64,000 bases of DNA from Lysobacter sp. KIS68-7. GTDB lineage: Bacteria > Pseudomonadota > Gammaproteobacteria > Xanthomonadales > Xanthomonadaceae. Position 1 is the first letter of the stretch, and each line of letters begins with the position of its first letter. Made by a program: the position numbers and the translations under genes. The notes beneath the pieces are model-generated. The model worked only from the letters and a program-made list of their open reading frames with translations, was not told where the DNA came from and did no database searches. Shown here piece after piece: positions 1 through 64,000 of the stretch. Location: contig NZ_CP089925.1 of assembly GCF_021284745.1 (NCBI RefSeq), positions 1,673,001 to 1,737,000 of the forward strand, in the 5' to 3' direction.

Positions 1-9
1 CCCTAGCGC

Positions 10-690
10 CTACATCACGCTTTGTCCGGTGCCACCCTGTGGGCCGAGCACGATGTCCCACGCGAATGCCAGCGCATCCGACGCCATCCCCTCGGTGGGC
101 GCCACCGCGTGCGCGATCGCAGCGTCCTTGTTCACGGGAATCGCGTTGAAGATCTGGTCGGACGCGTTGAGTTTCTCGCCGGGGAAATACATTTGCGTGG
201 TGAGTTGCTCGCGCCCGCCGGCGACTTCGAAGTGGATGTGCGGCGTGCGCAGCGTGTTTCCCGTCGAATACGCGCCCGGCTTGATGGACGTGAACGCGTA
301 TCGACCATCGGCATCGGTGGTGATCTTCGCGTAGCCCTGGAAGTTTGGATCCAGCGGCGCGGGATTCCTGTCGTCCGGATGCGCGTAACGCCCGTGTGCG
401 TTGGCCTGCCAGATTTCCAGCGTGGCACCCGCCACGGGCTTGCCGTCTTCGTCGAGCACGCGGCCCGCCACGTGGATGACCTGACCGGCGGCGCGGGTCG
501 CGTGGCCTTTCAACATCGTCATGTCCGCATCGCGTTCGAGCGGAAGGACCTTGGGATAGAAGGGACCCGAGGTCTGCTCCGGCGTCGGCAGCAGGGCGGC
601 GAGGGCAGCGCTCCAGCGGGACGAGAAGGCCAGGGCGGTGACACCTGCGATCAGGACCTTGCGGCGTGAACGGGGATCGACGGACGGCAT
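10..690 (-). CDS. Secreted intradiol ring-cleavage dioxygenase-like protein
   Basis: Non-haem Fe(III) dioxygenase fold related to the protocatechuate 3,4-dioxygenase beta subunit, 226 aa. The N-terminus has a twin-arginine-like stretch (RSRRKVLIAG, residues 7-16) followed by a hydrophobic segment, so Tat export is likely. All four expected iron ligands are visible: Tyr102 (GRYAHP), Tyr141 (PGAY), His151 and His153 (PHIHFEV); the 39-residue spacing of the two tyrosines matches the family. A TQMYFPGE motif follows. The ATG at 690 was chosen because the open frame upstream has no signal or domain. Cytoplasmic aromatic-degradation enzymes of this fold normally sit in catabolic operons; none is nearby, so the substrate is unknown and a role on exported or environmental aromatics is only inferred. 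Confidence 0.85.
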   Translation of the reverse strand: MPSVDPRSRRKVLIAGVTALAFSSRWSAALAALLPTPEQTSGPFYPKVLPLERDADMTMLKGHATRAAGQVIHVAGRVLDEDGKPVAGATLEIWQANAHGRYAHPDDRNPAPLDPNFQGYAKITTDADGRYAFTSIKPGAYSTGNTLRTPHIHFEVAGGREQLTTQMYFPGEKLNASDQIFNAIPVNKDAAIAHAVAPTEGMASDALAFAWDIVLGPQGGTGQSVM

Positions 691-737
691 CGGGGTGCTC
701 CGGCGTGGTAGCACCCGGTCCAACGCGGGAACGCCGC

Positions 738-1193
738 TCACCCGGCCTGCGTGACGATCTTCACCTGCATGCCCAGGGTCCGGTGCACCGGGCAACGCTC
801 GGCGATCTGGAGCATGCGCGCGCGCACCTTGTCGTCGAGGTCGCCTTCGATCCAGATCGTGCGCTCCAGACGGTCGAGCTTCGCGTTCGCGTCGTCGGTG
901 CGTTCGCAATCGCGTTCGTGCACCTTCTGGTGCTTCACGTGCACGCGGATGCCGGTGACGGGCAGTTGTTTCAACTTCGCATAAGCATGCAGGGTCATCG
1001 CCGTGCACGAGGCGAGCGCACCGGAGAGCAGGCCGTAGGGCGAGGGCCCGCTGTCGGTGCCACCGACGGCGGTGGGCTCGTCGGCGACCATCGCGTGCCC
1101 CGCGATGTTCAGGGTCGTGCGAAAGCCCTGGTTGTCGGAGTGGGCGAGGGCTTCGCCTTCCATGAGCAGGGATGCAGGATCTGTTGCGGCCAC
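738..1193 (-). CDS. OsmC/Ohr family peroxidase-like protein
   Basis: 151 aa, OsmC fold. Members reduce organic hydroperoxides through a reactive cysteine pair. Both cysteines are present: Cys63 in the ASCTAM motif at the start of the central helix and Cys134 in ERCPVHRTL. The latter motif is typical of the YhfA/OsmC-like branch rather than Ohr. No signal peptide is seen, so it should be cytoplasmic. The start is a GTG at 1193, supported by a CGGAG ribosome site about 8 bases upstream. It lies between hutU and the dioxygenase on the same strand with short gaps (30 and 47 bp), so co-transcription is possible, but a shared pathway is not evident. Confidence 0.88.
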   Translation of the reverse strand: MAATDPASLLMEGEALAHSDNQGFRTTLNIAGHAMVADEPTAVGGTDSGPSPYGLLSGALASCTAMTLHAYAKLKQLPVTGIRVHVKHQKVHERDCERTDDANAKLDRLERTIWIEGDLDDKVRARMLQIAERCPVHRTLGMQVKIVTQAG

Positions 1194-1223
1194 GGCTGAG
1201 TCTCCGGAAGTACGAAGCTGCGC

Positions 1224-2888
1224 TTAGACCATCGGCAGCTTCAAGCCTTGTTCCTTCGCACACTGCTTCGCGATGTCATAGCCTGCATCCGCGTGGCGCA
1301 TCACGCCCGTGCCCGGATCGTTCCACAACACGCGCGCGATGCGCTTGTCGGCGTCTTCCGTGCCGTCGCACACGATCACCACGCCCGAGTGCTGCGAGTA
1401 GCCCATGCCGACACCGCCGCCATGGTGCAGGCTCACCCACGTCGCGCCGCCGGCCACGTTCAACATCGCGTTGAGCAACGGCCAGTCGCTGACCGCATCG
1501 CTCCCGTCTTTCATCGCTTCGGTTTCGCGATTCGGCGAGGCGACGCTGCCGCTGTCGAGATGGTCGCGGCCGATCACGATCGGCGCTTTGAGCTCACCGT
1601 TGCGCACCATCTCGTTGAACGCCAGGCCGAGCTTGTGGCGCAGGCCCAGGCCGACCCAACAGATGCGCGCGGGCAAGCCCTGGAAGCTGATGCGTTCCTT
1701 CGCCATGTCCAGCCAACGATGCAGGTGTGCGTCGTCGGGGATGAGTTCCTTCACCTTCGCGTCGGTCTTGTAGATGTCCTCGGGGTCGCCGCTCAGCGCG
1801 ACCCAGCGGAACGGGCCCACGCCGCGGCAGAACAGCGGACGCACGTAGGCCGGCACGAAGCCCGGGAAGTCGAATGCGTTCGCGCAGCCTTCGTCCTTCG
1901 CCATCTGGCGGATGTTGTTGCCGTAGTCGAACACGGGGATGCCCATGTCTTCGAAGGCGAGCATCGCCTCGACGTGCACGCGCATCGACTTCTTCGCAGC
2001 GTCGCGCACGCGGCCCGGATCTTCGGTCTGCATGCGCAGCCACTGCTCGACGGTCCAGCCGATCGGCAGGTAGCCGTGCACGGGATCGTGCGCGGAGGTC
2101 TGGTCGGTCACCGCATCCGGGCGCACGCCGCGGCGCACGAGTTCCGGCAGGATTTCCGCGGCGTTGCCGAGCAGGGCGATCGACTTCGCCTGGCCCGCTT
2201 CGCAGTACTTCTCGATGCGCGCCAGCGCGTCGTCGAGGTCGGTGGCCTGTTCGTCGACGTAGCGCGTGCGCAGGCGCATGTCGATGCGCGACTGCTGGCA
2301 TTCGATGTTGAGCGAGCACGCACCGGCGAGCGATGCCGCGAGCGGCTGCGCGCCGCCCATGCCGCCCAGGCCCGCGGTGAGGATCCACTTGCCGGTGAGG
2401 TCGCCGTTGTAATGCTGGCGGCCCATCTCGACGAAGGTTTCGTAGGTGCCCTGCACGATGCCCTGCGAACCGATGTAGATCCACGATCCGGCCGTCATCT
2501 GGCCGTACATCATCAGGCCCTTCTTATCGAGCTCGTTGAAGTGCTCCCACGTCGCCCAGTGCGGGACGAGGTTGGAGTTGGCGAGCAGCACGCGCGGGGC
2601 GTCGGCGTGCGTGGGGAAGATGCCGACGGGCTTGCCCGATTGCACGAGCAGCGTTTCGTCGTCGCGCAATTCCTTCAGCGACTTGAGGATCGCGTCATAG
2701 CATTCCCAATCGCGCGCGGCGCGGCCGATGCCGCCGTAGACGACCAGTTCCGCCGGATTCTCCGCGACCTCGGGATCGAGGTTGTTCTGCAGCATCCGGT
2801 AGGGCGCTTCGGACAACCAGGATTTGCAGTTGAGCTGGTTGCCGCGCGGGGCGCGGATGGTGCGGCTGGGATCCTTGCGGGTGGACAT
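1224..2888 (-). CDS. hutU: Urocanate hydratase (urocanase)
   Basis: Second enzyme of histidine degradation: hydrates urocanate to 4-imidazolone-5-propionate using tightly bound NAD+ as electrophile. The protein is full length at 554 aa. The NAD-binding glycine-rich stretch LGGMGGAQP lies at residues 174-182, and the conserved active-site Cys410 sits in PARICWVG, the same number as in the Pseudomonas putida enzyme. [11 protein letters not shown] segment and the C-terminal [13 protein letters not shown] loop are also present. A CCGGAG ribosome site and a GATAAT -10 candidate (2915-2920, minus strand) precede it. No hutH, hutI or hutC is adjacent; hutG lies 52 kb away at 54788, so the pathway is not in a single operon here. 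Confidence 0.97.
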
Positions 2889-2951
2889 CGTCGGCTCCGG
2901 CGTCGGGGAGCGGGATTATCGCATCGGGCACCGGCCGTATGATGGCCCCCC
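2889..2951. promoter_or_regulatory. Divergent promoter region of hutU and the phosphodiesterase gene
   Basis: The 63-bp gap holds a minus-strand -10 candidate GATAAT (2915-2920) placed 26 bases before hutU, and a plus-strand TATGAT (2938-2943) only 8 bases before the ATG at 2952. The second spacing would put the transcription start almost on the start codon, i.e. a leaderless mRNA. No good -35 match is seen for either. Confidence 0.45.
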
Positions 2952-4184
2952 ATGACGCCATCGATCCGGGCCGCGCTGGCCCTGCTGCTGTGTTCCGTGC
3001 TCGCGGCCTGCGCGAGCGTCGCGCCGTCGGCACCGCCGTCGCCCGATGCGCCCCCGGTGCTGCTGGTCTCCATCGATGGCTTCCGCAGCGACTACCTCGA
3101 CCGCGGGCTGACGCCGAACCTGTCGCGCCTCGCCGACGAAGGCGTGCGCGGCGAGGGCATGACGCCGTCGTATCCGTCGCTCACGTTCCCGAATCACTAC
3201 ACCTTGGTCACCGGCCTGCGCCCGGACCACCACGGCGTCGTGCACAACACGATGCACGATGCACAGCTCGGCGGCTTCAAGGGCAGCGACGAAGCCAACG
3301 CGAGCGACGCGCGCTGGTGGAACGGCGCCGAGCCGCTCTGGGTGACGGCCGAACGCGCCGGCTTGCATGCGGCCACGATGTTCTGGCCGGGTTCGCAGGC
3401 GCCGATCCGCGGCGTGCGCCCGACGCACTGGAAGGCCTACGACGCGGCGATGTCCAACGACGCACGCGTCGACGAAGTGGTGGCGTGGCTTGCGCAGCCC
3501 ACGCCGCGCATTCGTTTCGCTACGCTGTACTTCGAACTGCTCGACAAGACGGGTCATTCGAACGGTCCGGATTCACCCGAGATGCAGCGCGACATCGCGG
3601 CGATCGACGCCGCGATCGGCCGCCTCGTGCAGGAACTCGATGCGCACGGCCTGCACGACACCAACCTCGTCATCGTCTCCGACCACGGCATGGCGGAAGT
3701 GCCGCCGGGGCAGGTCATCGCGATCGAGGACATGGTCGACGTCGAGGATGTCGACGTGGTGTCGACCGGCCAGGTCGTGGGCTTCATTCCGAAGCGTGGA
3801 CACGCGCGCGCCGCCGAGGCGCGCCTGCTCGGTCGCCATGATCGCTACGAATGCTGGAAGAAAGAGGCGCTGCCCGAGCGCTGGCACTTCGGCACGCATC
3901 CCCGCATTCCGCCGATCGTGTGCCAGGTGGACGAAGGCTGGGATGCCATCCGCCGCAGCGAATTCGCGAAGCGCCCGGCGCATGCACGCGGGTCGCATGG
4001 CTACGACCCCGCGCTGCCTTCGATGCGTGCTTTGTTCATCGCGCGCGGCCCGGCGTTCCGCGCGGGCGCGCGCTTGCCGGTGTTCGACAACGTCGATGTG
4101 TATCCGTTGCTGGCGAAGTTGATCGGCGTGCCGGCGCTTCCGAACGACGGCACGCTCGCTCCCTTGCAGCCCGCATTGCGTTAA
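2952..4184 (+). CDS. Ectonucleotide pyrophosphatase/phosphodiesterase-type lipoprotein
   Basis: 410 aa, alkaline-phosphatase superfamily, NPP branch: two-zinc hydrolases that cleave phosphodiester or pyrophosphate bonds. The lipobox SVLAAC ends at Cys20, so it is a lipoprotein acting in the periplasm or outer membrane. Metal ligand Asp42 lies in VSIDGF and the nucleophile Thr78 in SLTFPNHY, followed by VTGLRPDHHG; a second metal site is visible as SDHGM and the C-terminal GSHGYDP. The divergent promoter with hutU has a -10 candidate too close to the ATG for a normal leader. The 3' end overlaps the convergent EF-hand gene by 4 bp (TTAA). The natural substrate cannot be told from sequence. Confidence 0.9.
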   Translation: MTPSIRAALALLLCSVLAACASVAPSAPPSPDAPPVLLVSIDGFRSDYLDRGLTPNLSRLADEGVRGEGMTPSYPSLTFPNHYTLVTGLRPDHHGVVHNTMHDAQLGGFKGSDEANASDARWWNGAEPLWVTAERAGLHAATMFWPGSQAPIRGVRPTHWKAYDAAMSNDARVDEVVAWLAQPTPRIRFATLYFELLDKTGHSNGPDSPEMQRDIAAIDAAIGRLVQELDAHGLHDTNLVIVSDHGMAEVPPGQVIAIEDMVDVEDVDVVSTGQVVGFIPKRGHARAAEARLLGRHDRYECWKKEALPERWHFGTHPRIPPIVCQVDEGWDAIRRSEFAKRPAHARGSHGYDPALPSMRALFIARGPAFRAGARLPVFDNVDVYPLLAKLIGVPALPNDGTLAPLQPALR

Positions 4185-4696
4185 CGGCGGTCGCGATCGG
4201 CCTTCAGTTCCGCGCGCGACAGGAACCCGTCGCGATTCTCGTCCAGCCAGTTGAACTCGTCGCTCAGGCGCGGCATCGCTTCGCTCACTTCCGTGCGGCC
4301 GAGTTTGCCGTCGCGGTTGAGGTCGGCGGCGACGAAGCGTTCGTCGAAGCGCTTGTTGCGCTCGGCCTCGCGCAGCGGGCGCATGCGCTCGTGGTAGGCG
4401 CGCAGTTCGCTGCGCACGATGTAGCCGTCGTGGTTGGCGTCCAGCGCGGCGAAATCAGGTTCATGCCAACCCTGGTTCGACTCGGCACGCTTCCATTCGG
4501 CGCGCTCCGGGTGCTGCGCCATGCGTGCATCGCGCGCGGCGCGCCCCGCATCGAATTCGGCGCGGCTGATGCGGCCGTCCTGGTCGGTGTCTAGGCGCTC
4601 GAGGCCTTCATGGTGGCGGCCGCGATGGCCTTCTTCTGCGTGGAGGGTGGCCACCGGAAGCAGGAGCAACGCGGCGGCGAGCATGGCGATTTTCAT
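4181..4696 (-). CDS. Secreted EF-hand calcium-binding protein
   Basis: 171 aa with a signal peptide (hydrophobic run up to LHAEEG, about residues 3-20). Four canonical 12-residue EF-hand loops are visible in order: DTDQDGRISRAE, DANHDGYIVRSE, DLNRDGKLGRTE and DENRDGFLSRAE, each with Asp at positions 1 and 5, Gly at 6 and Glu at 12. It is therefore a calmodulin-like, calcium-binding periplasmic or secreted protein with no catalytic domain. The ATG at 4696 was preferred over the longer open frame because it starts the signal peptide and has a GGAG ribosome site. Its partner is unknown; a calcium buffer or sensor role for exported enzymes is inference. Confidence 0.87.
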   Translation of the reverse strand: MKIAMLAAALLLLPVATLHAEEGHRGRHHEGLERLDTDQDGRISRAEFDAGRAARDARMAQHPERAEWKRAESNQGWHEPDFAALDANHDGYIVRSELRAYHERMRPLREAERNKRFDERFVAADLNRDGKLGRTEVSEAMPRLSDEFNWLDENRDGFLSRAELKADRDRR

Positions 4697-4835
4697 CGGG
4701 GTAGGTCTCCGTCCGGGCGGCGACATGCCGCGCGTGGTCGGGAGAACGCCGGGCACGTCTCGCGGTTGACCGCCCAAGCTGAGCGGTTCAGGAAGCCGCA
4801 TCGCGGCAACCCGACAGCAGGCCTACAGTCCCTCG

Positions 4836-5138
4836 ATGGACGTCGCGCTCTACACCGCAGCGGGCGGGACCTTCGTCCTGGTGCCCGCCTGCATGCACCC
4901 CACGCAGCAGGCCGAACGACTGCATGGTCCGCTCACGCCGTGTGCACGCGCCCGGCTGCCGGGCCCGCTCGACGACACGCTCTGTACGCGCCTGCTCGCC
5001 GAAATCGACCAGAACGCGTTTGCCTTGCTTCAATGGCCTGAAGCGCTGGCCCTGCTTGGCCGCAAGCATCCTTGCTTCCGCAAGCGGCCACGGCGCTTGT
5101 GGCCGCGTGTGCACGGGAAACGCGTCTCGCGCGTTTGA
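4836..5138 (+). CDS. Small hypothetical protein
   Basis: 100 aa, not assigned to a family. It begins MDVALYTAAGGTFVL and has a basic C-terminal third (RKRPRRLW, GKRVSRV) that could bind nucleic acid or simply be unstructured. No signal peptide or membrane helix is seen. Three cysteines (residues 19, 37 and 50; a fourth in KHPCF) are present without a clear metal-site spacing. There is no ribosome-binding site, but TACAGT lies 6 bases before the ATG, the leaderless-type spacing seen elsewhere in this window. Codon use is compatible with a gene; reality is likely but not certain. Confidence 0.55.
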   Translation: MDVALYTAAGGTFVLVPACMHPTQQAERLHGPLTPCARARLPGPLDDTLCTRLLAEIDQNAFALLQWPEALALLGRKHPCFRKRPRRLWPRVHGKRVSRV

Positions 5139-5187
5139 TCCGAGAAATCCAGCCACTTACGACTGTTTTTTGTCACTTCGCTTTGAC

Positions 5188-5213
5188 CATGGCGCGCATA
5201 GCATTGCGCCATG
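5188..5213. promoter_or_regulatory. Inverted repeat covering a start codon
   Basis: CATGGCGC (5188-5195) and GCGCCATG (5206-5213) form a perfect 8-bp inverted repeat with a 10-base loop. The right arm ends with the ATG of the 68-aa gene, so the mRNA hairpin would bury the start codon. The left arm also holds an ATG (5189) that opens an 11-codon frame ending at 5224, overlapping the start of the 68-aa gene. Confidence 0.5.
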
Positions 5214-5417
5214 TCTCCGACTGAATACGAATATCTGTTCATCCTGGACGCACTCGAGCGGAAAGAACCGATCTTTCCGTTCATCGTGACTGCGTTGAAG
5301 GATTCCGGCCTCGTCGACGTGAGCGAGGAGGGCATCAGCCTGACGCCTGCCGGGCAGTCGCTGATGCAGCAGCTGGCCGAGGACGACTCGGAACCCCCGC
5401 GGGCGCACACGGCCTGA
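5211..5417 (+). CDS. Small hypothetical protein, winged-helix-like C-terminus
   Basis: 68 aa, acidic, no signal peptide or membrane segment. The second half (ALKDSGLVDVSEEGISLTPAG) has the helix-strand-turn-strand look of a winged-helix wing, as in small transcriptional regulators, but the protein is too short for a firm call. The upstream 60 bases are unusually AT-rich for this genome, consistent with a promoter. The start codon lies inside a perfect inverted repeat (5188-5213), and an overlapping 11-codon upstream frame could couple or modulate translation. No family name is offered. Confidence 0.6.
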   Translation: MSPTEYEYLFILDALERKEPIFPFIVTALKDSGLVDVSEEGISLTPAGQSLMQQLAEDDSEPPRAHTA

Positions 5418-5422
5418 CCCCC

Positions 5423-5452
5423 GAAGTCGCCACCCGTGAAGTCGCCACCCGT
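5423..5452. repeat. Tandem 15-bp duplication
   Basis: GAAGTCGCCACCCGT occurs twice head to tail, perfectly, in the 118-bp gap after the 68-aa gene, 6 bp beyond its stop codon. No function is evident. Confidence 0.9.
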
Positions 5453-5535
5453 GACCATCGGCGCATTCGCGCGCCCATGGCGCATGACACTGTCCGCTTG
5501 CGCGACGTGGGGATCGCGCAGGGGAACCAGGGCGC

Positions 5536-5979
5536 ATGTCGCACGAAGTCGAAGCCAACCCGTACCTCGGGCTGGTCACCTGCACGTTGTGGGGCGAGGT
5601 CTGGCTGGAAGAGCGCGCGAAGGTGCTGGACGAGGTGCTCGCGCACATCGAACAGTCCCGTGCGACCCGTCGCCCCCATCGCATCCTCATCGACATGATC
5701 GGCGCGCATTGCGCGAACGAGCCCCTGGAAGCGAGTGCTGCATTCGCCGAGCGCCTGGCCGGCGAGCACCGCCTGCGTGGTTGCCGCATCGCCTATCTCT
5801 ACCCGGAGGGCGCGCGCATCAACCAGGACGTCGAACAACACGCGCAGGCGCGCGCCTTCCGTTTCCGCCGCTTCGCCACCACCACCGAAGCGCTCGACTG
5901 GCTGCTCGCCGACGAGCGCGTCAGCCGGCCAGCGAACGCACTGCCGCCGCTGCGCGGTCCACTTCCGCAGGAGTGTTGA
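5536..5979 (+). CDS. Hypothetical protein, possible STAS/SpoIIAA-like fold
   Basis: 147 aa, soluble, no signal peptide. The pattern is a strand at the N-terminus (LGLVTCTLWGEV), a long helix, a strand (RILIDMIG), a helix (AAFAERLAGE), a strand (RIAYLYPEG) and a final helix (TTTEALDWLL). This resembles the alternating layout of STAS/SpoIIAA-like proteins, where the last helix usually follows a phrase like that. This is inferred from pattern only. The 3' end overlaps the convergent aminotransferase-fold gene by 59 bp, which is long for this compact region, so either end could be slightly misplaced. Confidence 0.65.
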   Translation: MSHEVEANPYLGLVTCTLWGEVWLEERAKVLDEVLAHIEQSRATRRPHRILIDMIGAHCANEPLEASAAFAERLAGEHRLRGCRIAYLYPEGARINQDVEQHAQARAFRFRRFATTTEALDWLLADERVSRPANALPPLRGPLPQEC

Positions 5980-7231
5980 CCAGGCTCGGCGCGAGTCGCG
6001 CATAGACGACCGCATACGGGCTCGTGCTGGCGACGATGTTCTGTTCGCCGAGTCGCTTCACCACGTCCTCCGGTTTCATGCCGGCGATTTCGAAAGCGAC
6101 CAGGCCCGCCGACAGTTCCGGCGCATGCGGCGTGTGCACGTGGATCTTCGGATGCCCCGCGAGCGCGTCCTTCAGTTGTGTATTGAGTGCGTGGATGCGC
6201 TGCGCCACGCGGGCCTTGCCCATCGCTTCGTGCATGTCGAAGGCAGCCTTCACCGCCCATTGGTGCTCGTAGGCGTGGAAGCCGCCGGGCGCCATGCGCG
6301 ACGCGTTGGTGGGCCCCTTGATCGGGCGGTCTTCGGTCCACGCGTAGTAGGACTCCCATTCGCTGAAGCTCGGAATGAGCGGGCGCAGGCGCGCCCAGCC
6401 GTCCGCTGTCGACCAGGCGATGGCCGTCCCGCGCGGGCCGAACATCCACTTGTGCGTGCCGGCGCTGACGTAATCGGCGCCGATGGTGGCGATGGTTTCG
6501 TCCACGGCGCCGATGCCGTGCACGCCGTCGAGGATGAGCAGCACATCGGGGTGTTTCGCCTTGAGCGCCTGCGCCATCTCCCGGATCGGCAGGCGCATGC
6601 CGGTGCTCGAATGCACCCAGGTCAGGCCGACGGTGCGCGTCTTCGGGCCGATGCCCTTGAGCAGGTTGGCGACGAGGCTGTCGACGCTTGCGTCCTTCGC
6701 ATCGTCGTACAGCGGCACCTTGCGCAGGCTCGCACCGGTGCGCTCGGCGGCGTACTGCGCCGACACGTGGTGCGAGAAATGATCGTGCGTGGTGACGAGC
6801 ATTTCATCGCCCGGGCGCAACTGCAGGCCGTGGTAGATCAGCGCCAGGCCTTCGGTGGTCGAACGCGTCAGCGCCACGTCTTCGGCGCGGCCGCCCAGGT
6901 AATGCGCGATCGTCGCCTGCACCTGCAGCGGAATGTTGTGGGCTTCATCCTCGAACAGCCCGCCGTCGATGACGTGGAAGGGATTGCGATCCATCGCGCG
7001 GCGCCAGGCCTCGATCGCATCGCGCACCGGCGCGGGGTGGCTGGAAATGAAGAAACTCGCGAAATGCGCCAGCGCCGGATCCAGCGCGAACTGGGCGCGC
7101 ACGGCCTCCCAGGTCGAGAGGTTCGGCATGGGCGCGGTTTCCGCCGCCAGTGCGGCCAGCCAAGCCGAAGAAGCGACCGCGCTGCCCAGGACAACGGGCG
7201 TGGCCAGGAAGCGGCGGCGGGTGAGGTCCAT
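5921..7231 (-). CDS. Exported class V aminotransferase-fold PLP enzyme
   Basis: 436 aa. The N-terminus MDLTRRRFLATPVVLG followed by a hydrophobic run is a Tat signal, so this PLP enzyme is probably folded in the cytoplasm and exported. The class V (cysteine desulfurase/isopenicillin-N-epimerase-like) fold is shown by TRSTTEGLAL (phosphate binding), LILDGVHGIGAV (the Asp contacting the pyridine ring) and SAGTHKWMFGPRG, where the Lys of THKW is the Schiff-base lysine. The ATG at 7231 has a GGAG site and begins the signal; the longer open frame upstream adds nothing recognisable. Related exported enzymes are often called isopenicillin N epimerase-like, but the substrate is unknown. Confidence 0.88.
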   Translation of the reverse strand: MDLTRRRFLATPVVLGSAVASSAWLAALAAETAPMPNLSTWEAVRAQFALDPALAHFASFFISSHPAPVRDAIEAWRRAMDRNPFHVIDGGLFEDEAHNIPLQVQATIAHYLGGRAEDVALTRSTTEGLALIYHGLQLRPGDEMLVTTHDHFSHHVSAQYAAERTGASLRKVPLYDDAKDASVDSLVANLLKGIGPKTRTVGLTWVHSSTGMRLPIREMAQALKAKHPDVLLILDGVHGIGAVDETIATIGADYVSAGTHKWMFGPRGTAIAWSTADGWARLRPLIPSFSEWESYYAWTEDRPIKGPTNASRMAPGGFHAYEHQWAVKAAFDMHEAMGKARVAQRIHALNTQLKDALAGHPKIHVHTPHAPELSAGLVAFEIAGMKPEDVVKRLGEQNIVASTSPYAVVYARLAPSLVNTPAEVDRAAAAVRSLAG

Positions 7232-7317
7232 GGCGGGCTCCGGGGCAGGGGGTCGTAAAGCCAACGCCCGCAGCGCGGTGCAGCGGACAGGCATGAACGC
7301 GGCAGAACCTGCACTTT

Positions 7318-7368
7318 CGTGAAGATTCACGTGCGATTCCTTTCTTTCGCGACACCAGCCCCTACACT
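7318..7368 (+). promoter_or_regulatory. Candidate promoter and dyad before the ClpP-fold lipoprotein
   Basis: CGTGAA-GA-TTCACG at 7318-7331 is a 6+2+6 dyad of operator size. TACACT at 7363-7368 matches the TAnnCT -10 form seen before other genes here and lies 32 bases before the ATG at 7401. The -35 region is weak. Confidence 0.35.
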
Positions 7369-7400
7369 GGCTCTACGGTTCGAACAATGTTGCTCGCGTC

Positions 7401-8516
7401 ATGTCCCTTCGCTCGTCCACTGCGCCCTTCCTCGCCGCGTTCCTCGTGCTCGCCATGGCCGCTTGCAGCCGGCAGGCGCCGCCGACGCCGCCTGCCGCCG
7501 CGCCGGACACGCAGACCAGCGCCGACAACGGTCCGGATTTCGGTGCGGTGTCGGTCGACGTCGCACCGCCGAAAAAGAAGACGGTCGACATCGCCAAGAC
7601 CACCGAGTGGCCGGAAGCGAAGCTCGAGTCCGGCAAGGCCTCGATCAGCTGCAGCACCGACTACGTCGCCAACGGCGACGGCGAGGCCTTCAGCAACCTC
7701 GGCTTCTTCACGCTGCTCGACGCGATGCTCCCGTGCAAGGACGTCGGCGTGGTGCGCCTGCGCTACAAGGGCCGCGTGGCGGGCGACTTCACTACGCTCG
7801 TCGAACGCGTGTCCAACATGGCCACGCGCATGGGGATCAGGCAGCGCATTCTCGACATCGATTCCAGCGGCGGCCAGGTCGAAGACGCGATCCGCGCCGG
7901 CGATGTCATCGCCAACACCAACTGGACGATGTGGGTGCGCGAAGGCGCCGTCTGCCACAGCGCGTGCGTGCTGCTGCTCGCCGGCGGCGACGATCGCGTG
8001 ATCTCCGGCGCGGTCGGCGTGCATCGCATCATCCGCATCCAGTCCGACGCGACCTCGCGCGCGCAGCTCAGCGCAGAACTGCATGAAGTGCACGATGCGA
8101 TGAAGGAATACCTGGAGCGAAACGGCGCCAGCGTCGCGGTCGCCGACTTCATGATGACCGTGCCCAACCAGAGCCTGCGCCTGCTGTCGCCGGACGAGTT
8201 GCAGGCCTTCGGCCTGATCGGGCGCAACGCCGCGCAGGAAGACCTCGAGCGCATCGGCCTCGTGCGCCGCTGCGGCCTGGACTTCGTGCGCCGCGAGGAT
8301 GCCTTCCACCGCGCGTTCGCCCAGCGTTGTTCGCAGCCGGGGCAGGACGTCGATGCGATCAACGCCTGCGGCCTGGCGCTGCGCCCGCAGTTCGGTTTTC
8401 CCGACAAGAAGTGCGCCGACGAAAGCCCGCTGGCCGAACTCGACGCGCAGGCGAAGGCCGCCGCGGACGCCGCCGAAGAAGCCGGCGATGCGGCGCCGGC
8501 GCACGCCACGCAGTAA
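7401..8516 (+). CDS. ClpP/crotonase-fold periplasmic lipoprotein (COG3904-like)
   Basis: 371 aa. Signal peptide with lipobox LAMAAC, lipidated Cys22. The central domain has the ClpP-like core: a strand and turn LDIDSSGGQVEDAIRAG, then VCHSACVLLLAGG with the presumed nucleophilic Ser between the cysteines, then AVGVHRI with the presumed catalytic His. This is the layout of the predicted periplasmic ClpP-like family. The C-terminus is rich in Ala/Asp/Glu and low complexity. It is probably a periplasmic serine hydrolase or inactive scaffold; substrate and activity are unknown. The following membrane protein gene starts 132 bp downstream on the same strand and may be co-expressed. Confidence 0.82.
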   Translation: MSLRSSTAPFLAAFLVLAMAACSRQAPPTPPAAAPDTQTSADNGPDFGAVSVDVAPPKKKTVDIAKTTEWPEAKLESGKASISCSTDYVANGDGEAFSNLGFFTLLDAMLPCKDVGVVRLRYKGRVAGDFTTLVERVSNMATRMGIRQRILDIDSSGGQVEDAIRAGDVIANTNWTMWVREGAVCHSACVLLLAGGDDRVISGAVGVHRIIRIQSDATSRAQLSAELHEVHDAMKEYLERNGASVAVADFMMTVPNQSLRLLSPDELQAFGLIGRNAAQEDLERIGLVRRCGLDFVRREDAFHRAFAQRCSQPGQDVDAINACGLALRPQFGFPDKKCADESPLAELDAQAKAAADAAEEAGDAAPAHATQ

Positions 8517-8648
8517 CGCGCCAACCGACAGGCGGTCGCTCCCGGCCGCCGAAGCGCCGAAGCGCACGCGAAAAGCGAGAAATGCGACGCGGTTCGCGTT
8601 CTGGCGCCCGTGTTAGTTTTCCCCGCGAACGGATAGGGGATCAGTTCG

Positions 8649-10121
8649 ATGGGGCGCAGGTATTCGGGTTCGCGCGGGGGACGCGCGCGTTGGGTGGCGT
8701 TGGCCGGCCTGGTGCTGGTCGGCAGCCTGGTCTATCTCGTGCACCAGCAGGCGCGCGTCATGGTCGGGCGCAGCCTCAATGTCGTCTTCGACAATGCCGA
8801 CACCGAATCCGGTGCGGTCTGGGTGGACTTCAACGGCGACATCGTCGCGAAGGACGTGGCCCTCTACGTGGAAGGCTCGGCCGACGCGCCGGCGCCCGCC
8901 GGAGCGGATGCCAACGTGCTGCGCTTCGAGCGCCTGCGCATCCACACGCAGGACGGCTGGATGTTCTTCGCCCGCAACCTGCTCGACCGCCGGCTCGACA
9001 CCGCGGACGTCGGGGAGCTGCAGCTCACCTTCGACGGATTCGACACAGACTCCGGCCTCGAACCGACGCTCGGCACGCTGGGTCCGATCGGTGCATTGAG
9101 CGCATCGCCGTTCGAGAGCGAGGGCTGCATGGCCCACGCGAAATTCACCCGCGAAGACCTGGCGCAGATGGGCCTGGACCTCGAGCCGACTTCGCTCCAG
9201 ATCGCGCTGCACGAAGCCGACAGCCGCGTCGACACGCGCATCGTGCTGAACACCCCGGGGTCCTCGCGCCTGCAGTTCGACCGCCAGGAAACGCTGGCGA
9301 AGGAAACCAGCCTGCTGCAGTTGCCCGAAACCGCAAGCTCGACCGTGTCCGAGCGCTGGGATGTGAGCGACCGCGGTTTCGTGGCCGCGCGCAACGCGTT
9401 CTGCGCGAAGCAGGATGGTGTCGATCCGCACGCATTCGTCGCCCGCCACCTGGCGGCGGTGCAGCGCCTGCTCGAAGCGCGCGGCCTGGCGGTCGATCCG
9501 GCCACTGCCATGGACTACGCAGACTTCGCCGAAAAGGGCGGGCAGATTGCGTTCGGCGGCGCATACACCGCGCCGTTGCACAGCACCGAACGCGCGGCCG
9601 CACGCAAGAACGGCAGCGCGATGCTGCGCCTGGCCGCGAAGCTCGAACACGGCGGCCGCAACACGCCGATCCAGTGGCGTGGCACGCAGCCGCGCCCGCT
9701 GGAGGCACTGGGCGGCGCGACCTTCGCCGCGATGGCGAAGGAAAACGGCGGCATCGCGCCGTCGTCGGCGCCGGTGCTCGTGCCGACCGCAATCGACGCG
9801 TCGGTCGAATCCGAAGCGACCGATGTGGCGAACATCGCGCCTGCGCCGGCCGCCGCCGCACCGGAGCATCCGCAGTACGCCTCGTCCCTGCCTGCGGCGC
9901 CGCAAGCGCAGATGGCGCCGGGTGGGCGCATCGACTGGGAAGAACTGCCGCGTTACGAAGGCCACATCCTGCAGCTCATCACGATGCACGGCCCGCCGCG
10001 CACCGCGACGCTGCTGTCGGTCGACGGCGGCGTCGCCCTGGTGCGCGCGCCGATGGAAGGCGGGCATGCGGATTTCCGGATTTCGCGGGAAGCCTTCGTC
10101 AAGGCGACGCTGATCCAGTAA
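8649..10121 (+). CDS. Membrane-anchored hypothetical protein
   Basis: 490 aa, family not recognised. A basic N-terminus and a single membrane helix (about residues 14-34, WVALAGLVLVGSLVYLV) anchor a large domain, presumably periplasmic. The first 150 residues (strand-rich, ALYVEGSA, LRIHTQDGWMFFARNLLD, ELQLTFDGF) resemble the beta-rich repeats of AsmA-like envelope proteins, but this is weak. A short Ala/Pro linker follows around residues 395-425, then a compact C-terminal domain (GHILQLITMHGPPRTATLLSV) of about 60 residues. The neighbouring upstream lipoprotein on the same strand may be a functional partner. It ends 3 bp from the convergent S4 gene. Confidence 0.8.
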   Translation: MGRRYSGSRGGRARWVALAGLVLVGSLVYLVHQQARVMVGRSLNVVFDNADTESGAVWVDFNGDIVAKDVALYVEGSADAPAPAGADANVLRFERLRIHTQDGWMFFARNLLDRRLDTADVGELQLTFDGFDTDSGLEPTLGTLGPIGALSASPFESEGCMAHAKFTREDLAQMGLDLEPTSLQIALHEADSRVDTRIVLNTPGSSRLQFDRQETLAKETSLLQLPETASSTVSERWDVSDRGFVAARNAFCAKQDGVDPHAFVARHLAAVQRLLEARGLAVDPATAMDYADFAEKGGQIAFGGAYTAPLHSTERAAARKNGSAMLRLAAKLEHGGRNTPIQWRGTQPRPLEALGGATFAAMAKENGGIAPSSAPVLVPTAIDASVESEATDVANIAPAPAAAAPEHPQYASSLPAAPQAQMAPGGRIDWEELPRYEGHILQLITMHGPPRTATLLSVDGGVALVRAPMEGGHADFRISREAFVKATLIQ

Positions 10122-10124
10122 CGC

Positions 10125-10343
10125 TCAGTCGACGACGTCGATCTCGACGTCGTCGATCACCACCACCTGCCCCGCGTGGATCTTGCAGCTCTTGCGCAAT
10201 TCCACCGCGCCGTCCACGTGCACCGCGCCGCTGGCCACCAGGTGTTTGCCGGCGCCGCCGCTGTCCACCAGGCCGGCGAGTTTGAGGAGTTGGTGCAGTT
10301 CGACGAAGGGGTGGCCGTCGAGCGGGAATTCGATGCGGGGCAT
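10125..10343 (-). CDS. S4-domain RNA-binding protein (YbcJ-like)
   Basis: 72 aa, essentially one S4 domain as in E. coli YbcJ. Motifs seen are FVELHQLLKLAGLVDSGG at residues 13-30 and GAVHVDGAVELRKSCKI, the classic S4 turn where a VNG/VDG and basic residues meet structured RNA. Family members associate with ribosomal RNA or ribosomes, and that role is assumed here. The ATG at 10343 was chosen because homologous proteins begin with a short strand (PRIEFPL); the longer frame would overlap the promoter of the divergent helicase gene. Divergent placement from an RNA helicase fits RNA metabolism. Confidence 0.9.
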   Translation of the reverse strand: MPRIEFPLDGHPFVELHQLLKLAGLVDSGGAGKHLVASGAVHVDGAVELRKSCKIHAGQVVVIDDVEIDVVD

Positions 10344-10431
10344 GCCGGATCCGGTACGGAGAAAAGGTTGGGCGGGCGGCCTCACGGCCGAAGGCGCACA
10401 ATAGCGCCCCCCTGACGAGGCCGGAGTGCCC

Positions 10432-12264
<1,833 letters not shown>

Positions 12265-12270
12265 AAACAA

Positions 12271-12299
12271 AAAGGGGTCGGAGAATCTCCGACCCCTTT
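12271..12299 (+). terminator. Rho-independent terminator after deaD
   Basis: AAAGGGGTCGGAGA and its complement form a stem of about 13 bp with a short loop, starting 7 bp after the deaD stop, flanked by A-rich sequence on one side and TTTGCTTTTG on the other. It can act in both orientations between two convergent genes. Confidence 0.85.
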
Positions 12300-12321
12300 G
12301 CTTTTGCGATGACGCTTGGCG

Positions 12322-13296
12322 TCAGGACACGGCGACCGCTTCCGTCGGCGCCGCTTCCGTCGCGGCAGGCTGTTCCGCCGCCGCTTCCACCTTCGCGGGC
12401 TTCGGCGCGCGGAACTGCGCGTCGCGCGCCAACGAGGACATGGCATACAAGCGCGCGATGCGGCCGAACGCCACGGCCGCCACGGTCAGCTGCACCAGCA
12501 GCACACCGATGACGAAGCCGCCCGTGCTCGCCGCGCTCACCTGCGTGCGTGCGAATGCAAATACCAGCGCCAGGCCCTGGCCCGCGATGAAGGTGCCCAG
12601 GTAAACGATCAGCACCGCGAGCGGGCGACGCGCGAACACCGTCACGCCGCGCCACCAAGCCTTGACGACCGAACGGCGCGAGGGATCGGCCGCGATCACG
12701 CCGCGCCCGAGTTCCAGCGAGGCATGCGCGATCACGAAGGCCACGGCCAGCACGATCAACGCGATGTTCTTCGCGTTGTCGGCGCCCGATTCCAGGATCG
12801 CCAGGCCCGCCTGCTTGTCCGCCCACTTCGACACCACGCCGAACAGCGCGAACGCGATGCCGAGCGGAATGGCGGCCCACAGCAGCATGCGCGCCATGCG
12901 CCCGTATTCGCGCAGGCCGAACTGCAGCAGGTTGCCGAAGCGCAGGTTCTGGCCGGCGCGGATCGAGGCGACGACCATGCCCGTCAGCCACGGCGCGAAC
13001 AGCAACGCCAGGCCGAAGCTGGCGATGCCCGCGCCGGTGAGGTACGCGCTGCCGTACTTGGTGATCGGCGCGAACACTTCGGCCATCCACGCCATGTCGA
13101 AGGCCTGGCCGATCTGCTTGGCGTACACCGAATGATCCAGGCGTTCGGACAGCGCCTGCCACACCGGCAGGGCCATCACGAGCGTGGGGATCAACAGGCC
13201 GACGGCCCACAGCACGAGCATGCGCCACTGCAGCGCGCGCCCGAGTCCCGAAACGAGGGCACCGAAGGCCCCCTGCTTGCGAATGGGGTTGTTCAT
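12322..13296 (-). CDS. Multi-pass inner-membrane protein
   Basis: 324 aa, family not recognised. About six hydrophobic helices are visible, beginning with WRMLVLWAVGLLIPTLVMAL (about 24-43), then ASFGLALLFAPWLTGMVVAS, LLWAAIPLGIAFALFGVV, NIALIVLAVAFVIAHASL, LAVLIVYLGTFIAGQGLALV and FVIGVLLVQLTVAAVAFG. The tail is Ala/Glu-rich. The start codon overlaps the stop of the M1 peptidase gene as ATGA, so the two are translationally coupled, and a role in presenting or supporting that exported peptidase is possible but only inferred. Confidence 0.82.
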   Translation of the reverse strand: MNNPIRKQGAFGALVSGLGRALQWRMLVLWAVGLLIPTLVMALPVWQALSERLDHSVYAKQIGQAFDMAWMAEVFAPITKYGSAYLTGAGIASFGLALLFAPWLTGMVVASIRAGQNLRFGNLLQFGLREYGRMARMLLWAAIPLGIAFALFGVVSKWADKQAGLAILESGADNAKNIALIVLAVAFVIAHASLELGRGVIAADPSRRSVVKAWWRGVTVFARRPLAVLIVYLGTFIAGQGLALVFAFARTQVSAASTGGFVIGVLLVQLTVAAVAFGRIARLYAMSSLARDAQFRAPKPAKVEAAAEQPAATEAAPTEAVAVS

Positions 13297-15503
13297 AGGG
13301 TCACCAGCAGGGCATAGACGGACTGGAGGGCGGCCGCGATGTCGGCGGTCCAGCGGCGCGACGCGGTGCCATCGGCTTCGCGCGTGCGGCTGTCGTCGAG
13401 CTTGTCGCGGTCGAGGAACACGCGGCGTTCGGGATCGAGTTCCACCGACGTCGCGCGGCTGCGCGTGACGAAGCGGTAGCGGGCCCAGCGTGCATCGGCG
13501 TCGTCCCAGTGCAGCGTGCGCGAGGTGCCGTCGTCGAAGCGCACCAGCAGCGTCTGCGGCACCGAGGCACCGTCGCGACGCACCATCACGCGCGTCTCGT
13601 ACGGGAACGGGCCTTCGCCGTCCTTCGCCTTCGGATGCGCCTTCTTCCACTTCTCGCGGAGGTCGCCGACGGCCTTGTCGAGCTGCTTCTGCGTCACTTC
13701 GACCGGCTTGCCCTTCCATTCGACCAGGCCGGGCGAGGGGAGCACTTCGTCGCTGTCGAAGTCGGCGATGCGGTCGTCGACCTTGCGCACGCCGTAGACC
13801 TGTTCGGCGAAGTAGCGGTGCACCAGCGCGGGCTGGCCCGTGCCTTCGGCCATCGCCGCTTCGAAGTCCGCGACGCTCGGATGACGGAATTTCCAGCGCG
13901 CGTAGTACAGCTTGAACGCGCGTTCGAGCGCGTCCTTGCCGACCTGCTGTTCCAGGTCGTGCATGGTGGTCGCCGTGCGCGAGTACACCGTGCCGTAGCT
14001 GCCGCTGGAATAACGGTCCCAGGAGTTGTTGCCCAGCGCATCCGCCGGTTCGCTCAGCATCGCGCCCAGGCGCTGCGTTTCGAACTCGCCCATGGTCACG
14101 TTGGCGCCGACCAGTTTCGAGAGCCACGTGTTCGCCGACGCCTGTTCGCGATTGGCGACGTTCATGCGGTGGTCCCAGTACTCGTTCAGGCCTTCGTCGA
14201 GCATGGGCTCTTCGAATTCGTTCGAACCCAGGATGCCGTAGAAGTAGCCGTGGCCGAATTCATGGATGGTCACGAAGTCGAGCGCGTACTGGCCCAGCGT
14301 GCCCTTCGAGACGTCCTTGTAGCTTTCGGACGTGAAGAACGTCGGGTACTCCATGCCGCCGGCTTCGGCCGCGTTGTACGGCGGGATGACGGCGGTGACG
14401 GTCTTGTACGGGTAGTCGCCGAGCGTCTTCGAGAAGTAGGTGAGCGATGCGATCGTCGCATCTAGCACCGGCTTGGCGTTGCTCGTGTACTCCGGGTTGT
14501 AGAGCACGCGCACCTGCACCGGGCCGTTGGCGCCGTGGTACACGCCGTCGAGCGGCTTGGCGTAACGGTTGTCGGCGGTCCATGCGAAATCGTGCACGTC
14601 GCCCTGCACGAAGCGATGCGTGGCCATGTCGCCCTTGACCTCGGCATTGCCCTGCTGCTCGCCGGTCGCGCCGATCGTGTAGTCCTTCGGCGCGGTGATC
14701 GACACGTCGTAGCTACCGTAATCCGCGTAGAACTCGCTGTGCATGTGGAACTCGTGCACGTTCCAGCGCGGCGCGGTGGCACCGCGTTCGCCCGGCAGTT
14801 CGAGCACGCCGATCTTCGGGAACCACTGGCCCACCAGGTGGAAGGTGCCGAAGTAACCGGTGCGCGCGACCACGCGCGGAAGCTGGTCGAGGAAGTCGAT
14901 GTCGAGCGTGGTGCTGCCGCCCGGTGCGACGGCTTCCGGAAGATCCAGGCGCACCACGGTGCGGTCGGTCTTCGGGCCGTTGTCGGGATGCACGTAGGAC
15001 CACGGCACGGTAGCGCCGCCCTGTTCGACGCGCGTCAGGCGCTGGTAGCCCCAACCGCCTTCATCGGCCGCCACTTCGCTGCGGAAACCGAAGTGGCGTT
15101 CGCGCTGCTCGGTATAGAAGGTGCTGCCCGGGCCCTCGAACGCGTTGAGGTACAGGTGCAGGTACACCGACTTGATCGGCTGGTCGCTGCGGTTGCGCCA
15201 GGTGAGTTGCTGCTTGCCCGTCACCGTGTGCTTCTTCGGATCGAGCGTGGCGGCGATCTTGTAGTCGACGACGCGGTCCGACAGCGTCGCTTCGCTGCCG
15301 GTGCGCGCACCGCCCCACGCGTTGTCCGCGCTCGGCACGGTGACCGCGGCGGCATCGGGTGCGGCGAAGGGAATGTCGTCGGTGGCGGCGGGCGCGGCAG
15401 GCGTCGCGACGGGCGCGGCGGTCTGTGCGGTCGCGGCCACCGCGCAGACGGCGGCGAGCGCCAGGCCGACGGCCCAGCGTGCGGGTTTGGTTTCGAATGT
15501 CAT
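13293..15503 (-). CDS. Exported M1 family (aminopeptidase N-like) metallopeptidase
   Basis: 736 aa with a signal peptide (AVGLALAAVCAVAATAQ). The zinc site HEFGH is followed about 18 residues later by the third ligand region LDEGLNEYWDHR, and a GGMEYP segment stands where aminopeptidase N has its GAMEN exopeptidase motif. The N-terminal beta domain precedes it (DRVVDYKIAATLDPKKHTVTG). This makes it a periplasmic or secreted zinc peptidase that trims N-terminal residues. It lies in a minus-strand run doxX-M1-membrane protein, with 11 bp to doxX upstream and an ATGA overlap downstream. The longer open frame to 15605 runs into doxX and was rejected. Confidence 0.92.
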   Translation of the reverse strand: MTFETKPARWAVGLALAAVCAVAATAQTAAPVATPAAPAATDDIPFAAPDAAAVTVPSADNAWGGARTGSEATLSDRVVDYKIAATLDPKKHTVTGKQQLTWRNRSDQPIKSVYLHLYLNAFEGPGSTFYTEQRERHFGFRSEVAADEGGWGYQRLTRVEQGGATVPWSYVHPDNGPKTDRTVVRLDLPEAVAPGGSTTLDIDFLDQLPRVVARTGYFGTFHLVGQWFPKIGVLELPGERGATAPRWNVHEFHMHSEFYADYGSYDVSITAPKDYTIGATGEQQGNAEVKGDMATHRFVQGDVHDFAWTADNRYAKPLDGVYHGANGPVQVRVLYNPEYTSNAKPVLDATIASLTYFSKTLGDYPYKTVTAVIPPYNAAEAGGMEYPTFFTSESYKDVSKGTLGQYALDFVTIHEFGHGYFYGILGSNEFEEPMLDEGLNEYWDHRMNVANREQASANTWLSKLVGANVTMGEFETQRLGAMLSEPADALGNNSWDRYSSGSYGTVYSRTATTMHDLEQQVGKDALERAFKLYYARWKFRHPSVADFEAAMAEGTGQPALVHRYFAEQVYGVRKVDDRIADFDSDEVLPSPGLVEWKGKPVEVTQKQLDKAVGDLREKWKKAHPKAKDGEGPFPYETRVMVRRDGASVPQTLLVRFDDGTSRTLHWDDADARWARYRFVTRSRATSVELDPERRVFLDRDKLDDSRTREADGTASRRWTADIAAALQSVYALLVTL

Positions 15504-15514
15504 CGTGGTCGGCC

Positions 15515-15913
15515 TCAACGTCCGTTGGCGCTGTAACCACCGGGCCCGAGCAGCGCCACGGCGATCGCGGAGAACAGGAACATGCCTTGCAGTTCGAGCG
15601 CCCATCCGCCGGTCTGCGGATTCAGGTGCGCGAGATCGCCCATGTGCACGAGCACGAAAGCGAACAACATGTTGATCGCGACGAAGAGCGCACCGATGCG
15701 GGCGTGGAAGCCTGCGATCAGCATCAGCGGCCCGATCACTTCACCGACCAGCACGCCGTAACCGATGAAGCCCGGCATGCCGTGCGCTTCGACCATGGAC
15801 ACGATGCCGCCCATGCCGCCGCGCAGTTTGGCGATCCCGTGCAGCAGCACCAACGCGCCCAATGCGACGCGCAGGATCAGCCGCCCAAGATCGTTCTGGG
15901 TGTTCTGGTTCAT
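15515..15913 (-). CDS. DoxX family membrane protein
   Basis: 132 aa with four predicted membrane helices: ILRVALGALVLLHGIAKL, GYGVLVGEVIGPLMLIAGF, IGALFVAINMLFAFVLVHM and GMFLFSAIAVALLGPGG. DoxX-family proteins are small inner-membrane proteins linked in other bacteria to thiosulfate/quinone redox or thiol stress, but here no partner enzyme is visible, so function is open. The ATG at 15913 has a strong GGGGGAG site, and a TATGCT -10 candidate sits at 15942-15947 (minus strand), about 28 bases upstream. It is likely the promoter-proximal gene of the doxX-M1-membrane protein unit. Confidence 0.9.
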   Translation of the reverse strand: MNQNTQNDLGRLILRVALGALVLLHGIAKLRGGMGGIVSMVEAHGMPGFIGYGVLVGEVIGPLMLIAGFHARIGALFVAINMLFAFVLVHMGDLAHLNPQTGGWALELQGMFLFSAIAVALLGPGGYSANGR

Positions 15914-15980
15914 CACTCCCCCTGTGGAATTCCCCTCGCCGAGCATATGCGGCGGCGGGGCCTGCTGTCGCGTGTCCCGG

Positions 15981-16670
15981 TCACCGCAGGGGCAACTTCA
16001 GGGCGCGCCCGTTCCAGTCCAGCACCACCCCGTCGGGGACGATGTCGGAGACCACGAGCGCCCCGAGGTGGTCGCCCACGCTCAGCCGCGTGCCGTCGAT
16101 GATCACGAAGCGTTGCGAGGCCACCTGGTTCCACATGTGCATGCTGAGCTTCAAGGGCGGAAGTTGCTTGCGATCTTCGCTGCCCAGATCGGATACGCGC
16201 AGGTAGGCGTCGGTTGCAGGGACGGGCGCGGGCGGCGGTGCGGCTTCGGCGCGCGCGGCGGCAGGGAGCGGTTCGATCGGCGCGGTCGGCGGCGATTCGA
16301 TGCGGGGCGTCGCTTCGGCAGGCGCGGCCTGCGGCGGTGCCGCGGGTGCTGGCGCAGCGACCACCAGCGGGCGACGCAAGGCCGGCGCGGGCGTGGCGGG
16401 CGCGGGCGTCGGCGGCGCGGGCGTCGCATCGACGGGCGCGGCCTGCGGTGCATCGGCCAAGGTGTCCGTCGTCGCGGGCGGTGCGGCGGGGCGCAATGCG
16501 AACCACGCCGCCGCGAGCACGACGACCGACGTCGCCGCGATCAGCGGCATGCGATTCGGCCCGCGCACTGCGACGGGTGCGGCCACCTGCGGTTCGGTCA
16601 GCAGGTCGGGCACCTGCGCACGGCGTCGCTCGGCTTCGGATTTGCGCAGCGCTTCGAGGATCAGCGACAT
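15981..16670 (-). CDS. gspB: General secretion pathway protein GspB
   Basis: 229 aa. The N-terminus SLILEALRKSEAERRR is the hallmark of GspB/ExeB proteins. A single membrane helix (MPLIAATSVVVLAAAWFAL, about 45-63) is followed by an Ala/Pro-rich periplasmic linker and a C-terminal domain of about 70 residues (LKLSMHMWNQV, RFVIIDGTRLSVGD, LDWNGRALKLPL) typical of the family. In Aeromonas, ExeA and ExeB form a complex that helps the secretin GspD assemble across peptidoglycan in type II secretion. It starts 9 bp after gspA with a GAGGA site. The rest of the secretion operon is not in this window. Confidence 0.92.
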   Translation of the reverse strand: MSLILEALRKSEAERRRAQVPDLLTEPQVAAPVAVRGPNRMPLIAATSVVVLAAAWFALRPAAPPATTDTLADAPQAAPVDATPAPPTPAPATPAPALRRPLVVAAPAPAAPPQAAPAEATPRIESPPTAPIEPLPAAARAEAAPPPAPVPATDAYLRVSDLGSEDRKQLPPLKLSMHMWNQVASQRFVIIDGTRLSVGDHLGALVVSDIVPDGVVLDWNGRALKLPLR

Positions 16671-16679
16671 CGGGCGTCC

Positions 16680-18296
16680 TCAGTACAGTTGCGTGCGCAG
16701 GCGCGGACCGGGGTCGCGCGCGCCGAGGGCGAGGAGGGTTTCGGGACCGATGACGCCATCGGTCGCGAGCCCGCGCGACTGCTGGAACGCGCGCACCGCG
16801 TCGCGCATCGCCGCGTCGAGGACCGCGGGGCCTGAATAGGCCGGCGCCAGGTGCGCATGCACCCAATCGACCGCGGGGCCGCGACCGTCGGGCGTGGTCG
16901 GTTCGGCGAGTGCATCGGGGCCGCGCCACAAGGCGGCGTATTCACCCGTCCAGGCTTGCTGCAGCGCGAGGCGATCGATGTCGAAGGTCTCGTTGCCGAG
17001 TTTGACGCGCGCGCGCACGGCATCCGCACCGAGGAGCAGCGCCCAGTCGCTCGCGCCTTGCGTGCGCAGGTGCAACAGGGCAGGGCGCCCTTGTGCGAAC
17101 AGCTTGTCGAGCGTGGCGGTGCCGCGCAGGCAATACAGGCCCGCTTCGATCGCAGGCGCGCACTTGGAGGCGAGCGTCGCATCCGCGCCGGAATCCCAGA
17201 GTTTCAACAACGCGGACCAGGCCGCGATGCCACCGTCGCTGCCTTGCAGGCGCGCGGGCAACGCGTCGCCTTCGAGCACGGGCACGGCGGGCGCGGCCTT
17301 CAGGGGGTTGCGCGTGGGCTTGGGCGCGGCAGGTGTGGCCGCGGCGACCTTCGCCGGATGCACTTCCATCGCCTTCAGGTCGGCCGGCGCGGCGCGCGGC
17401 CACAGGAACCACGCGCCGATGCCCGCCACCACCACCGCGGCGGCCGCGGCCCAGCGCATCGGATGCGCCTGCGTGCGTTTGTTCGGCGCGAGGGCTTCGC
17501 GCGCTGCGCGGTCGATGTCGGCGCTGTCGATCTTCGTTGCATCGTGCGCGTAACCACCGAGCAAGGCGCGTTCCGCGATGACGTTGATCAGGCGCGGCAC
17601 GCCGCCCGAGTGCTTGTGCACGCGCTGCACCGCACCGGGCGTGAAGGGCGAATGCAAGCCACCCGCGATTCGGAAGCGATGCCGCAGGTAAGCGCCCGTT
17701 TCGATCGCGTCCAGCGGCATCAGGTGGTAGCGCGCGGTGATGCGTTGCGCGAGCTGGCGCATGTCGCTGCGGGAGAGGATCTCGCGCAGTTCAGGCTGGC
17801 CGAGCAGGATGATCTGCAGCAGCTTCTGCGTGTCGGTTTCCAGGTTGGTGAGCAGGCGCACCTGTTCCAGCGCATCGACCGAGAGGTTCTGCGCCTCGTC
17901 GACGATCAGCACCACGCGCAGGCCCTTGGCGTAGGCGTCGAGCAGGTACGCATTCAGCGCGTCGACCAGCGCCTTGACGCTGCCGCGGGTGTTCTCGATA
18001 GGGAGGTGCAACTCCTCGCACAGGGTTTCGAGGAGTTCGATGGCGGTGATGCGCGGATTCAGGATCAGCGCGACGCGCGTGTTCTCGGGCAGTTGCTCCA
18101 GCAGCAGGCGGCACAGCGTGGTCTTGCCGGTGCCGACCTCGCCGGTGAGCTGCACGAAGCCGCCGCCGCCGCCCTGGCCGATGCCGAACAGCAGGTGCGC
18201 GAGCGCATCCCGGTGGCGCTCGCTGAGGAAGACGAAGCGCGGATCGGGCGTGATCGAGAACGGTGGCTCTTTCAGGCCCCAGTGCTCGAGGTACAT
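16680..18296 (-). CDS. gspA: ExeA/GspA-type AAA ATPase with peptidoglycan-binding domain
   Basis: 538 aa. The N-terminal AAA module opens MYLEHWGLKEPPFSITPDP, the ExeA signature, with Walker A TGEVGTGKTTL (about 50-60) and Walker B VVLIVDEAQNL. One membrane helix (WAAAAAVVVAGIGAWFLWP, about 283-301) places the C-terminal half in the periplasm, ending in a PG_binding_1 domain (RDAVRAFQQSRGLATDGVIGP). This matches Aeromonas ExeA, which uses ATP to drive secretin assembly at the cell wall. gspB follows 9 bp downstream. All expected parts are intact. Confidence 0.93.
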   Translation of the reverse strand: MYLEHWGLKEPPFSITPDPRFVFLSERHRDALAHLLFGIGQGGGGGFVQLTGEVGTGKTTLCRLLLEQLPENTRVALILNPRITAIELLETLCEELHLPIENTRGSVKALVDALNAYLLDAYAKGLRVVLIVDEAQNLSVDALEQVRLLTNLETDTQKLLQIILLGQPELREILSRSDMRQLAQRITARYHLMPLDAIETGAYLRHRFRIAGGLHSPFTPGAVQRVHKHSGGVPRLINVIAERALLGGYAHDATKIDSADIDRAAREALAPNKRTQAHPMRWAAAAAVVVAGIGAWFLWPRAAPADLKAMEVHPAKVAAATPAAPKPTRNPLKAAPAVPVLEGDALPARLQGSDGGIAAWSALLKLWDSGADATLASKCAPAIEAGLYCLRGTATLDKLFAQGRPALLHLRTQGASDWALLLGADAVRARVKLGNETFDIDRLALQQAWTGEYAALWRGPDALAEPTTPDGRGPAVDWVHAHLAPAYSGPAVLDAAMRDAVRAFQQSRGLATDGVIGPETLLALGARDPGPRLRTQLY

Positions 18297-18356
18297 GGGA
18301 GGCTGGCCCGGTGGCGTGGTGGCAGCTAGGGTGCCAGAAAAGCCGGGGTTCGCGCG

Positions 18357-19313
18357 TTATTCCGCCACGCCCTTGGATTCCGCGGCGCACAACACTTCCG
18401 GCTGCGACAGCGGCCTGGGCCGCCCCAGCAGCGGGTGGACGAACACCGCGGCCAGGATGATGGCCACGCCGGCGTAGAAAGCCGGGGTCAGCTCGCGCTG
18501 TTCGCCGAGCAGCAGGATGGCGAGCACGATCGCGTAGACAGGTTCGAGGTTGACCGCCAGTTGCTGCGCGAAGGCGCTCATGTGGCGCAGCGCAGCCAGC
18601 GACAGCGCGAAGGGCAGCAGCGTGCAGGCGATCGAGAGCGTGGCGAGCAACGCAAGGTCGCGCGTGCCGGGCACCGCGAAGGTATCGCCCGCGAAGGCGT
18701 GCGACATCCCGGGCAACAGCGGCATCAGCGGCGCGAACAACGTGAGCGCCACCGCACCTGCGCCGAGTTCCACCGCCGTCACCGTGAGCGGATCGCCGTG
18801 CTCGACCATGCGCTTGTTGAGCGAGCCGAAGATCGCCACGAGGAAGGCCGACAAGGCACCGACCGCGATGCCCACGCGCATGCCCGCCGGCACGCCGCCT
18901 ACGACGAGCGCAACGCCCGGCAGCACGGCGATGCCGAGGCCCATGTCGCGCTTGGAAAAGCGTGTGCCTGCGACCCAGGGCTCGATCAACGCGACGAACA
19001 CGGTGGCGAGCGCGATGCATGTCGCGCCCACGGACGCATTCGACAACTTGATCGCGCCGTAGAACGTCAGCCAATGCAGCGCGACGAGCACGCCGATCCC
19101 CGCATACGCGCCGATCGTTCGCCACGACATCGCGCGCAACCCGCGCCACACGACGGGGAACAACAGCAACGCCGCCACCACGATCACCAGGCGCCACCAC
19201 ACCAACGGAAGGGCAGGCAGCGAGATCATCTTGCCGAGGATGGCCGTGAAGCCCCACAGCACGACGCAGAAGTGGATCTGCAGGTAGGCGCGGTTGGTGG
19301 GGGTCATCGACAT
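18357..19313 (-). CDS. EamA/DMT family transporter
   Basis: 318 aa, ten predicted membrane helices in two EamA repeats (first FCVVLWGFTAILGKMI; second beginning ALSAFLVAIFGSLN). DMT transporters export small metabolites, amino acids or drugs; the substrate cannot be assigned. The start codon lies 17 bp from the divergent TfoX-like start at 19331. No ribosome-binding site precedes it; instead GATAAT (19320-19325 on the minus strand) sits 6 bases before the ATG, pointing to a leaderless transcript. A second EamA gene of the same family, not closely alike, lies 1.4 kb away at 20706. Confidence 0.9.
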   Translation of the reverse strand: MSMTPTNRAYLQIHFCVVLWGFTAILGKMISLPALPLVWWRLVIVVAALLLFPVVWRGLRAMSWRTIGAYAGIGVLVALHWLTFYGAIKLSNASVGATCIALATVFVALIEPWVAGTRFSKRDMGLGIAVLPGVALVVGGVPAGMRVGIAVGALSAFLVAIFGSLNKRMVEHGDPLTVTAVELGAGAVALTLFAPLMPLLPGMSHAFAGDTFAVPGTRDLALLATLSIACTLLPFALSLAALRHMSAFAQQLAVNLEPVYAIVLAILLLGEQRELTPAFYAGVAIILAAVFVHPLLGRPRPLSQPEVLCAAESKGVAE

Positions 19314-19330
19314 GGGCCTATTATCGCGTC
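19314..19330. promoter_or_regulatory. Shared bidirectional leaderless promoter core
   Basis: Only 17 bp separate two divergent ATG codons. Their A/T core reads TATTAT (19319-19324) on the plus strand and GATAAT (19320-19325) on the minus strand, each exactly 6 bases before its start codon. Both are good -10 hexamers. The -35 regions would have to lie inside the opposite coding sequence. Confidence 0.55.
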
Positions 19331-19711
19331 ATGAGCGACGACTTCCTTGCCTACCTCGATGAGTTGTTCTCGGACTTCGGCCCGATCACCTCGCGGGCGA
19401 TGTTCGGTGGGCACGGCGTGTACCACGCGGGGAAGATCCTGGGCATCGTCATCGACGACGCGCTCTACCTGAAGGCCGACGCGGAAACGGTGCCGTTCTT
19501 CGAAGCCGCGGGCTGCGCGCCCTTCCTGTACGACGCGGGCGACAAGCAGATCGCGATGTCCTACTGGTCCTTGCCGGCCGAGGCCATGGATTCGCCGCAG
19601 GAGTTCCTGCCCTGGGCACAGCGTGCGTGGGAGGCGGTGCTGCGCAAGCCGCCCGCCCGTGCGCGCAAGCGCCGCGCGAAACCCGCGCGCAAGACGCCCT
19701 CGCGCCGCTAG
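19331..19711 (+). CDS. TfoX/Sxy N-terminal domain protein
   Basis: 126 aa. The TfoX N-terminal fold is clear: LDELFSDFGPITSRAMFGGHGVYHAGKILGIVIDDALYLKAD, the usual opening of this domain, and a later YWSLPAEAMD. In Haemophilus and E. coli the two-domain Sxy/TfoX activates competence genes with CRP; this protein has only the N-terminal domain, then a very basic tail (ARARKRRAKPARKTP) that may bind nucleic acid. A competence role is therefore not established. No ribosome site is present; TATTAT lies 6 bases before the ATG. The stop codon shares its bases with that of the convergent LysR gene (CTAG, 19708-19711). Confidence 0.9.
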   Translation: MSDDFLAYLDELFSDFGPITSRAMFGGHGVYHAGKILGIVIDDALYLKADAETVPFFEAAGCAPFLYDAGDKQIAMSYWSLPAEAMDSPQEFLPWAQRAWEAVLRKPPARARKRRAKPARKTPSRR

Positions 19712-20595
19712 CCGGCGGCCGCCGTTGCCATCAGCCAATCCACGAAGGACTGCGCCGCGGGCCGCAGCCTTTTATGGGTCGGATACACGATGTGGTAACT
19801 CCATCGCGCCGCCAAGCGAGGGCCGGGCAGTTCGACCAGCGTGCCCGCCTGGAGATAGGGCACCACCACGCGTTCGCGCGCGAGCGCCGCCCCCAGTCCG
19901 TTGACCGCGGCCATGAAGGCATCCGTCGTATCGCTGAAGCTGTGGCGCTCGTCGAGCCGTGCGCCGTGCACGCCCGCATGCCGGAACCAGTCGTGCCAGC
20001 CTTGGCGCGCGTGGTCGACGATCAGCGGCAGGCGCGCGACGTCTTCTGGCGTGCGCACTTCGTCGAATCCGGCCAGCCGCGGTGAGGCGACCGGGAACAA
20101 GGTCTCGTCCATCAGGTGCAGCGCGGTGAGCCCCGGCCAATGCCCGGGCCCATGGCGGATGCCGAGGTCGGGGCCGCCCTCGTCGAAACGCGCGAGCGTC
20201 GATTCGGTATCGAAGGCCAGGCGGATGTGCGGGTGTTTTTTCTGGAACTCCGCCAGCCGCGGCGTGAGCCAGGTGTAGGTGAGCGAATGCAGCGTGGTGA
20301 CGCGGACCTTGTGTTCCTCGTCCCGATCCGTCCGCAGGCTGCGCAACGTGCCTTCCATGTCGGCGAGCGCGCTGCCCGAGGCATCGGCCAGGCGCCGGCC
20401 TTCGACGGTGAGCGTCACGCCGCGTGCGTGGCGTTGGAACAACGCGACGCCCAGGCGCGATTCCAGCTTGCGCACGTGGTGGCTGACGGCGCTCGCCGTG
20501 AGGTTCAGTTCCTCCGCGGCGTGCGCGAAGTTCTGGTGGCGGGCGGCGGACTCGAAGGCCGAGAGGGCGGGGAGCCAATCGGGGCGCAGGACCAT
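19708..20595 (-). CDS. LysR family transcriptional regulator, GcvA-like
   Basis: 295 aa. The N-terminal winged helix (LPALSAFESAARHQNFAHAAEELNLTASAVSHHVRKLE, about 9-46) and the GVALFQRHARGVTLT wing are typical of the GcvA/AmpR branch. A substrate-binding domain follows (RLAFDTESTLARFDEGGPDLGIR). It is divergent from an EamA transporter gene across a 110-bp gap containing a TTTG-N11-CAAA dyad, the usual arrangement for a regulator controlling its neighbour and itself. The inducer is unknown. Confidence 0.92.
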   Translation of the reverse strand: MVLRPDWLPALSAFESAARHQNFAHAAEELNLTASAVSHHVRKLESRLGVALFQRHARGVTLTVEGRRLADASGSALADMEGTLRSLRTDRDEEHKVRVTTLHSLTYTWLTPRLAEFQKKHPHIRLAFDTESTLARFDEGGPDLGIRHGPGHWPGLTALHLMDETLFPVASPRLAGFDEVRTPEDVARLPLIVDHARQGWHDWFRHAGVHGARLDERHSFSDTTDAFMAAVNGLGAALARERVVVPYLQAGTLVELPGPRLAARWSYHIVYPTHKRLRPAAQSFVDWLMATAAAG

Positions 20596-20705
20596 GGCGG
20601 AGCCTCAAGCGAGGTTTGTGTCTGGCGTGCAAAGTATGCGCTTGCGGGGCATTGTGCAGCGCGGAAAATGTGCGGTCCGCCAAAAGCGACTTTTGAGGCT
20701 CCCCC
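20596..20705. promoter_or_regulatory. LysR/EamA divergent control region with mirrored leaders
   Basis: GGAGCCTCAA (20599-20608) and TTGAGGCTCC (20693-20702) are perfect 10-bp inverted copies, each ending 3 bases before a start codon, so both mRNAs begin with TTGAGGCTCC and carry the same GAGG ribosome site. Between them, TTTG (20615-20618) and CAAA (20630-20633) spaced by 11 bases form a LysR-type dyad. Confidence 0.6.
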
Positions 20706-21602
20706 GTGAATTCCGTCGCCGCTCCCTCCCCTGGATTCGAAGCGACGCGCACCCGCGCCTGGATCACCCCCCTCGAGATCGGCGTGCTCGGTGCGATCTG
20801 GGGAGCCTCGTTCTTGTTCATGCGCGTGGCCGCGCCGGAGTTCGGCGCTGCCCCGCTGGTCGACGTGCGGCTGGCGCTGGGCGCCATCGTGCTGCTGCCG
20901 TTCCTGTGGCGCTCGCGCGCGCATTTCCCGCTGAAGCTGTGGCCGAAGCTTGCGCTGATCGGCGCGATCAATTCGGCGGTGCCCTTCGTGTTGTTCGCAT
21001 GGGCCGCGCAGCGCGCGCCTGCGGGCGTCGGCGCGATCTGCAATTCGATGACGGTGTTGTTCACCGCGATCGTGGGCGTACTGTTCTTCGGCGAGAAGAT
21101 CAGTGCGCGACGCGCGGGAGCGGTGCTGGTCGGCTTCCTCGGCGTGGTCGTGCTCGCCAGCGGCAAGACCGCAGGCGCGAGCCTCGGTTGGGCGGTCGCG
21201 GCCGGCACGGGTGCGGCGGTGCTCTATGGCATCGGCATCAACCTCGTGCGCCGCCATCTCACGGGCCTGCCGCCGGCAGCCGTGGCGTCCGCGACGCTCA
21301 CGACGTCCGCGTTGCTGCTGCTTCCCTTCGCGATCGCGCAATGGCCGGACCATGCGATCTCGACGAAGTCCTGGCTGGCCACGGCGACCCTGGGCGTTCT
21401 GTGCACCGGCATCGCCTTCGTCATGTATTACCGGTTGATCGCGCGCGTCGGCGCGAGCCGCGCAGCGACCGTGACCTACCTCGTGCCGGTGTTCGGCATC
21501 GCGTGGGCATGGCTGCTGCTCGGCGAAGCGGTGACGCCGACGATGCTCGCCGCCGGCTTGCTGATCCTCGGCAGCGTCGCCTTCAGCCAGCGCGCGAAGT
21601 AA
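20706..21602 (+). CDS. EamA/DMT family transporter
   Basis: 298 aa, ten membrane helices in two EamA repeats (GVLGAIWGASFLFMRVAAPE; GWAVAAGTGAAVLYGIGINLVRRH), ending with the common LGEAVTPTMLAAGLLILGSVA. It is an inner-membrane exporter or importer of a small metabolite. The start is a GTG at 20706 with GAGG in the leader, a leader copied in mirror image before the LysR gene. The regulator next door probably controls it. It ends 4 bp before the convergent DUF3999 gene. Confidence 0.92.
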   Translation: MNSVAAPSPGFEATRTRAWITPLEIGVLGAIWGASFLFMRVAAPEFGAAPLVDVRLALGAIVLLPFLWRSRAHFPLKLWPKLALIGAINSAVPFVLFAWAAQRAPAGVGAICNSMTVLFTAIVGVLFFGEKISARRAGAVLVGFLGVVVLASGKTAGASLGWAVAAGTGAAVLYGIGINLVRRHLTGLPPAAVASATLTTSALLLLPFAIAQWPDHAISTKSWLATATLGVLCTGIAFVMYYRLIARVGASRAATVTYLVPVFGIAWAWLLLGEAVTPTMLAAGLLILGSVAFSQRAK

Positions 21603-21606
21603 TCCT

Positions 21607-22959
21607 TCAGCGCTGTTCCGGCGCCTTGCGCAGCACCTGCAGCGCAAGGAAGCCGACGACCAGCGCGCCGATCACCAACACGCCCCACAACACCATTTGC
21701 CGCCAGTCCTGCGGCGTCATGTGCTGCGCGAGTGCGGCATCGCCGGCCAGCGCGACACCGGTGCCGAGCGTCGCGGCTGCCGGTCGCCACTGATCGCCAC
21801 GTTGCTGTTGCATCGCTTCCACCAGGCGCGGCAGCGGTGCCTCCGCGCGACGCGCACGCGCGCTGCCTGCGACGAGCGCAAAGGGCGGCGTGCCCTGTGC
21901 GAGGAAGACGACGACTTCCGGGCGATAGCCCAGGCGGAGCGTCGGCGATTCGGTCGGCTTCCCCGATTGCGCGACGAGGCGCCAATGGCGATCGCGCACG
22001 GGGCCACCTAAGGTCCCGACCGGCGCGGACGCCGCGGCCCCTGCCTTGTCGGCAACGCGATAGGCGATCCACGGGCCGGCGCGCAGCACCCACGGTGCAT
22101 CGTCGTCCGCGCGCGATTCCACGCGCCATTCGATCGCGGCATTGCCGTTGGATTGCACGTCGACGCGTTCGATCGGGAAACGACCACCAAGCTCGAATTC
22201 GTACCCTTGCTTGTTGTCGCCCTTCGACGTCGACTGCAACGCTTCCCATTGCCACGGCACTTCCTGCGGCGCCGTCGCGATGCGCGCAGCGACCTGCTGC
22301 AAGGGCAACGTGGGCGCGGCGTCGACGGGCACAAGGCGCACGTAACGCGCTGCGCCTTCCAGCGCGACATCGGTGCGCGCCAGGCGACGGCCGTCCTGCG
22401 CCAGGGACAGCACCTGCGCGTGCGTCGCGAGCGTGCGCCACTGCTGCAGGTCGTCGCTGCCCTCCACGCGGAAGGCCGCATCCACCTGCGCATCCGGGCG
22501 CAAACCCAGTTCCAGCGCATCGATGCGTCCCTTCACCGCGCTCAGGTCGAACAGGAACGCGCGCGCATTGCTGCCGATGCCCTCGCGCGTGGCCTGCGCC
22601 TGCAGCGACAGGATCCGGCCCGCCGTATCGCGCTGCGCGATCAAGGCCAGTGAACCGGCATCGCCACCGTCCGGCACCTGCAACGCGAACCACGGCACCT
22701 GCGTGCGCGTGGGCTTCGAGGCGAGTGGCGCATCGGGCGCGAACACGTCCGACGCCACCGGCTTGCCGCCTGCATCCATCACATCGAGATCGCGCAGGTC
22801 GGACGAGGCGATGGTGCGATACACCTCGGGCGTGAGTTCGACGCGGTACGCACCGGCATCCGCGCTCGGCAACTGCACGGTCCATTTGCGCGCGTAATCC
22901 GGCGTCGCGCTCGCCGCGACGAGCAAGGGCAGGGCACACACCACGATCCAGCGCTTCAT
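21607..22959 (-). CDS. DUF3999 family membrane-anchored protein
   Basis: 450 aa with a signal peptide (WIVVCALPLLVAASATPDY) and a C-terminal membrane helix (QMVLWGVLVIGALVVGFLALQVL, about 420-442), leaving a large beta-rich domain in the periplasm. The layout and the immediate neighbour match the DUF3999 family, which is usually encoded next to a DUF2339 protein. Its start overlaps the DUF2339 stop (ATGA, 22956-22959), so the two are translationally coupled and probably form one envelope complex. Biochemical function is not known for this pair. Confidence 0.88.
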   Translation of the reverse strand: MKRWIVVCALPLLVAASATPDYARKWTVQLPSADAGAYRVELTPEVYRTIASSDLRDLDVMDAGGKPVASDVFAPDAPLASKPTRTQVPWFALQVPDGGDAGSLALIAQRDTAGRILSLQAQATREGIGSNARAFLFDLSAVKGRIDALELGLRPDAQVDAAFRVEGSDDLQQWRTLATHAQVLSLAQDGRRLARTDVALEGAARYVRLVPVDAAPTLPLQQVAARIATAPQEVPWQWEALQSTSKGDNKQGYEFELGGRFPIERVDVQSNGNAAIEWRVESRADDDAPWVLRAGPWIAYRVADKAGAAASAPVGTLGGPVRDRHWRLVAQSGKPTESPTLRLGYRPEVVVFLAQGTPPFALVAGSARARRAEAPLPRLVEAMQQQRGDQWRPAAATLGTGVALAGDAALAQHMTPQDWRQMVLWGVLVIGALVVGFLALQVLRKAPEQR

Positions 22960-25568
22960 GCGGTCGCCTCCGGGGCGGGCGCGCGCGGCGGTGCCGGCGC
23001 GAGATAACCGACGATCGTGCACAGCAGGCCGAAGGCGAGGAACGACGCGATGCCGAGCCCGTTGCCGAGGTTGCTGCGGTCGATCAACACGAGTTTCGCG
23101 AGCACCACCGCCATCAGCACCGCGCCCACGAGCCACAGACCGCGCTGGCCGCGGCGCGAACCGACCACCCACGCGACCACGCCCAGGATGCTCCAGACGA
23201 CCGTGAGGCTGGTCTGCGCCAGGCTCGTGCCGATGAGGCCGTCGCCCCACGGGACGCCGCCCCAGTGATGCACGACGTGCAGCACGACCGAGGTGATCCA
23301 GGCGAAAGCGAACACGGAGACAAGTGAGATGCGGCGATTGACGAACAGTGCGGGTGCGTGATCCGTCGCCAGCCACACGGCGGACAACACGATCGTCGCG
23401 AGCTGCACGAGTTCCATTGGATTGGCGACGGGCACCCACGGCAGCGGCGCGCTCGGGCCTGCGACGAACAGGCTGCCGATCCAACCCAGGGCCATCAGCA
23501 CGAACATCGTGGTGGTGAACGACTTGCGCTTGCGGTCGAACTCCTCGTGCAGCGGCGCGGCGAGCCACGCCCAGCGATACAGACTCGCCATCGCCACGGC
23601 GAGCCACGGCAGCGACACCGCGGCGACGACCCATCCGTCGTCGAGGTCGAACTCGTTCGCGGCCCACCCGAAGGCGAGCGACAGCACCGACGGCCACACC
23701 AACCACCAGGCGAACTGCGCATTCGCCGCGACGCGATGTTCGGCGCCGCGCAGGCAGGCGAGGCTGCGCATGCCGAGCGCGGCGTACACCGCCCACGCGG
23801 CGAGGCCCCAACCCTGGAAGGGTTGGTCGTGTTCGAGCGTTTGCCACAGCGCGAGCGGCGCTGCGACGACGAACGCGAACAAGGTGGTCAAGGCGAGCAG
23901 TCCACCCGGACGGCGGCGATGCGCTTCCGCCGCAAACCAACCAGTGACTGCGGCGAGGGCGAGCAACGCATCGGGTGCGTGCTTGTCGGACAGGTCCGCG
24001 AGGATCTCCGCGGTGCCGTTGCCGATCCACCACAACAGCCCCCAGACGTAGAACACGCCGGCCATCAGTCCGTTGCGATAGCGCCACGCCGAGGCGAACG
24101 CCGCCATCGCGATGATCAGCGCGCTCATGAACGCCGCATTCGCGACGGGCGCCAGGTCACGGTCCACGCTGCCTTCGATCGTCGCCAGGTACGTGAACGC
24201 GGCGATCAACTGCAACGCAATGCCGGACCATTCGGGGATGCGCCGATCCTGGCGCAGGCCAAGCCACACCAGGCCCGCGCCTTCCAGCGCGAACACGCTC
24301 GCCGTCGCGCGCGCCGACAAGGCGAGCGGCACCGACAAGGTCGCAAAGGCCGCCGCAAGCAAGGCATAGGCTTCACCGAGCACGCGCGCGCGCATGACCC
24401 ACGCCAGCGCCGCATACAGCACCGCGAGTCCGAGCGCGTTGAACGCGAGCGGCATCCGCTCGCCGTGCAGCAGGCCGGCCTGCAGGGCGAAGGCCACCAA
24501 CGGCGTGGCGAACACGAGCGTGCCGTCGATGAAATCCCGGCGCTCCATCGGTTGCCGCAACGCATGCAGCAGCGGAATGAGCAGGTAGAACGCGAAGAAC
24601 AGCAGCAGGAAGGGTTCGGTGGTGTTGAACTTCGACGGCGCGTAGTCCAGCACGCCCCAGGCCGTGCCGATGCCGAACGTGAAGGCAAACCCGAGCAGGT
24701 TGAGCACGCGCCAGCGCTTCCACCAGGCCACGCCGAAGATGCCCGCATTGAGCATCGCGTAGTACGAGAACAGCGCGACATGGTTGCCGCTGCCCGTCGA
24801 CAACCAGATCGGGGCGAGGAAGCCGGCGAGCGTGGCGAAGAACGCCAGCGCCTTCGCGTCCTGCAGCACCGCCAGCACCATCGCACCCGCGACGATCACG
24901 ATGCTCAGCGCGAACGCGACGCCCGCGGGCAGCAGGCCGTACAACTTGAAGGCCGCGAAGATCGTCATCAACAGCACGCCGATCGCGCCGCCCTGCAGGC
25001 TCAGCGCGAACACGCGGTTGGCGTCGCGCTTTCGCCACGCGAACACGAGTGCTGCGAGCGCCGCGGCCGCGACAGCGGCCAGGCGCAATTCGATGGGCGC
25101 GTTCAACCAGCCCTGGTCGCTCGCGTACTTCAACAGCGCGGCGACGCCGGCGAACAACACGAGGATGCCGACCTTCACCGGCACGTTGCCTTCGGTGAAC
25201 CAGTGCTTCACCGCGTCGATGGCGCGATCGAAGAGGGACGGGAGTTCGGGTTCGCCCCACGTCGCGGCGGGCTGCGGTGCGGACGCTGCGATCGGTTCGC
25301 GCGCATGGATCGGCGCGGGCGCAGGCGCCGCTGGTCGCGGCGGCGGTGCGGGCGTTGGTCCGGCAACGGGTGGTGGCGGCGGCGCAGGCGCAGGCGCGGG
25401 GGCGGGCGTCGGTGCAGGCCGGGAGACCGGCTCGGAGGGCCGCGGCGTGCGAGCACGCAAGTCCCACAGATCCTGTTCCAGCATGCCGATGCGGTGCTTC
25501 AGCCCCGACATCGCACTCCAGGCCACGATCGCGATCACGATCGCGATGATGCTCAGCAACGCTTCCAC
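22956..25568 (-). CDS. DUF2339 family polytopic membrane protein
   Basis: 870 aa. It has an N-terminal membrane helix (LLSIIAIVIAIVAWSAM), a short coiled stretch, a long Pro/Ala-rich linker (about residues 42-95) and then more than twenty membrane helices, the hallmark of DUF2339. The chosen start is a GTG at 25568 because GGGGAG lies just upstream and the membrane helix begins at once; an upstream ATG would add 21 unrelated residues across that ribosome site. The partner DUF3999 gene overlaps its stop codon. Function is unknown; such pairs are thought to act in the cell envelope. Confidence 0.88.
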   Translation of the reverse strand: MEALLSIIAIVIAIVAWSAMSGLKHRIGMLEQDLWDLRARTPRPSEPVSRPAPTPAPAPAPAPPPPPVAGPTPAPPPRPAAPAPAPIHAREPIAASAPQPAATWGEPELPSLFDRAIDAVKHWFTEGNVPVKVGILVLFAGVAALLKYASDQGWLNAPIELRLAAVAAAALAALVFAWRKRDANRVFALSLQGGAIGVLLMTIFAAFKLYGLLPAGVAFALSIVIVAGAMVLAVLQDAKALAFFATLAGFLAPIWLSTGSGNHVALFSYYAMLNAGIFGVAWWKRWRVLNLLGFAFTFGIGTAWGVLDYAPSKFNTTEPFLLLFFAFYLLIPLLHALRQPMERRDFIDGTLVFATPLVAFALQAGLLHGERMPLAFNALGLAVLYAALAWVMRARVLGEAYALLAAAFATLSVPLALSARATASVFALEGAGLVWLGLRQDRRIPEWSGIALQLIAAFTYLATIEGSVDRDLAPVANAAFMSALIIAMAAFASAWRYRNGLMAGVFYVWGLLWWIGNGTAEILADLSDKHAPDALLALAAVTGWFAAEAHRRRPGGLLALTTLFAFVVAAPLALWQTLEHDQPFQGWGLAAWAVYAALGMRSLACLRGAEHRVAANAQFAWWLVWPSVLSLAFGWAANEFDLDDGWVVAAVSLPWLAVAMASLYRWAWLAAPLHEEFDRKRKSFTTTMFVLMALGWIGSLFVAGPSAPLPWVPVANPMELVQLATIVLSAVWLATDHAPALFVNRRISLVSVFAFAWITSVVLHVVHHWGGVPWGDGLIGTSLAQTSLTVVWSILGVVAWVVGSRRGQRGLWLVGAVLMAVVLAKLVLIDRSNLGNGLGIASFLAFGLLCTIVGYLAPAPPRAPAPEATA

Positions 25569-25659
25569 GTTTATCCGCTCCCCTTCCCCTGGGTCAGCGC
25601 GCATTCCGCCAGCGAACGCGGCCGAATGCAAATGTGCCGCGGAGACCCTCAGTTCGGGC

Positions 25660-26520
25660 TCATTTCCCCAGCAGTTCGATCAGCGCCATCGCCGCGGCGG
25701 GATTGCGTTCCTTGCCGGCGTTGATGAAGAAGACAAAGACGTCGCGGTGTTCGGCGTTCGGCGCGGAGCCGGCGAGCCTCGGCAGGTCGTCGGGTTCGCC
25801 GCCTTGTGCCCAGGTGCGTGCGCGCTTCGCCCAAGCCTTCAGGTCAGCGGGCGCATAGCCGGTCTTCAACGCACTTTGCGAACGCATCAAACGCGCATAC
25901 GTGAAGTCCGCAGTGGCATCGGCGAACGACGGCCAGTCGGTCGAATCGGTGAACACCAACGCGGCGTTCTTCGCGCGTGCAAGATCGACGAGCGCGGTAT
26001 CGACGCAGGCGGCGTCGCGCACTTCCAGCGCATGCCGCAACCTGCGCCCGCCGGCTTCCGTCGGCAATCCATCGACGAACTTCGCGAAGTCCTCGCGATC
26101 CAGCTTGCGTTCGAACTGCCACAACACCGCGCCGAGCTTGTCGCCCAGCGTGGACAGGCCACCGACGAAGGCTTCGGCTTGCCCCAACGCGTTCGCGAGC
26201 ACCTTCGCCTGCACGATGCGCATCGGCGCTTTCGCGGTGAACACGAAGCCGGGCGGTGCTTCGTCGCGCCAGCGCGCATAGGTGTCGGGCTTCTGCGCGG
26301 CGTAGTAGGTGCCGTTGATCTCGATGGCGCTCAGGCGGCGGCTCGCGTATTCGAGCTCGCGGCGCTGCACCAGCCCGGCGGGGTAGAAGTTGTCGCGCCA
26401 GGGCGCGAAGGTCCAGCCGCCCACCCCCACGCGGATGCCGTCGATCGCGCCGGGCGGCTCGGGAAGGCCGAGGTCGGCGTCCCCTTTGGGGCCGGGCTTG
26501 GGGGAACGAGGCGTCGCCAT
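25660..26520 (-). CDS. DUF72 family protein
   Basis: 286 aa, TIM-barrel-like DUF72 (YecE) fold: IRVGVGGWTFAPWRDNFYPAGL opens the domain, then LSAIEINGTYYAAQKPDTYARWRDEAPPGF, KLGAVLWQFE and the C-terminal DVFVFFINAGKERN. No signal peptide is seen. The function of this widespread family is not settled. The ATG at 26520 is preferred since TACCCT (26527-26532, minus strand) lies 6 bases upstream, the leaderless-type spacing seen for other genes here; an ATG at 26541 would add seven residues and is also possible. Confidence 0.9.
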   Translation of the reverse strand: MATPRSPKPGPKGDADLGLPEPPGAIDGIRVGVGGWTFAPWRDNFYPAGLVQRRELEYASRRLSAIEINGTYYAAQKPDTYARWRDEAPPGFVFTAKAPMRIVQAKVLANALGQAEAFVGGLSTLGDKLGAVLWQFERKLDREDFAKFVDGLPTEAGGRRLRHALEVRDAACVDTALVDLARAKNAALVFTDSTDWPSFADATADFTYARLMRSQSALKTGYAPADLKAWAKRARTWAQGGEPDDLPRLAGSAPNAEHRDVFVFFINAGKERNPAAAMALIELLGK

Positions 26521-26615
26521 GCCGCGAGGGTAGCGCGCCATGACTTGCGAGCCATCGACGCCGCCTGCACAAGGCCGCGATACTCCGCGACAGCCTCATC
26601 CCGGAACTTCCCGTC

Positions 26616-28238
26616 ATGACCCGTTCGTTCCTTCCGCTCGCCATCGCCCTGGCGCTCGTCGCGCCATCCGCCGCGTTCGCACAGGCTGCACCCGCCGCGC
26701 AGGCGCAGACGCAATCCGCAGAAGACGCGCGCCTCGCCGGCTTCGATGCTTACGTCGACGCCGTGCGCAAGCAGTTCGACGTGCCCGCCATCGCGGTGGC
26801 GATCGTGGAGAACGACCGCATCGTGTTCGAACGCGGTTTCGGCCCGCGCGAAATGGGCAAGCCCACGCCGGTGGACGAGCACACGCTGTTCGCCATCGCC
26901 TCCAACACCAAGGCCTTCACCGCCGCCTCGCTGTCGATCCTGGCCGACGAAGGCAAGCTCAAGCTCGATGATCGCGTCATCGACCACCTGCCGTGGTTCC
27001 GCATGTCCGATCCGTATGTCACGCGTGAAATGCGCATCCGCGACCTGCTCTCGCATCGCAGCGGCCTGACGCTCGGCGCGGGCGACCTGCTGTATTGGCC
27101 GACGACCTCCTACACCACCGAGGAAGTCGCGCATCGCCTGAAGGACGTGCCGCTCGGCGGTTCCTTCCGCGGCCAGTACGCCTACGACAACATCCTGTTC
27201 GGCGTCGCCCAGCTCGTGATCGAACAGGCCAGCGGGCAAAGCTACGAAAGCTTCCTGCGCGAGCGCATCTTCAAGCCGCTCGGCATGAACGACACGCGCT
27301 TCAACAGCGATCGCCTGGAGAAGGGCGACAACGTCGCGACCGGTTATGCCAAGGCTGACTTCAAGGACCTGCAGCCAGCGCCGCGCATGACGTGGGGCAA
27401 CGTGTCGGGCGCGGGCGGCATCTATTCCAGCGTGCACGACCTGTCGAAGTGGATGCGCATGCAACTCGCCGGCGGCGTGTACACCGATGCGAACGGCAAG
27501 GAACAACGCCTCTTCAGCAAGAAGCGCCAGGACGGCATGTGGTCGATCGTCACGCCGATCCCGGTGAACGATCCGTCGGTGCCGGAGCTGCGGCCCGCGA
27601 AGCCGAACTTCCTCGGTTACGGCGAGGGCTGGCAGCTGTCGGATTACCGCGGCAACAAGCTGGTGTGGCACACGGGCGGTTGGCCGGGCATGGTCTCGCG
27701 CCTGACGCTGGTGCCGGATCGCAAGATCGGTGTGATCGTGCTGACGAGCCAGGAAGTCGGCGCAGCGTTCAACGCGGTGACGATGCAGGCGCTCGACGCG
27801 ATGCTGGAGGCGCCGAAGACGGATTGGCTCGGTGCGTATGCGAAGGCGGTGGCGAAGCAGCAGGGCAATGCGGACGAGGATTGGCAGAAGCATGTGGCGG
27901 CGCGGAAGCCGAATTCGCCGCCGTCGTTGCCGTTGGGGCAGTACGCGGGGACGTATCGGGATCCTTGGTACGGGGATGTCGTGATCAAGCAGGAAGGCGG
28001 GAAGCTGGTGATTCGCTTCTCGAAGACGGCGGATCTGGTCGGTGATATCGAGCCATGGCAGAACGATACGTTCGTGATCAAGTGGCGGGAGCGGTGGCTC
28101 AATGCGGATGCGTTCCTGACCTTCGACCTCGATGCGGATGGGAAGATTCGCGAAGCGCGGATGGAGCCGATTTCGCCTTTGACGGATTTCAGTTTCGACT
28201 TCCAGGATCTGCGGTTGGCGCCTGTCGAGAAGCAGTAA
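26616..28238 (+). CDS. Periplasmic serine hydrolase, beta-lactamase class C/esterase type
   Basis: 540 aa with a signal peptide cleaved near AFAQ. The active-site motifs of class C beta-lactamase relatives are present: SxxK as SNTK (96-99), YxN as YDN in QYAYDNILFG, and HTGG in LVWHTGGWPG. A C-terminal DUF3471 domain of about 100 residues (QYAGTYRDPWYGDVVIKQEGG) follows. Such proteins are usually peptidases or esterases, not true AmpC enzymes. A GATACT -10 candidate lies at 26579-26584. From about 27,780 the codon choice changes to GAT, CGG and GGG in place of GAC, CGC and GGC, continuing beyond the gene. Confidence 0.9.
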   Translation: MTRSFLPLAIALALVAPSAAFAQAAPAAQAQTQSAEDARLAGFDAYVDAVRKQFDVPAIAVAIVENDRIVFERGFGPREMGKPTPVDEHTLFAIASNTKAFTAASLSILADEGKLKLDDRVIDHLPWFRMSDPYVTREMRIRDLLSHRSGLTLGAGDLLYWPTTSYTTEEVAHRLKDVPLGGSFRGQYAYDNILFGVAQLVIEQASGQSYESFLRERIFKPLGMNDTRFNSDRLEKGDNVATGYAKADFKDLQPAPRMTWGNVSGAGGIYSSVHDLSKWMRMQLAGGVYTDANGKEQRLFSKKRQDGMWSIVTPIPVNDPSVPELRPAKPNFLGYGEGWQLSDYRGNKLVWHTGGWPGMVSRLTLVPDRKIGVIVLTSQEVGAAFNAVTMQALDAMLEAPKTDWLGAYAKAVAKQQGNADEDWQKHVAARKPNSPPSLPLGQYAGTYRDPWYGDVVIKQEGGKLVIRFSKTADLVGDIEPWQNDTFVIKWRERWLNADAFLTFDLDADGKIREARMEPISPLTDFSFDFQDLRLAPVEKQ

Positions 28239-28268
28239 GACGACGAATCCACGAGAGGGGCGCGCCGT

Positions 28269-28355
28269 GATCGCCGCGACGTTTGCCCCTTTTCTCCGCG
28301 CGCGCACTCCGGGCGCGCTTTTACGCTCCGAGAAGGGGCAAACGCCGCGACGATC
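28269..28355. repeat. Long imperfect hairpin, 23-bp arms
   Basis: Arms 28269-28291 and 28333-28355 match at 21 of 23 positions around the core GTTTGCCCCTT / AAGGGGCAAAC. The loop contains a second GCGCGC stem. Both mismatches become G-U pairs in a minus-strand transcript, so RNA pairing would be retained in that direction. Confidence 0.8.
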
Positions 28356-28456
28356 CGGCACGCTCGCGATTTGGTTGTTGCGCGACAGCCCTTGTGGGTT
28401 TTGGTCTCGTCTCAATTCGATCGTTGCGCGGCGAACCGCCTCGGCTCCGGATGGTC

Positions 28457-28578
28457 GGCCCACCACATGCCCCCATAGGCCCCGTCGCAACTCTTGACGC
28501 GGCATCCTGCCCACAAAGTCGCGAGCGCAAGGCCATCCATGGCCTTGCTCTGGGGCCTATGGGGGCGTGTGGCGGGCC
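28457..28578. repeat. Nested inverted repeat, 27-bp outer arms
   Basis: Outer arms 28457-28483 and 28552-28578 match at 25 of 27 positions, containing ATGCCCCCATAGGCCCC and its near complement. Just inside the right arm is a perfect 10-bp palindrome GCAAGGCCAT-CC-ATGGCCTTGC (28527-28548). Confidence 0.82.
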
Positions 28579-28660
28579 TTCGACGCGATTTGATGGGGTG
28601 TCGCTTCGGCGGTAACTGCCCCGTCACAAGCGCATAACTGTCTCTGCGCGATTCAAGCGC

Positions 28661-31600
28661 ATGGGCGCACTGCGGAAAGTGCTGCTTGCTCCGCTCGTTC
28701 TGGTTCCAACGCTGCTGGTCCTGGCCTTGGCGGCCTATGCAGCGCTTGGGTTCTGGGGCGTGCCTTGGCTCGTCCGTTCGCAGGCCACGAAGTACGTGCA
28801 GGAAAAGCACGATGAGCTTCGACTCGGCGAGGTTACGTTTAATCCCTTCACGTTCAAGCTGACATTGCGCGATGCGATGGTGGTGGAGCGGGGGAAGCCG
28901 CTCGTCGGTGTGCGTTATTTCTTGGCCGACTACCAGGCGGTTTCCTTGTTCAAGGGCATGCATGTGTTGCGGGAGGTCACGCTCGACCGGCCGTATGCGC
29001 GCACGGTTCTGGAGGCGGACGGGTCGCTGAATCTCGCGAAGTTGTTGCCCAAGACGGATCCGAACGAGCCGTGGCCCAAGGTTCTTGTCGAGGATCTGAC
29101 GATCGGGGGTGGGCGCGTCGATTTCACGGATCGGCGGACGAAGCGGGCGCCGACGAAGTCGTTTTCGCCCATCGCGTTCAACCTGAAGCAGTTCCGCACG
29201 ACGGCCGAAGGCGGCAATGCGCAGTTGCAGGCGCGCAGCCAGGATGGGGAGGCGTTGTCGTGGCAGGGGCATGTGTCGCTGACGCCCGTCGCGTCGACCG
29301 GGCGCTTCACGTTGGCAGGGTTGCAGGCGAAGACCATCGAGGATTTCGTGGGCGATCTGTTGCCGTTCCGGTTGCCGGCGGGGCGCGTGGAGCTCGGCGG
29401 CGATTACACGTTCTCGCTGCCGAAGCAGGGTGGGATGCAGCTCGATGCGCACCTGCCGAAGATCGGTGTGCGCGATCTGCGGCTGCGCGCGCAGGGGGTG
29501 GACGAGGATTGGGTGGTGATTCCCTCGGCGACGGTCACCGATACGCGCTTGTCGCTCGCGCGTCGTGAGATCCGCATCGGTGCGTTGCGCGCGGACGGCG
29601 TGCAGGTCGAGGCGTGGATGGAGCCGAATGGCGACATCAGTTTGTTCCGCTTGTTCACCGGCCAGGTCATCGAGGAAGCGAAGCAGGCGCCGGGCGGCGA
29701 GTGGAGCGTGGAGGTGGCGCAGGCGCGCATCGAGGGCGCGGACATCCGGTTCGAGGATCGCACGGTGAAGCCCGCGGCGAAGTTCGACCTGTCACGGTTG
29801 GTGGCGACCGCGGGTGGCGTGAGCTTTGACATGAAGCGCGGGATTCCGATCACCGTCACCGCGACGGTCAACGACAAGGCGCCGCTCACGCTCGAAGGGA
29901 CAGTCGTTCCGGATCCGTTCTCCGCGGATCTGCACGTCGACGTTTCCGCGCTGCCGATGCGCGGGCTGCTGGCCTACCTGCCGGACTATCCGGCGCTCGA
30001 CCTGCGCTCGGGCGAGGTCGGTGCGAAAGGCCATGTCGTGTTGCGGCCTGCCGAGGCGCCGGGGCCGGAACTCGAGTACCAGGGCGATGCGAGCATCGCG
30101 CGCTTCGATCTGGTGGAGAAGGCGAGCGGTCGGCCGTTCCTGGCGTGGGCGCGCGTGGATGTCGGCGGCATCGACTATGCGGCCTCGCCCGATCGCATCG
30201 CGATCCGCACGATCACCGTCAAGCAACCCGTGGCGCGCGTGGAGATCTCGCCGAGCGGCAAGCTCAACCTGACCACGACGACCAACATGGTCGCCGCCAC
30301 GCCGGGCACGTCGCAAGCACATGCAACGGGAAGGAAGACCGCGTCCATGCTGCCGCCGCTGAAGGTGGGCGAGGTGAAACTCGACGATGGCACGCTGCAG
30401 TTCGCCGACTTCTCGATCCAGCCGAACTTTCAGGCGAAGATCGATGCGTTGCGCGGGCGCATCGGGAATATTTCGACGGCACCGGGCACGATCAGCCAGG
30501 TCGATCTCTCAGGCCATGTCATCAATCGCTACTCGCCGGTGACCATCAAGGGCTCGGCCAACCTGCTCGTCTACGACGAACGCACGCACATGGCCATGCA
30601 GTTCCGCAACATCGAGCTGCCCATCTTCAATCCGTATTCGGGTAAGTGGGCGGGCTATGCCATCGCGAAAGGCAAGCTGACGACGGAGCTGGATTACAAG
30701 ATCGACCACCGTCGCCTCGTCGCGCAGCACCATGTCGTCATCGACCAGCTCAAATGGGGCGAGGCGACGGACAGCAAGGAGAAGGTCAGCCTGCCGGTGC
30801 GCCTTGCGACCTCGCTGTTGAAGGACAGCAACGGCACCATCACGCTCGACGTTCCCGTCACCGGCACGCTCGACGATCCGAAGTTCCGCCTGTGGCCGAT
30901 CATCTGGCAGATCGTCAAGAACATCGTCGTCAAGATCGTGAGTGCGCCGTTCAAGTTGCTCGCGTCGCTGTTCCAGGGCGCGGAGGACGCGCAGTACGTC
31001 GACTTCGCGCCGGGTTCGTCCACGTTGCCGGACAAGGCGAAGGGCGCATTGCCGAAACTGGCGGACAGCCTCGCGGCGCGACCCGAGTTGCGCCTGGATA
31101 TTCCGGCGGGCCCAGTCAGCGCGACCGACAAGGCGGCGCTCGACGACCAGGCGTTCCAGGCTGCGGTGGCCGAGTTCCGCACGGGCAGGCGTGGTGCGGA
31201 CACGCCTTACGCGGAGCTGGAGGACAAGGACAAGATCAACGTGCTGGAGGACCTGTATCGCCGCGAGTTCGGCAAACGGCCCGAAGTGCCGGACGCGGCG
31301 ACGATGCAATCGCAGAAGGACGAGCGTTCGCAACTGGCGGGGCAACTGCAGAACGACATCGCGCTCAATGACGCTGCGAAGGAAGAGGTCGTGCTCGACG
31401 CGCCGGCGTCCAGCGCTGTGCCGACGACCTTGCCGCCGCCCGCGACCACCGGCGCAGCGGCGCTTGCTTCAGCGCCACCATCGCCGGCAACCGTCGCGAG
31501 TGCCGCGCAGGCGAAGGTCGAACCCGGCAAGCCCTCGCGCCACGAACGCAAGGCCGCACGCCGCAATTCCGAAGTCGAATGGCTCGAAGCACAACTGCGC

Positions 31601-31777
31601 CCGCGTTTCCGCGCGAACGCAACGGCCGCGGATCAACTCGCGAAGACGCGCGCCTCGGAAGTGCAGGACGCGCTGCTCTCCAGCGGCAAGGTCGATCCCA
31701 CGCGCGTCTTCGTCGACACGACGAAGACCACGCAGGAGAAGGACGACAAGATCCGGATGGAGCTGGCGCTGGAGTGA
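28661..31777 (+). CDS. DUF748 family AsmA-like envelope protein
   Basis: 1038 aa. One N-terminal membrane helix (about 8-33, LVLVPTLLVLALAAYAALGFWG) anchors a very long beta-rich periplasmic body typical of DUF748, with repeated phrases such as VTLDRPYARTVLEADGSLNLAKLLP and LTIGGGRVDFTDR. Near residue 780 a VDFAPGSSTLPDKAK segment resembles an OmpA-like start. The C-terminus is an Ala-rich, charged tail. AsmA-like proteins are linked to lipid transport between membranes, which is the likely area of function. The first third uses GAT/CGG/GGG-rich codons like the end of the preceding gene; the rest returns to the usual GAC/CGC/GGC. It ends 3 bp from the convergent DUF885 gene. Confidence 0.9.
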   Translation: MGALRKVLLAPLVLVPTLLVLALAAYAALGFWGVPWLVRSQATKYVQEKHDELRLGEVTFNPFTFKLTLRDAMVVERGKPLVGVRYFLADYQAVSLFKGMHVLREVTLDRPYARTVLEADGSLNLAKLLPKTDPNEPWPKVLVEDLTIGGGRVDFTDRRTKRAPTKSFSPIAFNLKQFRTTAEGGNAQLQARSQDGEALSWQGHVSLTPVASTGRFTLAGLQAKTIEDFVGDLLPFRLPAGRVELGGDYTFSLPKQGGMQLDAHLPKIGVRDLRLRAQGVDEDWVVIPSATVTDTRLSLARREIRIGALRADGVQVEAWMEPNGDISLFRLFTGQVIEEAKQAPGGEWSVEVAQARIEGADIRFEDRTVKPAAKFDLSRLVATAGGVSFDMKRGIPITVTATVNDKAPLTLEGTVVPDPFSADLHVDVSALPMRGLLAYLPDYPALDLRSGEVGAKGHVVLRPAEAPGPELEYQGDASIARFDLVEKASGRPFLAWARVDVGGIDYAASPDRIAIRTITVKQPVARVEISPSGKLNLTTTTNMVAATPGTSQAHATGRKTASMLPPLKVGEVKLDDGTLQFADFSIQPNFQAKIDALRGRIGNISTAPGTISQVDLSGHVINRYSPVTIKGSANLLVYDERTHMAMQFRNIELPIFNPYSGKWAGYAIAKGKLTTELDYKIDHRRLVAQHHVVIDQLKWGEATDSKEKVSLPVRLATSLLKDSNGTITLDVPVTGTLDDPKFRLWPIIWQIVKNIVVKIVSAPFKLLASLFQGAEDAQYVDFAPGSSTLPDKAKGALPKLADSLAARPELRLDIPAGPVSATDKAALDDQAFQAAVAEFRTGRRGADTPYAELEDKDKINVLEDLYRREFGKRPEVPDAATMQSQKDERSQLAGQLQNDIALNDAAKEEVVLDAPASSAVPTTLPPPATTGAAALASAPPSPATVASAAQAKVEPGKPSRHERKAARRNSEVEWLEAQLRPRFRANATAADQLAKTRASEVQDALLSSGKVDPTRVFVDTTKTTQEKDDKIRMELALE

Positions 31778-31780
31778 GGG

Positions 31781-33595
31781 TTACTTGATCTCTTCGCCCA
31801 ACATCATCTCCCGCACGAACCGCACCGGCGGCGCGCCATAGCTCAACACCTGGTCGTGGTAGGCCTTCGCGTTGAACTTGTCGCCTTCCTTCGCTTCCAT
31901 CGCCTTGCGCAGGTCCAGGTGTTCCGACACGCCGACGAAGTAGGTCGGCAACTGCGCCGACGTGAGCTGCGCGCGCACCCACTTGCCCGCCGCTTCGCGC
32001 TCCTGCTGGAAGGTCTGGCGCGTCATCAGGTCCATCGCCTGCTCGCGCGACCAGTGGTCGACATGCACGCCCTGGTCGAGGATCGCATTGCCGATGGTGC
32101 GCAGGTAGAACTTGAGCTGCACCAGGCGGAAGAGCGGGTCGTTGTTCATGTAGCCCGCGTCGGCCATCATCCGCTCGCTGTACACGCCCCAGCCTTCGGC
32201 GAACAGGCCCGAGCGCAGCACGCCCCGCAACACGTCCTTGTTCTCCGCCGAGTGCGCGCCTTCCAGGTAATGCCCCGGCATCGCTTCGTGGATCGAGAGC
32301 AGGTGGATCATGCGCGTGTTGTATTCGCGCAGGAATGAATCGACCTGCTTGTCGTCCCAATCGTCGGGGATCGGCGAGATCGCATAGTAGGTGTCCTGGC
32401 CCTTGTCGAGCGGACCCGGCGAATCGCAGTACGCCACCGACACGCCGCGCTGGAACTCCGGCATCAGGATGATCTTGACCGGCGTGTCGGGCACGGTGAC
32501 CAGGTCCTTTTCGCGCACGAACTTCGTCGCATCGGCCAGCGTCTGCTTGGCGAAGGCCACGACGTCCTCGCGCTTGGGCTTGTCGGCATACGCCAGTTCC
32601 AGCGCCGCTTCGATCGCCTTCTGCTGTTCGTCGTCGGTCGGCTTGTCGGGCATCGAGGCCGGCGCGTTCGGCTTGTCCTTCAACACCTGGCGCGCGATGT
32701 CGTACATCTGCGCACGCACGCGGGTGAGTTCGGATTCGGCGCGCGTCTTGATCTCCGCGCGCGAGAGCGAGGACATCAGCGCGAACTGCAGCTTTTCGTC
32801 GTACAGCTTCTGGCCGATGCGGAAGTCGCCCTTCGCGTTGGGCACGAGCGTCTTGTCGAGCCAGACCTGCTGTTCGGCGACGGCCTGCTTCAGGCCTGCG
32901 ATGGCGGCATCGAGCTGCTTGCGGTCTTCGCCCGTCAGCTGGTCGGCGTTCGGCGTGATGAACGTGTCCACCAGACTGAGCACGCCGGCGTTCTGCTTCG
33001 CCACGGTCTGCGCGTGGATCAGCGGCACGCGCGCGGGGTCGAGGTTGGCGCGCGCTTGTGCGAACAGAGCGGGGATCTTCTGCATGCGCAAGGTCGCCGA
33101 TTTCAGGCGCTGCGGCATCGGTGCGTAGTCGCGCGCCATGAGGTTGTACAGCGCGCCGCCGGCGAGGCTGTTGTAGACCTGCGGATCCCAGGCCCACGAT
33201 TGCAGCGTTTCGATGGTCCAGATGTCCGATTGCGCCTGGTTCCGAAGGAGGAGGGCATCGATCTGGTTTTCGCGCGAGAGCGATTTCATGTCGATTGCAT
33301 CGAGTCGCTTCAGCACGTCCTTGCTGAAGTTCACGAAGCTGCCGCGCCCCGCCTCGCTGAGGTCATCGATCTCGCCGTCGAAACGGTGATCACCGATCTG
33401 CGTGGCGCTGACCGGACTGAATTGCATCCAGCCTTCGAGCCAGAACTTCGAAAGCTCGGCGAACTGCGCATCGGCCTGGGACGCTGCAGGGGCGGCGGCC
33501 GGTGTCGATTCGGCCGGCGTCGTGGATGCCTGCTGCCCCTGGCACGCGGCGAGGGTGGCGACGAGGAGGGCAGCGGCGAGCATGTTGCGGCGCAT
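31781..33595 (-). CDS. DUF885 family lipoprotein metallopeptidase
   Basis: 604 aa. A signal peptide with lipobox LVATLAAC marks a lipoprotein. The DUF885 zinc motif HEAMPGH appears in LLSIHEAMPGHYLEG, followed by GLFAEGWGVYSERMM, where the Glu is the probable third ligand. Characterised family members are dipeptidases or carboxypeptidase-like enzymes, so peptide degradation in the periplasm is likely. The ATG at 33595 follows an AGGA site; TATGCT at 33624-33629 (minus strand) is a -10 candidate. The longer open frame upstream lacks any signal and was rejected. Confidence 0.9.
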   Translation of the reverse strand: MRRNMLAAALLVATLAACQGQQASTTPAESTPAAAPAASQADAQFAELSKFWLEGWMQFSPVSATQIGDHRFDGEIDDLSEAGRGSFVNFSKDVLKRLDAIDMKSLSRENQIDALLLRNQAQSDIWTIETLQSWAWDPQVYNSLAGGALYNLMARDYAPMPQRLKSATLRMQKIPALFAQARANLDPARVPLIHAQTVAKQNAGVLSLVDTFITPNADQLTGEDRKQLDAAIAGLKQAVAEQQVWLDKTLVPNAKGDFRIGQKLYDEKLQFALMSSLSRAEIKTRAESELTRVRAQMYDIARQVLKDKPNAPASMPDKPTDDEQQKAIEAALELAYADKPKREDVVAFAKQTLADATKFVREKDLVTVPDTPVKIILMPEFQRGVSVAYCDSPGPLDKGQDTYYAISPIPDDWDDKQVDSFLREYNTRMIHLLSIHEAMPGHYLEGAHSAENKDVLRGVLRSGLFAEGWGVYSERMMADAGYMNNDPLFRLVQLKFYLRTIGNAILDQGVHVDHWSREQAMDLMTRQTFQQEREAAGKWVRAQLTSAQLPTYFVGVSEHLDLRKAMEAKEGDKFNAKAYHDQVLSYGAPPVRFVREMMLGEEIK

Positions 33596-33696
33596 CGGGA
33601 CGGTCCTGGGCGGAAAGGCGCCGAGCATACGCGGGGTGAACGCCGTCGCGCACGGGCCCCTGTTAGGCTGCCCGCCAGCAACCCGGAGACCAGGCC

Positions 33697-34590
33697 ATGC
33701 GCAGGACGCTCGCAGTCGTGGCGTTGTTGCTCGGATCGTGTGTCGCCTTGCAAGCGCAGGCCGCCTGTCCACCGGAAGGCCAGACGCGCGAATCGCTGGA
33801 GGCGCTGAAAGCCGCGAAGTTCGCGATGGACGATGCTGCGGCGCGGCAGAAGCTCGCGTTGGGGCTGGTGGATTGCCTGGGCGATCCGGATCCCGCGCTG
33901 CGCGACGGCCTGGCATTCGAGGCGTTTTCGCACTGGATGCGCGAGGGCGCGTTGAGCGAAGCCACGCTGCGCACCCTGCGCGATCGCTTGTATGAAGGCC
34001 TGAAGGCCGACGATCCGGAAGGCTTCCGTCATCCGTTTTCAGCGCTCGTGTTGTCCGAAGTCGCGCGCACCGATCGCGTCAAGCCATGGATGAAGCCGAA
34101 GGAGCGCAGCAAGATGGTGGAGATCGCCACGCGTTACCTCGCGTCGGTGGACGACTATCGCGGCTTCGACAACAAGGACGGCTGGCGCCACGGGGTCGCG
34201 CACGGCAGCGACTGGCTGCTGCAGCTCGCGCTCATGCCCTCGCTCAACGGCAAGCAGCTCGATCGCATCCTCGACGCGGTGGCGATGCAGGTCGTGCCGG
34301 AGAAGCCGCATGCCTACGTGTTCGGCGAACCGGGACGGCTCGGACGCCCGGTGCTGGCCATCGCAAAGCGCGGCATGTACACGCCCGCGCAGTGGGAAAC
34401 GTGGCTGACGGCGCTGACCCCGAAGCTTGGCGACGAAAAGCTCGCCTACAATGATGAAGCGTGGCTTGCGCGACGCCACGACCTGCTTGCGTTCCTCACC
34501 GGGCTGTACCTGGAAGCCGATCGCAGCGAGGACCCTGCGCTGCAGGCGCTGGAAGCGCCCATCGTTGCGGCGCTGAAGACGGTGCCCTGA
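33697..34590 (+). CDS. DUF2785 family secreted protein
   Basis: 297 aa with a signal peptide (TLAVVALLLGSCVALQAQA, then AACPPEG). The body is mostly helical and carries the DUF2785 phrases GLAFEAFSHWMREG, LSEVARTDR, ATRYLASVDDYRGFDNKDGWRHGVAHGSDWLLQLAL and DAVAMQVVPEKPHAYVFGEPGRLGRPVL. Function of the family is unknown. TAGGCT (33664-33669) is a -10 candidate 27 bases before the ATG, with a CGGAG ribosome site. A near-perfect 15-bp tandem duplication begins directly after its stop codon. Confidence 0.88.
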   Translation: MRRTLAVVALLLGSCVALQAQAACPPEGQTRESLEALKAAKFAMDDAAARQKLALGLVDCLGDPDPALRDGLAFEAFSHWMREGALSEATLRTLRDRLYEGLKADDPEGFRHPFSALVLSEVARTDRVKPWMKPKERSKMVEIATRYLASVDDYRGFDNKDGWRHGVAHGSDWLLQLALMPSLNGKQLDRILDAVAMQVVPEKPHAYVFGEPGRLGRPVLAIAKRGMYTPAQWETWLTALTPKLGDEKLAYNDEAWLARRHDLLAFLTGLYLEADRSEDPALQALEAPIVAALKTVP

Positions 34591-34620
34591 TTCAGGCCAG
34601 CGTCGTTCAAACCAGCGTCG
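34591..34620. repeat. Near-perfect tandem 15-bp duplication
   Basis: TTCAGGCCAGCGTCG (34591-34605) and TTCAAACCAGCGTCG (34606-34620) differ at two positions. The pair fills almost all of the gap between two convergent stop codons. Confidence 0.88.
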
Positions 34621-34623
34621 CGA

Positions 34624-34923
34624 TCACTCGTCCTCGTCGTCGCCGAATTCCGCGAGCACGTCGAGGTCGAACGCCAGCGCTTCCACCGCCTCACGCACCT
34701 TGCGTGCAGTGGAATCGTTGGGCGCTTCGATCTCGACCTCGTGGATGTCCCCGCCGCTGCGCAGGTCGCTGAGGCCGGCCGAACTGGAGTCGAAATCATC
34801 CATGTGCGGCATGAGGTCGGCGACTTCCTCGACGTGCTCGATGCCGTCGAGGCTTTGCAGCAGGTTCATGATCGCGCGCGTGTCGTCGTCGCTGCCGGTA
34901 ACACGCAGTCGCAGGGTAGGCAT
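34624..34923 (-). CDS. Small acidic hypothetical protein, ferredoxin-like layout
   Basis: 99 aa, strongly acidic, no signal. The order strand (TLRLRVTGS), helix ([12 protein letters not shown]), strand (HVEEVADL), a flexible Asp/Ser loop, strand ([10 protein letters not shown]) and helix ([19 protein letters not shown]) suggests a beta-alpha-beta-beta-alpha fold as in ACT-like or ferredoxin-like domains. The tail is GDDEDE. A GAGAG site precedes the ATG, and AGGCTA (34957-34962) reads TAGCCT on the coding strand as a -10 candidate. No family or partner is recognised. Confidence 0.78.
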
Positions 34924-34986
34924 CGCGGATCTCTCGGAAGTCGGAGGACGGTTCCGAGGCTAGGCAGCGGCAAGCTAACAACGCGT

Positions 34987-35017
34987 GATGGCGCGCGCCT
35001 GGCGGACGCGCGCCATC
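34987..35017. terminator. GC-rich hairpin after the cyclophilin gene
   Basis: GATGGCGCGCG (34987-34997) pairs perfectly with 35007-35017, 11 bp with a 9-base loop, just beyond the minus-strand gene end at 35025. The run after it (ACGCGTTGTTAG on that strand) is only weakly T-rich, so terminator function is likely but not strong. Confidence 0.55.
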
Positions 35018-35024
35018 GCAGCCC

Positions 35025-35942
35025 TCACTTCGGCGCGCGCACCGGCAGCGGCACGTTGCACAGGTCGATGTGGCCGGCGGGACGCTTGTACCACTCGTCG
35101 CGGCGGTTGCGGCGCGATTCCACGACGGTCTCGAAGGTCTTGCTGTCCGTGCGCAGCAGTTGGAGTTGCGTGCGCTCTGCCTCCGGCACCTGGCTCGCGA
35201 GTTTCGCCGACACGATCGGCACGTATTGTTCCGGCTTCTCGTAGAACCCGAGCGGGCCCGTGCCGCGCGGCAGCACGCTCAGCAATTCGATGCCTTGCAC
35301 CACGCGGCCGACCAGCGTGATGTTGCGGTCCAGCATGCGCGGCGATTGCCCCGTGACCGCATACAGCGACGTGCCGTCGCTGCTGTCTGCGGCGACATCG
35401 CGCCCCGCGCCGACCATGCCGTAGCAATGCGTGAGCCAGGCCTTGCCGGCCTTCGGATCGCGCGCGGCGGGGAAGCCACCGGAGAAACCGACTTCCGGCG
35501 CCCAGCCGTCGACGTCGGGGAGCTTCACGAACGGCACGCCCTTTGCGTCGCGCTCGAATTCCGCCGGCAGGTGCGGCTTCGCGGTGCCGATCTTTTTCTT
35601 CTTCGCTTCGTCTTCTTCCGGGTCGCCCCACTGCGCGACGTAGTTGTCCTGCGAACGGATGACGAACAGCCCGTCCCAATAGCCTTCCTTCGCGAGCGTG
35701 GCGATGTTGGCGACGTGTTCGAGCGCGAAGTCAGGCGCGAGCTCGATCACCACGCGACCGGTGGGCAACTGGAGATACAGCGTGCGGGCCGGGTCGAGCG
35801 TGCGCCAGTCGGAGGCGGGCGAGGCGTCGAGGATGTCCTGCATCGACGCGACCTTGGGCTTCTCCTTCGGCGGATCGGCCGCAAGCGCCGAACCGGTGAG
35901 CAGGGTCAGGGCGAGGGCAAGGACCAGGGGACGCTTCGACAT
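35025..35942 (-). CDS. Periplasmic cyclophilin-type peptidyl-prolyl isomerase
   Basis: 305 aa with a signal peptide ([20 protein letters not shown]). The cyclophilin core is divergent: [50 protein letters not shown] replaces the usual FHRVI...QGGDP region, and later [19 protein letters not shown] matches the LD...VFG-V--G stretch. A 30-residue Lys/Glu-rich insertion lies in the middle and a C-terminal extension reaches VRAPK. It should help fold exported proteins, although several catalytic positions are altered, so isomerase activity is uncertain. A GGAG site supports the ATG at 35942. Confidence 0.85.
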
Positions 35943-35991
35943 CGGGACGGCTCCGGCGAATGGATGCGCCGGAGTCTAGCCCGCCGGCCGG

Positions 35992-38493
35992 TCAGTTCTG
36001 CAATTCGCGCAAGGTGACCGAGGGCGGTGCATCGAGCACGCGGCGCGTGGCGAACAGGCCCGTGGCGAGCGCCGCGAGCATGCCGACTGCACCGCCCACC
36101 GCGGCGAGCGTCCAGTTCGGCGACCAGGGGAGGTCGAACACGCGCGTGGCCACGACGCCCGCGAGCAGCGAAGCCGCGATGGCCGCGACCAGCCCCGACA
36201 ACAAGCCAAGCGCCGCGAACTCCGACGCCTGCGCCAGCCGCAACTGCCGCCGGCTGCCGCCGAGCACGCGCATCACGCCGCCTTCGAGCAATCGTTCGTC
36301 CTGGCTCGCGCTGATCGCGGCGAGCAACACCAGCACGCCCGCGGCGAGCGAGAACCAGAAGACCACCTGCACCACCTTCGACACCCGATCCGCCGTGCTG
36401 CGCACCTGCTTGAGCACTTCGTCGATGTCGATGACCGTCAGGTTGGGGAACGCGGCCACGGTGTCGGCGGTGAAGCGCGGCGTCTTCGACGTCGGCACGT
36501 TCACGGAGGTGATCCAGCTCGCCGGGTACTGCTCAAGCGAACCGGGCGAGGCGATGACGAAGAAGTTCGGCTGGAAGCTGTCCCAGCTCACGTCGCGCAG
36601 GCTGGTGATCGTGCCCGCGAAGCGTTGCCCGGCGATATCGAAGACCAGGTGGTCGCCGAGTTTCCAGCCGAAGGAGTCGGCGAATTTCTGTTCGACCGAC
36701 AACTCGGGCGACTTCGGCGTCGTGTTTCCCCAGAAGCGGCCTTCGACGATGCGGTTGTCGTCGCGCAGCGTGCTCGCGAAGGAGAGGTTGAACTCGCGTT
36801 CCGCGCGACGTTGCATGTCCGGATCGTCGGGGAAGCTCGCGCGCGTGATGGCCTTGCCGTTGCGCGCCTGCAGGCGCCCGCGGACCATCGGATACATCGT
36901 GGGCGCCTGCAGGCCCTGGCGCGCCATGAAATCGCGCACGGGCTGCAACTGGTCCTGCTGCACGTTGATGATGAAGCGATTGGGTGCACTCGAAGCGAGC
37001 GAGACCTGCCAGCGATCGAGCAGGTCGGTGCGCACGAACGTCAGCAGGAGCAGCGCCATCAATCCGATGCCGAGCGCTGAGATCTGCGCCACGGCGGTGC
37101 CCGCACGGCGACCGACGTTCGCCAACCCGTAACGCAAACTGCCGCGCAAACGCCCGCGCACGCCGCGCACGCCGAGGATCAGCGCCCATGCCAGGAAGGC
37201 AAGGACGGCGAACGTGACGCCGATGCCTCCGAGCATCGCGGTGGCGAGCGCCGGCGAACCGGCCTTCCACCACAGCAACGCAGCCAGACCTGCCAGTCCG
37301 GCGATACCGACCAGCCAAGCACTCGGCTCGGTGGGATCCAGGTCGCGACGCAAGACGCGCAAGGCCGGCACGCGGCGCAAGGCGAGCACCGGCGGTGCAC
37401 CGAAGGCGAACAGCACGACGAGCCCGACCGCGTAGCCCTGCAGGGCCGGAACGATGCCCGCTGGCGGGATCGCGACATCGAGCGTGCGCGCGAGCCACGC
37501 GCCGACGCCCCATTGCAGCGCGAACGCGATTGCAACGCCCGCCGTGCAAGCGAACAAGCCGAGCCACAACAACTCGCCGAGGTGCACCAGCACCAGCGTG
37601 CGCTGGCTCGCACCCAGGCAACGCATCACCGCGCTGCCGTCGAGGTGGCGCGCACTGTGGCGACGCGCGGCCATCGCGACGGCAATGGAGGCGAGGATGA
37701 CCGACACGAGCGCGGCGAGCCCGAGGAAGCGGCCTGCGCGGTCGAGCGCCGAGCGCACTTCGGGTCGCGCATCCTCGATGGTTTCCAGGCGTTGGCCGCG
37801 CTCGAGGTTCGCACGCGCCAGCGTGGTGAAGTCTTTGACCGCCGAAGGATCGCCTGCGACGACGAGGCGATAGCGCACGCGGCTGCCTTCCTGCACGAGG
37901 CCGGTCGCAGGCACGTCGGCGAGCGTGATGGCGACGCGCGGTGCGGCGTCGAAGTAGTCGAAGGCGACGTCGGGCTCCTGCGCGATGAGCGCCGCGATCC
38001 GGAATTGCGCGTCGCCGATCGCGATGGTGTCGCCGGTTTTCGCACCGAGCGTCTGCGCGCCGGACACGCTCATCCACGCCGTGCCGCGTGCCGGACCGCC
38101 GCGGACGCTGCGTTCCGGGCCGCCGATGCGATCGACGAGCTGGAATTCGCCACGCAAGGGGTACTGCGCGTCGAGTGCGCGCAATTCGCCGAGCTGCAGG
38201 TTGTCGCCGACGCGCAGCATGCTGCGGAACTCGAGGGTTTCGGCGTGCTGCAGGCCGGAGGCGTTGGAGGCCTTGCGCACGACGCCCGCGATGGGGGCAT
38301 CGCCCCGCACCGCTGCGTCGCCGCCGAGCAGGCGGTTCGATTCCTGCGCGAGTGCGCGTTCGGCGCGGTCGGTCACGAAGCCGACCGAGGTGATCGCGAC
38401 CACGGCGAGCACCACCGCCACGAACAGGATGCGCACGTCGCCCGACGCGAAATCGCGCCGCAACTGGCGCCAGGCGAGCGACCAGGGATTCAC
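35992..38493 (-). CDS. ybbP: ABC transporter permease, YbbP-like FtsX family
   Basis: 833 aa with two FtsX-like modules and about ten membrane helices: one near the N-terminus (ILFVAVVLAVVAITSVGFV), a central set (LGLAALVSVILASIAVAM and following) and a C-terminal set (VVFWFSLAAGVLVLLAAI, FAALGLLSGLVAAIAASLLAG). This is the YbbP layout. With the ATPase gene it overlaps by GTGA (38490-38493), and its GTG start fits that coupling. The neighbouring divergent tesA reproduces the E. coli tesA/ybbA-ybbP arrangement. The transported compound is unknown. Confidence 0.91.
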   Translation of the reverse strand: MNPWSLAWRQLRRDFASGDVRILFVAVVLAVVAITSVGFVTDRAERALAQESNRLLGGDAAVRGDAPIAGVVRKASNASGLQHAETLEFRSMLRVGDNLQLGELRALDAQYPLRGEFQLVDRIGGPERSVRGGPARGTAWMSVSGAQTLGAKTGDTIAIGDAQFRIAALIAQEPDVAFDYFDAAPRVAITLADVPATGLVQEGSRVRYRLVVAGDPSAVKDFTTLARANLERGQRLETIEDARPEVRSALDRAGRFLGLAALVSVILASIAVAMAARRHSARHLDGSAVMRCLGASQRTLVLVHLGELLWLGLFACTAGVAIAFALQWGVGAWLARTLDVAIPPAGIVPALQGYAVGLVVLFAFGAPPVLALRRVPALRVLRRDLDPTEPSAWLVGIAGLAGLAALLWWKAGSPALATAMLGGIGVTFAVLAFLAWALILGVRGVRGRLRGSLRYGLANVGRRAGTAVAQISALGIGLMALLLLTFVRTDLLDRWQVSLASSAPNRFIINVQQDQLQPVRDFMARQGLQAPTMYPMVRGRLQARNGKAITRASFPDDPDMQRRAEREFNLSFASTLRDDNRIVEGRFWGNTTPKSPELSVEQKFADSFGWKLGDHLVFDIAGQRFAGTITSLRDVSWDSFQPNFFVIASPGSLEQYPASWITSVNVPTSKTPRFTADTVAAFPNLTVIDIDEVLKQVRSTADRVSKVVQVVFWFSLAAGVLVLLAAISASQDERLLEGGVMRVLGGSRRQLRLAQASEFAALGLLSGLVAAIAASLLAGVVATRVFDLPWSPNWTLAAVGGAVGMLAALATGLFATRRVLDAPPSVTLRELQN

Positions 38494-39203
38494 GCGTCCA
38501 CCCGGCGCCCGCTGTCGAGGCGGATCGCGTGGCGGCAGCGCGCGGCGAGGTGTTCGTCGTGGGTGACGAGCACGAGCGTCGTGCCCGCGTCTGCGTTCAA
38601 CGAAAAGAGCAGGTCGATGATCGCCTGGCCCGTGTGCGTGTCGAGGTTGCCGGTGGGTTCGTCGGCGAACAGCAGCGACGGCCGGGTGACGAAGGCGCGC
38701 GCGAGCGCAACGCGCTGTTGTTCGCCGCCGGAGAGCTGGCGCGGATAGTGGCCGAGGCGCGCGCCGAGTCCGACCTTTTCGAGGATGCGGCGGGCCGGGC
38801 CCATCGCATCGGGATCGCCGCGCAGTTCGAGCGGCAACATGACGTTCTCCAGTGCGGTCAGCGTGGGCAGCAACTGGAAGCTCTGGAACACGAAGCCGAC
38901 TTTTTCGCCACGCACCTTCGCACGCCCGTCTTCATCCAGCGTCGACAGCGGCGCGCCGTCGAGCAGCACGGTGCCGGTGGTCGGCGTATCGAGCCCGGCG
39001 AGCAGGGAGAGCAGGGTGCTCTTGCCCGACCCCGAGGCGCCGACGATCGCGATGGCGTCGCCGCGTTCGACCGTGAAGTCCACGTCTTCGAGGATGGTCA
39101 GCTCGCCGTCGGGCAGCGCGACGCGCTTGCCGAGGCCGCGGACCTCGAGGGCGAGGGGTGTGTGCACGCGCGTTTCAGCGCCGGGTCTGCTTGAATCGGC
39201 CAT
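38490..39203 (-). CDS. ybbA: ABC transporter ATP-binding protein, YbbA-like
   Basis: 237 aa, LolD/MacB-type ATPase. Walker A GASGSGKST lies near residue 52, the Q-loop at VFQSFQLLPTLTALEN, signature LSGGEQQRVALARAF, Walker B LLFADEPTGNLD and the switch His in VLVTHDE. It supplies energy to the coupled permease downstream. The ATG at 39203 (MADSSRPG) was chosen over a longer frame because the extra residues would run across the divergent tesA leader. The 42-bp gap to tesA must contain promoters for both directions. Confidence 0.94.
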   Translation of the reverse strand: MADSSRPGAETRVHTPLALEVRGLGKRVALPDGELTILEDVDFTVERGDAIAIVGASGSGKSTLLSLLAGLDTPTTGTVLLDGAPLSTLDEDGRAKVRGEKVGFVFQSFQLLPTLTALENVMLPLELRGDPDAMGPARRILEKVGLGARLGHYPRQLSGGEQQRVALARAFVTRPSLLFADEPTGNLDTHTGQAIIDLLFSLNADAGTTLVLVTHDEHLAARCRHAIRLDSGRRVDA

Positions 39204-39245
39204 GCTGTGATCGACACCGGAGTGTCGTACCTCGGGAAGGCTGAG

Positions 39246-39935
39246 ATGACGTCGACTTATGCGGCACGCGTTACAGGGATTCAATGGCGGATGGTCATGG
39301 CGGCCGCGCTCGCATGGCTTGCGTTGGCCTTGCTCGTTACTACTCCGGTGCGCGCATCAGGCCCCGTGAAGGCCGCACCCGCGACGACGAAGACCGTGCT
39401 GGTGATGGGCGATTCGCTGTCCGCGGGCTTCGGCATCGCGGCCTCCCAGAGTTGGGTATCGCTCACCGGCGTGCGCATGGCGAAGACGAATCCGGACTGG
39501 CGCGTGGTGAATGCGAGCATCAGCGGAGAAACGACGTCGGGCGGCGCGGCACGCATCGATGCGGAACTCAAGCGCCTTCATCCCCAAATCGTCGTGATTG
39601 CCCTCGGGGCGAACGACGGCCTGCGCGGCCTCCCGCTCGCGCAGACGAAAGCCAACCTCGATCGCATGATCCAGGCGTCCAAGGCCGCGAAGGCCCGCGT
39701 CCTCCTCGTCGGCATGCACATGCCGCCGAACTACGGGCGCGATTACACGCAGGGCTTCGCCGCGAACTACACCGCGCTCGCGAAGCAGCACGCGGTGCCG
39801 CTGGTCCCGTTCCTGCTGGAGCCGATCGTGGCCGACCGCGCCAACTTTCAGGAAGACAACATGCATCCGGTCGCGAGCGCCCAGCCCGCGATCCGCGACC
39901 ATGTGTGGAAGGCGCTGGCCCCGCTGCTGAAGTAG
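39246..39935 (+). CDS. tesA: SGNH-type esterase/lysophospholipase, TesA-like
   Basis: 229 aa, exported (hydrophobic MVMAAALAWLALALLVTTP). The SGNH blocks are clear: block I VMGDSLSAGFG with the catalytic Ser, a Gly in NASISGETTSGG, block III GANDGLRG and block V DNMHPVA with the catalytic Asp/His pair. E. coli TesA acts as acyl-CoA thioesterase, lysophospholipase and arylesterase in the periplasm. The ATG at 39246 was chosen for its GGGAAGG site; a GTG at 39207 and an ATG at 39291 are alternatives. Its divergence from ybbA-ybbP is a conserved arrangement. Confidence 0.93.
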   Translation: MTSTYAARVTGIQWRMVMAAALAWLALALLVTTPVRASGPVKAAPATTKTVLVMGDSLSAGFGIAASQSWVSLTGVRMAKTNPDWRVVNASISGETTSGGAARIDAELKRLHPQIVVIALGANDGLRGLPLAQTKANLDRMIQASKAAKARVLLVGMHMPPNYGRDYTQGFAANYTALAKQHAVPLVPFLLEPIVADRANFQEDNMHPVASAQPAIRDHVWKALAPLLK

Positions 39936-39955
39936 GCCCGGGGGGCCTCTGACCC

Positions 39956-39997
39956 GGACCCATTACTGCGGACCCATTACTGCGGACCCATTACTAC
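39956..39997. repeat. Triple 14-bp tandem repeat
   Basis: CGGACCCATTACTG is repeated three times head to tail; the third copy ends in A instead of G. It lies in the 124-bp gap between tesA and the PadR gene, after a GGCCCGGGGGGCC tract, and may belong to a dispersed Xanthomonadaceae intergenic repeat. Confidence 0.92.
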
Positions 39998-40024
39998 CGG
40001 CACATCCGCTATACCGAACCAGAC

Positions 40025-40049
40025 ACTAGTCTGCGCTTCAACCTAGTGG
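40025..40049. promoter_or_regulatory. Candidate PadR operator
   Basis: CACTAG (40025-40030) and CTAGTG (40044-40049) form a perfect 6-bp inverted repeat with a 13-base spacer, ending 10 bases before the PadR start codon. PadR proteins commonly repress their own operon through such dyads. Confidence 0.45.
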
Positions 40050-40059
40050 ACCTGCCCCC

Positions 40060-40431
40060 ATGGACCGCGAAACCCTCGACCTGGCCCTGCGCAAATTCCA
40101 GCGGGAACTGAGTGCCGGCACTGTCTCGCTGGCGCTGCTGGCCGTGCTGGCCGCCGCGCCGGGCCCGATGTACGGCTACCAGATCGCCAAGACCCTGGAA
40201 CGCAGCGGCGAAGGCGTGCTCAGCGGCAAGCAGAGCGCGCTGTACCCGGTGCTGCGCAACCTGGAATCGGCCGGCTTCCTGCGCAGCCATGTCGAACCCT
40301 CCGTCGCCGGTCCGCCGCGGCGTTACTACGAAATCACCGAGCCGGGCCGCACCGCGCTTTCCGAATGGGCCGCTGCCTGGCGCGCCACCCGCACATCCGT
40401 CGACTCCGTCCTCGAAGGACTCCTGCCATGA
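40060..40431 (+). CDS. PadR family transcriptional regulator
   Basis: 123 aa. PadR winged helix: LALLAVLAAAPGPMYGYQIAKTLERSGEGVLSGKQSALYPVLRNLESAGFLRSHV is the family signature, including the GYQI and LYPVLRNLE phrases, with the wing PPRRYYEITEPGR. The short C-terminal helix is typical of the small subfamily 2 proteins. It overlaps the following HAAS-domain membrane protein by ATGA (40428-40431), a known pairing in which the regulator controls the membrane protein. A candidate operator lies directly upstream. Confidence 0.92.
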   Translation: MDRETLDLALRKFQRELSAGTVSLALLAVLAAAPGPMYGYQIAKTLERSGEGVLSGKQSALYPVLRNLESAGFLRSHVEPSVAGPPRRYYEITEPGRTALSEWAAAWRATRTSVDSVLEGLLP

Positions 40432-41351
40432 ATGCCCCGTCCAACGGCCTGCCGCTGCCGCATTCCATCCCCGAATACCTCGACCAGTTGCGCGCCGCGC
40501 TGTCGGGCGCCGATCCGGCGCTCGTGCAGGACGCGCTCTACGACGCCGAGGAGTACCTGCGCTCGGAACTCGGCGAACACCCCGAGCAATCGGAAGCGGA
40601 AGTGATCGCGTCGGTGGCGAGCAGCTACGGCGCACCGCATGAAGTCGCGGAGATCTATCGCGACACCGAAGTGCGCGTGCAGACTGCATTGCGCGCGCCG
40701 AAGCCCGCGCCGCGTTCGACCCCGCTGGGGCGCTTCTTCGGCGTCGCCGCCGATCCGCGCACCTACGGCGCGTTGTTCTACTCGGTGCTCGCGTTGGCCA
40801 CCGGCATCTTCTATTTCACCTGGGTGGTCACGGGCCTCTCGCTGTCGGCGGGCCTGGCGGTGCTGATCGTCGGCATCCCGTTCGCGATCCTGTTCCTCGG
40901 CTCGGTGCGCCTGCTCTCGCTGGTGGAAGGCCGCATCGTGGAAGCGATGCTCGGCGAACGCATGCCGCGCCGCCCGCTCTACACCTCGCGCGGCAAGACG
41001 TGGATGGAACGCATCAAGGACATGTTCACCGACCCGCGCACGTGGTCGACGGTGCTCTACATGGTCGCGATGCTGCCGCTGGGCATCCTGTACTTCACGC
41101 TCAGCGTGACGCTGCTCACCACTGCCGTGTCGTGCATCGTCGCGCCCGTACTGCTGGGGTTCGGCGCCTTCGACAACTGGTACCTCGACGACCACCTGGT
41201 CTCGTCGACGCTGGGTTGGTGGGAATACCCGATCGTGTTCGTCTTCGGCGTGGCGCTGCTGTTCGGCACGCTGCACCTGGTGCGCGGCATGGGCAAGATG
41301 CACGGCCTGTTCGCCAAGCACCTGCTGGTGAAGTCGGCGCAGTACGCCTGA
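40428..41351 (+). CDS. HAAS-domain membrane protein with putative sensor region
   Basis: 307 aa. The N-terminal segment (IPEYLDQLRAALSGADPALVQDALYDAEEYLRSEL, about 14-48, then VASSYGAPHEVAEIY) is the HAAS/DUF1700 signalling domain that occurs next to PadR regulators. A membrane half follows with four helices in two pairs (YSVLALATGIFYFTWVVTG, GLAVLIVGIPFAILFLGSV; YMVAMLPLGILYFTLSVTLL, YPIVFVFGVALLFGTL), resembling the putative sensor family of histidine kinase-less proteins. Translation is coupled to PadR. It probably relays a membrane or envelope signal; the ligand is unknown. Confidence 0.85.
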   Translation: MNAPSNGLPLPHSIPEYLDQLRAALSGADPALVQDALYDAEEYLRSELGEHPEQSEAEVIASVASSYGAPHEVAEIYRDTEVRVQTALRAPKPAPRSTPLGRFFGVAADPRTYGALFYSVLALATGIFYFTWVVTGLSLSAGLAVLIVGIPFAILFLGSVRLLSLVEGRIVEAMLGERMPRRPLYTSRGKTWMERIKDMFTDPRTWSTVLYMVAMLPLGILYFTLSVTLLTTAVSCIVAPVLLGFGAFDNWYLDDHLVSSTLGWWEYPIVFVFGVALLFGTLHLVRGMGKMHGLFAKHLLVKSAQYA

Positions 41352-41362
41352 CCCGGTGCATC

Positions 41363-41394
41363 GCTCGCGAAGTCAGAACGCTGGCTTCGCGAGC
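41363..41394. terminator. Inverted repeat over the hemJ stop codon
   Basis: GCTCGCGAAG (41363-41372) pairs perfectly with 41385-41394 around a 12-base loop containing the hemJ stop. It lies between two convergent genes. No U-tract is present, so it may slow polymerase or protect 3' ends instead of terminating efficiently. Confidence 0.45.
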
Positions 41395-41798
41395 ACCAGG
41401 TAGACGATGAAGACGAGCAGGAGCACGGGGATCTCGTTGAACCAGCGCAGCGCTTTCGACGAGGGCAGGGGCTTGCCCTTCTCCACGCCCTTCAGCCAGC
41501 GCCCGCCCACCGTGTAGTGCACGAGCATCAGCACGACGAGCCCGAGCTTCGCGTGCAACCACGGCCCCTTGATGCCGAAGTACAGCCACAGCATCAGGCC
41601 CATCGCGAAGGCGAAGCCGAACATCATGTGGCCGAAGCGATACAGGCGCTTGCCCATCAGCACCAGGCGATCGCGCACGGCGGGCACGTCGCCGGCCTCG
41701 GCGATGTTCACCAGGATGCGCGGCAGGTAGAACACGCCGCCCAGCCAGGCCATGACGAACACGACGTGGGCGGTCTTGATCCAGAAGTAGGCAGCCAT
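41373..41798 (-). CDS. hemJ: Protoporphyrinogen IX oxidase HemJ
   Basis: 141 aa, four membrane helices, HemJ/CopD-like. The enzyme oxidises protoporphyrinogen IX to protoporphyrin IX in the inner membrane, the penultimate step of haem synthesis. Family features are YFWIKTAHVVFVMAWLGGVFYLPRI with His11 as a probable haem ligand, then LYRFGHMMFGFAFAMG and HAKLGLVVLMLVHY, and the basic KGVEKGK loop. Length and helix pattern match HemJ exactly. The ATG at 41798 was chosen since the long open frame upstream is not coding. The gene is divergent from the methyltransferase at 41843. Confidence 0.93.
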   Translation of the reverse strand: MAAYFWIKTAHVVFVMAWLGGVFYLPRILVNIAEAGDVPAVRDRLVLMGKRLYRFGHMMFGFAFAMGLMLWLYFGIKGPWLHAKLGLVVLMLVHYTVGGRWLKGVEKGKPLPSSKALRWFNEIPVLLLVFIVYLVLAKPAF

Positions 41799-41842
41799 CG
41801 GCGACTCGGGGGCAGGTGGGCGATGCGCGGTAGGATCGCACG

Positions 41843-42433
41843 ATGCACAAACAATACGATCAGGCTTACTTCGACCGCTGGTACCGCCTGGGCGGCATCG
41901 GCGACCGAGCGCGGCTCGCGCGCAAGGTGGCGCTCGCCGTGGCGGCCGCCGAATACCACCTCGAACGCCCCATCCGCACGGTGCTGGACATCGGCGCGGG
42001 CGAAGCGGTGTGGCGCGCGCCGCTGCTGAAGCTGCGGCCGGGGCTGCGCTACCTCGGCTTTGATTCCAGCGAGTACGCGGTGCGGCGCTATGGCCGCAGC
42101 CGCCAGTTGCACCTGGCACGCTTCGGCGACTTCGAACACCTGCGCCCCTGCGCGCCGGTGGACCTGCTGGTGTGCAGCGACGTGCTGCATTACCTGTCGA
42201 CGAAGGAACTGGATCGCGGGTTGCCGGGCCTGGCCGAACTGTGCGGCGGCGTCGCATTCCTGGAAACCTTCGCGCGCGAGGACAAGGCCGTCGGCGACGA
42301 GCATGACTTCCAGCAGCGGCCTGCGTCCTTCTATCGCAAGCGTTTCGACGCAGTGGGCTTTGCGCAGGTGGGTTCGCACCTGTGGCTGTCGCCCGCGCTG
42401 CGCGAGCGGGCGACGGCGCTCGAGATTTCCTAA
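41843..42433 (+). CDS. Class I SAM-dependent methyltransferase
   Basis: 196 aa, soluble. SAM motif I VLDIGAGEAVW (about 46-56) and the acidic end of strand 2 in YLGFDSSEYAV are visible, then LVCSDVLHYLSTKELDRGLPGL as motif IV and after. The fold is a standard seven-strand methyltransferase; the substrate is not evident. There is no ribosome site, but TAGGAT (41831-41836) sits 6 bases before the ATG, as in other putative leaderless genes here. Its stop shares bases with the convergent alkaline phosphatase stop (42430-42433). Confidence 0.88.
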   Translation: MHKQYDQAYFDRWYRLGGIGDRARLARKVALAVAAAEYHLERPIRTVLDIGAGEAVWRAPLLKLRPGLRYLGFDSSEYAVRRYGRSRQLHLARFGDFEHLRPCAPVDLLVCSDVLHYLSTKELDRGLPGLAELCGGVAFLETFAREDKAVGDEHDFQQRPASFYRKRFDAVGFAQVGSHLWLSPALRERATALEIS

Positions 42434-44058
42434 GGCTTGAACGCAGCCGGCGTCGGCAATTCGACCGGCACGCCGTCTGCGTTGCAGGTGCCGGCTTTGC
42501 AGAGGCGTTCGCGCAACGCGGGCGTCGCCTGCACGAGGAAATGGAAGAGCACGTTCTGCTCGACGCTGCCGCGCACCGCGCTCGCACCGGGCCCCTTCGC
42601 CCACACGCCGACATCGTCGCCGCCGTGCGTTTCCGCGCCGAGCGGGATGAGGGATTCCTGCAGGTAGTCCTCTTCGTCCGTCGCCACGTGCGTGAGGTCG
42701 GGACGCGGCTGGCCAGGCTTCGGCGCAACGTAACCCGGGCCATTCGCATAGCCGAGCGTCGTGTAAGGCAGGCCGAGTTTGTCGAGCGCGTACTCGCCGC
42801 CCTTGCTGTCCTCGCCGCTGATGCCACGGACCTTGTCGAGGATCGGATTGCCGCGCTTGGGATAGCCGGCGAAGAACATCGTGTGCGCGTGGTCGGCGGT
42901 GACCAGGATGAGCGTGTCGTCATCCGAGGTCGCTTCGTCGGCGGCGCGGATCGCATCGGAGAAGGCGATGGTTTCCTCCAGCGCGCGACGTGCGTTGCCG
43001 TCGTGGTGGGCGTGGTCGATGCGGCCGCCTTCGACGACGAGCACGAAGCCCTTGTCCTTGCGCTGGAGCAGGCGCAATGCGGCGGTGGTCAACTGTGCGA
43101 GCGTCGGGTCTCCGGCCTTGCGGTCCGCGTCGTAGGGCAGGTGCTGCGGCGCGAACAGGCCGAGGACTTGCGGCGCGTTCGTCTGTTCGAGCTGCGATTC
43201 GTTCCAGACATACGCGCCGTTCGGATGCCGTGCCTGCCATTCGGCGACGAGATTGCGGCCGTCCTTGCGCAGGCCCTTCACCGAAGGATCGGCGATGTCG
43301 GCGAGCGTGTTCGGCGTGAACTTCGCTCGGCCGCCGGCGAGCGCGACATCGATGCCGTCGCCGAAACCGAACTCGAGGAACTGCCGCGCGAGATCGTGGC
43401 ATCCCGCTGCGGCGGCTGCGGGAGGCAGGTAACTGTCGTCCTCCCAATTGCGATCGGGGCCGTGCGCGAACACGGAGGCAGGCGTTGCATGCGTGAGGCG
43501 CGTGGTGGTGACCACACCGGTCGACAGGCCCGCGCTCTCCGCGAGTTCGACGATGCTCAACAGCGGATTCGCATCCGCTTCCGCGCAATTGCCGCGACGT
43601 GCCGCCGGGCCGATGCCGATCACGCCCAGGCGCGTCTTCACGCCCGTGGCGATCGCCGTCATCGTGCCCGCCGAATCCGGCGTCTGGTAATCGGTGTTGT
43701 ACGTGCGGCTCAGCGCGGTGTTCGGGAAGGTTTCGAAGGAGAGTTGGTTCTCTTCGCCCGGATGCCCGTGGCGCTGGCCTTCCAGGATGCGCGCGGCGGC
43801 GACCGTCGGCAGGCTCATGCCATCGCCCAGGAAAATGATCACGTTGCGCGCGCGTCCGGCCATCGCGCCGTTGCCCGCGGCGCGCGCGGCGCCCGAGCGA
43901 TACCACCAAGCGGCTGTTTCGCCGTCGGGATGGGCGACGGTGGGGACGTCGACTGCGAGGACATCGCCGGTGTGCGCGGCCATCGATGCGGGGACCGGCG
44001 CCTGCGTGGCGCACGCGGCGAGGAAGGAGGCACAGGTCGCGAGGGCAAATGCGCGCAT
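42430..44058 (-). CDS. Alkaline phosphatase lipoprotein
   Basis: 542 aa. The lipobox SFLAAC places it as a lipoprotein in the periplasm. PhoA-type features: metal Asp in NVIIFLGDGMSL, the nucleophilic Ser in TPDSAGTMTAIATG, GGRIDHAHHDGNA for metal binding, VTADHAHTM and, near the C-terminus, ETHGGDDVGVWAKG. It should release phosphate from monoesters, and the presence of phosphate-limitation control would be expected; no clear Pho box was recognised. TATCAT (44087-44092, minus strand) is a -10 candidate. The open frame continues far upstream through gltP without signal or domain, so the ATG at 44058 was chosen. Confidence 0.92.
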   Translation of the reverse strand: MRAFALATCASFLAACATQAPVPASMAAHTGDVLAVDVPTVAHPDGETAAWWYRSGAARAAGNGAMAGRARNVIIFLGDGMSLPTVAAARILEGQRHGHPGEENQLSFETFPNTALSRTYNTDYQTPDSAGTMTAIATGVKTRLGVIGIGPAARRGNCAEADANPLLSIVELAESAGLSTGVVTTTRLTHATPASVFAHGPDRNWEDDSYLPPAAAAAGCHDLARQFLEFGFGDGIDVALAGGRAKFTPNTLADIADPSVKGLRKDGRNLVAEWQARHPNGAYVWNESQLEQTNAPQVLGLFAPQHLPYDADRKAGDPTLAQLTTAALRLLQRKDKGFVLVVEGGRIDHAHHDGNARRALEETIAFSDAIRAADEATSDDDTLILVTADHAHTMFFAGYPKRGNPILDKVRGISGEDSKGGEYALDKLGLPYTTLGYANGPGYVAPKPGQPRPDLTHVATDEEDYLQESLIPLGAETHGGDDVGVWAKGPGASAVRGSVEQNVLFHFLVQATPALRERLCKAGTCNADGVPVELPTPAAFKP

Positions 44059-44220
44059 GCGTTCAGGAAACTGCGAAGGGCCGCCGATGATAACGGCGCA
44101 AACGTTGCGAAATGACGCACCGTTGCGCATTGCGGCACACCGGTGTTCTGCCTGTGCGGTCGAACCCGCCGTCCCGGGCCGGTATGGTCGCTCCTTCGTG
44201 TTTCCGGATGGCGTGGTGTG
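44059..44220. promoter_or_regulatory. Divergent region of alkaline phosphatase and symporter genes
   Basis: 162 bp. CGCAAACGTTGCG (44097-44109) and CGCACCGTTGCG (44116-44127) are two similar dyads about 19 bp apart. TATCAT on the minus strand lies at 44087-44092. They may form a tandem operator; the binding protein is unknown. Confidence 0.35.
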
Positions 44221-45549
44221 ATGGCCCTTGTGTCGGCGTGGTTGAGGATTCCCTTCTGGCAGCGCGTGCTCGGCGGCTTCGCCCTGGGCGCGCTGGCCGG
44301 CTGGCTGCTGGGGCCGCAGGCCGCGACGTGGTTCGAGCCGCTGGGCGATGTCTACGTCAACCTGATCAAGATGATCGCGATCCCGCTGGTGTTGTTCGCG
44401 GTGATCAATGCGGTCGGTGCGTTGCACGGTCAGAAGTCGATCGCGGCGCTCGCCGGGCGCACCTTCGCGTGGTTCGCCGTCACTGCGGTGCTCGCGGTCT
44501 GCGTGGGCCTGGCGGTGGGCTGGATCGTGAAGCCAGGCTTCGGTGTCGGTGCCTTGCAGGTCGCGTCGGATTACACGCCGAAGGAGGTGCCCGGGCCGCT
44601 CGACGTGTTGTTCAACATCGTGCCGCAGAATCCTTTCCGCGCGTTGTCGGCGACCACGGCGGCGAAGACCGCGGACGGTACGAGCGTGATCGTGCCGAGC
44701 AACGGCACGATCCTGCAGGTGATCTTCTTCGCGGCGCTGATCGGCTTCGCCTTCGTCAGGCTCGGCGAGAAGACCGCAGGCCTGCGCAAGCTCGCGGGCG
44801 AAGCGAACGAGATGATGATCCAGGTCACGCGCTTCGTCCTGGAATTCACGCCGCTGGGCACCTTCGGTTTGATCGCGGGGCTGGTCGGCGCGTACGGCTT
44901 CGAAAAGCTGTTGCCGCTGGGCAACTTCGTGATCGCGTTGTTCATCGCGTGCATCGTGCAGATCGTGGTCGTGTACGGCAGCCTGTTGCTGGTGCACGGA
45001 TTGAATCCGTGGAAGTTCTTCCGCGGCGCGGCGCCGGCGATGCAAGTCGGCTTCGTCGCGTCGAGCAGCTTCGGTGCCTTGCCGGTCTCGCTGCGCAGCG
45101 TCGTGGGCAACCATGGCGTGGACAAGGACTACGCCGCATTCGCCGTGCCGCTGGGCGCGAGCATCAAGATGGATGGCTGCGGCGCGATCTATCCGGCACT
45201 CGCGGCAGTGTTCATCGCGCAGTACTCGGGCATCGAACTGGGGCCGGGCACGTACGTGACCATCGCGCTTGCGTCGGTGCTCGGCAGTTTCGGAACTGCG
45301 GGCGTGCCGGGCACGGCGGTGATCATGGCCACCGTGGTGCTGAGCGCCGCGGGCCTGCCGCTGGAAGCGATCGGGTACCTGTACGCGATCGACCGCGTGC
45401 TCGACATGATGCGCACGATGACCAACGTCACCGGGCAAATGGTGGTGCCGGTGCTGGTGGCGCAGGAAACCGGACTGCTGGATCGCAAGGTGTACGATGG
45501 TCCGCCGCGCGATTTCGCGCTCGAGGATGCGGCGGAAGAACCGGCATGA
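44221..45549 (+). CDS. Dicarboxylate/glutamate:cation symporter
   Basis: 442 aa, DAACS/SLC1 family with eight membrane helices and two re-entrant loops. The first loop is the serine-rich GFVASSSFGALPVSLRSV, the TM7 motif reads IKMDGCGAIYP in place of NMDGTAIY, loop two is GTAGVPGTAVIMA and the substrate helix DRVLDMMRTMTNVTG. Such carriers import glutamate, aspartate or C4-dicarboxylates with sodium or protons. The ATG at 44221 begins the first helix; the upstream open frame adds 26 residues without homology. Its stop overlaps the GNAT gene start by ATGA. Confidence 0.92.
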   Translation: MALVSAWLRIPFWQRVLGGFALGALAGWLLGPQAATWFEPLGDVYVNLIKMIAIPLVLFAVINAVGALHGQKSIAALAGRTFAWFAVTAVLAVCVGLAVGWIVKPGFGVGALQVASDYTPKEVPGPLDVLFNIVPQNPFRALSATTAAKTADGTSVIVPSNGTILQVIFFAALIGFAFVRLGEKTAGLRKLAGEANEMMIQVTRFVLEFTPLGTFGLIAGLVGAYGFEKLLPLGNFVIALFIACIVQIVVVYGSLLLVHGLNPWKFFRGAAPAMQVGFVASSSFGALPVSLRSVVGNHGVDKDYAAFAVPLGASIKMDGCGAIYPALAAVFIAQYSGIELGPGTYVTIALASVLGSFGTAGVPGTAVIMATVVLSAAGLPLEAIGYLYAIDRVLDMMRTMTNVTGQMVVPVLVAQETGLLDRKVYDGPPRDFALEDAAEEPA

Positions 45550-45998
45550 CCGATGACATCGTCCTCGTCGAACGCTTTCCGGACGTCGACGACTACCTGC
45601 GCCTGCGTGCCGCCGCCGGCATGCACGAAAAGACCCGCGAGGCCGCGGCGCGCGCGTTGCCGAACACCCTCTACGGCGTCCGCCTGGAGCGCGATGGCCA
45701 GATCGTCGCCATGGGGCGCGTGATCGGCGACAACGGGTGTTTCTTCACCGTCGTCGACATCGCCGTTGTGCCGGATCTGCAGGGGCGCGGGCTCGGCAAG
45801 CGCATCGTGGCCGCGCTCGACGCGTGGCTGCAGCGCAACGTGCCGCCGTCGGCCTACGTCACGCTGGTGGCCGACGGCGATGCGAAGCACCTGTATGCGA
45901 AGTTCGGCTTCGTCGAAAGCGCGCCCGTCGCGGTCAACATGGAATACGTGATGGAAGCCGGCGGGGTGCGCAGCACGGCGCACCTCCAGCCGAAGTAG
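45546..45998 (+). CDS. GNAT family acetyltransferase
   Basis: 150 aa. Acetyl-CoA binding motif A is VVDIAVVPDLQGRGLGKRIVAAL (about 77-99), with the QGRGLG pyrophosphate loop; motif B appears as LYAKFGFVESAPVAVNMEYVM. Start overlaps the symporter stop (ATGA), so the enzyme is made together with the transporter and may acetylate the imported amino acid or a related amine, which is inference. It ends 3 bp from the convergent metallo-beta-lactamase gene. Confidence 0.92.
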   Translation: MTDDIVLVERFPDVDDYLRLRAAAGMHEKTREAAARALPNTLYGVRLERDGQIVAMGRVIGDNGCFFTVVDIAVVPDLQGRGLGKRIVAALDAWLQRNVPPSAYVTLVADGDAKHLYAKFGFVESAPVAVNMEYVMEAGGVRSTAHLQPK

Positions 45999-46001
45999 GG
46001 A

Positions 46002-47943
<1,942 letters not shown>

Positions 47944-47949
47944 AACGCA

Positions 47950-47973
47950 GAAGGCCGCCTTGCGGCGGCCTTC
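47950..47973. terminator. Hairpin between convergent genes
   Basis: GAAGGCCGCC and its complement form a perfect 10-bp stem with a TTGC loop, 6 bp after the thioesterase stop and 25 bp from the end of the convergent NlpC/P60 gene. Confidence 0.7.
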
Positions 47974-47997
47974 GGAAGAGCGGCGTTGCGACGACGA

Positions 47998-48687
47998 TTA
48001 CATCGCCACGCGGCGGGCCGAGAGGTAACGGCCACTCCAGTAAGAGGAATACAGGCTGTCCACGCGGACGTCCTTGCCGCGGCTCGGCGCGTGCAGGAAG
48101 CGGCCTTCGCCGACATAGATGCCGACATGGCTCACGCGGCCACGCAGGCCGAAGAACACCAGGTCGCCCGGGGCGAGCGCGGCACGGTCGTTGACCGCTT
48201 CGCCGCTCTGCGCCATCTGGCGCGACACGCGCGGCAGGTCCATGCCGAGCACGGTGCGGTAGACGTAACCAACCAGGCCGCTGCAGTCGAAGCCGTCGGT
48301 GGATTCACCGCCCCAGCGATACGGCGTGCCGAGCAGCGTCATCGCCTTGGTGAGGACGTTCTGGATGCGATCGGTCAGGCGCGGCTTGCCGAGGCTGTCC
48401 AACTGCACCGTCGAACCCGGCTCCGCATCGGCGAGGTCGGACAGGTCGCCGAAGATCGGGCGGACGTGCGTGGTGCGGTTGGCGGCGGCCGGCGCAGCGG
48501 CAATGGCGGTGGCCGCCACGGCCTGCGTCGAGACATCGGCGGACGGCGCGGTCTGTGCGAAAGCAACGGAAGTGCCACCGGCGCAAAGCGCCGCGCAGCA
48601 AAGCAAACGAAGCGCGCCAACGCGGACGCGCTGGCGGAATGCACGGGTGGCGGCGGGCTGGCCTGCGGTCAGGTCGTCGGTCGTCAC
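47998..48687 (-). CDS. NlpC/P60 family cell-wall hydrolase
   Basis: 229 aa, secreted (hydrophobic ALRLLCCAALCAGGTSVAFAQ). The C-terminal NlpC/P60 domain has the catalytic Cys in DGFDCSGLVGYVY, His in RVSHVGIYVG and the third polar residue His in FLHAPSRG. These enzymes cut peptidoglycan stem peptides. About 65 residues of linker precede the domain. The start is a GTG at 48687 without a clear ribosome site, so it may lie slightly elsewhere. A second NlpC/P60 gene lies immediately upstream on the same strand; the two share the catalytic domain but not the N-termini. Confidence 0.92.
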   Translation of the reverse strand: MTTDDLTAGQPAATRAFRQRVRVGALRLLCCAALCAGGTSVAFAQTAPSADVSTQAVAATAIAAAPAAANRTTHVRPIFGDLSDLADAEPGSTVQLDSLGKPRLTDRIQNVLTKAMTLLGTPYRWGGESTDGFDCSGLVGYVYRTVLGMDLPRVSRQMAQSGEAVNDRAALAPGDLVFFGLRGRVSHVGIYVGEGRFLHAPSRGKDVRVDSLYSSYWSGRYLSARRVAM

Positions 48688-48840
48688 GAGGTCATCACGG
48701 TTTGAAGACCGAGCGACCTTACCGTTTGATGAGGGGGTGAAGGTTCAGATTTCGTTAGGGCGCTGTGAACAAGTGCCCGTTTTTGCTCGACTTTGTGCAT
48801 TCAGCGACGATCGGCCGCGACCGCTTTCACATGAATGCGC

Positions 48841-49431
48841 TCAGTGCAGGACCCGTCGGGCGCCGCTGTAGTGGTCCCGCCAGTACGGGCCATCGAGGTG
48901 GTCCAGGCGCACCGTGCCGCCGGTGCTCGGCGCATGCACGAAGCGGCCTTCGCCGACATAGATGCCCACGTGCGTGACCGCGCCGCCGCTGGCGAAGAAC
49001 ACCAGGTCGGCGGCCGCAAGGCGTTCGGGCGCGATGCGCGGACCCTGCGAGGCCGCCAGGTCGCGCGCGGTGCGCGGCAACTTCACGTTGGCCATGTCGC
49101 GGAAGACATAGTTGACCAGGCCGCTGCAGTCGAAGCCGCCCTCCGGCGTATTGCCGCCGTAACGGTAGGGCGTGCCGACCAGGCCGATGGCGCGCATCAG
49201 CACCGCGTTCGCGTGTTCGGGATCTTCCGGCGGCACCACCGGCCAGGTGCGCGGCATCGCCACCGACTTCGGGGGCGCGTTCGAACGCACGGCTTCGCCA
49301 CCACCGCATGCCGTGAGCAGCGCACACACCGACAGGAGAAGAAGGAAAGCGAGAGGCCCCCGCGCTGGCGCGGGCCGGGCCTTGCCGGGATAATGCGCGG
49401 CCCCGCAGGCCGCACGCTGTTCTGGCTTCAT
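48841..49431 (-). CDS. NlpC/P60 family lipoprotein hydrolase
   Basis: 196 aa. Lipobox SVCALLTAC then GGGEAV marks a lipoprotein. The catalytic domain matches its downstream paralog in order: GTPYRYGGNTPEGGFDCSGLVNYVF with the nucleophilic Cys, VTHVGIYVG and FVHAPSTGGTVRL. It is presumed to cut peptidoglycan peptides at the outer membrane face. The 153-bp gap to the paralog is long enough for an independent promoter. It is divergent from slyD over 75 bp. Confidence 0.92.
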   Translation of the reverse strand: MKPEQRAACGAAHYPGKARPAPARGPLAFLLLLSVCALLTACGGGEAVRSNAPPKSVAMPRTWPVVPPEDPEHANAVLMRAIGLVGTPYRYGGNTPEGGFDCSGLVNYVFRDMANVKLPRTARDLAASQGPRIAPERLAAADLVFFASGGAVTHVGIYVGEGRFVHAPSTGGTVRLDHLDGPYWRDHYSGARRVLH

Positions 49432-49506
49432 CGCCGAGGAGTGTGGCCGCTTTCACGCGGCGCTAGCAAGCGCCCCCTGCCGCCCGATGCTGGGCCCGGA
49501 CCCCCA

Positions 49507-50001
49507 ATGAAGATCGAAAAAGACCGCGTCGTCCGTTTCCATTACACCGTCAACGAACGCAATGCCCACGAGGCCGGCGAAACGCCGATCGAATCGTCGA
49601 AGGACCGCGAGCCGCTCGCCATCCTGTTCGGCCACGGCAACATCATCCCGGGCCTGGAGAAGGCGATGGAAGGCAAGGAAGCGGGCGATTCGTTCGCCGC
49701 CGACGTCGCCGCCGCCGATGCCTACGGCGAAGTGCGCGAAGGCCTGAGCCAGCGCATCCCCAAGAAGCACTTCGGCGAACAGCGCCTGGCGCCGGGCATG
49801 CAGGTCGTGCTCAACACCAACTTCGGTCCTCGCGCGGTGACGATCCAGAAGGTCGGCATGAGCGTGGTCGATGTCGACCTCAACCATCCGATGGCCGGCA
49901 AGGACCTGCACTTCGACGTCGACATCGTCGACGTGCGCGAGGCGAGCGAAGAAGAACTCCAGCACGGCCACGTGCATGGCGAAGGCGGCCACGAGCACTG
50001 A
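49507..50001 (+). CDS. slyD: FKBP-type peptidyl-prolyl isomerase SlyD
   Basis: 164 aa, soluble. The FKBP core is split by the insert-in-flap chaperone domain as in SlyD: FHYTVNERN, then ILFGHGNIIPGLEKAMEGKEAGDSF, YGEVREGLSQRIPKKHF and GPRAVTIQKVGMSVVDVDLNHPMAGKDLHFDVDIVDV. The C-terminal tail HGHVHGEGGHEH is His-rich and should bind nickel or other divalent metals. The open frame upstream extends far without homology; the ATG at 49507 starts the family sequence. It folds cytoplasmic proteins and may deliver metal. Confidence 0.93.
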   Translation: MKIEKDRVVRFHYTVNERNAHEAGETPIESSKDREPLAILFGHGNIIPGLEKAMEGKEAGDSFAADVAAADAYGEVREGLSQRIPKKHFGEQRLAPGMQVVLNTNFGPRAVTIQKVGMSVVDVDLNHPMAGKDLHFDVDIVDVREASEEELQHGHVHGEGGHEH

Positions 50002-50161
50002 TCGGCCCCGCAAGGCGACACCTCCGGACGGCCCGCGCATGCGGGCCGTTCGCGTTGATGGGCTGCGCGTCGGGGCAGGGGTGCCGCCGGTTCAGTGACT
50101 TCCGGCCGCTGACGGCCGCTCCCGTGCGTGCGCTAATGCGGCCACTCGCGCAGGAGTTTCC

Positions 50162-51631
50162 ATGTCGGACGCACGCTTCACGCCGGTGGCCGTCAACGAA
50201 CGCATCACGACGCTCGATGTCATCCGCGGCGTCGCCCTGCTCGGCATCTTCCTGATGAACATCGAGTGGTTCAACCGCCCGATCTCCGAACTCGACGTCG
50301 GACTTCCGCAAGGCGTCACCGGCATCGACTACTGGGCCGGCTGGTTCGTCCACGTGTTCATCCGCAGCAAGTTCTGGACGATGTTCTCGCTGCTGTTCGG
50401 CATGGGCTTTGCGGTGATGCTCTCGCGCGCGCATGCGGCGGGGCGTCCGTTCCTGGGGCCTTACGTGCGCCGCACGCTCGCGCTGGCGCTGTTCGGTTTC
50501 CTGCATGCCGTGCTGGTGTGGAACGGCGACATCCTGTTCGACTACGCGATGGGCGCGGCCTTCCTGCTGATCGTCTTCCATGCGAAGCCGAAGGCGATGT
50601 TGTGGGTTGCGGGCGTGGCGTTGTTGGGTGCCGCGGTGTTCGGTGGCGCGAAGCTCGCAGGGTACGACCAGGTGGTTTGGGCGCCGTTGCTCGGCATCGG
50701 CGTGCCGGTCCTGACGCTGGGACTGGTGGCCTGGGCGATCCGCAAGTGGCCCGCGAACGGCTTGCGCAACGCAGGCCTGACGCTGTTCCTGTTGCCGTGC
50801 ATGGGCATGATGATCGGTGGCCTCGTCACGCCGCAGACAACCCAGGTCGAACGCGATCGCATCGCCTTGAAGGACGCGCACACGCCGGCCGAAAAGGCGC
50901 AGGTGCGCAAGGACCTCGCCGAAGCCGCGAAAGCACGCAAGGAACACGCGGACAAGGTTGCCGAAGAAACGCGCATCACTTCGCGCGGCACCTATGCTGA
51001 AAACGTTGCGTTCCGCCTCCAGGAATTTCCGCAGACGGCAGGACAGCACGTCTTCTTCGCGCTGTTCTTCGTGCTCGGCATGTTCCTGCTAGGCGCGTGG
51101 TTCATCCGCTCCGGCCTGATGACCCAGCCCGGCATGCACCTCGACCTGTATCGCAAGCTCGCGATGTTCGGCATTCCCTTCGGCATCGGCCTGACCATCG
51201 TGGCGGCCGCGATCGCCACGACGCACGTCAAGGGTGTCAACGACGCGCTGTACACCTTCTCGATGGGCCTGGGCATGGTGGCCGCGTTGCCTGCATGCCT
51301 CGGCTACGTGGCGGCGATCGTGCTGCTGTTCCATTCGCCGCGCTTCACCCGCTTCATGGCGCTTTTCGCGCCGGCCGGGCGCATGGCGCTGACCGTGTAC
51401 CTGACGATGTCGGTGATCGGCACGACGGTGTTCTACGGCTACGGGCTGGGGTGGTACGGCATGGGGCGCGCGATGCAACTGGTGTTCTGCGTCGTGGTGT
51501 TCGCCGTGCTGCTGGCCGCATGCCACCTGTGGCTCTCGCGCTTCCGCTACGGCCCGATGGAGTGGGTGTGGCGGGCGATCACCTACCTGCGCGCGCCGTC
51601 GATGCGGCTGGAGCGATTGCAGCCGGCGTGA
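50162..51631 (+). CDS. DUF418 family membrane protein
   Basis: 489 aa with about ten membrane helices. The opening NERITTLDVIRGVALLGIFLMNIEWFNRP is the common start of DUF418 proteins, and the C-terminal domain (GRMALTVYLTMSVIGTTVFYGYGLGWYG, LWLSRFRYGPMEWVWRAITY) is the DUF418 region itself. A charged 45-residue loop rich in Lys/Glu (KDAHTPAEKAQVRKDLAEAAKARKEH) lies mid-protein. A GCAGGAG site precedes the ATG. Function of the family is unknown; acyltransferase-like roles in the envelope have been suggested. It ends before a bidirectional terminator. Confidence 0.91.
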   Translation: MSDARFTPVAVNERITTLDVIRGVALLGIFLMNIEWFNRPISELDVGLPQGVTGIDYWAGWFVHVFIRSKFWTMFSLLFGMGFAVMLSRAHAAGRPFLGPYVRRTLALALFGFLHAVLVWNGDILFDYAMGAAFLLIVFHAKPKAMLWVAGVALLGAAVFGGAKLAGYDQVVWAPLLGIGVPVLTLGLVAWAIRKWPANGLRNAGLTLFLLPCMGMMIGGLVTPQTTQVERDRIALKDAHTPAEKAQVRKDLAEAAKARKEHADKVAEETRITSRGTYAENVAFRLQEFPQTAGQHVFFALFFVLGMFLLGAWFIRSGLMTQPGMHLDLYRKLAMFGIPFGIGLTIVAAAIATTHVKGVNDALYTFSMGLGMVAALPACLGYVAAIVLLFHSPRFTRFMALFAPAGRMALTVYLTMSVIGTTVFYGYGLGWYGMGRAMQLVFCVVVFAVLLAACHLWLSRFRYGPMEWVWRAITYLRAPSMRLERLQPA

Positions 51632-51643
51632 CCCCGCAAAAGA

Positions 51644-51667
51644 AAACGGCCCGCATGCGGGCCGTTT
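51644..51667. terminator. Bidirectional terminator
   Basis: AAACGGCCCGCA and its complement make a perfect 24-bp palindrome between the convergent DUF418 and M4 protease genes, flanked by A and T runs. Confidence 0.82.
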
Positions 51668-51685
51668 CCTGTCGCTCCCTCCCGG

Positions 51686-53287
51686 TCAGTTCACCGACAC
51701 GGCGCTCCATGCACGCGCGACCGCGGCGTATTCCGCCGAGCCGCTGCCGTACAGGTCCGCCGCCGCCGACAGCGTGGCCGCGCGCGCCTGCGGATAGTTC
51801 GTGCTCGAGGTGAAGTACAGGTCGAGCGCGCGATACCAGATGCGCTGGGCCTTGTCGCGGCCGATGCCGGTCACGCCGGTGTCGCCGTTGCACACGAGCT
51901 GGCCTGGGGTGAAGTTGAAACCGGATGGCGAGACGGCGCCCTCTGCGAGCAGGTAGAAGAAGTGGTTCGCCGGGCCCGACGAGTAATGCGGATCGACGCC
52001 GCCCAAGCCACCGGCCGGATAGCAATCGTAGGAGGCACCGTTGTCCGCCGCGCTCGGCTTGAACATGTAGCGCAGCGCCTTGGTGTTGTTCGGGTTCGAG
52101 GCGTAGATCTTTTCGCCGATCTCGTAGTCCGGCGTATCGAAGGCGTTGTTCGCGAAGAACTCGACCATCGTGCCGAAGATGTCCGAGGTCGCTTCGTTCA
52201 GGCCGCCCGAGTCGCCGGAGTAGGCCAGACCCGAAGTCGCCTGCGTCACGCCATGGCTCATCTCGTGGCCGGCGACGTCGATCGCCACCAGCGGGACGTA
52301 GCTGCCGCCGCCGTCGCCGTAGTACATCGCATTGGCGTACCACGCGGCGTTGACCCAGCCGTTGCCGACGTGCACGTAGCTCTTCACGCCCTTGCCGTCG
52401 TTGAAGATGCCGTTCCGGCCGAAGGTCGTCTTGTAGTAGTCCCACGTGGTCGCGACACCGAAATGCGCATCGGCCGCGACCGTCGCGCGATCGGACAGGG
52501 CGTTGTTGCCCCAGGTGTTGTCGCTGTCGGTGAACAGCACCGCGCGGCGCGCCGCCGTCTGGTAGCCGACGTTGTTGCCGTCGTAGGTGGCGCCACCGCC
52601 GCGCGTGGTGTCGGTCATGTTGAAGCTGTTGCCCGAGCCCGCGGTGTTCAGCGTGACGTTGCCGTAAATCAGCGAGCGACCGGTGCCGACCGCAGGCGTG
52701 CCGCCACCGCCGCCGCCACCCCCGGGTTTCGCCGTATGCACCATGTCCCACTTGTCGAGGATGCGGCCGTTGGCGGCATCGATGAAATAGTGCATCTCGG
52801 TCGGCGTCTGGTCCTTCTTCGTGCCGGTGAACACCACTTCATAGGCCAGGCGCGGCGTGGTGTTGCGGGCATAGATGACCTTGCTCGCGGCACGCATGCC
52901 GTCGAAGCCGGTGCCGAAGTCGGCGCCCGCGGCGATCGTCGCGTCGTCGCCGGAAATGCGCGCGGCCAGGCCCGGGCGGACCGCGGTCTTCAGGGTCTGG
53001 CTGGTCGACTTGAGGACGCCGTTGCGCGAATGCACGACGAAGTCGCCGCCGATCACCGGCATGCCGCGATAGGTGCGTTCGAAGCGAACGTGTTCGGTGC
53101 CGTTGGCGTCGACCACGACATCCTTGACGGCGAAAGCGTCGGAGGCGTTGCGGTTGAAGGCGGCGGCGTGGCCGTCGATCAGGCCGAGCGCGCGGCCGAC
53201 GGCGGGATGGTCGGCCTTCCCGGCCGCGGCAGTTCCCGAGACGAGCGCCAGGGTGATGGCGAAGGTGAGCGTGCGAGTCCGTGACAT
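51686..53287 (-). CDS. Secreted M4 (thermolysin-like) metalloprotease
   Basis: 533 aa. Signal peptide, then an FTP/PepSY propeptide (about 25-210), then an eight-glycine linker (PGGGGGGGGTP) and the catalytic domain. Zinc site HEMSH in DVAGHEMSHGVTQ with the Glu ligand in NEATSDIFG, and the catalytic His in DPHYSSGPANHFF, match thermolysin. It is an extracellular endopeptidase matured by cleavage of its propeptide. A GAGGG site precedes the ATG at 53287. A Clp/CRP-type box lies 75-90 bp upstream and a GC hairpin in the leader, so regulation by the cAMP-independent Clp regulator of Xanthomonads is likely. Confidence 0.93.
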   Translation of the reverse strand: MSRTRTLTFAITLALVSGTAAAGKADHPAVGRALGLIDGHAAAFNRNASDAFAVKDVVVDANGTEHVRFERTYRGMPVIGGDFVVHSRNGVLKSTSQTLKTAVRPGLAARISGDDATIAAGADFGTGFDGMRAASKVIYARNTTPRLAYEVVFTGTKKDQTPTEMHYFIDAANGRILDKWDMVHTAKPGGGGGGGGTPAVGTGRSLIYGNVTLNTAGSGNSFNMTDTTRGGGATYDGNNVGYQTAARRAVLFTDSDNTWGNNALSDRATVAADAHFGVATTWDYYKTTFGRNGIFNDGKGVKSYVHVGNGWVNAAWYANAMYYGDGGGSYVPLVAIDVAGHEMSHGVTQATSGLAYSGDSGGLNEATSDIFGTMVEFFANNAFDTPDYEIGEKIYASNPNNTKALRYMFKPSAADNGASYDCYPAGGLGGVDPHYSSGPANHFFYLLAEGAVSPSGFNFTPGQLVCNGDTGVTGIGRDKAQRIWYRALDLYFTSSTNYPQARAATLSAAADLYGSGSAEYAAVARAWSAVSVN

Positions 53288-53320
53288 GCGAAACCCTCGA
53301 AATGTGGCAAAGGAAAGGAA

Positions 53321-53340
53321 GGGCGCCCTCCGGGGCGCCC
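53321..53340. promoter_or_regulatory. Hairpin in the M4 protease leader
   Basis: GGGCGCCC-N4-GGGCGCCC is a perfect 8-bp stem with a tetraloop, 34 bases before the M4 start codon and within its probable 5' leader. It could stabilise the mRNA or mark an early pause. Confidence 0.6.
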
Positions 53341-53361
53341 GACCCGAGAGTCGGACCAATC

Positions 53362-53377
53362 TGTGACGGACGTCACG
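53362..53377. promoter_or_regulatory. Clp/CRP-type binding site
   Basis: TGTGA-CGGACG-TCACG matches the TGTGA-N6-TCACA consensus at 9 of 10 positions. It lies between the M4 protease gene (start 53287, minus) and the oxidoreductase gene (53512, plus). Clp activates exported enzymes in Xanthomonas and Lysobacter. Confidence 0.6.
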
Positions 53378-53511
53378 CTGCACTGCGACAATCGGCGCTG
53401 CGCTGCGGGGCTGGCGGGCGGGGCGCCGGGGGAAGGCGGCCCGGTTGCGCAGGTCGCCCGGAAAGCTCTGCAATGTCATGCTTCTCCGGAGATCACGAAT
53501 TCAGCGCGTTC

Positions 53512-54777
53512 ATGCAGAGCACGACGGAAGTCGAAACCCTCATCGTCGGAGGCGGTGCCGTGGGTCTGGCCTGCGCGCTTGCCTTGCGCGAGGCCGGCCG
53601 CCAGGTGCGCGTGATCGAAGCCACCCGCGTCGGCGCCGGTGCCTCGCACGGCAACTGCGGGACCATCACGCCGAGCCACGCCCCGCCGCTGGCCGCGCCG
53701 GGCATGGTGCAGACCGCGTTGCGCTGGATGCTGCAGCCCGACGCGCCGCTGTACATCCAACCGCGCGTGGATCCGCGCCTGTGGCGTTGGCTGCTCACCT
53801 TCGCGGGGCGTTGCAACGCGCGCGATTGGGAAACGAGCGCACGCGCGAAGTCGCGGCTCCTCAATGACTCGCGCACGCGCCTGGCCGACTGGATCCGCGA
53901 CTACGCACTCGACTGCGAATTCGTCGAATCCGGCGAGGACTACGTGTTCCGCGACCCGCGCCGTCGCGACAAGGACCTGCACGAAGTGCCGTTCCTGCGC
54001 CAACTCGGCGTGCCGGTGGAAACCTTCGATGGACCCACCTACCAGGCATCGGAGCCGGCGCTCAAGCCCGGCGTCGTCGGCGCGATCCGCTTCACGGGCG
54101 ATGCCGCGCTGCGGCCGGACAAGTACGTTGCCGAGCTCGCACGCACGCTGCGCGCGCGCGGTGGCGAAATCGCCGAAGGCTGTGCATTCGAAAGCCTCGA
54201 ACGCCTGCGCGACGGCCGCATGTGCGTGCAGACCACGCAAGGCGCGATCGAAGCGCGCGACGTGGTCATTGCAGCCGGGGCATGGTCGCCGCAACTCGCG
54301 CGCGCGATCGGCTTTCCCGCGTTGCGCAACGCGATGCAACCGGGCAAGGGCTACTCGATCACCTACGACCCGCCGTCGCGCGTGCCTTCGCGGCCTTTGA
54401 TCCTGCGCGAGCGTTCGGTCTGCGTGACGGCCTGGGCGAGCGGCTACCGCCTGGGCAGCACGATGGAGTTCTCCGGCTACGACACCACGCTCAACGAGCG
54501 CCGCCTCGCCGCACTGGAGCGCGGCGCCGCCGAATACCTGCACGAGCCCGTCGGCCCGCGCGTGCGCGAACGGTGGTACGGCTGGCGACCGATGAGCTGC
54601 GACGACATCCCGATCATCGGCGCGGTGCCGGGCCAGGCGAACCTGTGGCTGGCCACCGGGCACGGAATGATGGGCATCGGCATGAGCACCGGAACGGGCC
54701 AGCTCATCGCGGATCTCGTCGCGGGCCGCGCACCGTCGGTCGATCCTGCCCCCTATTCGCCGGCACGCTTCGCCTAG
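53512..54777 (+). CDS. D-amino acid dehydrogenase-like FAD oxidoreductase
   Basis: 421 aa, DAO-fold flavoprotein. The FAD dinucleotide-binding loop LIVGGGAVGLACALALREAG begins at residue 10, and the C-terminal FAD contact LWLATGHGMMGIGMSTGTGQLIADL matches DadA-type enzymes and D-hydroxyproline dehydrogenases. It should oxidise a D-amino acid or imino acid and pass electrons to the respiratory chain. The ATG at 53512 was chosen for closeness to the FAD loop; an ATG at 53473 would add 13 residues. hutG follows 10 bp later and a 61-aa membrane protein after it, suggesting one operon. Confidence 0.9.
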   Translation: MQSTTEVETLIVGGGAVGLACALALREAGRQVRVIEATRVGAGASHGNCGTITPSHAPPLAAPGMVQTALRWMLQPDAPLYIQPRVDPRLWRWLLTFAGRCNARDWETSARAKSRLLNDSRTRLADWIRDYALDCEFVESGEDYVFRDPRRRDKDLHEVPFLRQLGVPVETFDGPTYQASEPALKPGVVGAIRFTGDAALRPDKYVAELARTLRARGGEIAEGCAFESLERLRDGRMCVQTTQGAIEARDVVIAAGAWSPQLARAIGFPALRNAMQPGKGYSITYDPPSRVPSRPLILRERSVCVTAWASGYRLGSTMEFSGYDTTLNERRLAALERGAAEYLHEPVGPRVRERWYGWRPMSCDDIPIIGAVPGQANLWLATGHGMMGIGMSTGTGQLIADLVAGRAPSVDPAPYSPARFA

Positions 54778-54787
54778 ACTCCGCGCC

Positions 54788-55570
54788 ATGGCCGATCTCT
54801 TCACCCTGCATCGCGGCACCGCGCCCCTGCTGGTCAGCGTGCCGCACGACGGCAGCGAGATCCCGGCGGAACTTGCCGCGCGCATGACGCCACGCGCACG
54901 CATCGCACCCGACACCGACTGGCATGTCGCGCGCCTGTACGAAGTGGCGCTTGCGCTCGGCGCATCGATCCTGCGTCCGCGCTATTCGCGCTACGTCGTC
55001 GACCTCAATCGGCCGCCGGACGATGTGTCGCTGTATCCCGGCCAGAACACGACGGGCCTGTGCCCCGCGGTGCAGTTCACCGGCGAGCCCGTGTACGTCG
55101 ATGGGCAGGCGCCCGACGAAGCGGAAGTCGCAGCGCGCGTCGACACCTACTGGCGCCCGTACCACGCCGCGTTGCAGGACGAGTTGCAGCGCATCCGCAC
55201 GACGCACGGCCGCGCGCTGTTATGGGAAGGCCACACGATCAAGGGCAGCGACCTCGCGTTCCTGTTCGAAGGGCGCCTGCCGGACCTCAACCTCGGCACC
55301 TCGGGCGGTGCGAGCTGCTCGCCCGCGCTGCAGGGCAGGCTCGAAGCCGCGCTCGCGTCGCAGACGGACTACGACTGGGTCGCCAACGGGCGCTTCAAGG
55401 GCGGCTACATCACGCGCCACTACGCCGCACCGGGCGAGGGCATCGATGCCGTGCAGCTGGAGATGAGCCAGCGCACCTACATGGACGAAGCCACCTTCGC
55501 ATGGAGCGACGAACGCGCGCCGCGCGCGCAAGCCATGATCCGCACTTTGCTTACGGCCGCGCTCGCATGA
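54788..55570 (+). CDS. hutG: N-formylglutamate amidohydrolase
   Basis: 260 aa. Hydrolyses N-formyl-L-glutamate to glutamate and formate, the last step of the five-enzyme histidine route. Family motifs: PLLVSVPHDGSEIP (12-25), PDTDWHVARLYE, RYSRYVVDLNRPPDDVSLYPGQN and LLWEGHTIKGSDLAFLFEGRLPDLNLGTSGGASC. It is in an operon with a D-amino acid dehydrogenase-like gene, not with other hut genes; hutU is 52 kb away. The ATG has no ribosome site; TAGACT (54775-54780), overlapping the upstream stop codon, lies 7 bases before it. Formyl-amino-acid substrates other than formylglutamate are possible. Confidence 0.93.
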   Translation: MADLFTLHRGTAPLLVSVPHDGSEIPAELAARMTPRARIAPDTDWHVARLYEVALALGASILRPRYSRYVVDLNRPPDDVSLYPGQNTTGLCPAVQFTGEPVYVDGQAPDEAEVAARVDTYWRPYHAALQDELQRIRTTHGRALLWEGHTIKGSDLAFLFEGRLPDLNLGTSGGASCSPALQGRLEAALASQTDYDWVANGRFKGGYITRHYAAPGEGIDAVQLEMSQRTYMDEATFAWSDERAPRAQAMIRTLLTAALA

Positions 55571-55752
55571 AGAACGACAATCCGTCGGGCCGCAGGTTGC
55601 ATTTCGCCACCGCCGGCCAGCGTTTGTCCTCGGTGCTGGTGTTCGCCGTGTTCGCCGCGTTGATCTGGGCGGCGTGGAGCGGACGCTACGACCGCGAGGT
55701 CAACCATGTCGCGGGGTGGATGCGCACGCACTGGAACGCGCTGGTGCATTGA
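55567..55752 (+). CDS. Small single-pass membrane protein
   Basis: 61 aa. One membrane helix (VLVFAVFAALIWAAWSG, about 24-40) separates a polar N-terminal part (MKNDNPSGRRLHFAT) from a C-terminal part rich in aromatics and His (VAGWMRTHWNALVH). Start overlaps the hutG stop by ATGA, so translation is coupled. Family not recognised. A membrane partner or anchor for the upstream FAD dehydrogenase is a reasonable but untested idea. Confidence 0.75.
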   Translation: MKNDNPSGRRLHFATAGQRLSSVLVFAVFAALIWAAWSGRYDREVNHVAGWMRTHWNALVH

Positions 55753-55767
55753 GCGCGGCAAGCGCGC

Positions 55768-55800
55768 AAAAAAAGGGCGGCCATCGGGCCGCCCTTTTTT
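55768..55800. terminator. Strong bidirectional terminator
   Basis: AAAAAAAGGGCGGCC-ATCG-GGCCGCCCTTTTTT: an 8-bp GC stem flanked by A and T runs, so it reads as a classic rho-independent terminator on both strands, between the 61-aa gene and the convergent S9 peptidase. Confidence 0.92.
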
Positions 55801-55817
55801 GTTGCATCGTGCGTGTG

Positions 55818-57788
55818 TTACTTCCCCGTCGCCGCCGTCTGCGCACCCGGACCGATGTACTTGTCCAGGAACTTCTCCATGCGGGTGTACAGCTCCGCGA
55901 TGTTTTCCGGCTTGGCGAAACCGTGGCCTTCGCCGGCAGCGAGGAATTCCTCTGCCGGATGGCCCGCTTCGCGCAGCGCCGCCGACATCGCCTTGAACTG
56001 GTTCAGGTCCGCGGTGTTGTCGGCCTTGCCGTGCACGAGCATGACCGGCACCCCGATTTCCTTCGCGCGCAGGGCAGGCGAGATCTTCGCCAGTGCGGCC
56101 GTGTCGGTGCCCAGGGTGCGCTTCCAGAAGCGGGTGCTGCGGTCGCTCTCGCCCTGGTTGCCGTCGGTCTTGCGCATCAGCGGCAGGTCGTACACGCCGA
56201 CGTAGCCGATGGCGCACTTGTACGTGCCCGGGTTGACGATCGGTTGCATCAGCGCGGAATAGCCACCGAAGCTCGCGCCGAACATGCAGACGCGATTCGG
56301 GTCCACCAGCTTGTTGTCGATGGCGTACTTCAGGCCGTCGGTGATGTCGTTCTGGATCTTGTCGCCCCAGCCCAGCCAGCCGGAACGCTCGAACGCGAGA
56401 CCGCGACCGGATGAACCTCGGTAGTTGATCTGCAACACCGCGTAACCGCGGCTGGCGAGGAACTGCACTTCCGAGTCGAAGCCCCATTCGTCGGCGACGC
56501 CGTACGGACCGCCGTGCGGCATGACGACCGTCGGCATCGGGCCGTTGCCCTTCGACGTGTACAGGCCGAACAGCTGCGTGCCGTCGCGCGTGGTGAAGGA
56601 GATCGGACGCGTGGTCGCCATCGTTTCCGGCTTCACCCACGGGCGGAACTCGACCAGCTTCTGCGCCTTCTTGGCGGCGCGGTCGTACAGGTACCAGTCG
56701 CCGGGGCTGCGGTCGGAGGAAACCGAGAAGAGCACCTTGTTGCCATCGCGGCTGACGTCGTTGAACCACACGATGTTGCCCGGGAAGGACTTCATCAGGC
56801 CGGCATGCAGCTTCGCCCACTCCGAATCCATCTTGATGTACTGGATGGAAGGCTTGTCGGTGTTGAAGTACACGGCGAACGGCACGCCGTCGCGGCCTTC
56901 GATCATCCAGTTCGCCACTTCGGCGTCCGGACGCCCGGCGAGCTTGGTGCGCGTGCCTGCGGCGAGGTCGATGCGGTATGCCTGCTCGGGCTCCAGGCCA
57001 TCGGTGACGAAGGCATACAGCGTGTTGTTGTCCGCTTCCCAGCGGCTGTTCCACAGCATGCGGCCGGCGATCGACTTCGGCATCGGCTCCCACGCCGCGC
57101 CCTTGGTGCGGCGGTAGGACATCACCGGCTCGTCGTTGTCGTCGAGCGTGCGGCGGATGCGCGCCTCGCCCGTGCGGTCGAACTGGTACCAGGCGAGCTT
57201 GTCGCCGCGTTCCACTTCCTTGCGTTCGCCCGTGCGCGTGTCGACGCGGAAGATCACCGTGTCCGGTTCCTTGCCGCAGGTCGCGCAGGTGAAGTCGACC
57301 AACGCCATGCCCGGCTGGTCGTCGAGGACCTTGATCACGTCCGCCCAACCTTCGTCCTTGCGCTTGCCGCGCACCAGGCCGGCGTCGGGGACGTAACCGA
57401 ACAGCACGTCCTGGTTCTTGCCGTTGATGTCGGCAGTCATCAGCTGGCCGGTCGAATACGGGCGCGCCATGAGCGGTTCGAGCTTGGCGCGCGCCACGAC
57501 GACGCGGTCGTCGGCGGTCCAGGTCACGTCGGAGACGTGTTCCATCTTGCCGAAGCGCAGGACCTGCGTCTTGCCGCTGCCATCGAGCTTGACGATCTGC
57601 AGCTGCGTTTCCTGGCCGTCGGCCGTCGGCACCTCGATCGCCGCGTACTCGCCGGTGGGCGAGAGCGTCGCACCCCAGGCTTCCGAGCGCTTGGCGAAAT
57701 CGGTGATGGGAATCTGCTGGGCCATGGCCGGCGCGGCGACGGCCACGAGCAGCGCGCACGTCCAGCGCGCGAGGGACTTGAATTGCAT
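55818..57788 (-). CDS. Exported S9 family (prolyl oligopeptidase-like) peptidase
   Basis: 656 aa with a signal peptide (CALLVAVAAPAMAQQ). The N-terminal two thirds form a beta-propeller (repeats such as TADGQETQLQIVKLDGSGK and SRDGNKVLFSVSSDRSPGDWYLYD). The alpha/beta-hydrolase domain starts near residue 400: oxyanion region MPHGGPYG, nucleophile GASFGGYSAL, the Asp in HGKADNTADL and the His in GEGHGFAKPEN. It is a periplasmic dipeptidyl or acylaminoacyl peptidase. An AAGGA site precedes the ATG and TACCCT (57833-57838, minus strand) is the -10 candidate. Confidence 0.92.
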   Translation of the reverse strand: MQFKSLARWTCALLVAVAAPAMAQQIPITDFAKRSEAWGATLSPTGEYAAIEVPTADGQETQLQIVKLDGSGKTQVLRFGKMEHVSDVTWTADDRVVVARAKLEPLMARPYSTGQLMTADINGKNQDVLFGYVPDAGLVRGKRKDEGWADVIKVLDDQPGMALVDFTCATCGKEPDTVIFRVDTRTGERKEVERGDKLAWYQFDRTGEARIRRTLDDNDEPVMSYRRTKGAAWEPMPKSIAGRMLWNSRWEADNNTLYAFVTDGLEPEQAYRIDLAAGTRTKLAGRPDAEVANWMIEGRDGVPFAVYFNTDKPSIQYIKMDSEWAKLHAGLMKSFPGNIVWFNDVSRDGNKVLFSVSSDRSPGDWYLYDRAAKKAQKLVEFRPWVKPETMATTRPISFTTRDGTQLFGLYTSKGNGPMPTVVMPHGGPYGVADEWGFDSEVQFLASRGYAVLQINYRGSSGRGLAFERSGWLGWGDKIQNDITDGLKYAIDNKLVDPNRVCMFGASFGGYSALMQPIVNPGTYKCAIGYVGVYDLPLMRKTDGNQGESDRSTRFWKRTLGTDTAALAKISPALRAKEIGVPVMLVHGKADNTADLNQFKAMSAALREAGHPAEEFLAAGEGHGFAKPENIAELYTRMEKFLDKYIGPGAQTAATGK

Positions 57789-57896
57789 TGGGTGATCCTT
57801 GGAGTGCGTTCGCCTCTCCCCGAGGCGCGCACAGGGTAGCGTCCGACCGCAGGCGCACCAATAGGAAAAAAGCGGGGTGTCCGCTTTCGGTAGCGA

Positions 57897-59795
57897 TCAG
57901 ACCTCGAGGGTAGCGAGATCGCCCTTGGATTCGAGCCAAGTCTTGCGATCGCCGGCACGTTTCTTCGCCAGCAGCATGTCCATCAGCGAGCGGGTTTCGC
58001 CGTCGTCGTCCACGGTGAGCTGGACCAGGCGGCGGGTGTCCGGGTGGATGGTGGACTCGCGCAACTGTTGCGGGTTCATTTCGCCCAGGCCCTTGAAGCG
58101 GGTGACGTGCACCGTGCCCTTGACCTTCTCGCGCTCGATGCGCTCCAGCAGCAGGCGCTTTTCCTCCTCGTCGAGCGCGTAAAACACCTGCTTGCCCACG
58201 TCCACGCGGAACAACGGCGGCATCGCGACGAACACGTTGCCGGCGGTGACCAGCGCGGGGAAATGCTTGAGGAACAAGGCCGTGAGCAGCGTGGCGATGT
58301 GCAGGCCGTCGGAGTCCGCGTCGGCCAGGATGATCACCTTGCCGTAGCGCAGGCCGCTGATGTCGTCCTTGCCGGGATCGCAGCCGATGGCCACCGCGAG
58401 GTCGTGCACTTCGGTGGAGGCGAGCACGCTGCCGGAGGCGACTTCCCAGGTGTTGAGGATCTTGCCGCGCAGCGGAAGGATCGCCTGGAAGTCCTTGTCG
58501 CGCGCCTGGCGCGCGCTGCCGCCTGCCGAGTCGCCTTCCACGAGGAACAGTTCGGTGCGCGAGAGGTCCTGCGAAATGCAGTCGGCGAGCTTGCCCGGCA
58601 GGGCGGGGCCCTGCGTGACCTTCTTGCGGGTGATCTGCTTTTCGGTCTTCAGGCGCGCGCTGGCGCGTTCGATGGCCAGCTGCGCGATGCGCGTGCCCAT
58701 TTCCACGTGCTGGTTCAGGTACAGCGAGAACGCGTCGTGCGCGGCGCCTTCGATGAAGCCGGCGGCCTGGCGCGAGGACAGGCGTTCCTTGGTCTGGCCG
58801 CTGAACTGCGGGTCGGTCATCTTCAGCGAAAGCACGAACGCCACGCGGTCCCACACGTCTTCCGGCGCGAGCTTCACGCCGCGCGGCAGCAGGTTGCGGA
58901 AATCGCAGAACTCGCGCAGGGCATCGGTGAAACCCGTGCGCAGGCCGTTGACGTGCGTGCCGTGCTGCGCGGTCGGGATCAGGTTGACGTAGCTTTCCTG
59001 CACCAGGTCGCCTTCGGGCACCCAGGCGACGGCCCAGTCGACGATCTCGGTGTCCTTCTTCAGCGAACCGACGAACAACTCCGGTGGCAGCACTTCACGC
59101 GCGCCTTCGGCCTGCAGTTCGCCGCGCAGGTAATCGCGCAGGCCGTCTTCGTAATGCCATTCGATGCGTTCGCCGCTGGCTTCGTCGAACAGCTTCACGT
59201 GCAGGCCGGGGCAGAGCACGGCCTTGGCGCGCAACAGATGCTTGAGCGAGCGCAGGTTGAACTTCGGGGTATCGAAATACTTCGGGTCGGGCCAGAAGCG
59301 CAGGCGCGTGCCGGTGTTCTTCTTGCCGACGGTGCCGACGGTCTCCAGCGCCGAGGCGCGGTCGCCGTCCTTGAACGCCATGCGGTATTCGGTGCCGTCG
59401 CGCTTGATGAAGACATCGACGTGCTTGGACAGCGCGTTCACCACGCTCACGCCCACGCCGTGCAGGCCGCCGGAGAAGGTGTAGTTCTTGTTGCTGAACT
59501 TGCCGCCCGCGTGGAGGCGCGTGAGGATCAGTTCCACGCCCGGGATTTTCTGTTCCGGGTGGATGTCCACCGGCATCCCGCGGCCGTTGTCGGACACCTC
59601 GCAGCTGCCGTCCTCGAACAGGGCCACCTCGATGGTGTCGGCGTGGCCGGCCAGCGCTTCGTCCACCGCGTTGTCGATGACCTCCTGCGCCAGGTGGTTG
59701 GGGCGCGCGGTGTCGGTGTACATGCCGGGGCGGCGCTTGACCGGGTCCAGGCCCGACAGGACTTCGATGTCGGCGGCGTTGTAGCGGGAATTCAT
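57897..59795 (-). CDS. parE: DNA topoisomerase IV subunit B
   Basis: 632 aa. ATPase subunit of topoisomerase IV, which unlinks replicated chromosomes. GHKL ATPase motifs: EVIDNAVDEALAGHADTIEV with the catalytic Glu, SDNGRGMPVDIHP, and GGLHGVGVSVVNALS as the lid. The Toprim domain shows LFLVEGDSAGGSARQARDKD and the metal-binding DADSDG. The absence of the large insert seen in GyrB and the KRRPGMYTDT start identify ParE. TATCCT (59833-59838, minus strand) is a -10 candidate about 38 bases upstream. parC is not in the window. Confidence 0.96.
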   Translation of the reverse strand: MNSRYNAADIEVLSGLDPVKRRPGMYTDTARPNHLAQEVIDNAVDEALAGHADTIEVALFEDGSCEVSDNGRGMPVDIHPEQKIPGVELILTRLHAGGKFSNKNYTFSGGLHGVGVSVVNALSKHVDVFIKRDGTEYRMAFKDGDRASALETVGTVGKKNTGTRLRFWPDPKYFDTPKFNLRSLKHLLRAKAVLCPGLHVKLFDEASGERIEWHYEDGLRDYLRGELQAEGAREVLPPELFVGSLKKDTEIVDWAVAWVPEGDLVQESYVNLIPTAQHGTHVNGLRTGFTDALREFCDFRNLLPRGVKLAPEDVWDRVAFVLSLKMTDPQFSGQTKERLSSRQAAGFIEGAAHDAFSLYLNQHVEMGTRIAQLAIERASARLKTEKQITRKKVTQGPALPGKLADCISQDLSRTELFLVEGDSAGGSARQARDKDFQAILPLRGKILNTWEVASGSVLASTEVHDLAVAIGCDPGKDDISGLRYGKVIILADADSDGLHIATLLTALFLKHFPALVTAGNVFVAMPPLFRVDVGKQVFYALDEEEKRLLLERIEREKVKGTVHVTRFKGLGEMNPQQLRESTIHPDTRRLVQLTVDDDGETRSLMDMLLAKKRAGDRKTWLESKGDLATLEV

Positions 59796-63736
<3,941 letters not shown>

Positions 63737-63742
63737 GGCTGC

Positions 63743-64000
63743 ATGCGCGTACTTCGCGTCGTCCTGGTACTGCTGATCGCGCTGCTGGCGTGGTTGCAGT
63801 ACCGGCTGTGGTTCGGCCACGGCGGTGCGGGTGAAGTGCAGGCGCTCTCGACGCAAGTGGAAAAGCAGGCCCGCGACAACGCGGGCCTGCGCCAGCGCAA
63901 CGCGGAAGTGGCGGCGGAAGTCGAAGACCTGAAGTCCGGCGAAGCCGCGGTGGAAGAACGCGCGCGCAGCGAGCTCGGCATGATCAAGCCGGGTGAAACG
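63743..64000 (+). CDS. ftsB: Cell division protein FtsB, cut by window end
   Basis: The first 86 codons are inside the window and remain open at the edge, so the gene is truncated only by the window. One membrane helix (VVLVLLIALLAWLQYRLW, about 6-23) is followed by a heptad-rich coiled coil (STQVEKQARDNAGLRQRNAEVAAEVEDLKSG) and the conserved EERARSELGMIKPGE. FtsB joins FtsL and FtsQ in the divisome and activates septal wall synthesis. Placement directly after eno is the standard order. Confidence 0.93.
   Translation, partial: MRVLRVVLVLLIALLAWLQYRLWFGHGGAGEVQALSTQVEKQARDNAGLRQRNAEVAAEVEDLKSGEAAVEERARSELGMIKPGET

Follow-up and report, generated by a model that had tools for sequence, protein, structure and literature searches.

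Warman 2021 reportedly described bacterial bidirectional promoters in which a symmetric -10 element is shared by the two strands. In the parts consulted of Middlemiss 2023 (PMC10268837), the divergent start sites of such promoters are most often 18 bp apart, as positions -7 and -11 coincide and both sides have a -18T, and a -18T can suffice to stimulate transcription. The parts consulted of Warman 2026 (PMC12825309) also give 18 bp as the commonest distance, 10 and 23 bp being common as well, and report for five E. coli bidirectional promoters that there was no basal competition and that interference appeared once one direction was strongly activated. Separately, Zheng 2011 (PMC3160421) described leaderless genes whose -10, TANNNT, precedes the start codon by about 12 bp, and mapping in M. 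tuberculosis showed the divergent neighbours prpD and Rv1129c both to be leaderless (PMC3898074).

Bidirectional promoters with a shared -10 are already established, as are leaderless genes, and the layout analyzed here, between an EamA gene and a tfoX gene, combines both; judged from its sequence, the locus is probably a doubly leaderless variant of the known bidirectional promoters. It resembles them in having one -10 on both strands, the 18-bp distance, the -7T/-11A coincidence and a two-sided -18T, but its predicted starts are the start codons themselves, so that neither mRNA would have a leader; the term leaderless does not appear in PMC10268837 or PMC12825309. The distance to the start codon and the lack of a Shine-Dalgarno (SD) sequence are those of the leaderless genes of Zheng 2011, whereas the latter are single genes, and no shared divergent -10 is treated in the part consulted of that paper (PMC3160421). 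The prpD/Rv1129c pair is likewise divergent and leaderless on both sides, but, in the part of the source consulted, its start sites (1254630 and 1254510) are 120 bp apart, so that the two genes share no -10 (PMC3898074). A non-exhaustive literature search, conducted without Warman 2021, found no report of a doubly leaderless promoter with a shared -10.

Sequence and geometry of the EamA/tfoX gap

The window, that is, the whole stretch of 64,000 nucleotides from Lysobacter sp. KIS68-7 that was analyzed, carries on the minus strand a gene for an EamA-family transporter (18357..19313, 318 aa, ATG at 19313; Pfam EamA, 8.2e-24) and on the plus strand a gene for a TfoX_N-domain protein (19331..19711, 126 aa, ATG at 19331; Pfam TfoX_N, 3e-30), in agreement with the earlier note, which had reported divergent EamA and TfoX-like genes 17 bp apart. 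An NCBIfam search gave no family for TfoX and only a match below the cut-off for EamA. The tfoX gene and a convergent LysR-type gene end on a common CTAG (19708-19711 of the window), the bases of their stop codons being shared across strands.

The whole intergenic gap, GGGCCTATTATCGCGTC (19314..19330), measures exactly 17 bp between the divergent ATGs and is the candidate bidirectional promoter core. On the plus strand TATTAT (19319..19324), the putative -10 of tfoX, lies 6 nt from its ATG; on the minus strand GATAAT (19320..19325), the putative -10 of EamA, lies 6 nt from the other ATG, and the two hexamers, which were placed correctly in the earlier note, overlap by five bases. Shared -10 bidirectional promoters are recognized by opposite-strand start sites 7-25 bp apart; here, with +1 set at the A of either ATG, the predicted spacing is 18 bp. 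As in that class, A 19320 and T 19324 are used by both strands, with -11A and -7T coinciding reciprocally, and a T stands at -18 on each strand if the starts are the ATGs, a trait that is common in the class and not obligatory. Both genes also have a -10-like hexamer about 12 bp ahead of the start codon, as leaderless genes do.

No Shine-Dalgarno match was found at the EamA or TfoX start by anti-SD duplex energy, which was -1.8 kcal/mol for EamA and -2.4 kcal/mol for TfoX; since these values are near the median of random positions (-2.7), a clear ribosome site is absent at both starts, as had been claimed. The corresponding gene median was -3.6 kcal/mol, a value that understates real SD sites, having been taken at the outermost start of each of 294 genes from a rough call. 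A consensus scan of 19200-19450 on both strands for canonical promoters (a TTGACA-like -35 at 16-18 nt plus a -10) gave none, and it is therefore on the -10 elements that the claim of a promoter depends; the nearest thing to a -35 is a weak TTGGTG on the plus strand, 19 bp ahead of TATTAT, and the lack of a canonical -35 counts against a promoter working in both directions.

We nevertheless consider it likely that the 17 bp form a bidirectional sigma70-type promoter, with one pseudo-symmetric -10 giving two leaderless mRNAs; that 18 bp is the commonest spacing in the published class, in the parts consulted of PMC10268837 and PMC12825309, favors this two-way model. RNA polymerase would load on the core facing either way. 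Within nATAATn, each base pair read as -11A on one strand would be read as -7T on the opposite one, and this reciprocal use would put the first base of each mRNA on the A of its ATG, at a spacing of 18 bp. The predicted tfoX mRNA start is thus 19331 (plus strand), whose complement would be the EamA -18T, and the predicted EamA mRNA start is 19313 (minus strand), whose complement would be the tfoX -18T. Both mRNAs would be leaderless and translated without a Shine-Dalgarno sequence, and, in the absence of a canonical -35, the T that pairs with the A of each start codon would serve as the -18T of the partner. One polymerase at a time would occupy the core, and at low activity both genes would be expressed independently. 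From the geometry we infer the two start sites, the leaderless translation and the role of the -18T. If the model is true, two divergent protein genes are driven by 17 bp that contain no untranslated sequence, and the locus is a natural test of whether the A of a start codon can also act as -18T for the promoter facing it.

Signals of the same kind were counted in 464 kb of this genome (400 kb plus the window), where rough gene calling yielded 294 genes and 664 ATG candidates. TANNNT ended 6, 7 and 8 nt ahead of an ATG in 11, 7 and 6 cases, whereas the distances of 10-25 nt had 0-2 cases each and those of 26-44 nt had 0-7; the peak at 6-8 nt favors the two-way model. If the model is true, many starts of the leaderless type would exist in Lysobacteraceae, and start calling that relies on SD sequences may misplace genes. 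Short divergent gaps alone are not rare in the same 464 kb, because 21 of the 48 divergent neighbor pairs had an outermost-start gap of at most 60 bp, negative gaps counted.

Conservation of the core and exchange of the divergent partner

Five genomes of the genus were compared (G000-G004), with G001 corresponding to locus L003 and G002, G003 and G004 to L. dokdonensis (L007), L. gilvus (L008) and L. lactosilyticus (L006). The arrangement CAT-N6-ATAAT-N6-ATG was present at the EamA locus in four of them (G000, G002, G003 and G004), and ATAATA was unchanged in all five. TATTAT has the same position in L006, L007 and L008, and nATAAT ahead of EamA is found in these three and in L003, where GATAAT is retained 6 nt before the EamA ATG and tfoX sits 40 bp away. 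In the four genomes with the 17-bp form, none of the 13 four-fold sites of EamA that are A or T in the window was invariant, compared with 64/153 for all its four-fold sites; for TfoX, in three genomes, the figures were 0/3 and 13/39. That the core and the gap length were kept in 4/5 genomes while the A/T four-fold sites of EamA were not (0/13) supports a function of the core. The distance between the EamA ATG and the -10 was constant at 6 nt despite an N-terminus of varying length (the whole protein has 318, 326, 327, 327 and 312 aa across the five genomes), a constancy that favors the two-way model. The two gene trees disagree: the sequence placed outside the remaining four is L003 in the EamA tree (81/84) and the window in the TfoX tree (91/90, drawn open).

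In L. lactosilyticus the divergent side is occupied, at the same 17 bp, by a different gene, here called X, with tfoX lying beyond it. TATTAT stands 6 nt ahead of the gene X start, the same geometry as tfoX has in the window, and this service to another gene favors the two-way model. The product is a hydrophobic protein (195 aa in L006, about 195 aa in L006/L100) for which a Pfam search at E 0.01 gave no family. Of 82 rows (the best 80 of 395 loci plus two), 11 have a match to gene X upstream of EamA and on the other strand: L006 and, with 33-40% identity, L011, L015, L016, L022, L035, L041, L042, L051, L074 and L075, with tfoX past X in some. The row L042, titled Nostoc sp. CHAB 5824, has a Pseudoxanthomonas-like EamA locus, probably from contamination in the assembly. 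A functional linkage between tfoX and EamA is unsupported, the divergent partner being different in L006.

If the two-way model is true, the locus is also a natural test of the way in which divergent partners of leaderless genes come and go. A more speculative extension, which we hold only tentatively, is that CAT-N17-ATG with a central nATAATn forms a self-contained 23-bp unit whose start codons would be promoter parts, each supplying its own 5' end and the -18T of its partner, and that such units could capture new divergent neighbors. Capture would need neither a promoter nor a ribosome site to be acquired, because a gene whose ATG came to lie 18 bp from the ATG of a leaderless partner would gain promoter, start site and start codon together; one such case would be the change between tfoX and gene X with the spacing kept.

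The family comparison comprised 82 rows, namely the window, L003 and the best 80 of 395 loci, after the duplicates L001, L002, L004 and L005 were dropped. The EamA gene followed the leaderless rule in 41/82 rows; its start is ATG in 39 of them and TTG in the two others, which were discounted. The 39 rows favor the two-way model, and they also suit a reading that we judge unlikely, in which EamA alone uses the core as a leaderless promoter and tfoX is transcribed from elsewhere or by weak leakage, its 6-nt distance being partly coincidence. The tfoX gene was inside the fetched upstream flank of EamA in 14/82 rows, 10 of which had it no more than about 150 bp away, and by eye four of these 10 had a -10 at 6 nt before the tfoX start (the window, L007, L008 and L020); this proportion, together with L003, which keeps the EamA side although its tfoX is 40 bp off, counts against the two-way model and for a promoter of EamA only. 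Such a promoter accounts poorly for the 17 bp and the TATTAT at 6 nt kept in L007 and L008, with a different gene in L006, and symmetric -10s spaced like this initiate in both directions in E. coli, in the parts consulted of PMC12825309 and PMC10268837. The exact 17-bp form at EamA was limited to 4/82 rows, a further point against the two-way model; the conservation across Lysobacter and Xanthomonas that the earlier note had suggested checking was thus observed for the -10 on the EamA side and not for the shared form. In many Luteimonas loci the -10 lay, by eye, further upstream of EamA, which would therefore have a short leader there.

The earlier note had further proposed that sharing the -10 makes the expression of the two genes mutually exclusive or tightly linked. 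We consider it improbable that the arrangement evolved for this purpose: one polymerase would block the other, and strong activation in one direction represses the opposite one in E. coli, but at the five promoters in the part consulted of PMC12825309 basal activity was too low for competition, so that the proposal is unsupported; besides, the partner is replaceable, as gene X in L006 illustrates, and few rows have tfoX in the fetched flank. Ordinary leaders, with promoters inside the neighboring coding region and an A/T core that is no promoter, would fit the absence of a canonical -35 near the core, but are very improbable given that neither start has an SD sequence, that the A/T core is conserved and other A/T sites are not, and that the scan of 19200-19450 held no other canonical promoter.

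Occurrence of the geometry in family genomes

Patterns with the same core were searched in the family genomes and counted by hand. The gap-17 pattern gave 42 matches in 39/198 genomes, the gap-16 pattern (CAT-N5-ATAAT-N6-ATG) 107 in 76/198, gap 18 gave 53 in 43/196, gap 20 gave 47 in 39/198, and a scrambled core 24 in 24/198. The patterns read backwards gave 2, 3, 3, 8 and 2 matches (gaps 17, 16, 18, 20 and scrambled), a control that is biased because reversal turns the core into a stop codon. The 17-bp geometry was unenriched over gaps 16, 18 and 20, so it was rejected as a family-wide class, and this result weighs against the two-way model. The earlier proposal of one shared -10 for two leaderless genes is backed by the geometry, the lack of SD sequences, the conservation in close relatives and the TANNNT signal of the genome, and not by a canonical -35 or by enrichment across the family.

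The loci inspected were those listed, 30/42 for gap 17, 30/107 for gap 16, 30/53 for gap 18, 30/47 for gap 20 and 24/24 for the scrambled core. Among these matches both sides were gene-like, by the stricter rule, in 7/30 (gap 17), 5/30 (gap 16), 7/30 (gap 20) and 1/24 (scrambled), and by a looser ORF rule in 10, 10, 7 and 5 of 30 for gaps 17, 16, 20 and 18 and in 2/24 for the scrambled core, where both loci also passed a permissive rule for the left -10. The left hexamer is part of the search pattern at gaps 16-18 and hence uninformative there; at gap 20 it is independent. Four of the 10 gap-17 loci that were gene-like on both sides (looser rule, 30 listed) were the EamA locus; L087, L092 and L103 were rejected as doubly leaderless pairs, since by eye a later Met looks like the true left start, and so were the remaining three, whose left frames look like chance ORFs.

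Gap 16 was 2-2.5 times commoner than gaps 17, 18 and 20. Most of its loci, among the matches listed, had a gene on the right side only, and these genes, from reading, were taken to include hemC, map and thiG. The excess was rejected as a set of doubly leaderless pairs, with at least one gene-like side in 28/30 of the matches listed and both in only 5/30 (stricter rule). The upstream base composition offered no explanation for it, and it may reflect single leaderless promoters that carry a T at -17.

At gap 20, the left -10 lay at 6 nt in four of the seven loci that were gene-like on both sides (looser rule, among the matches listed), and therefore doubly leaderless pairs with overlapping -10s probably occur at other spacings. 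From reading their proteins we take these four pairs (L149, L150, L152 and L154) to be ubiE with an ArsC-like gene (in two genomes), rubredoxin/thiE and hrpB/tatD. A second pair that looks doubly leaderless, with separate hexamers and 38 bp apart, was seen in the genome of the window (L206, 11436/11474), and its proteins read as those of tatD and hrpB, which we presume them to be.
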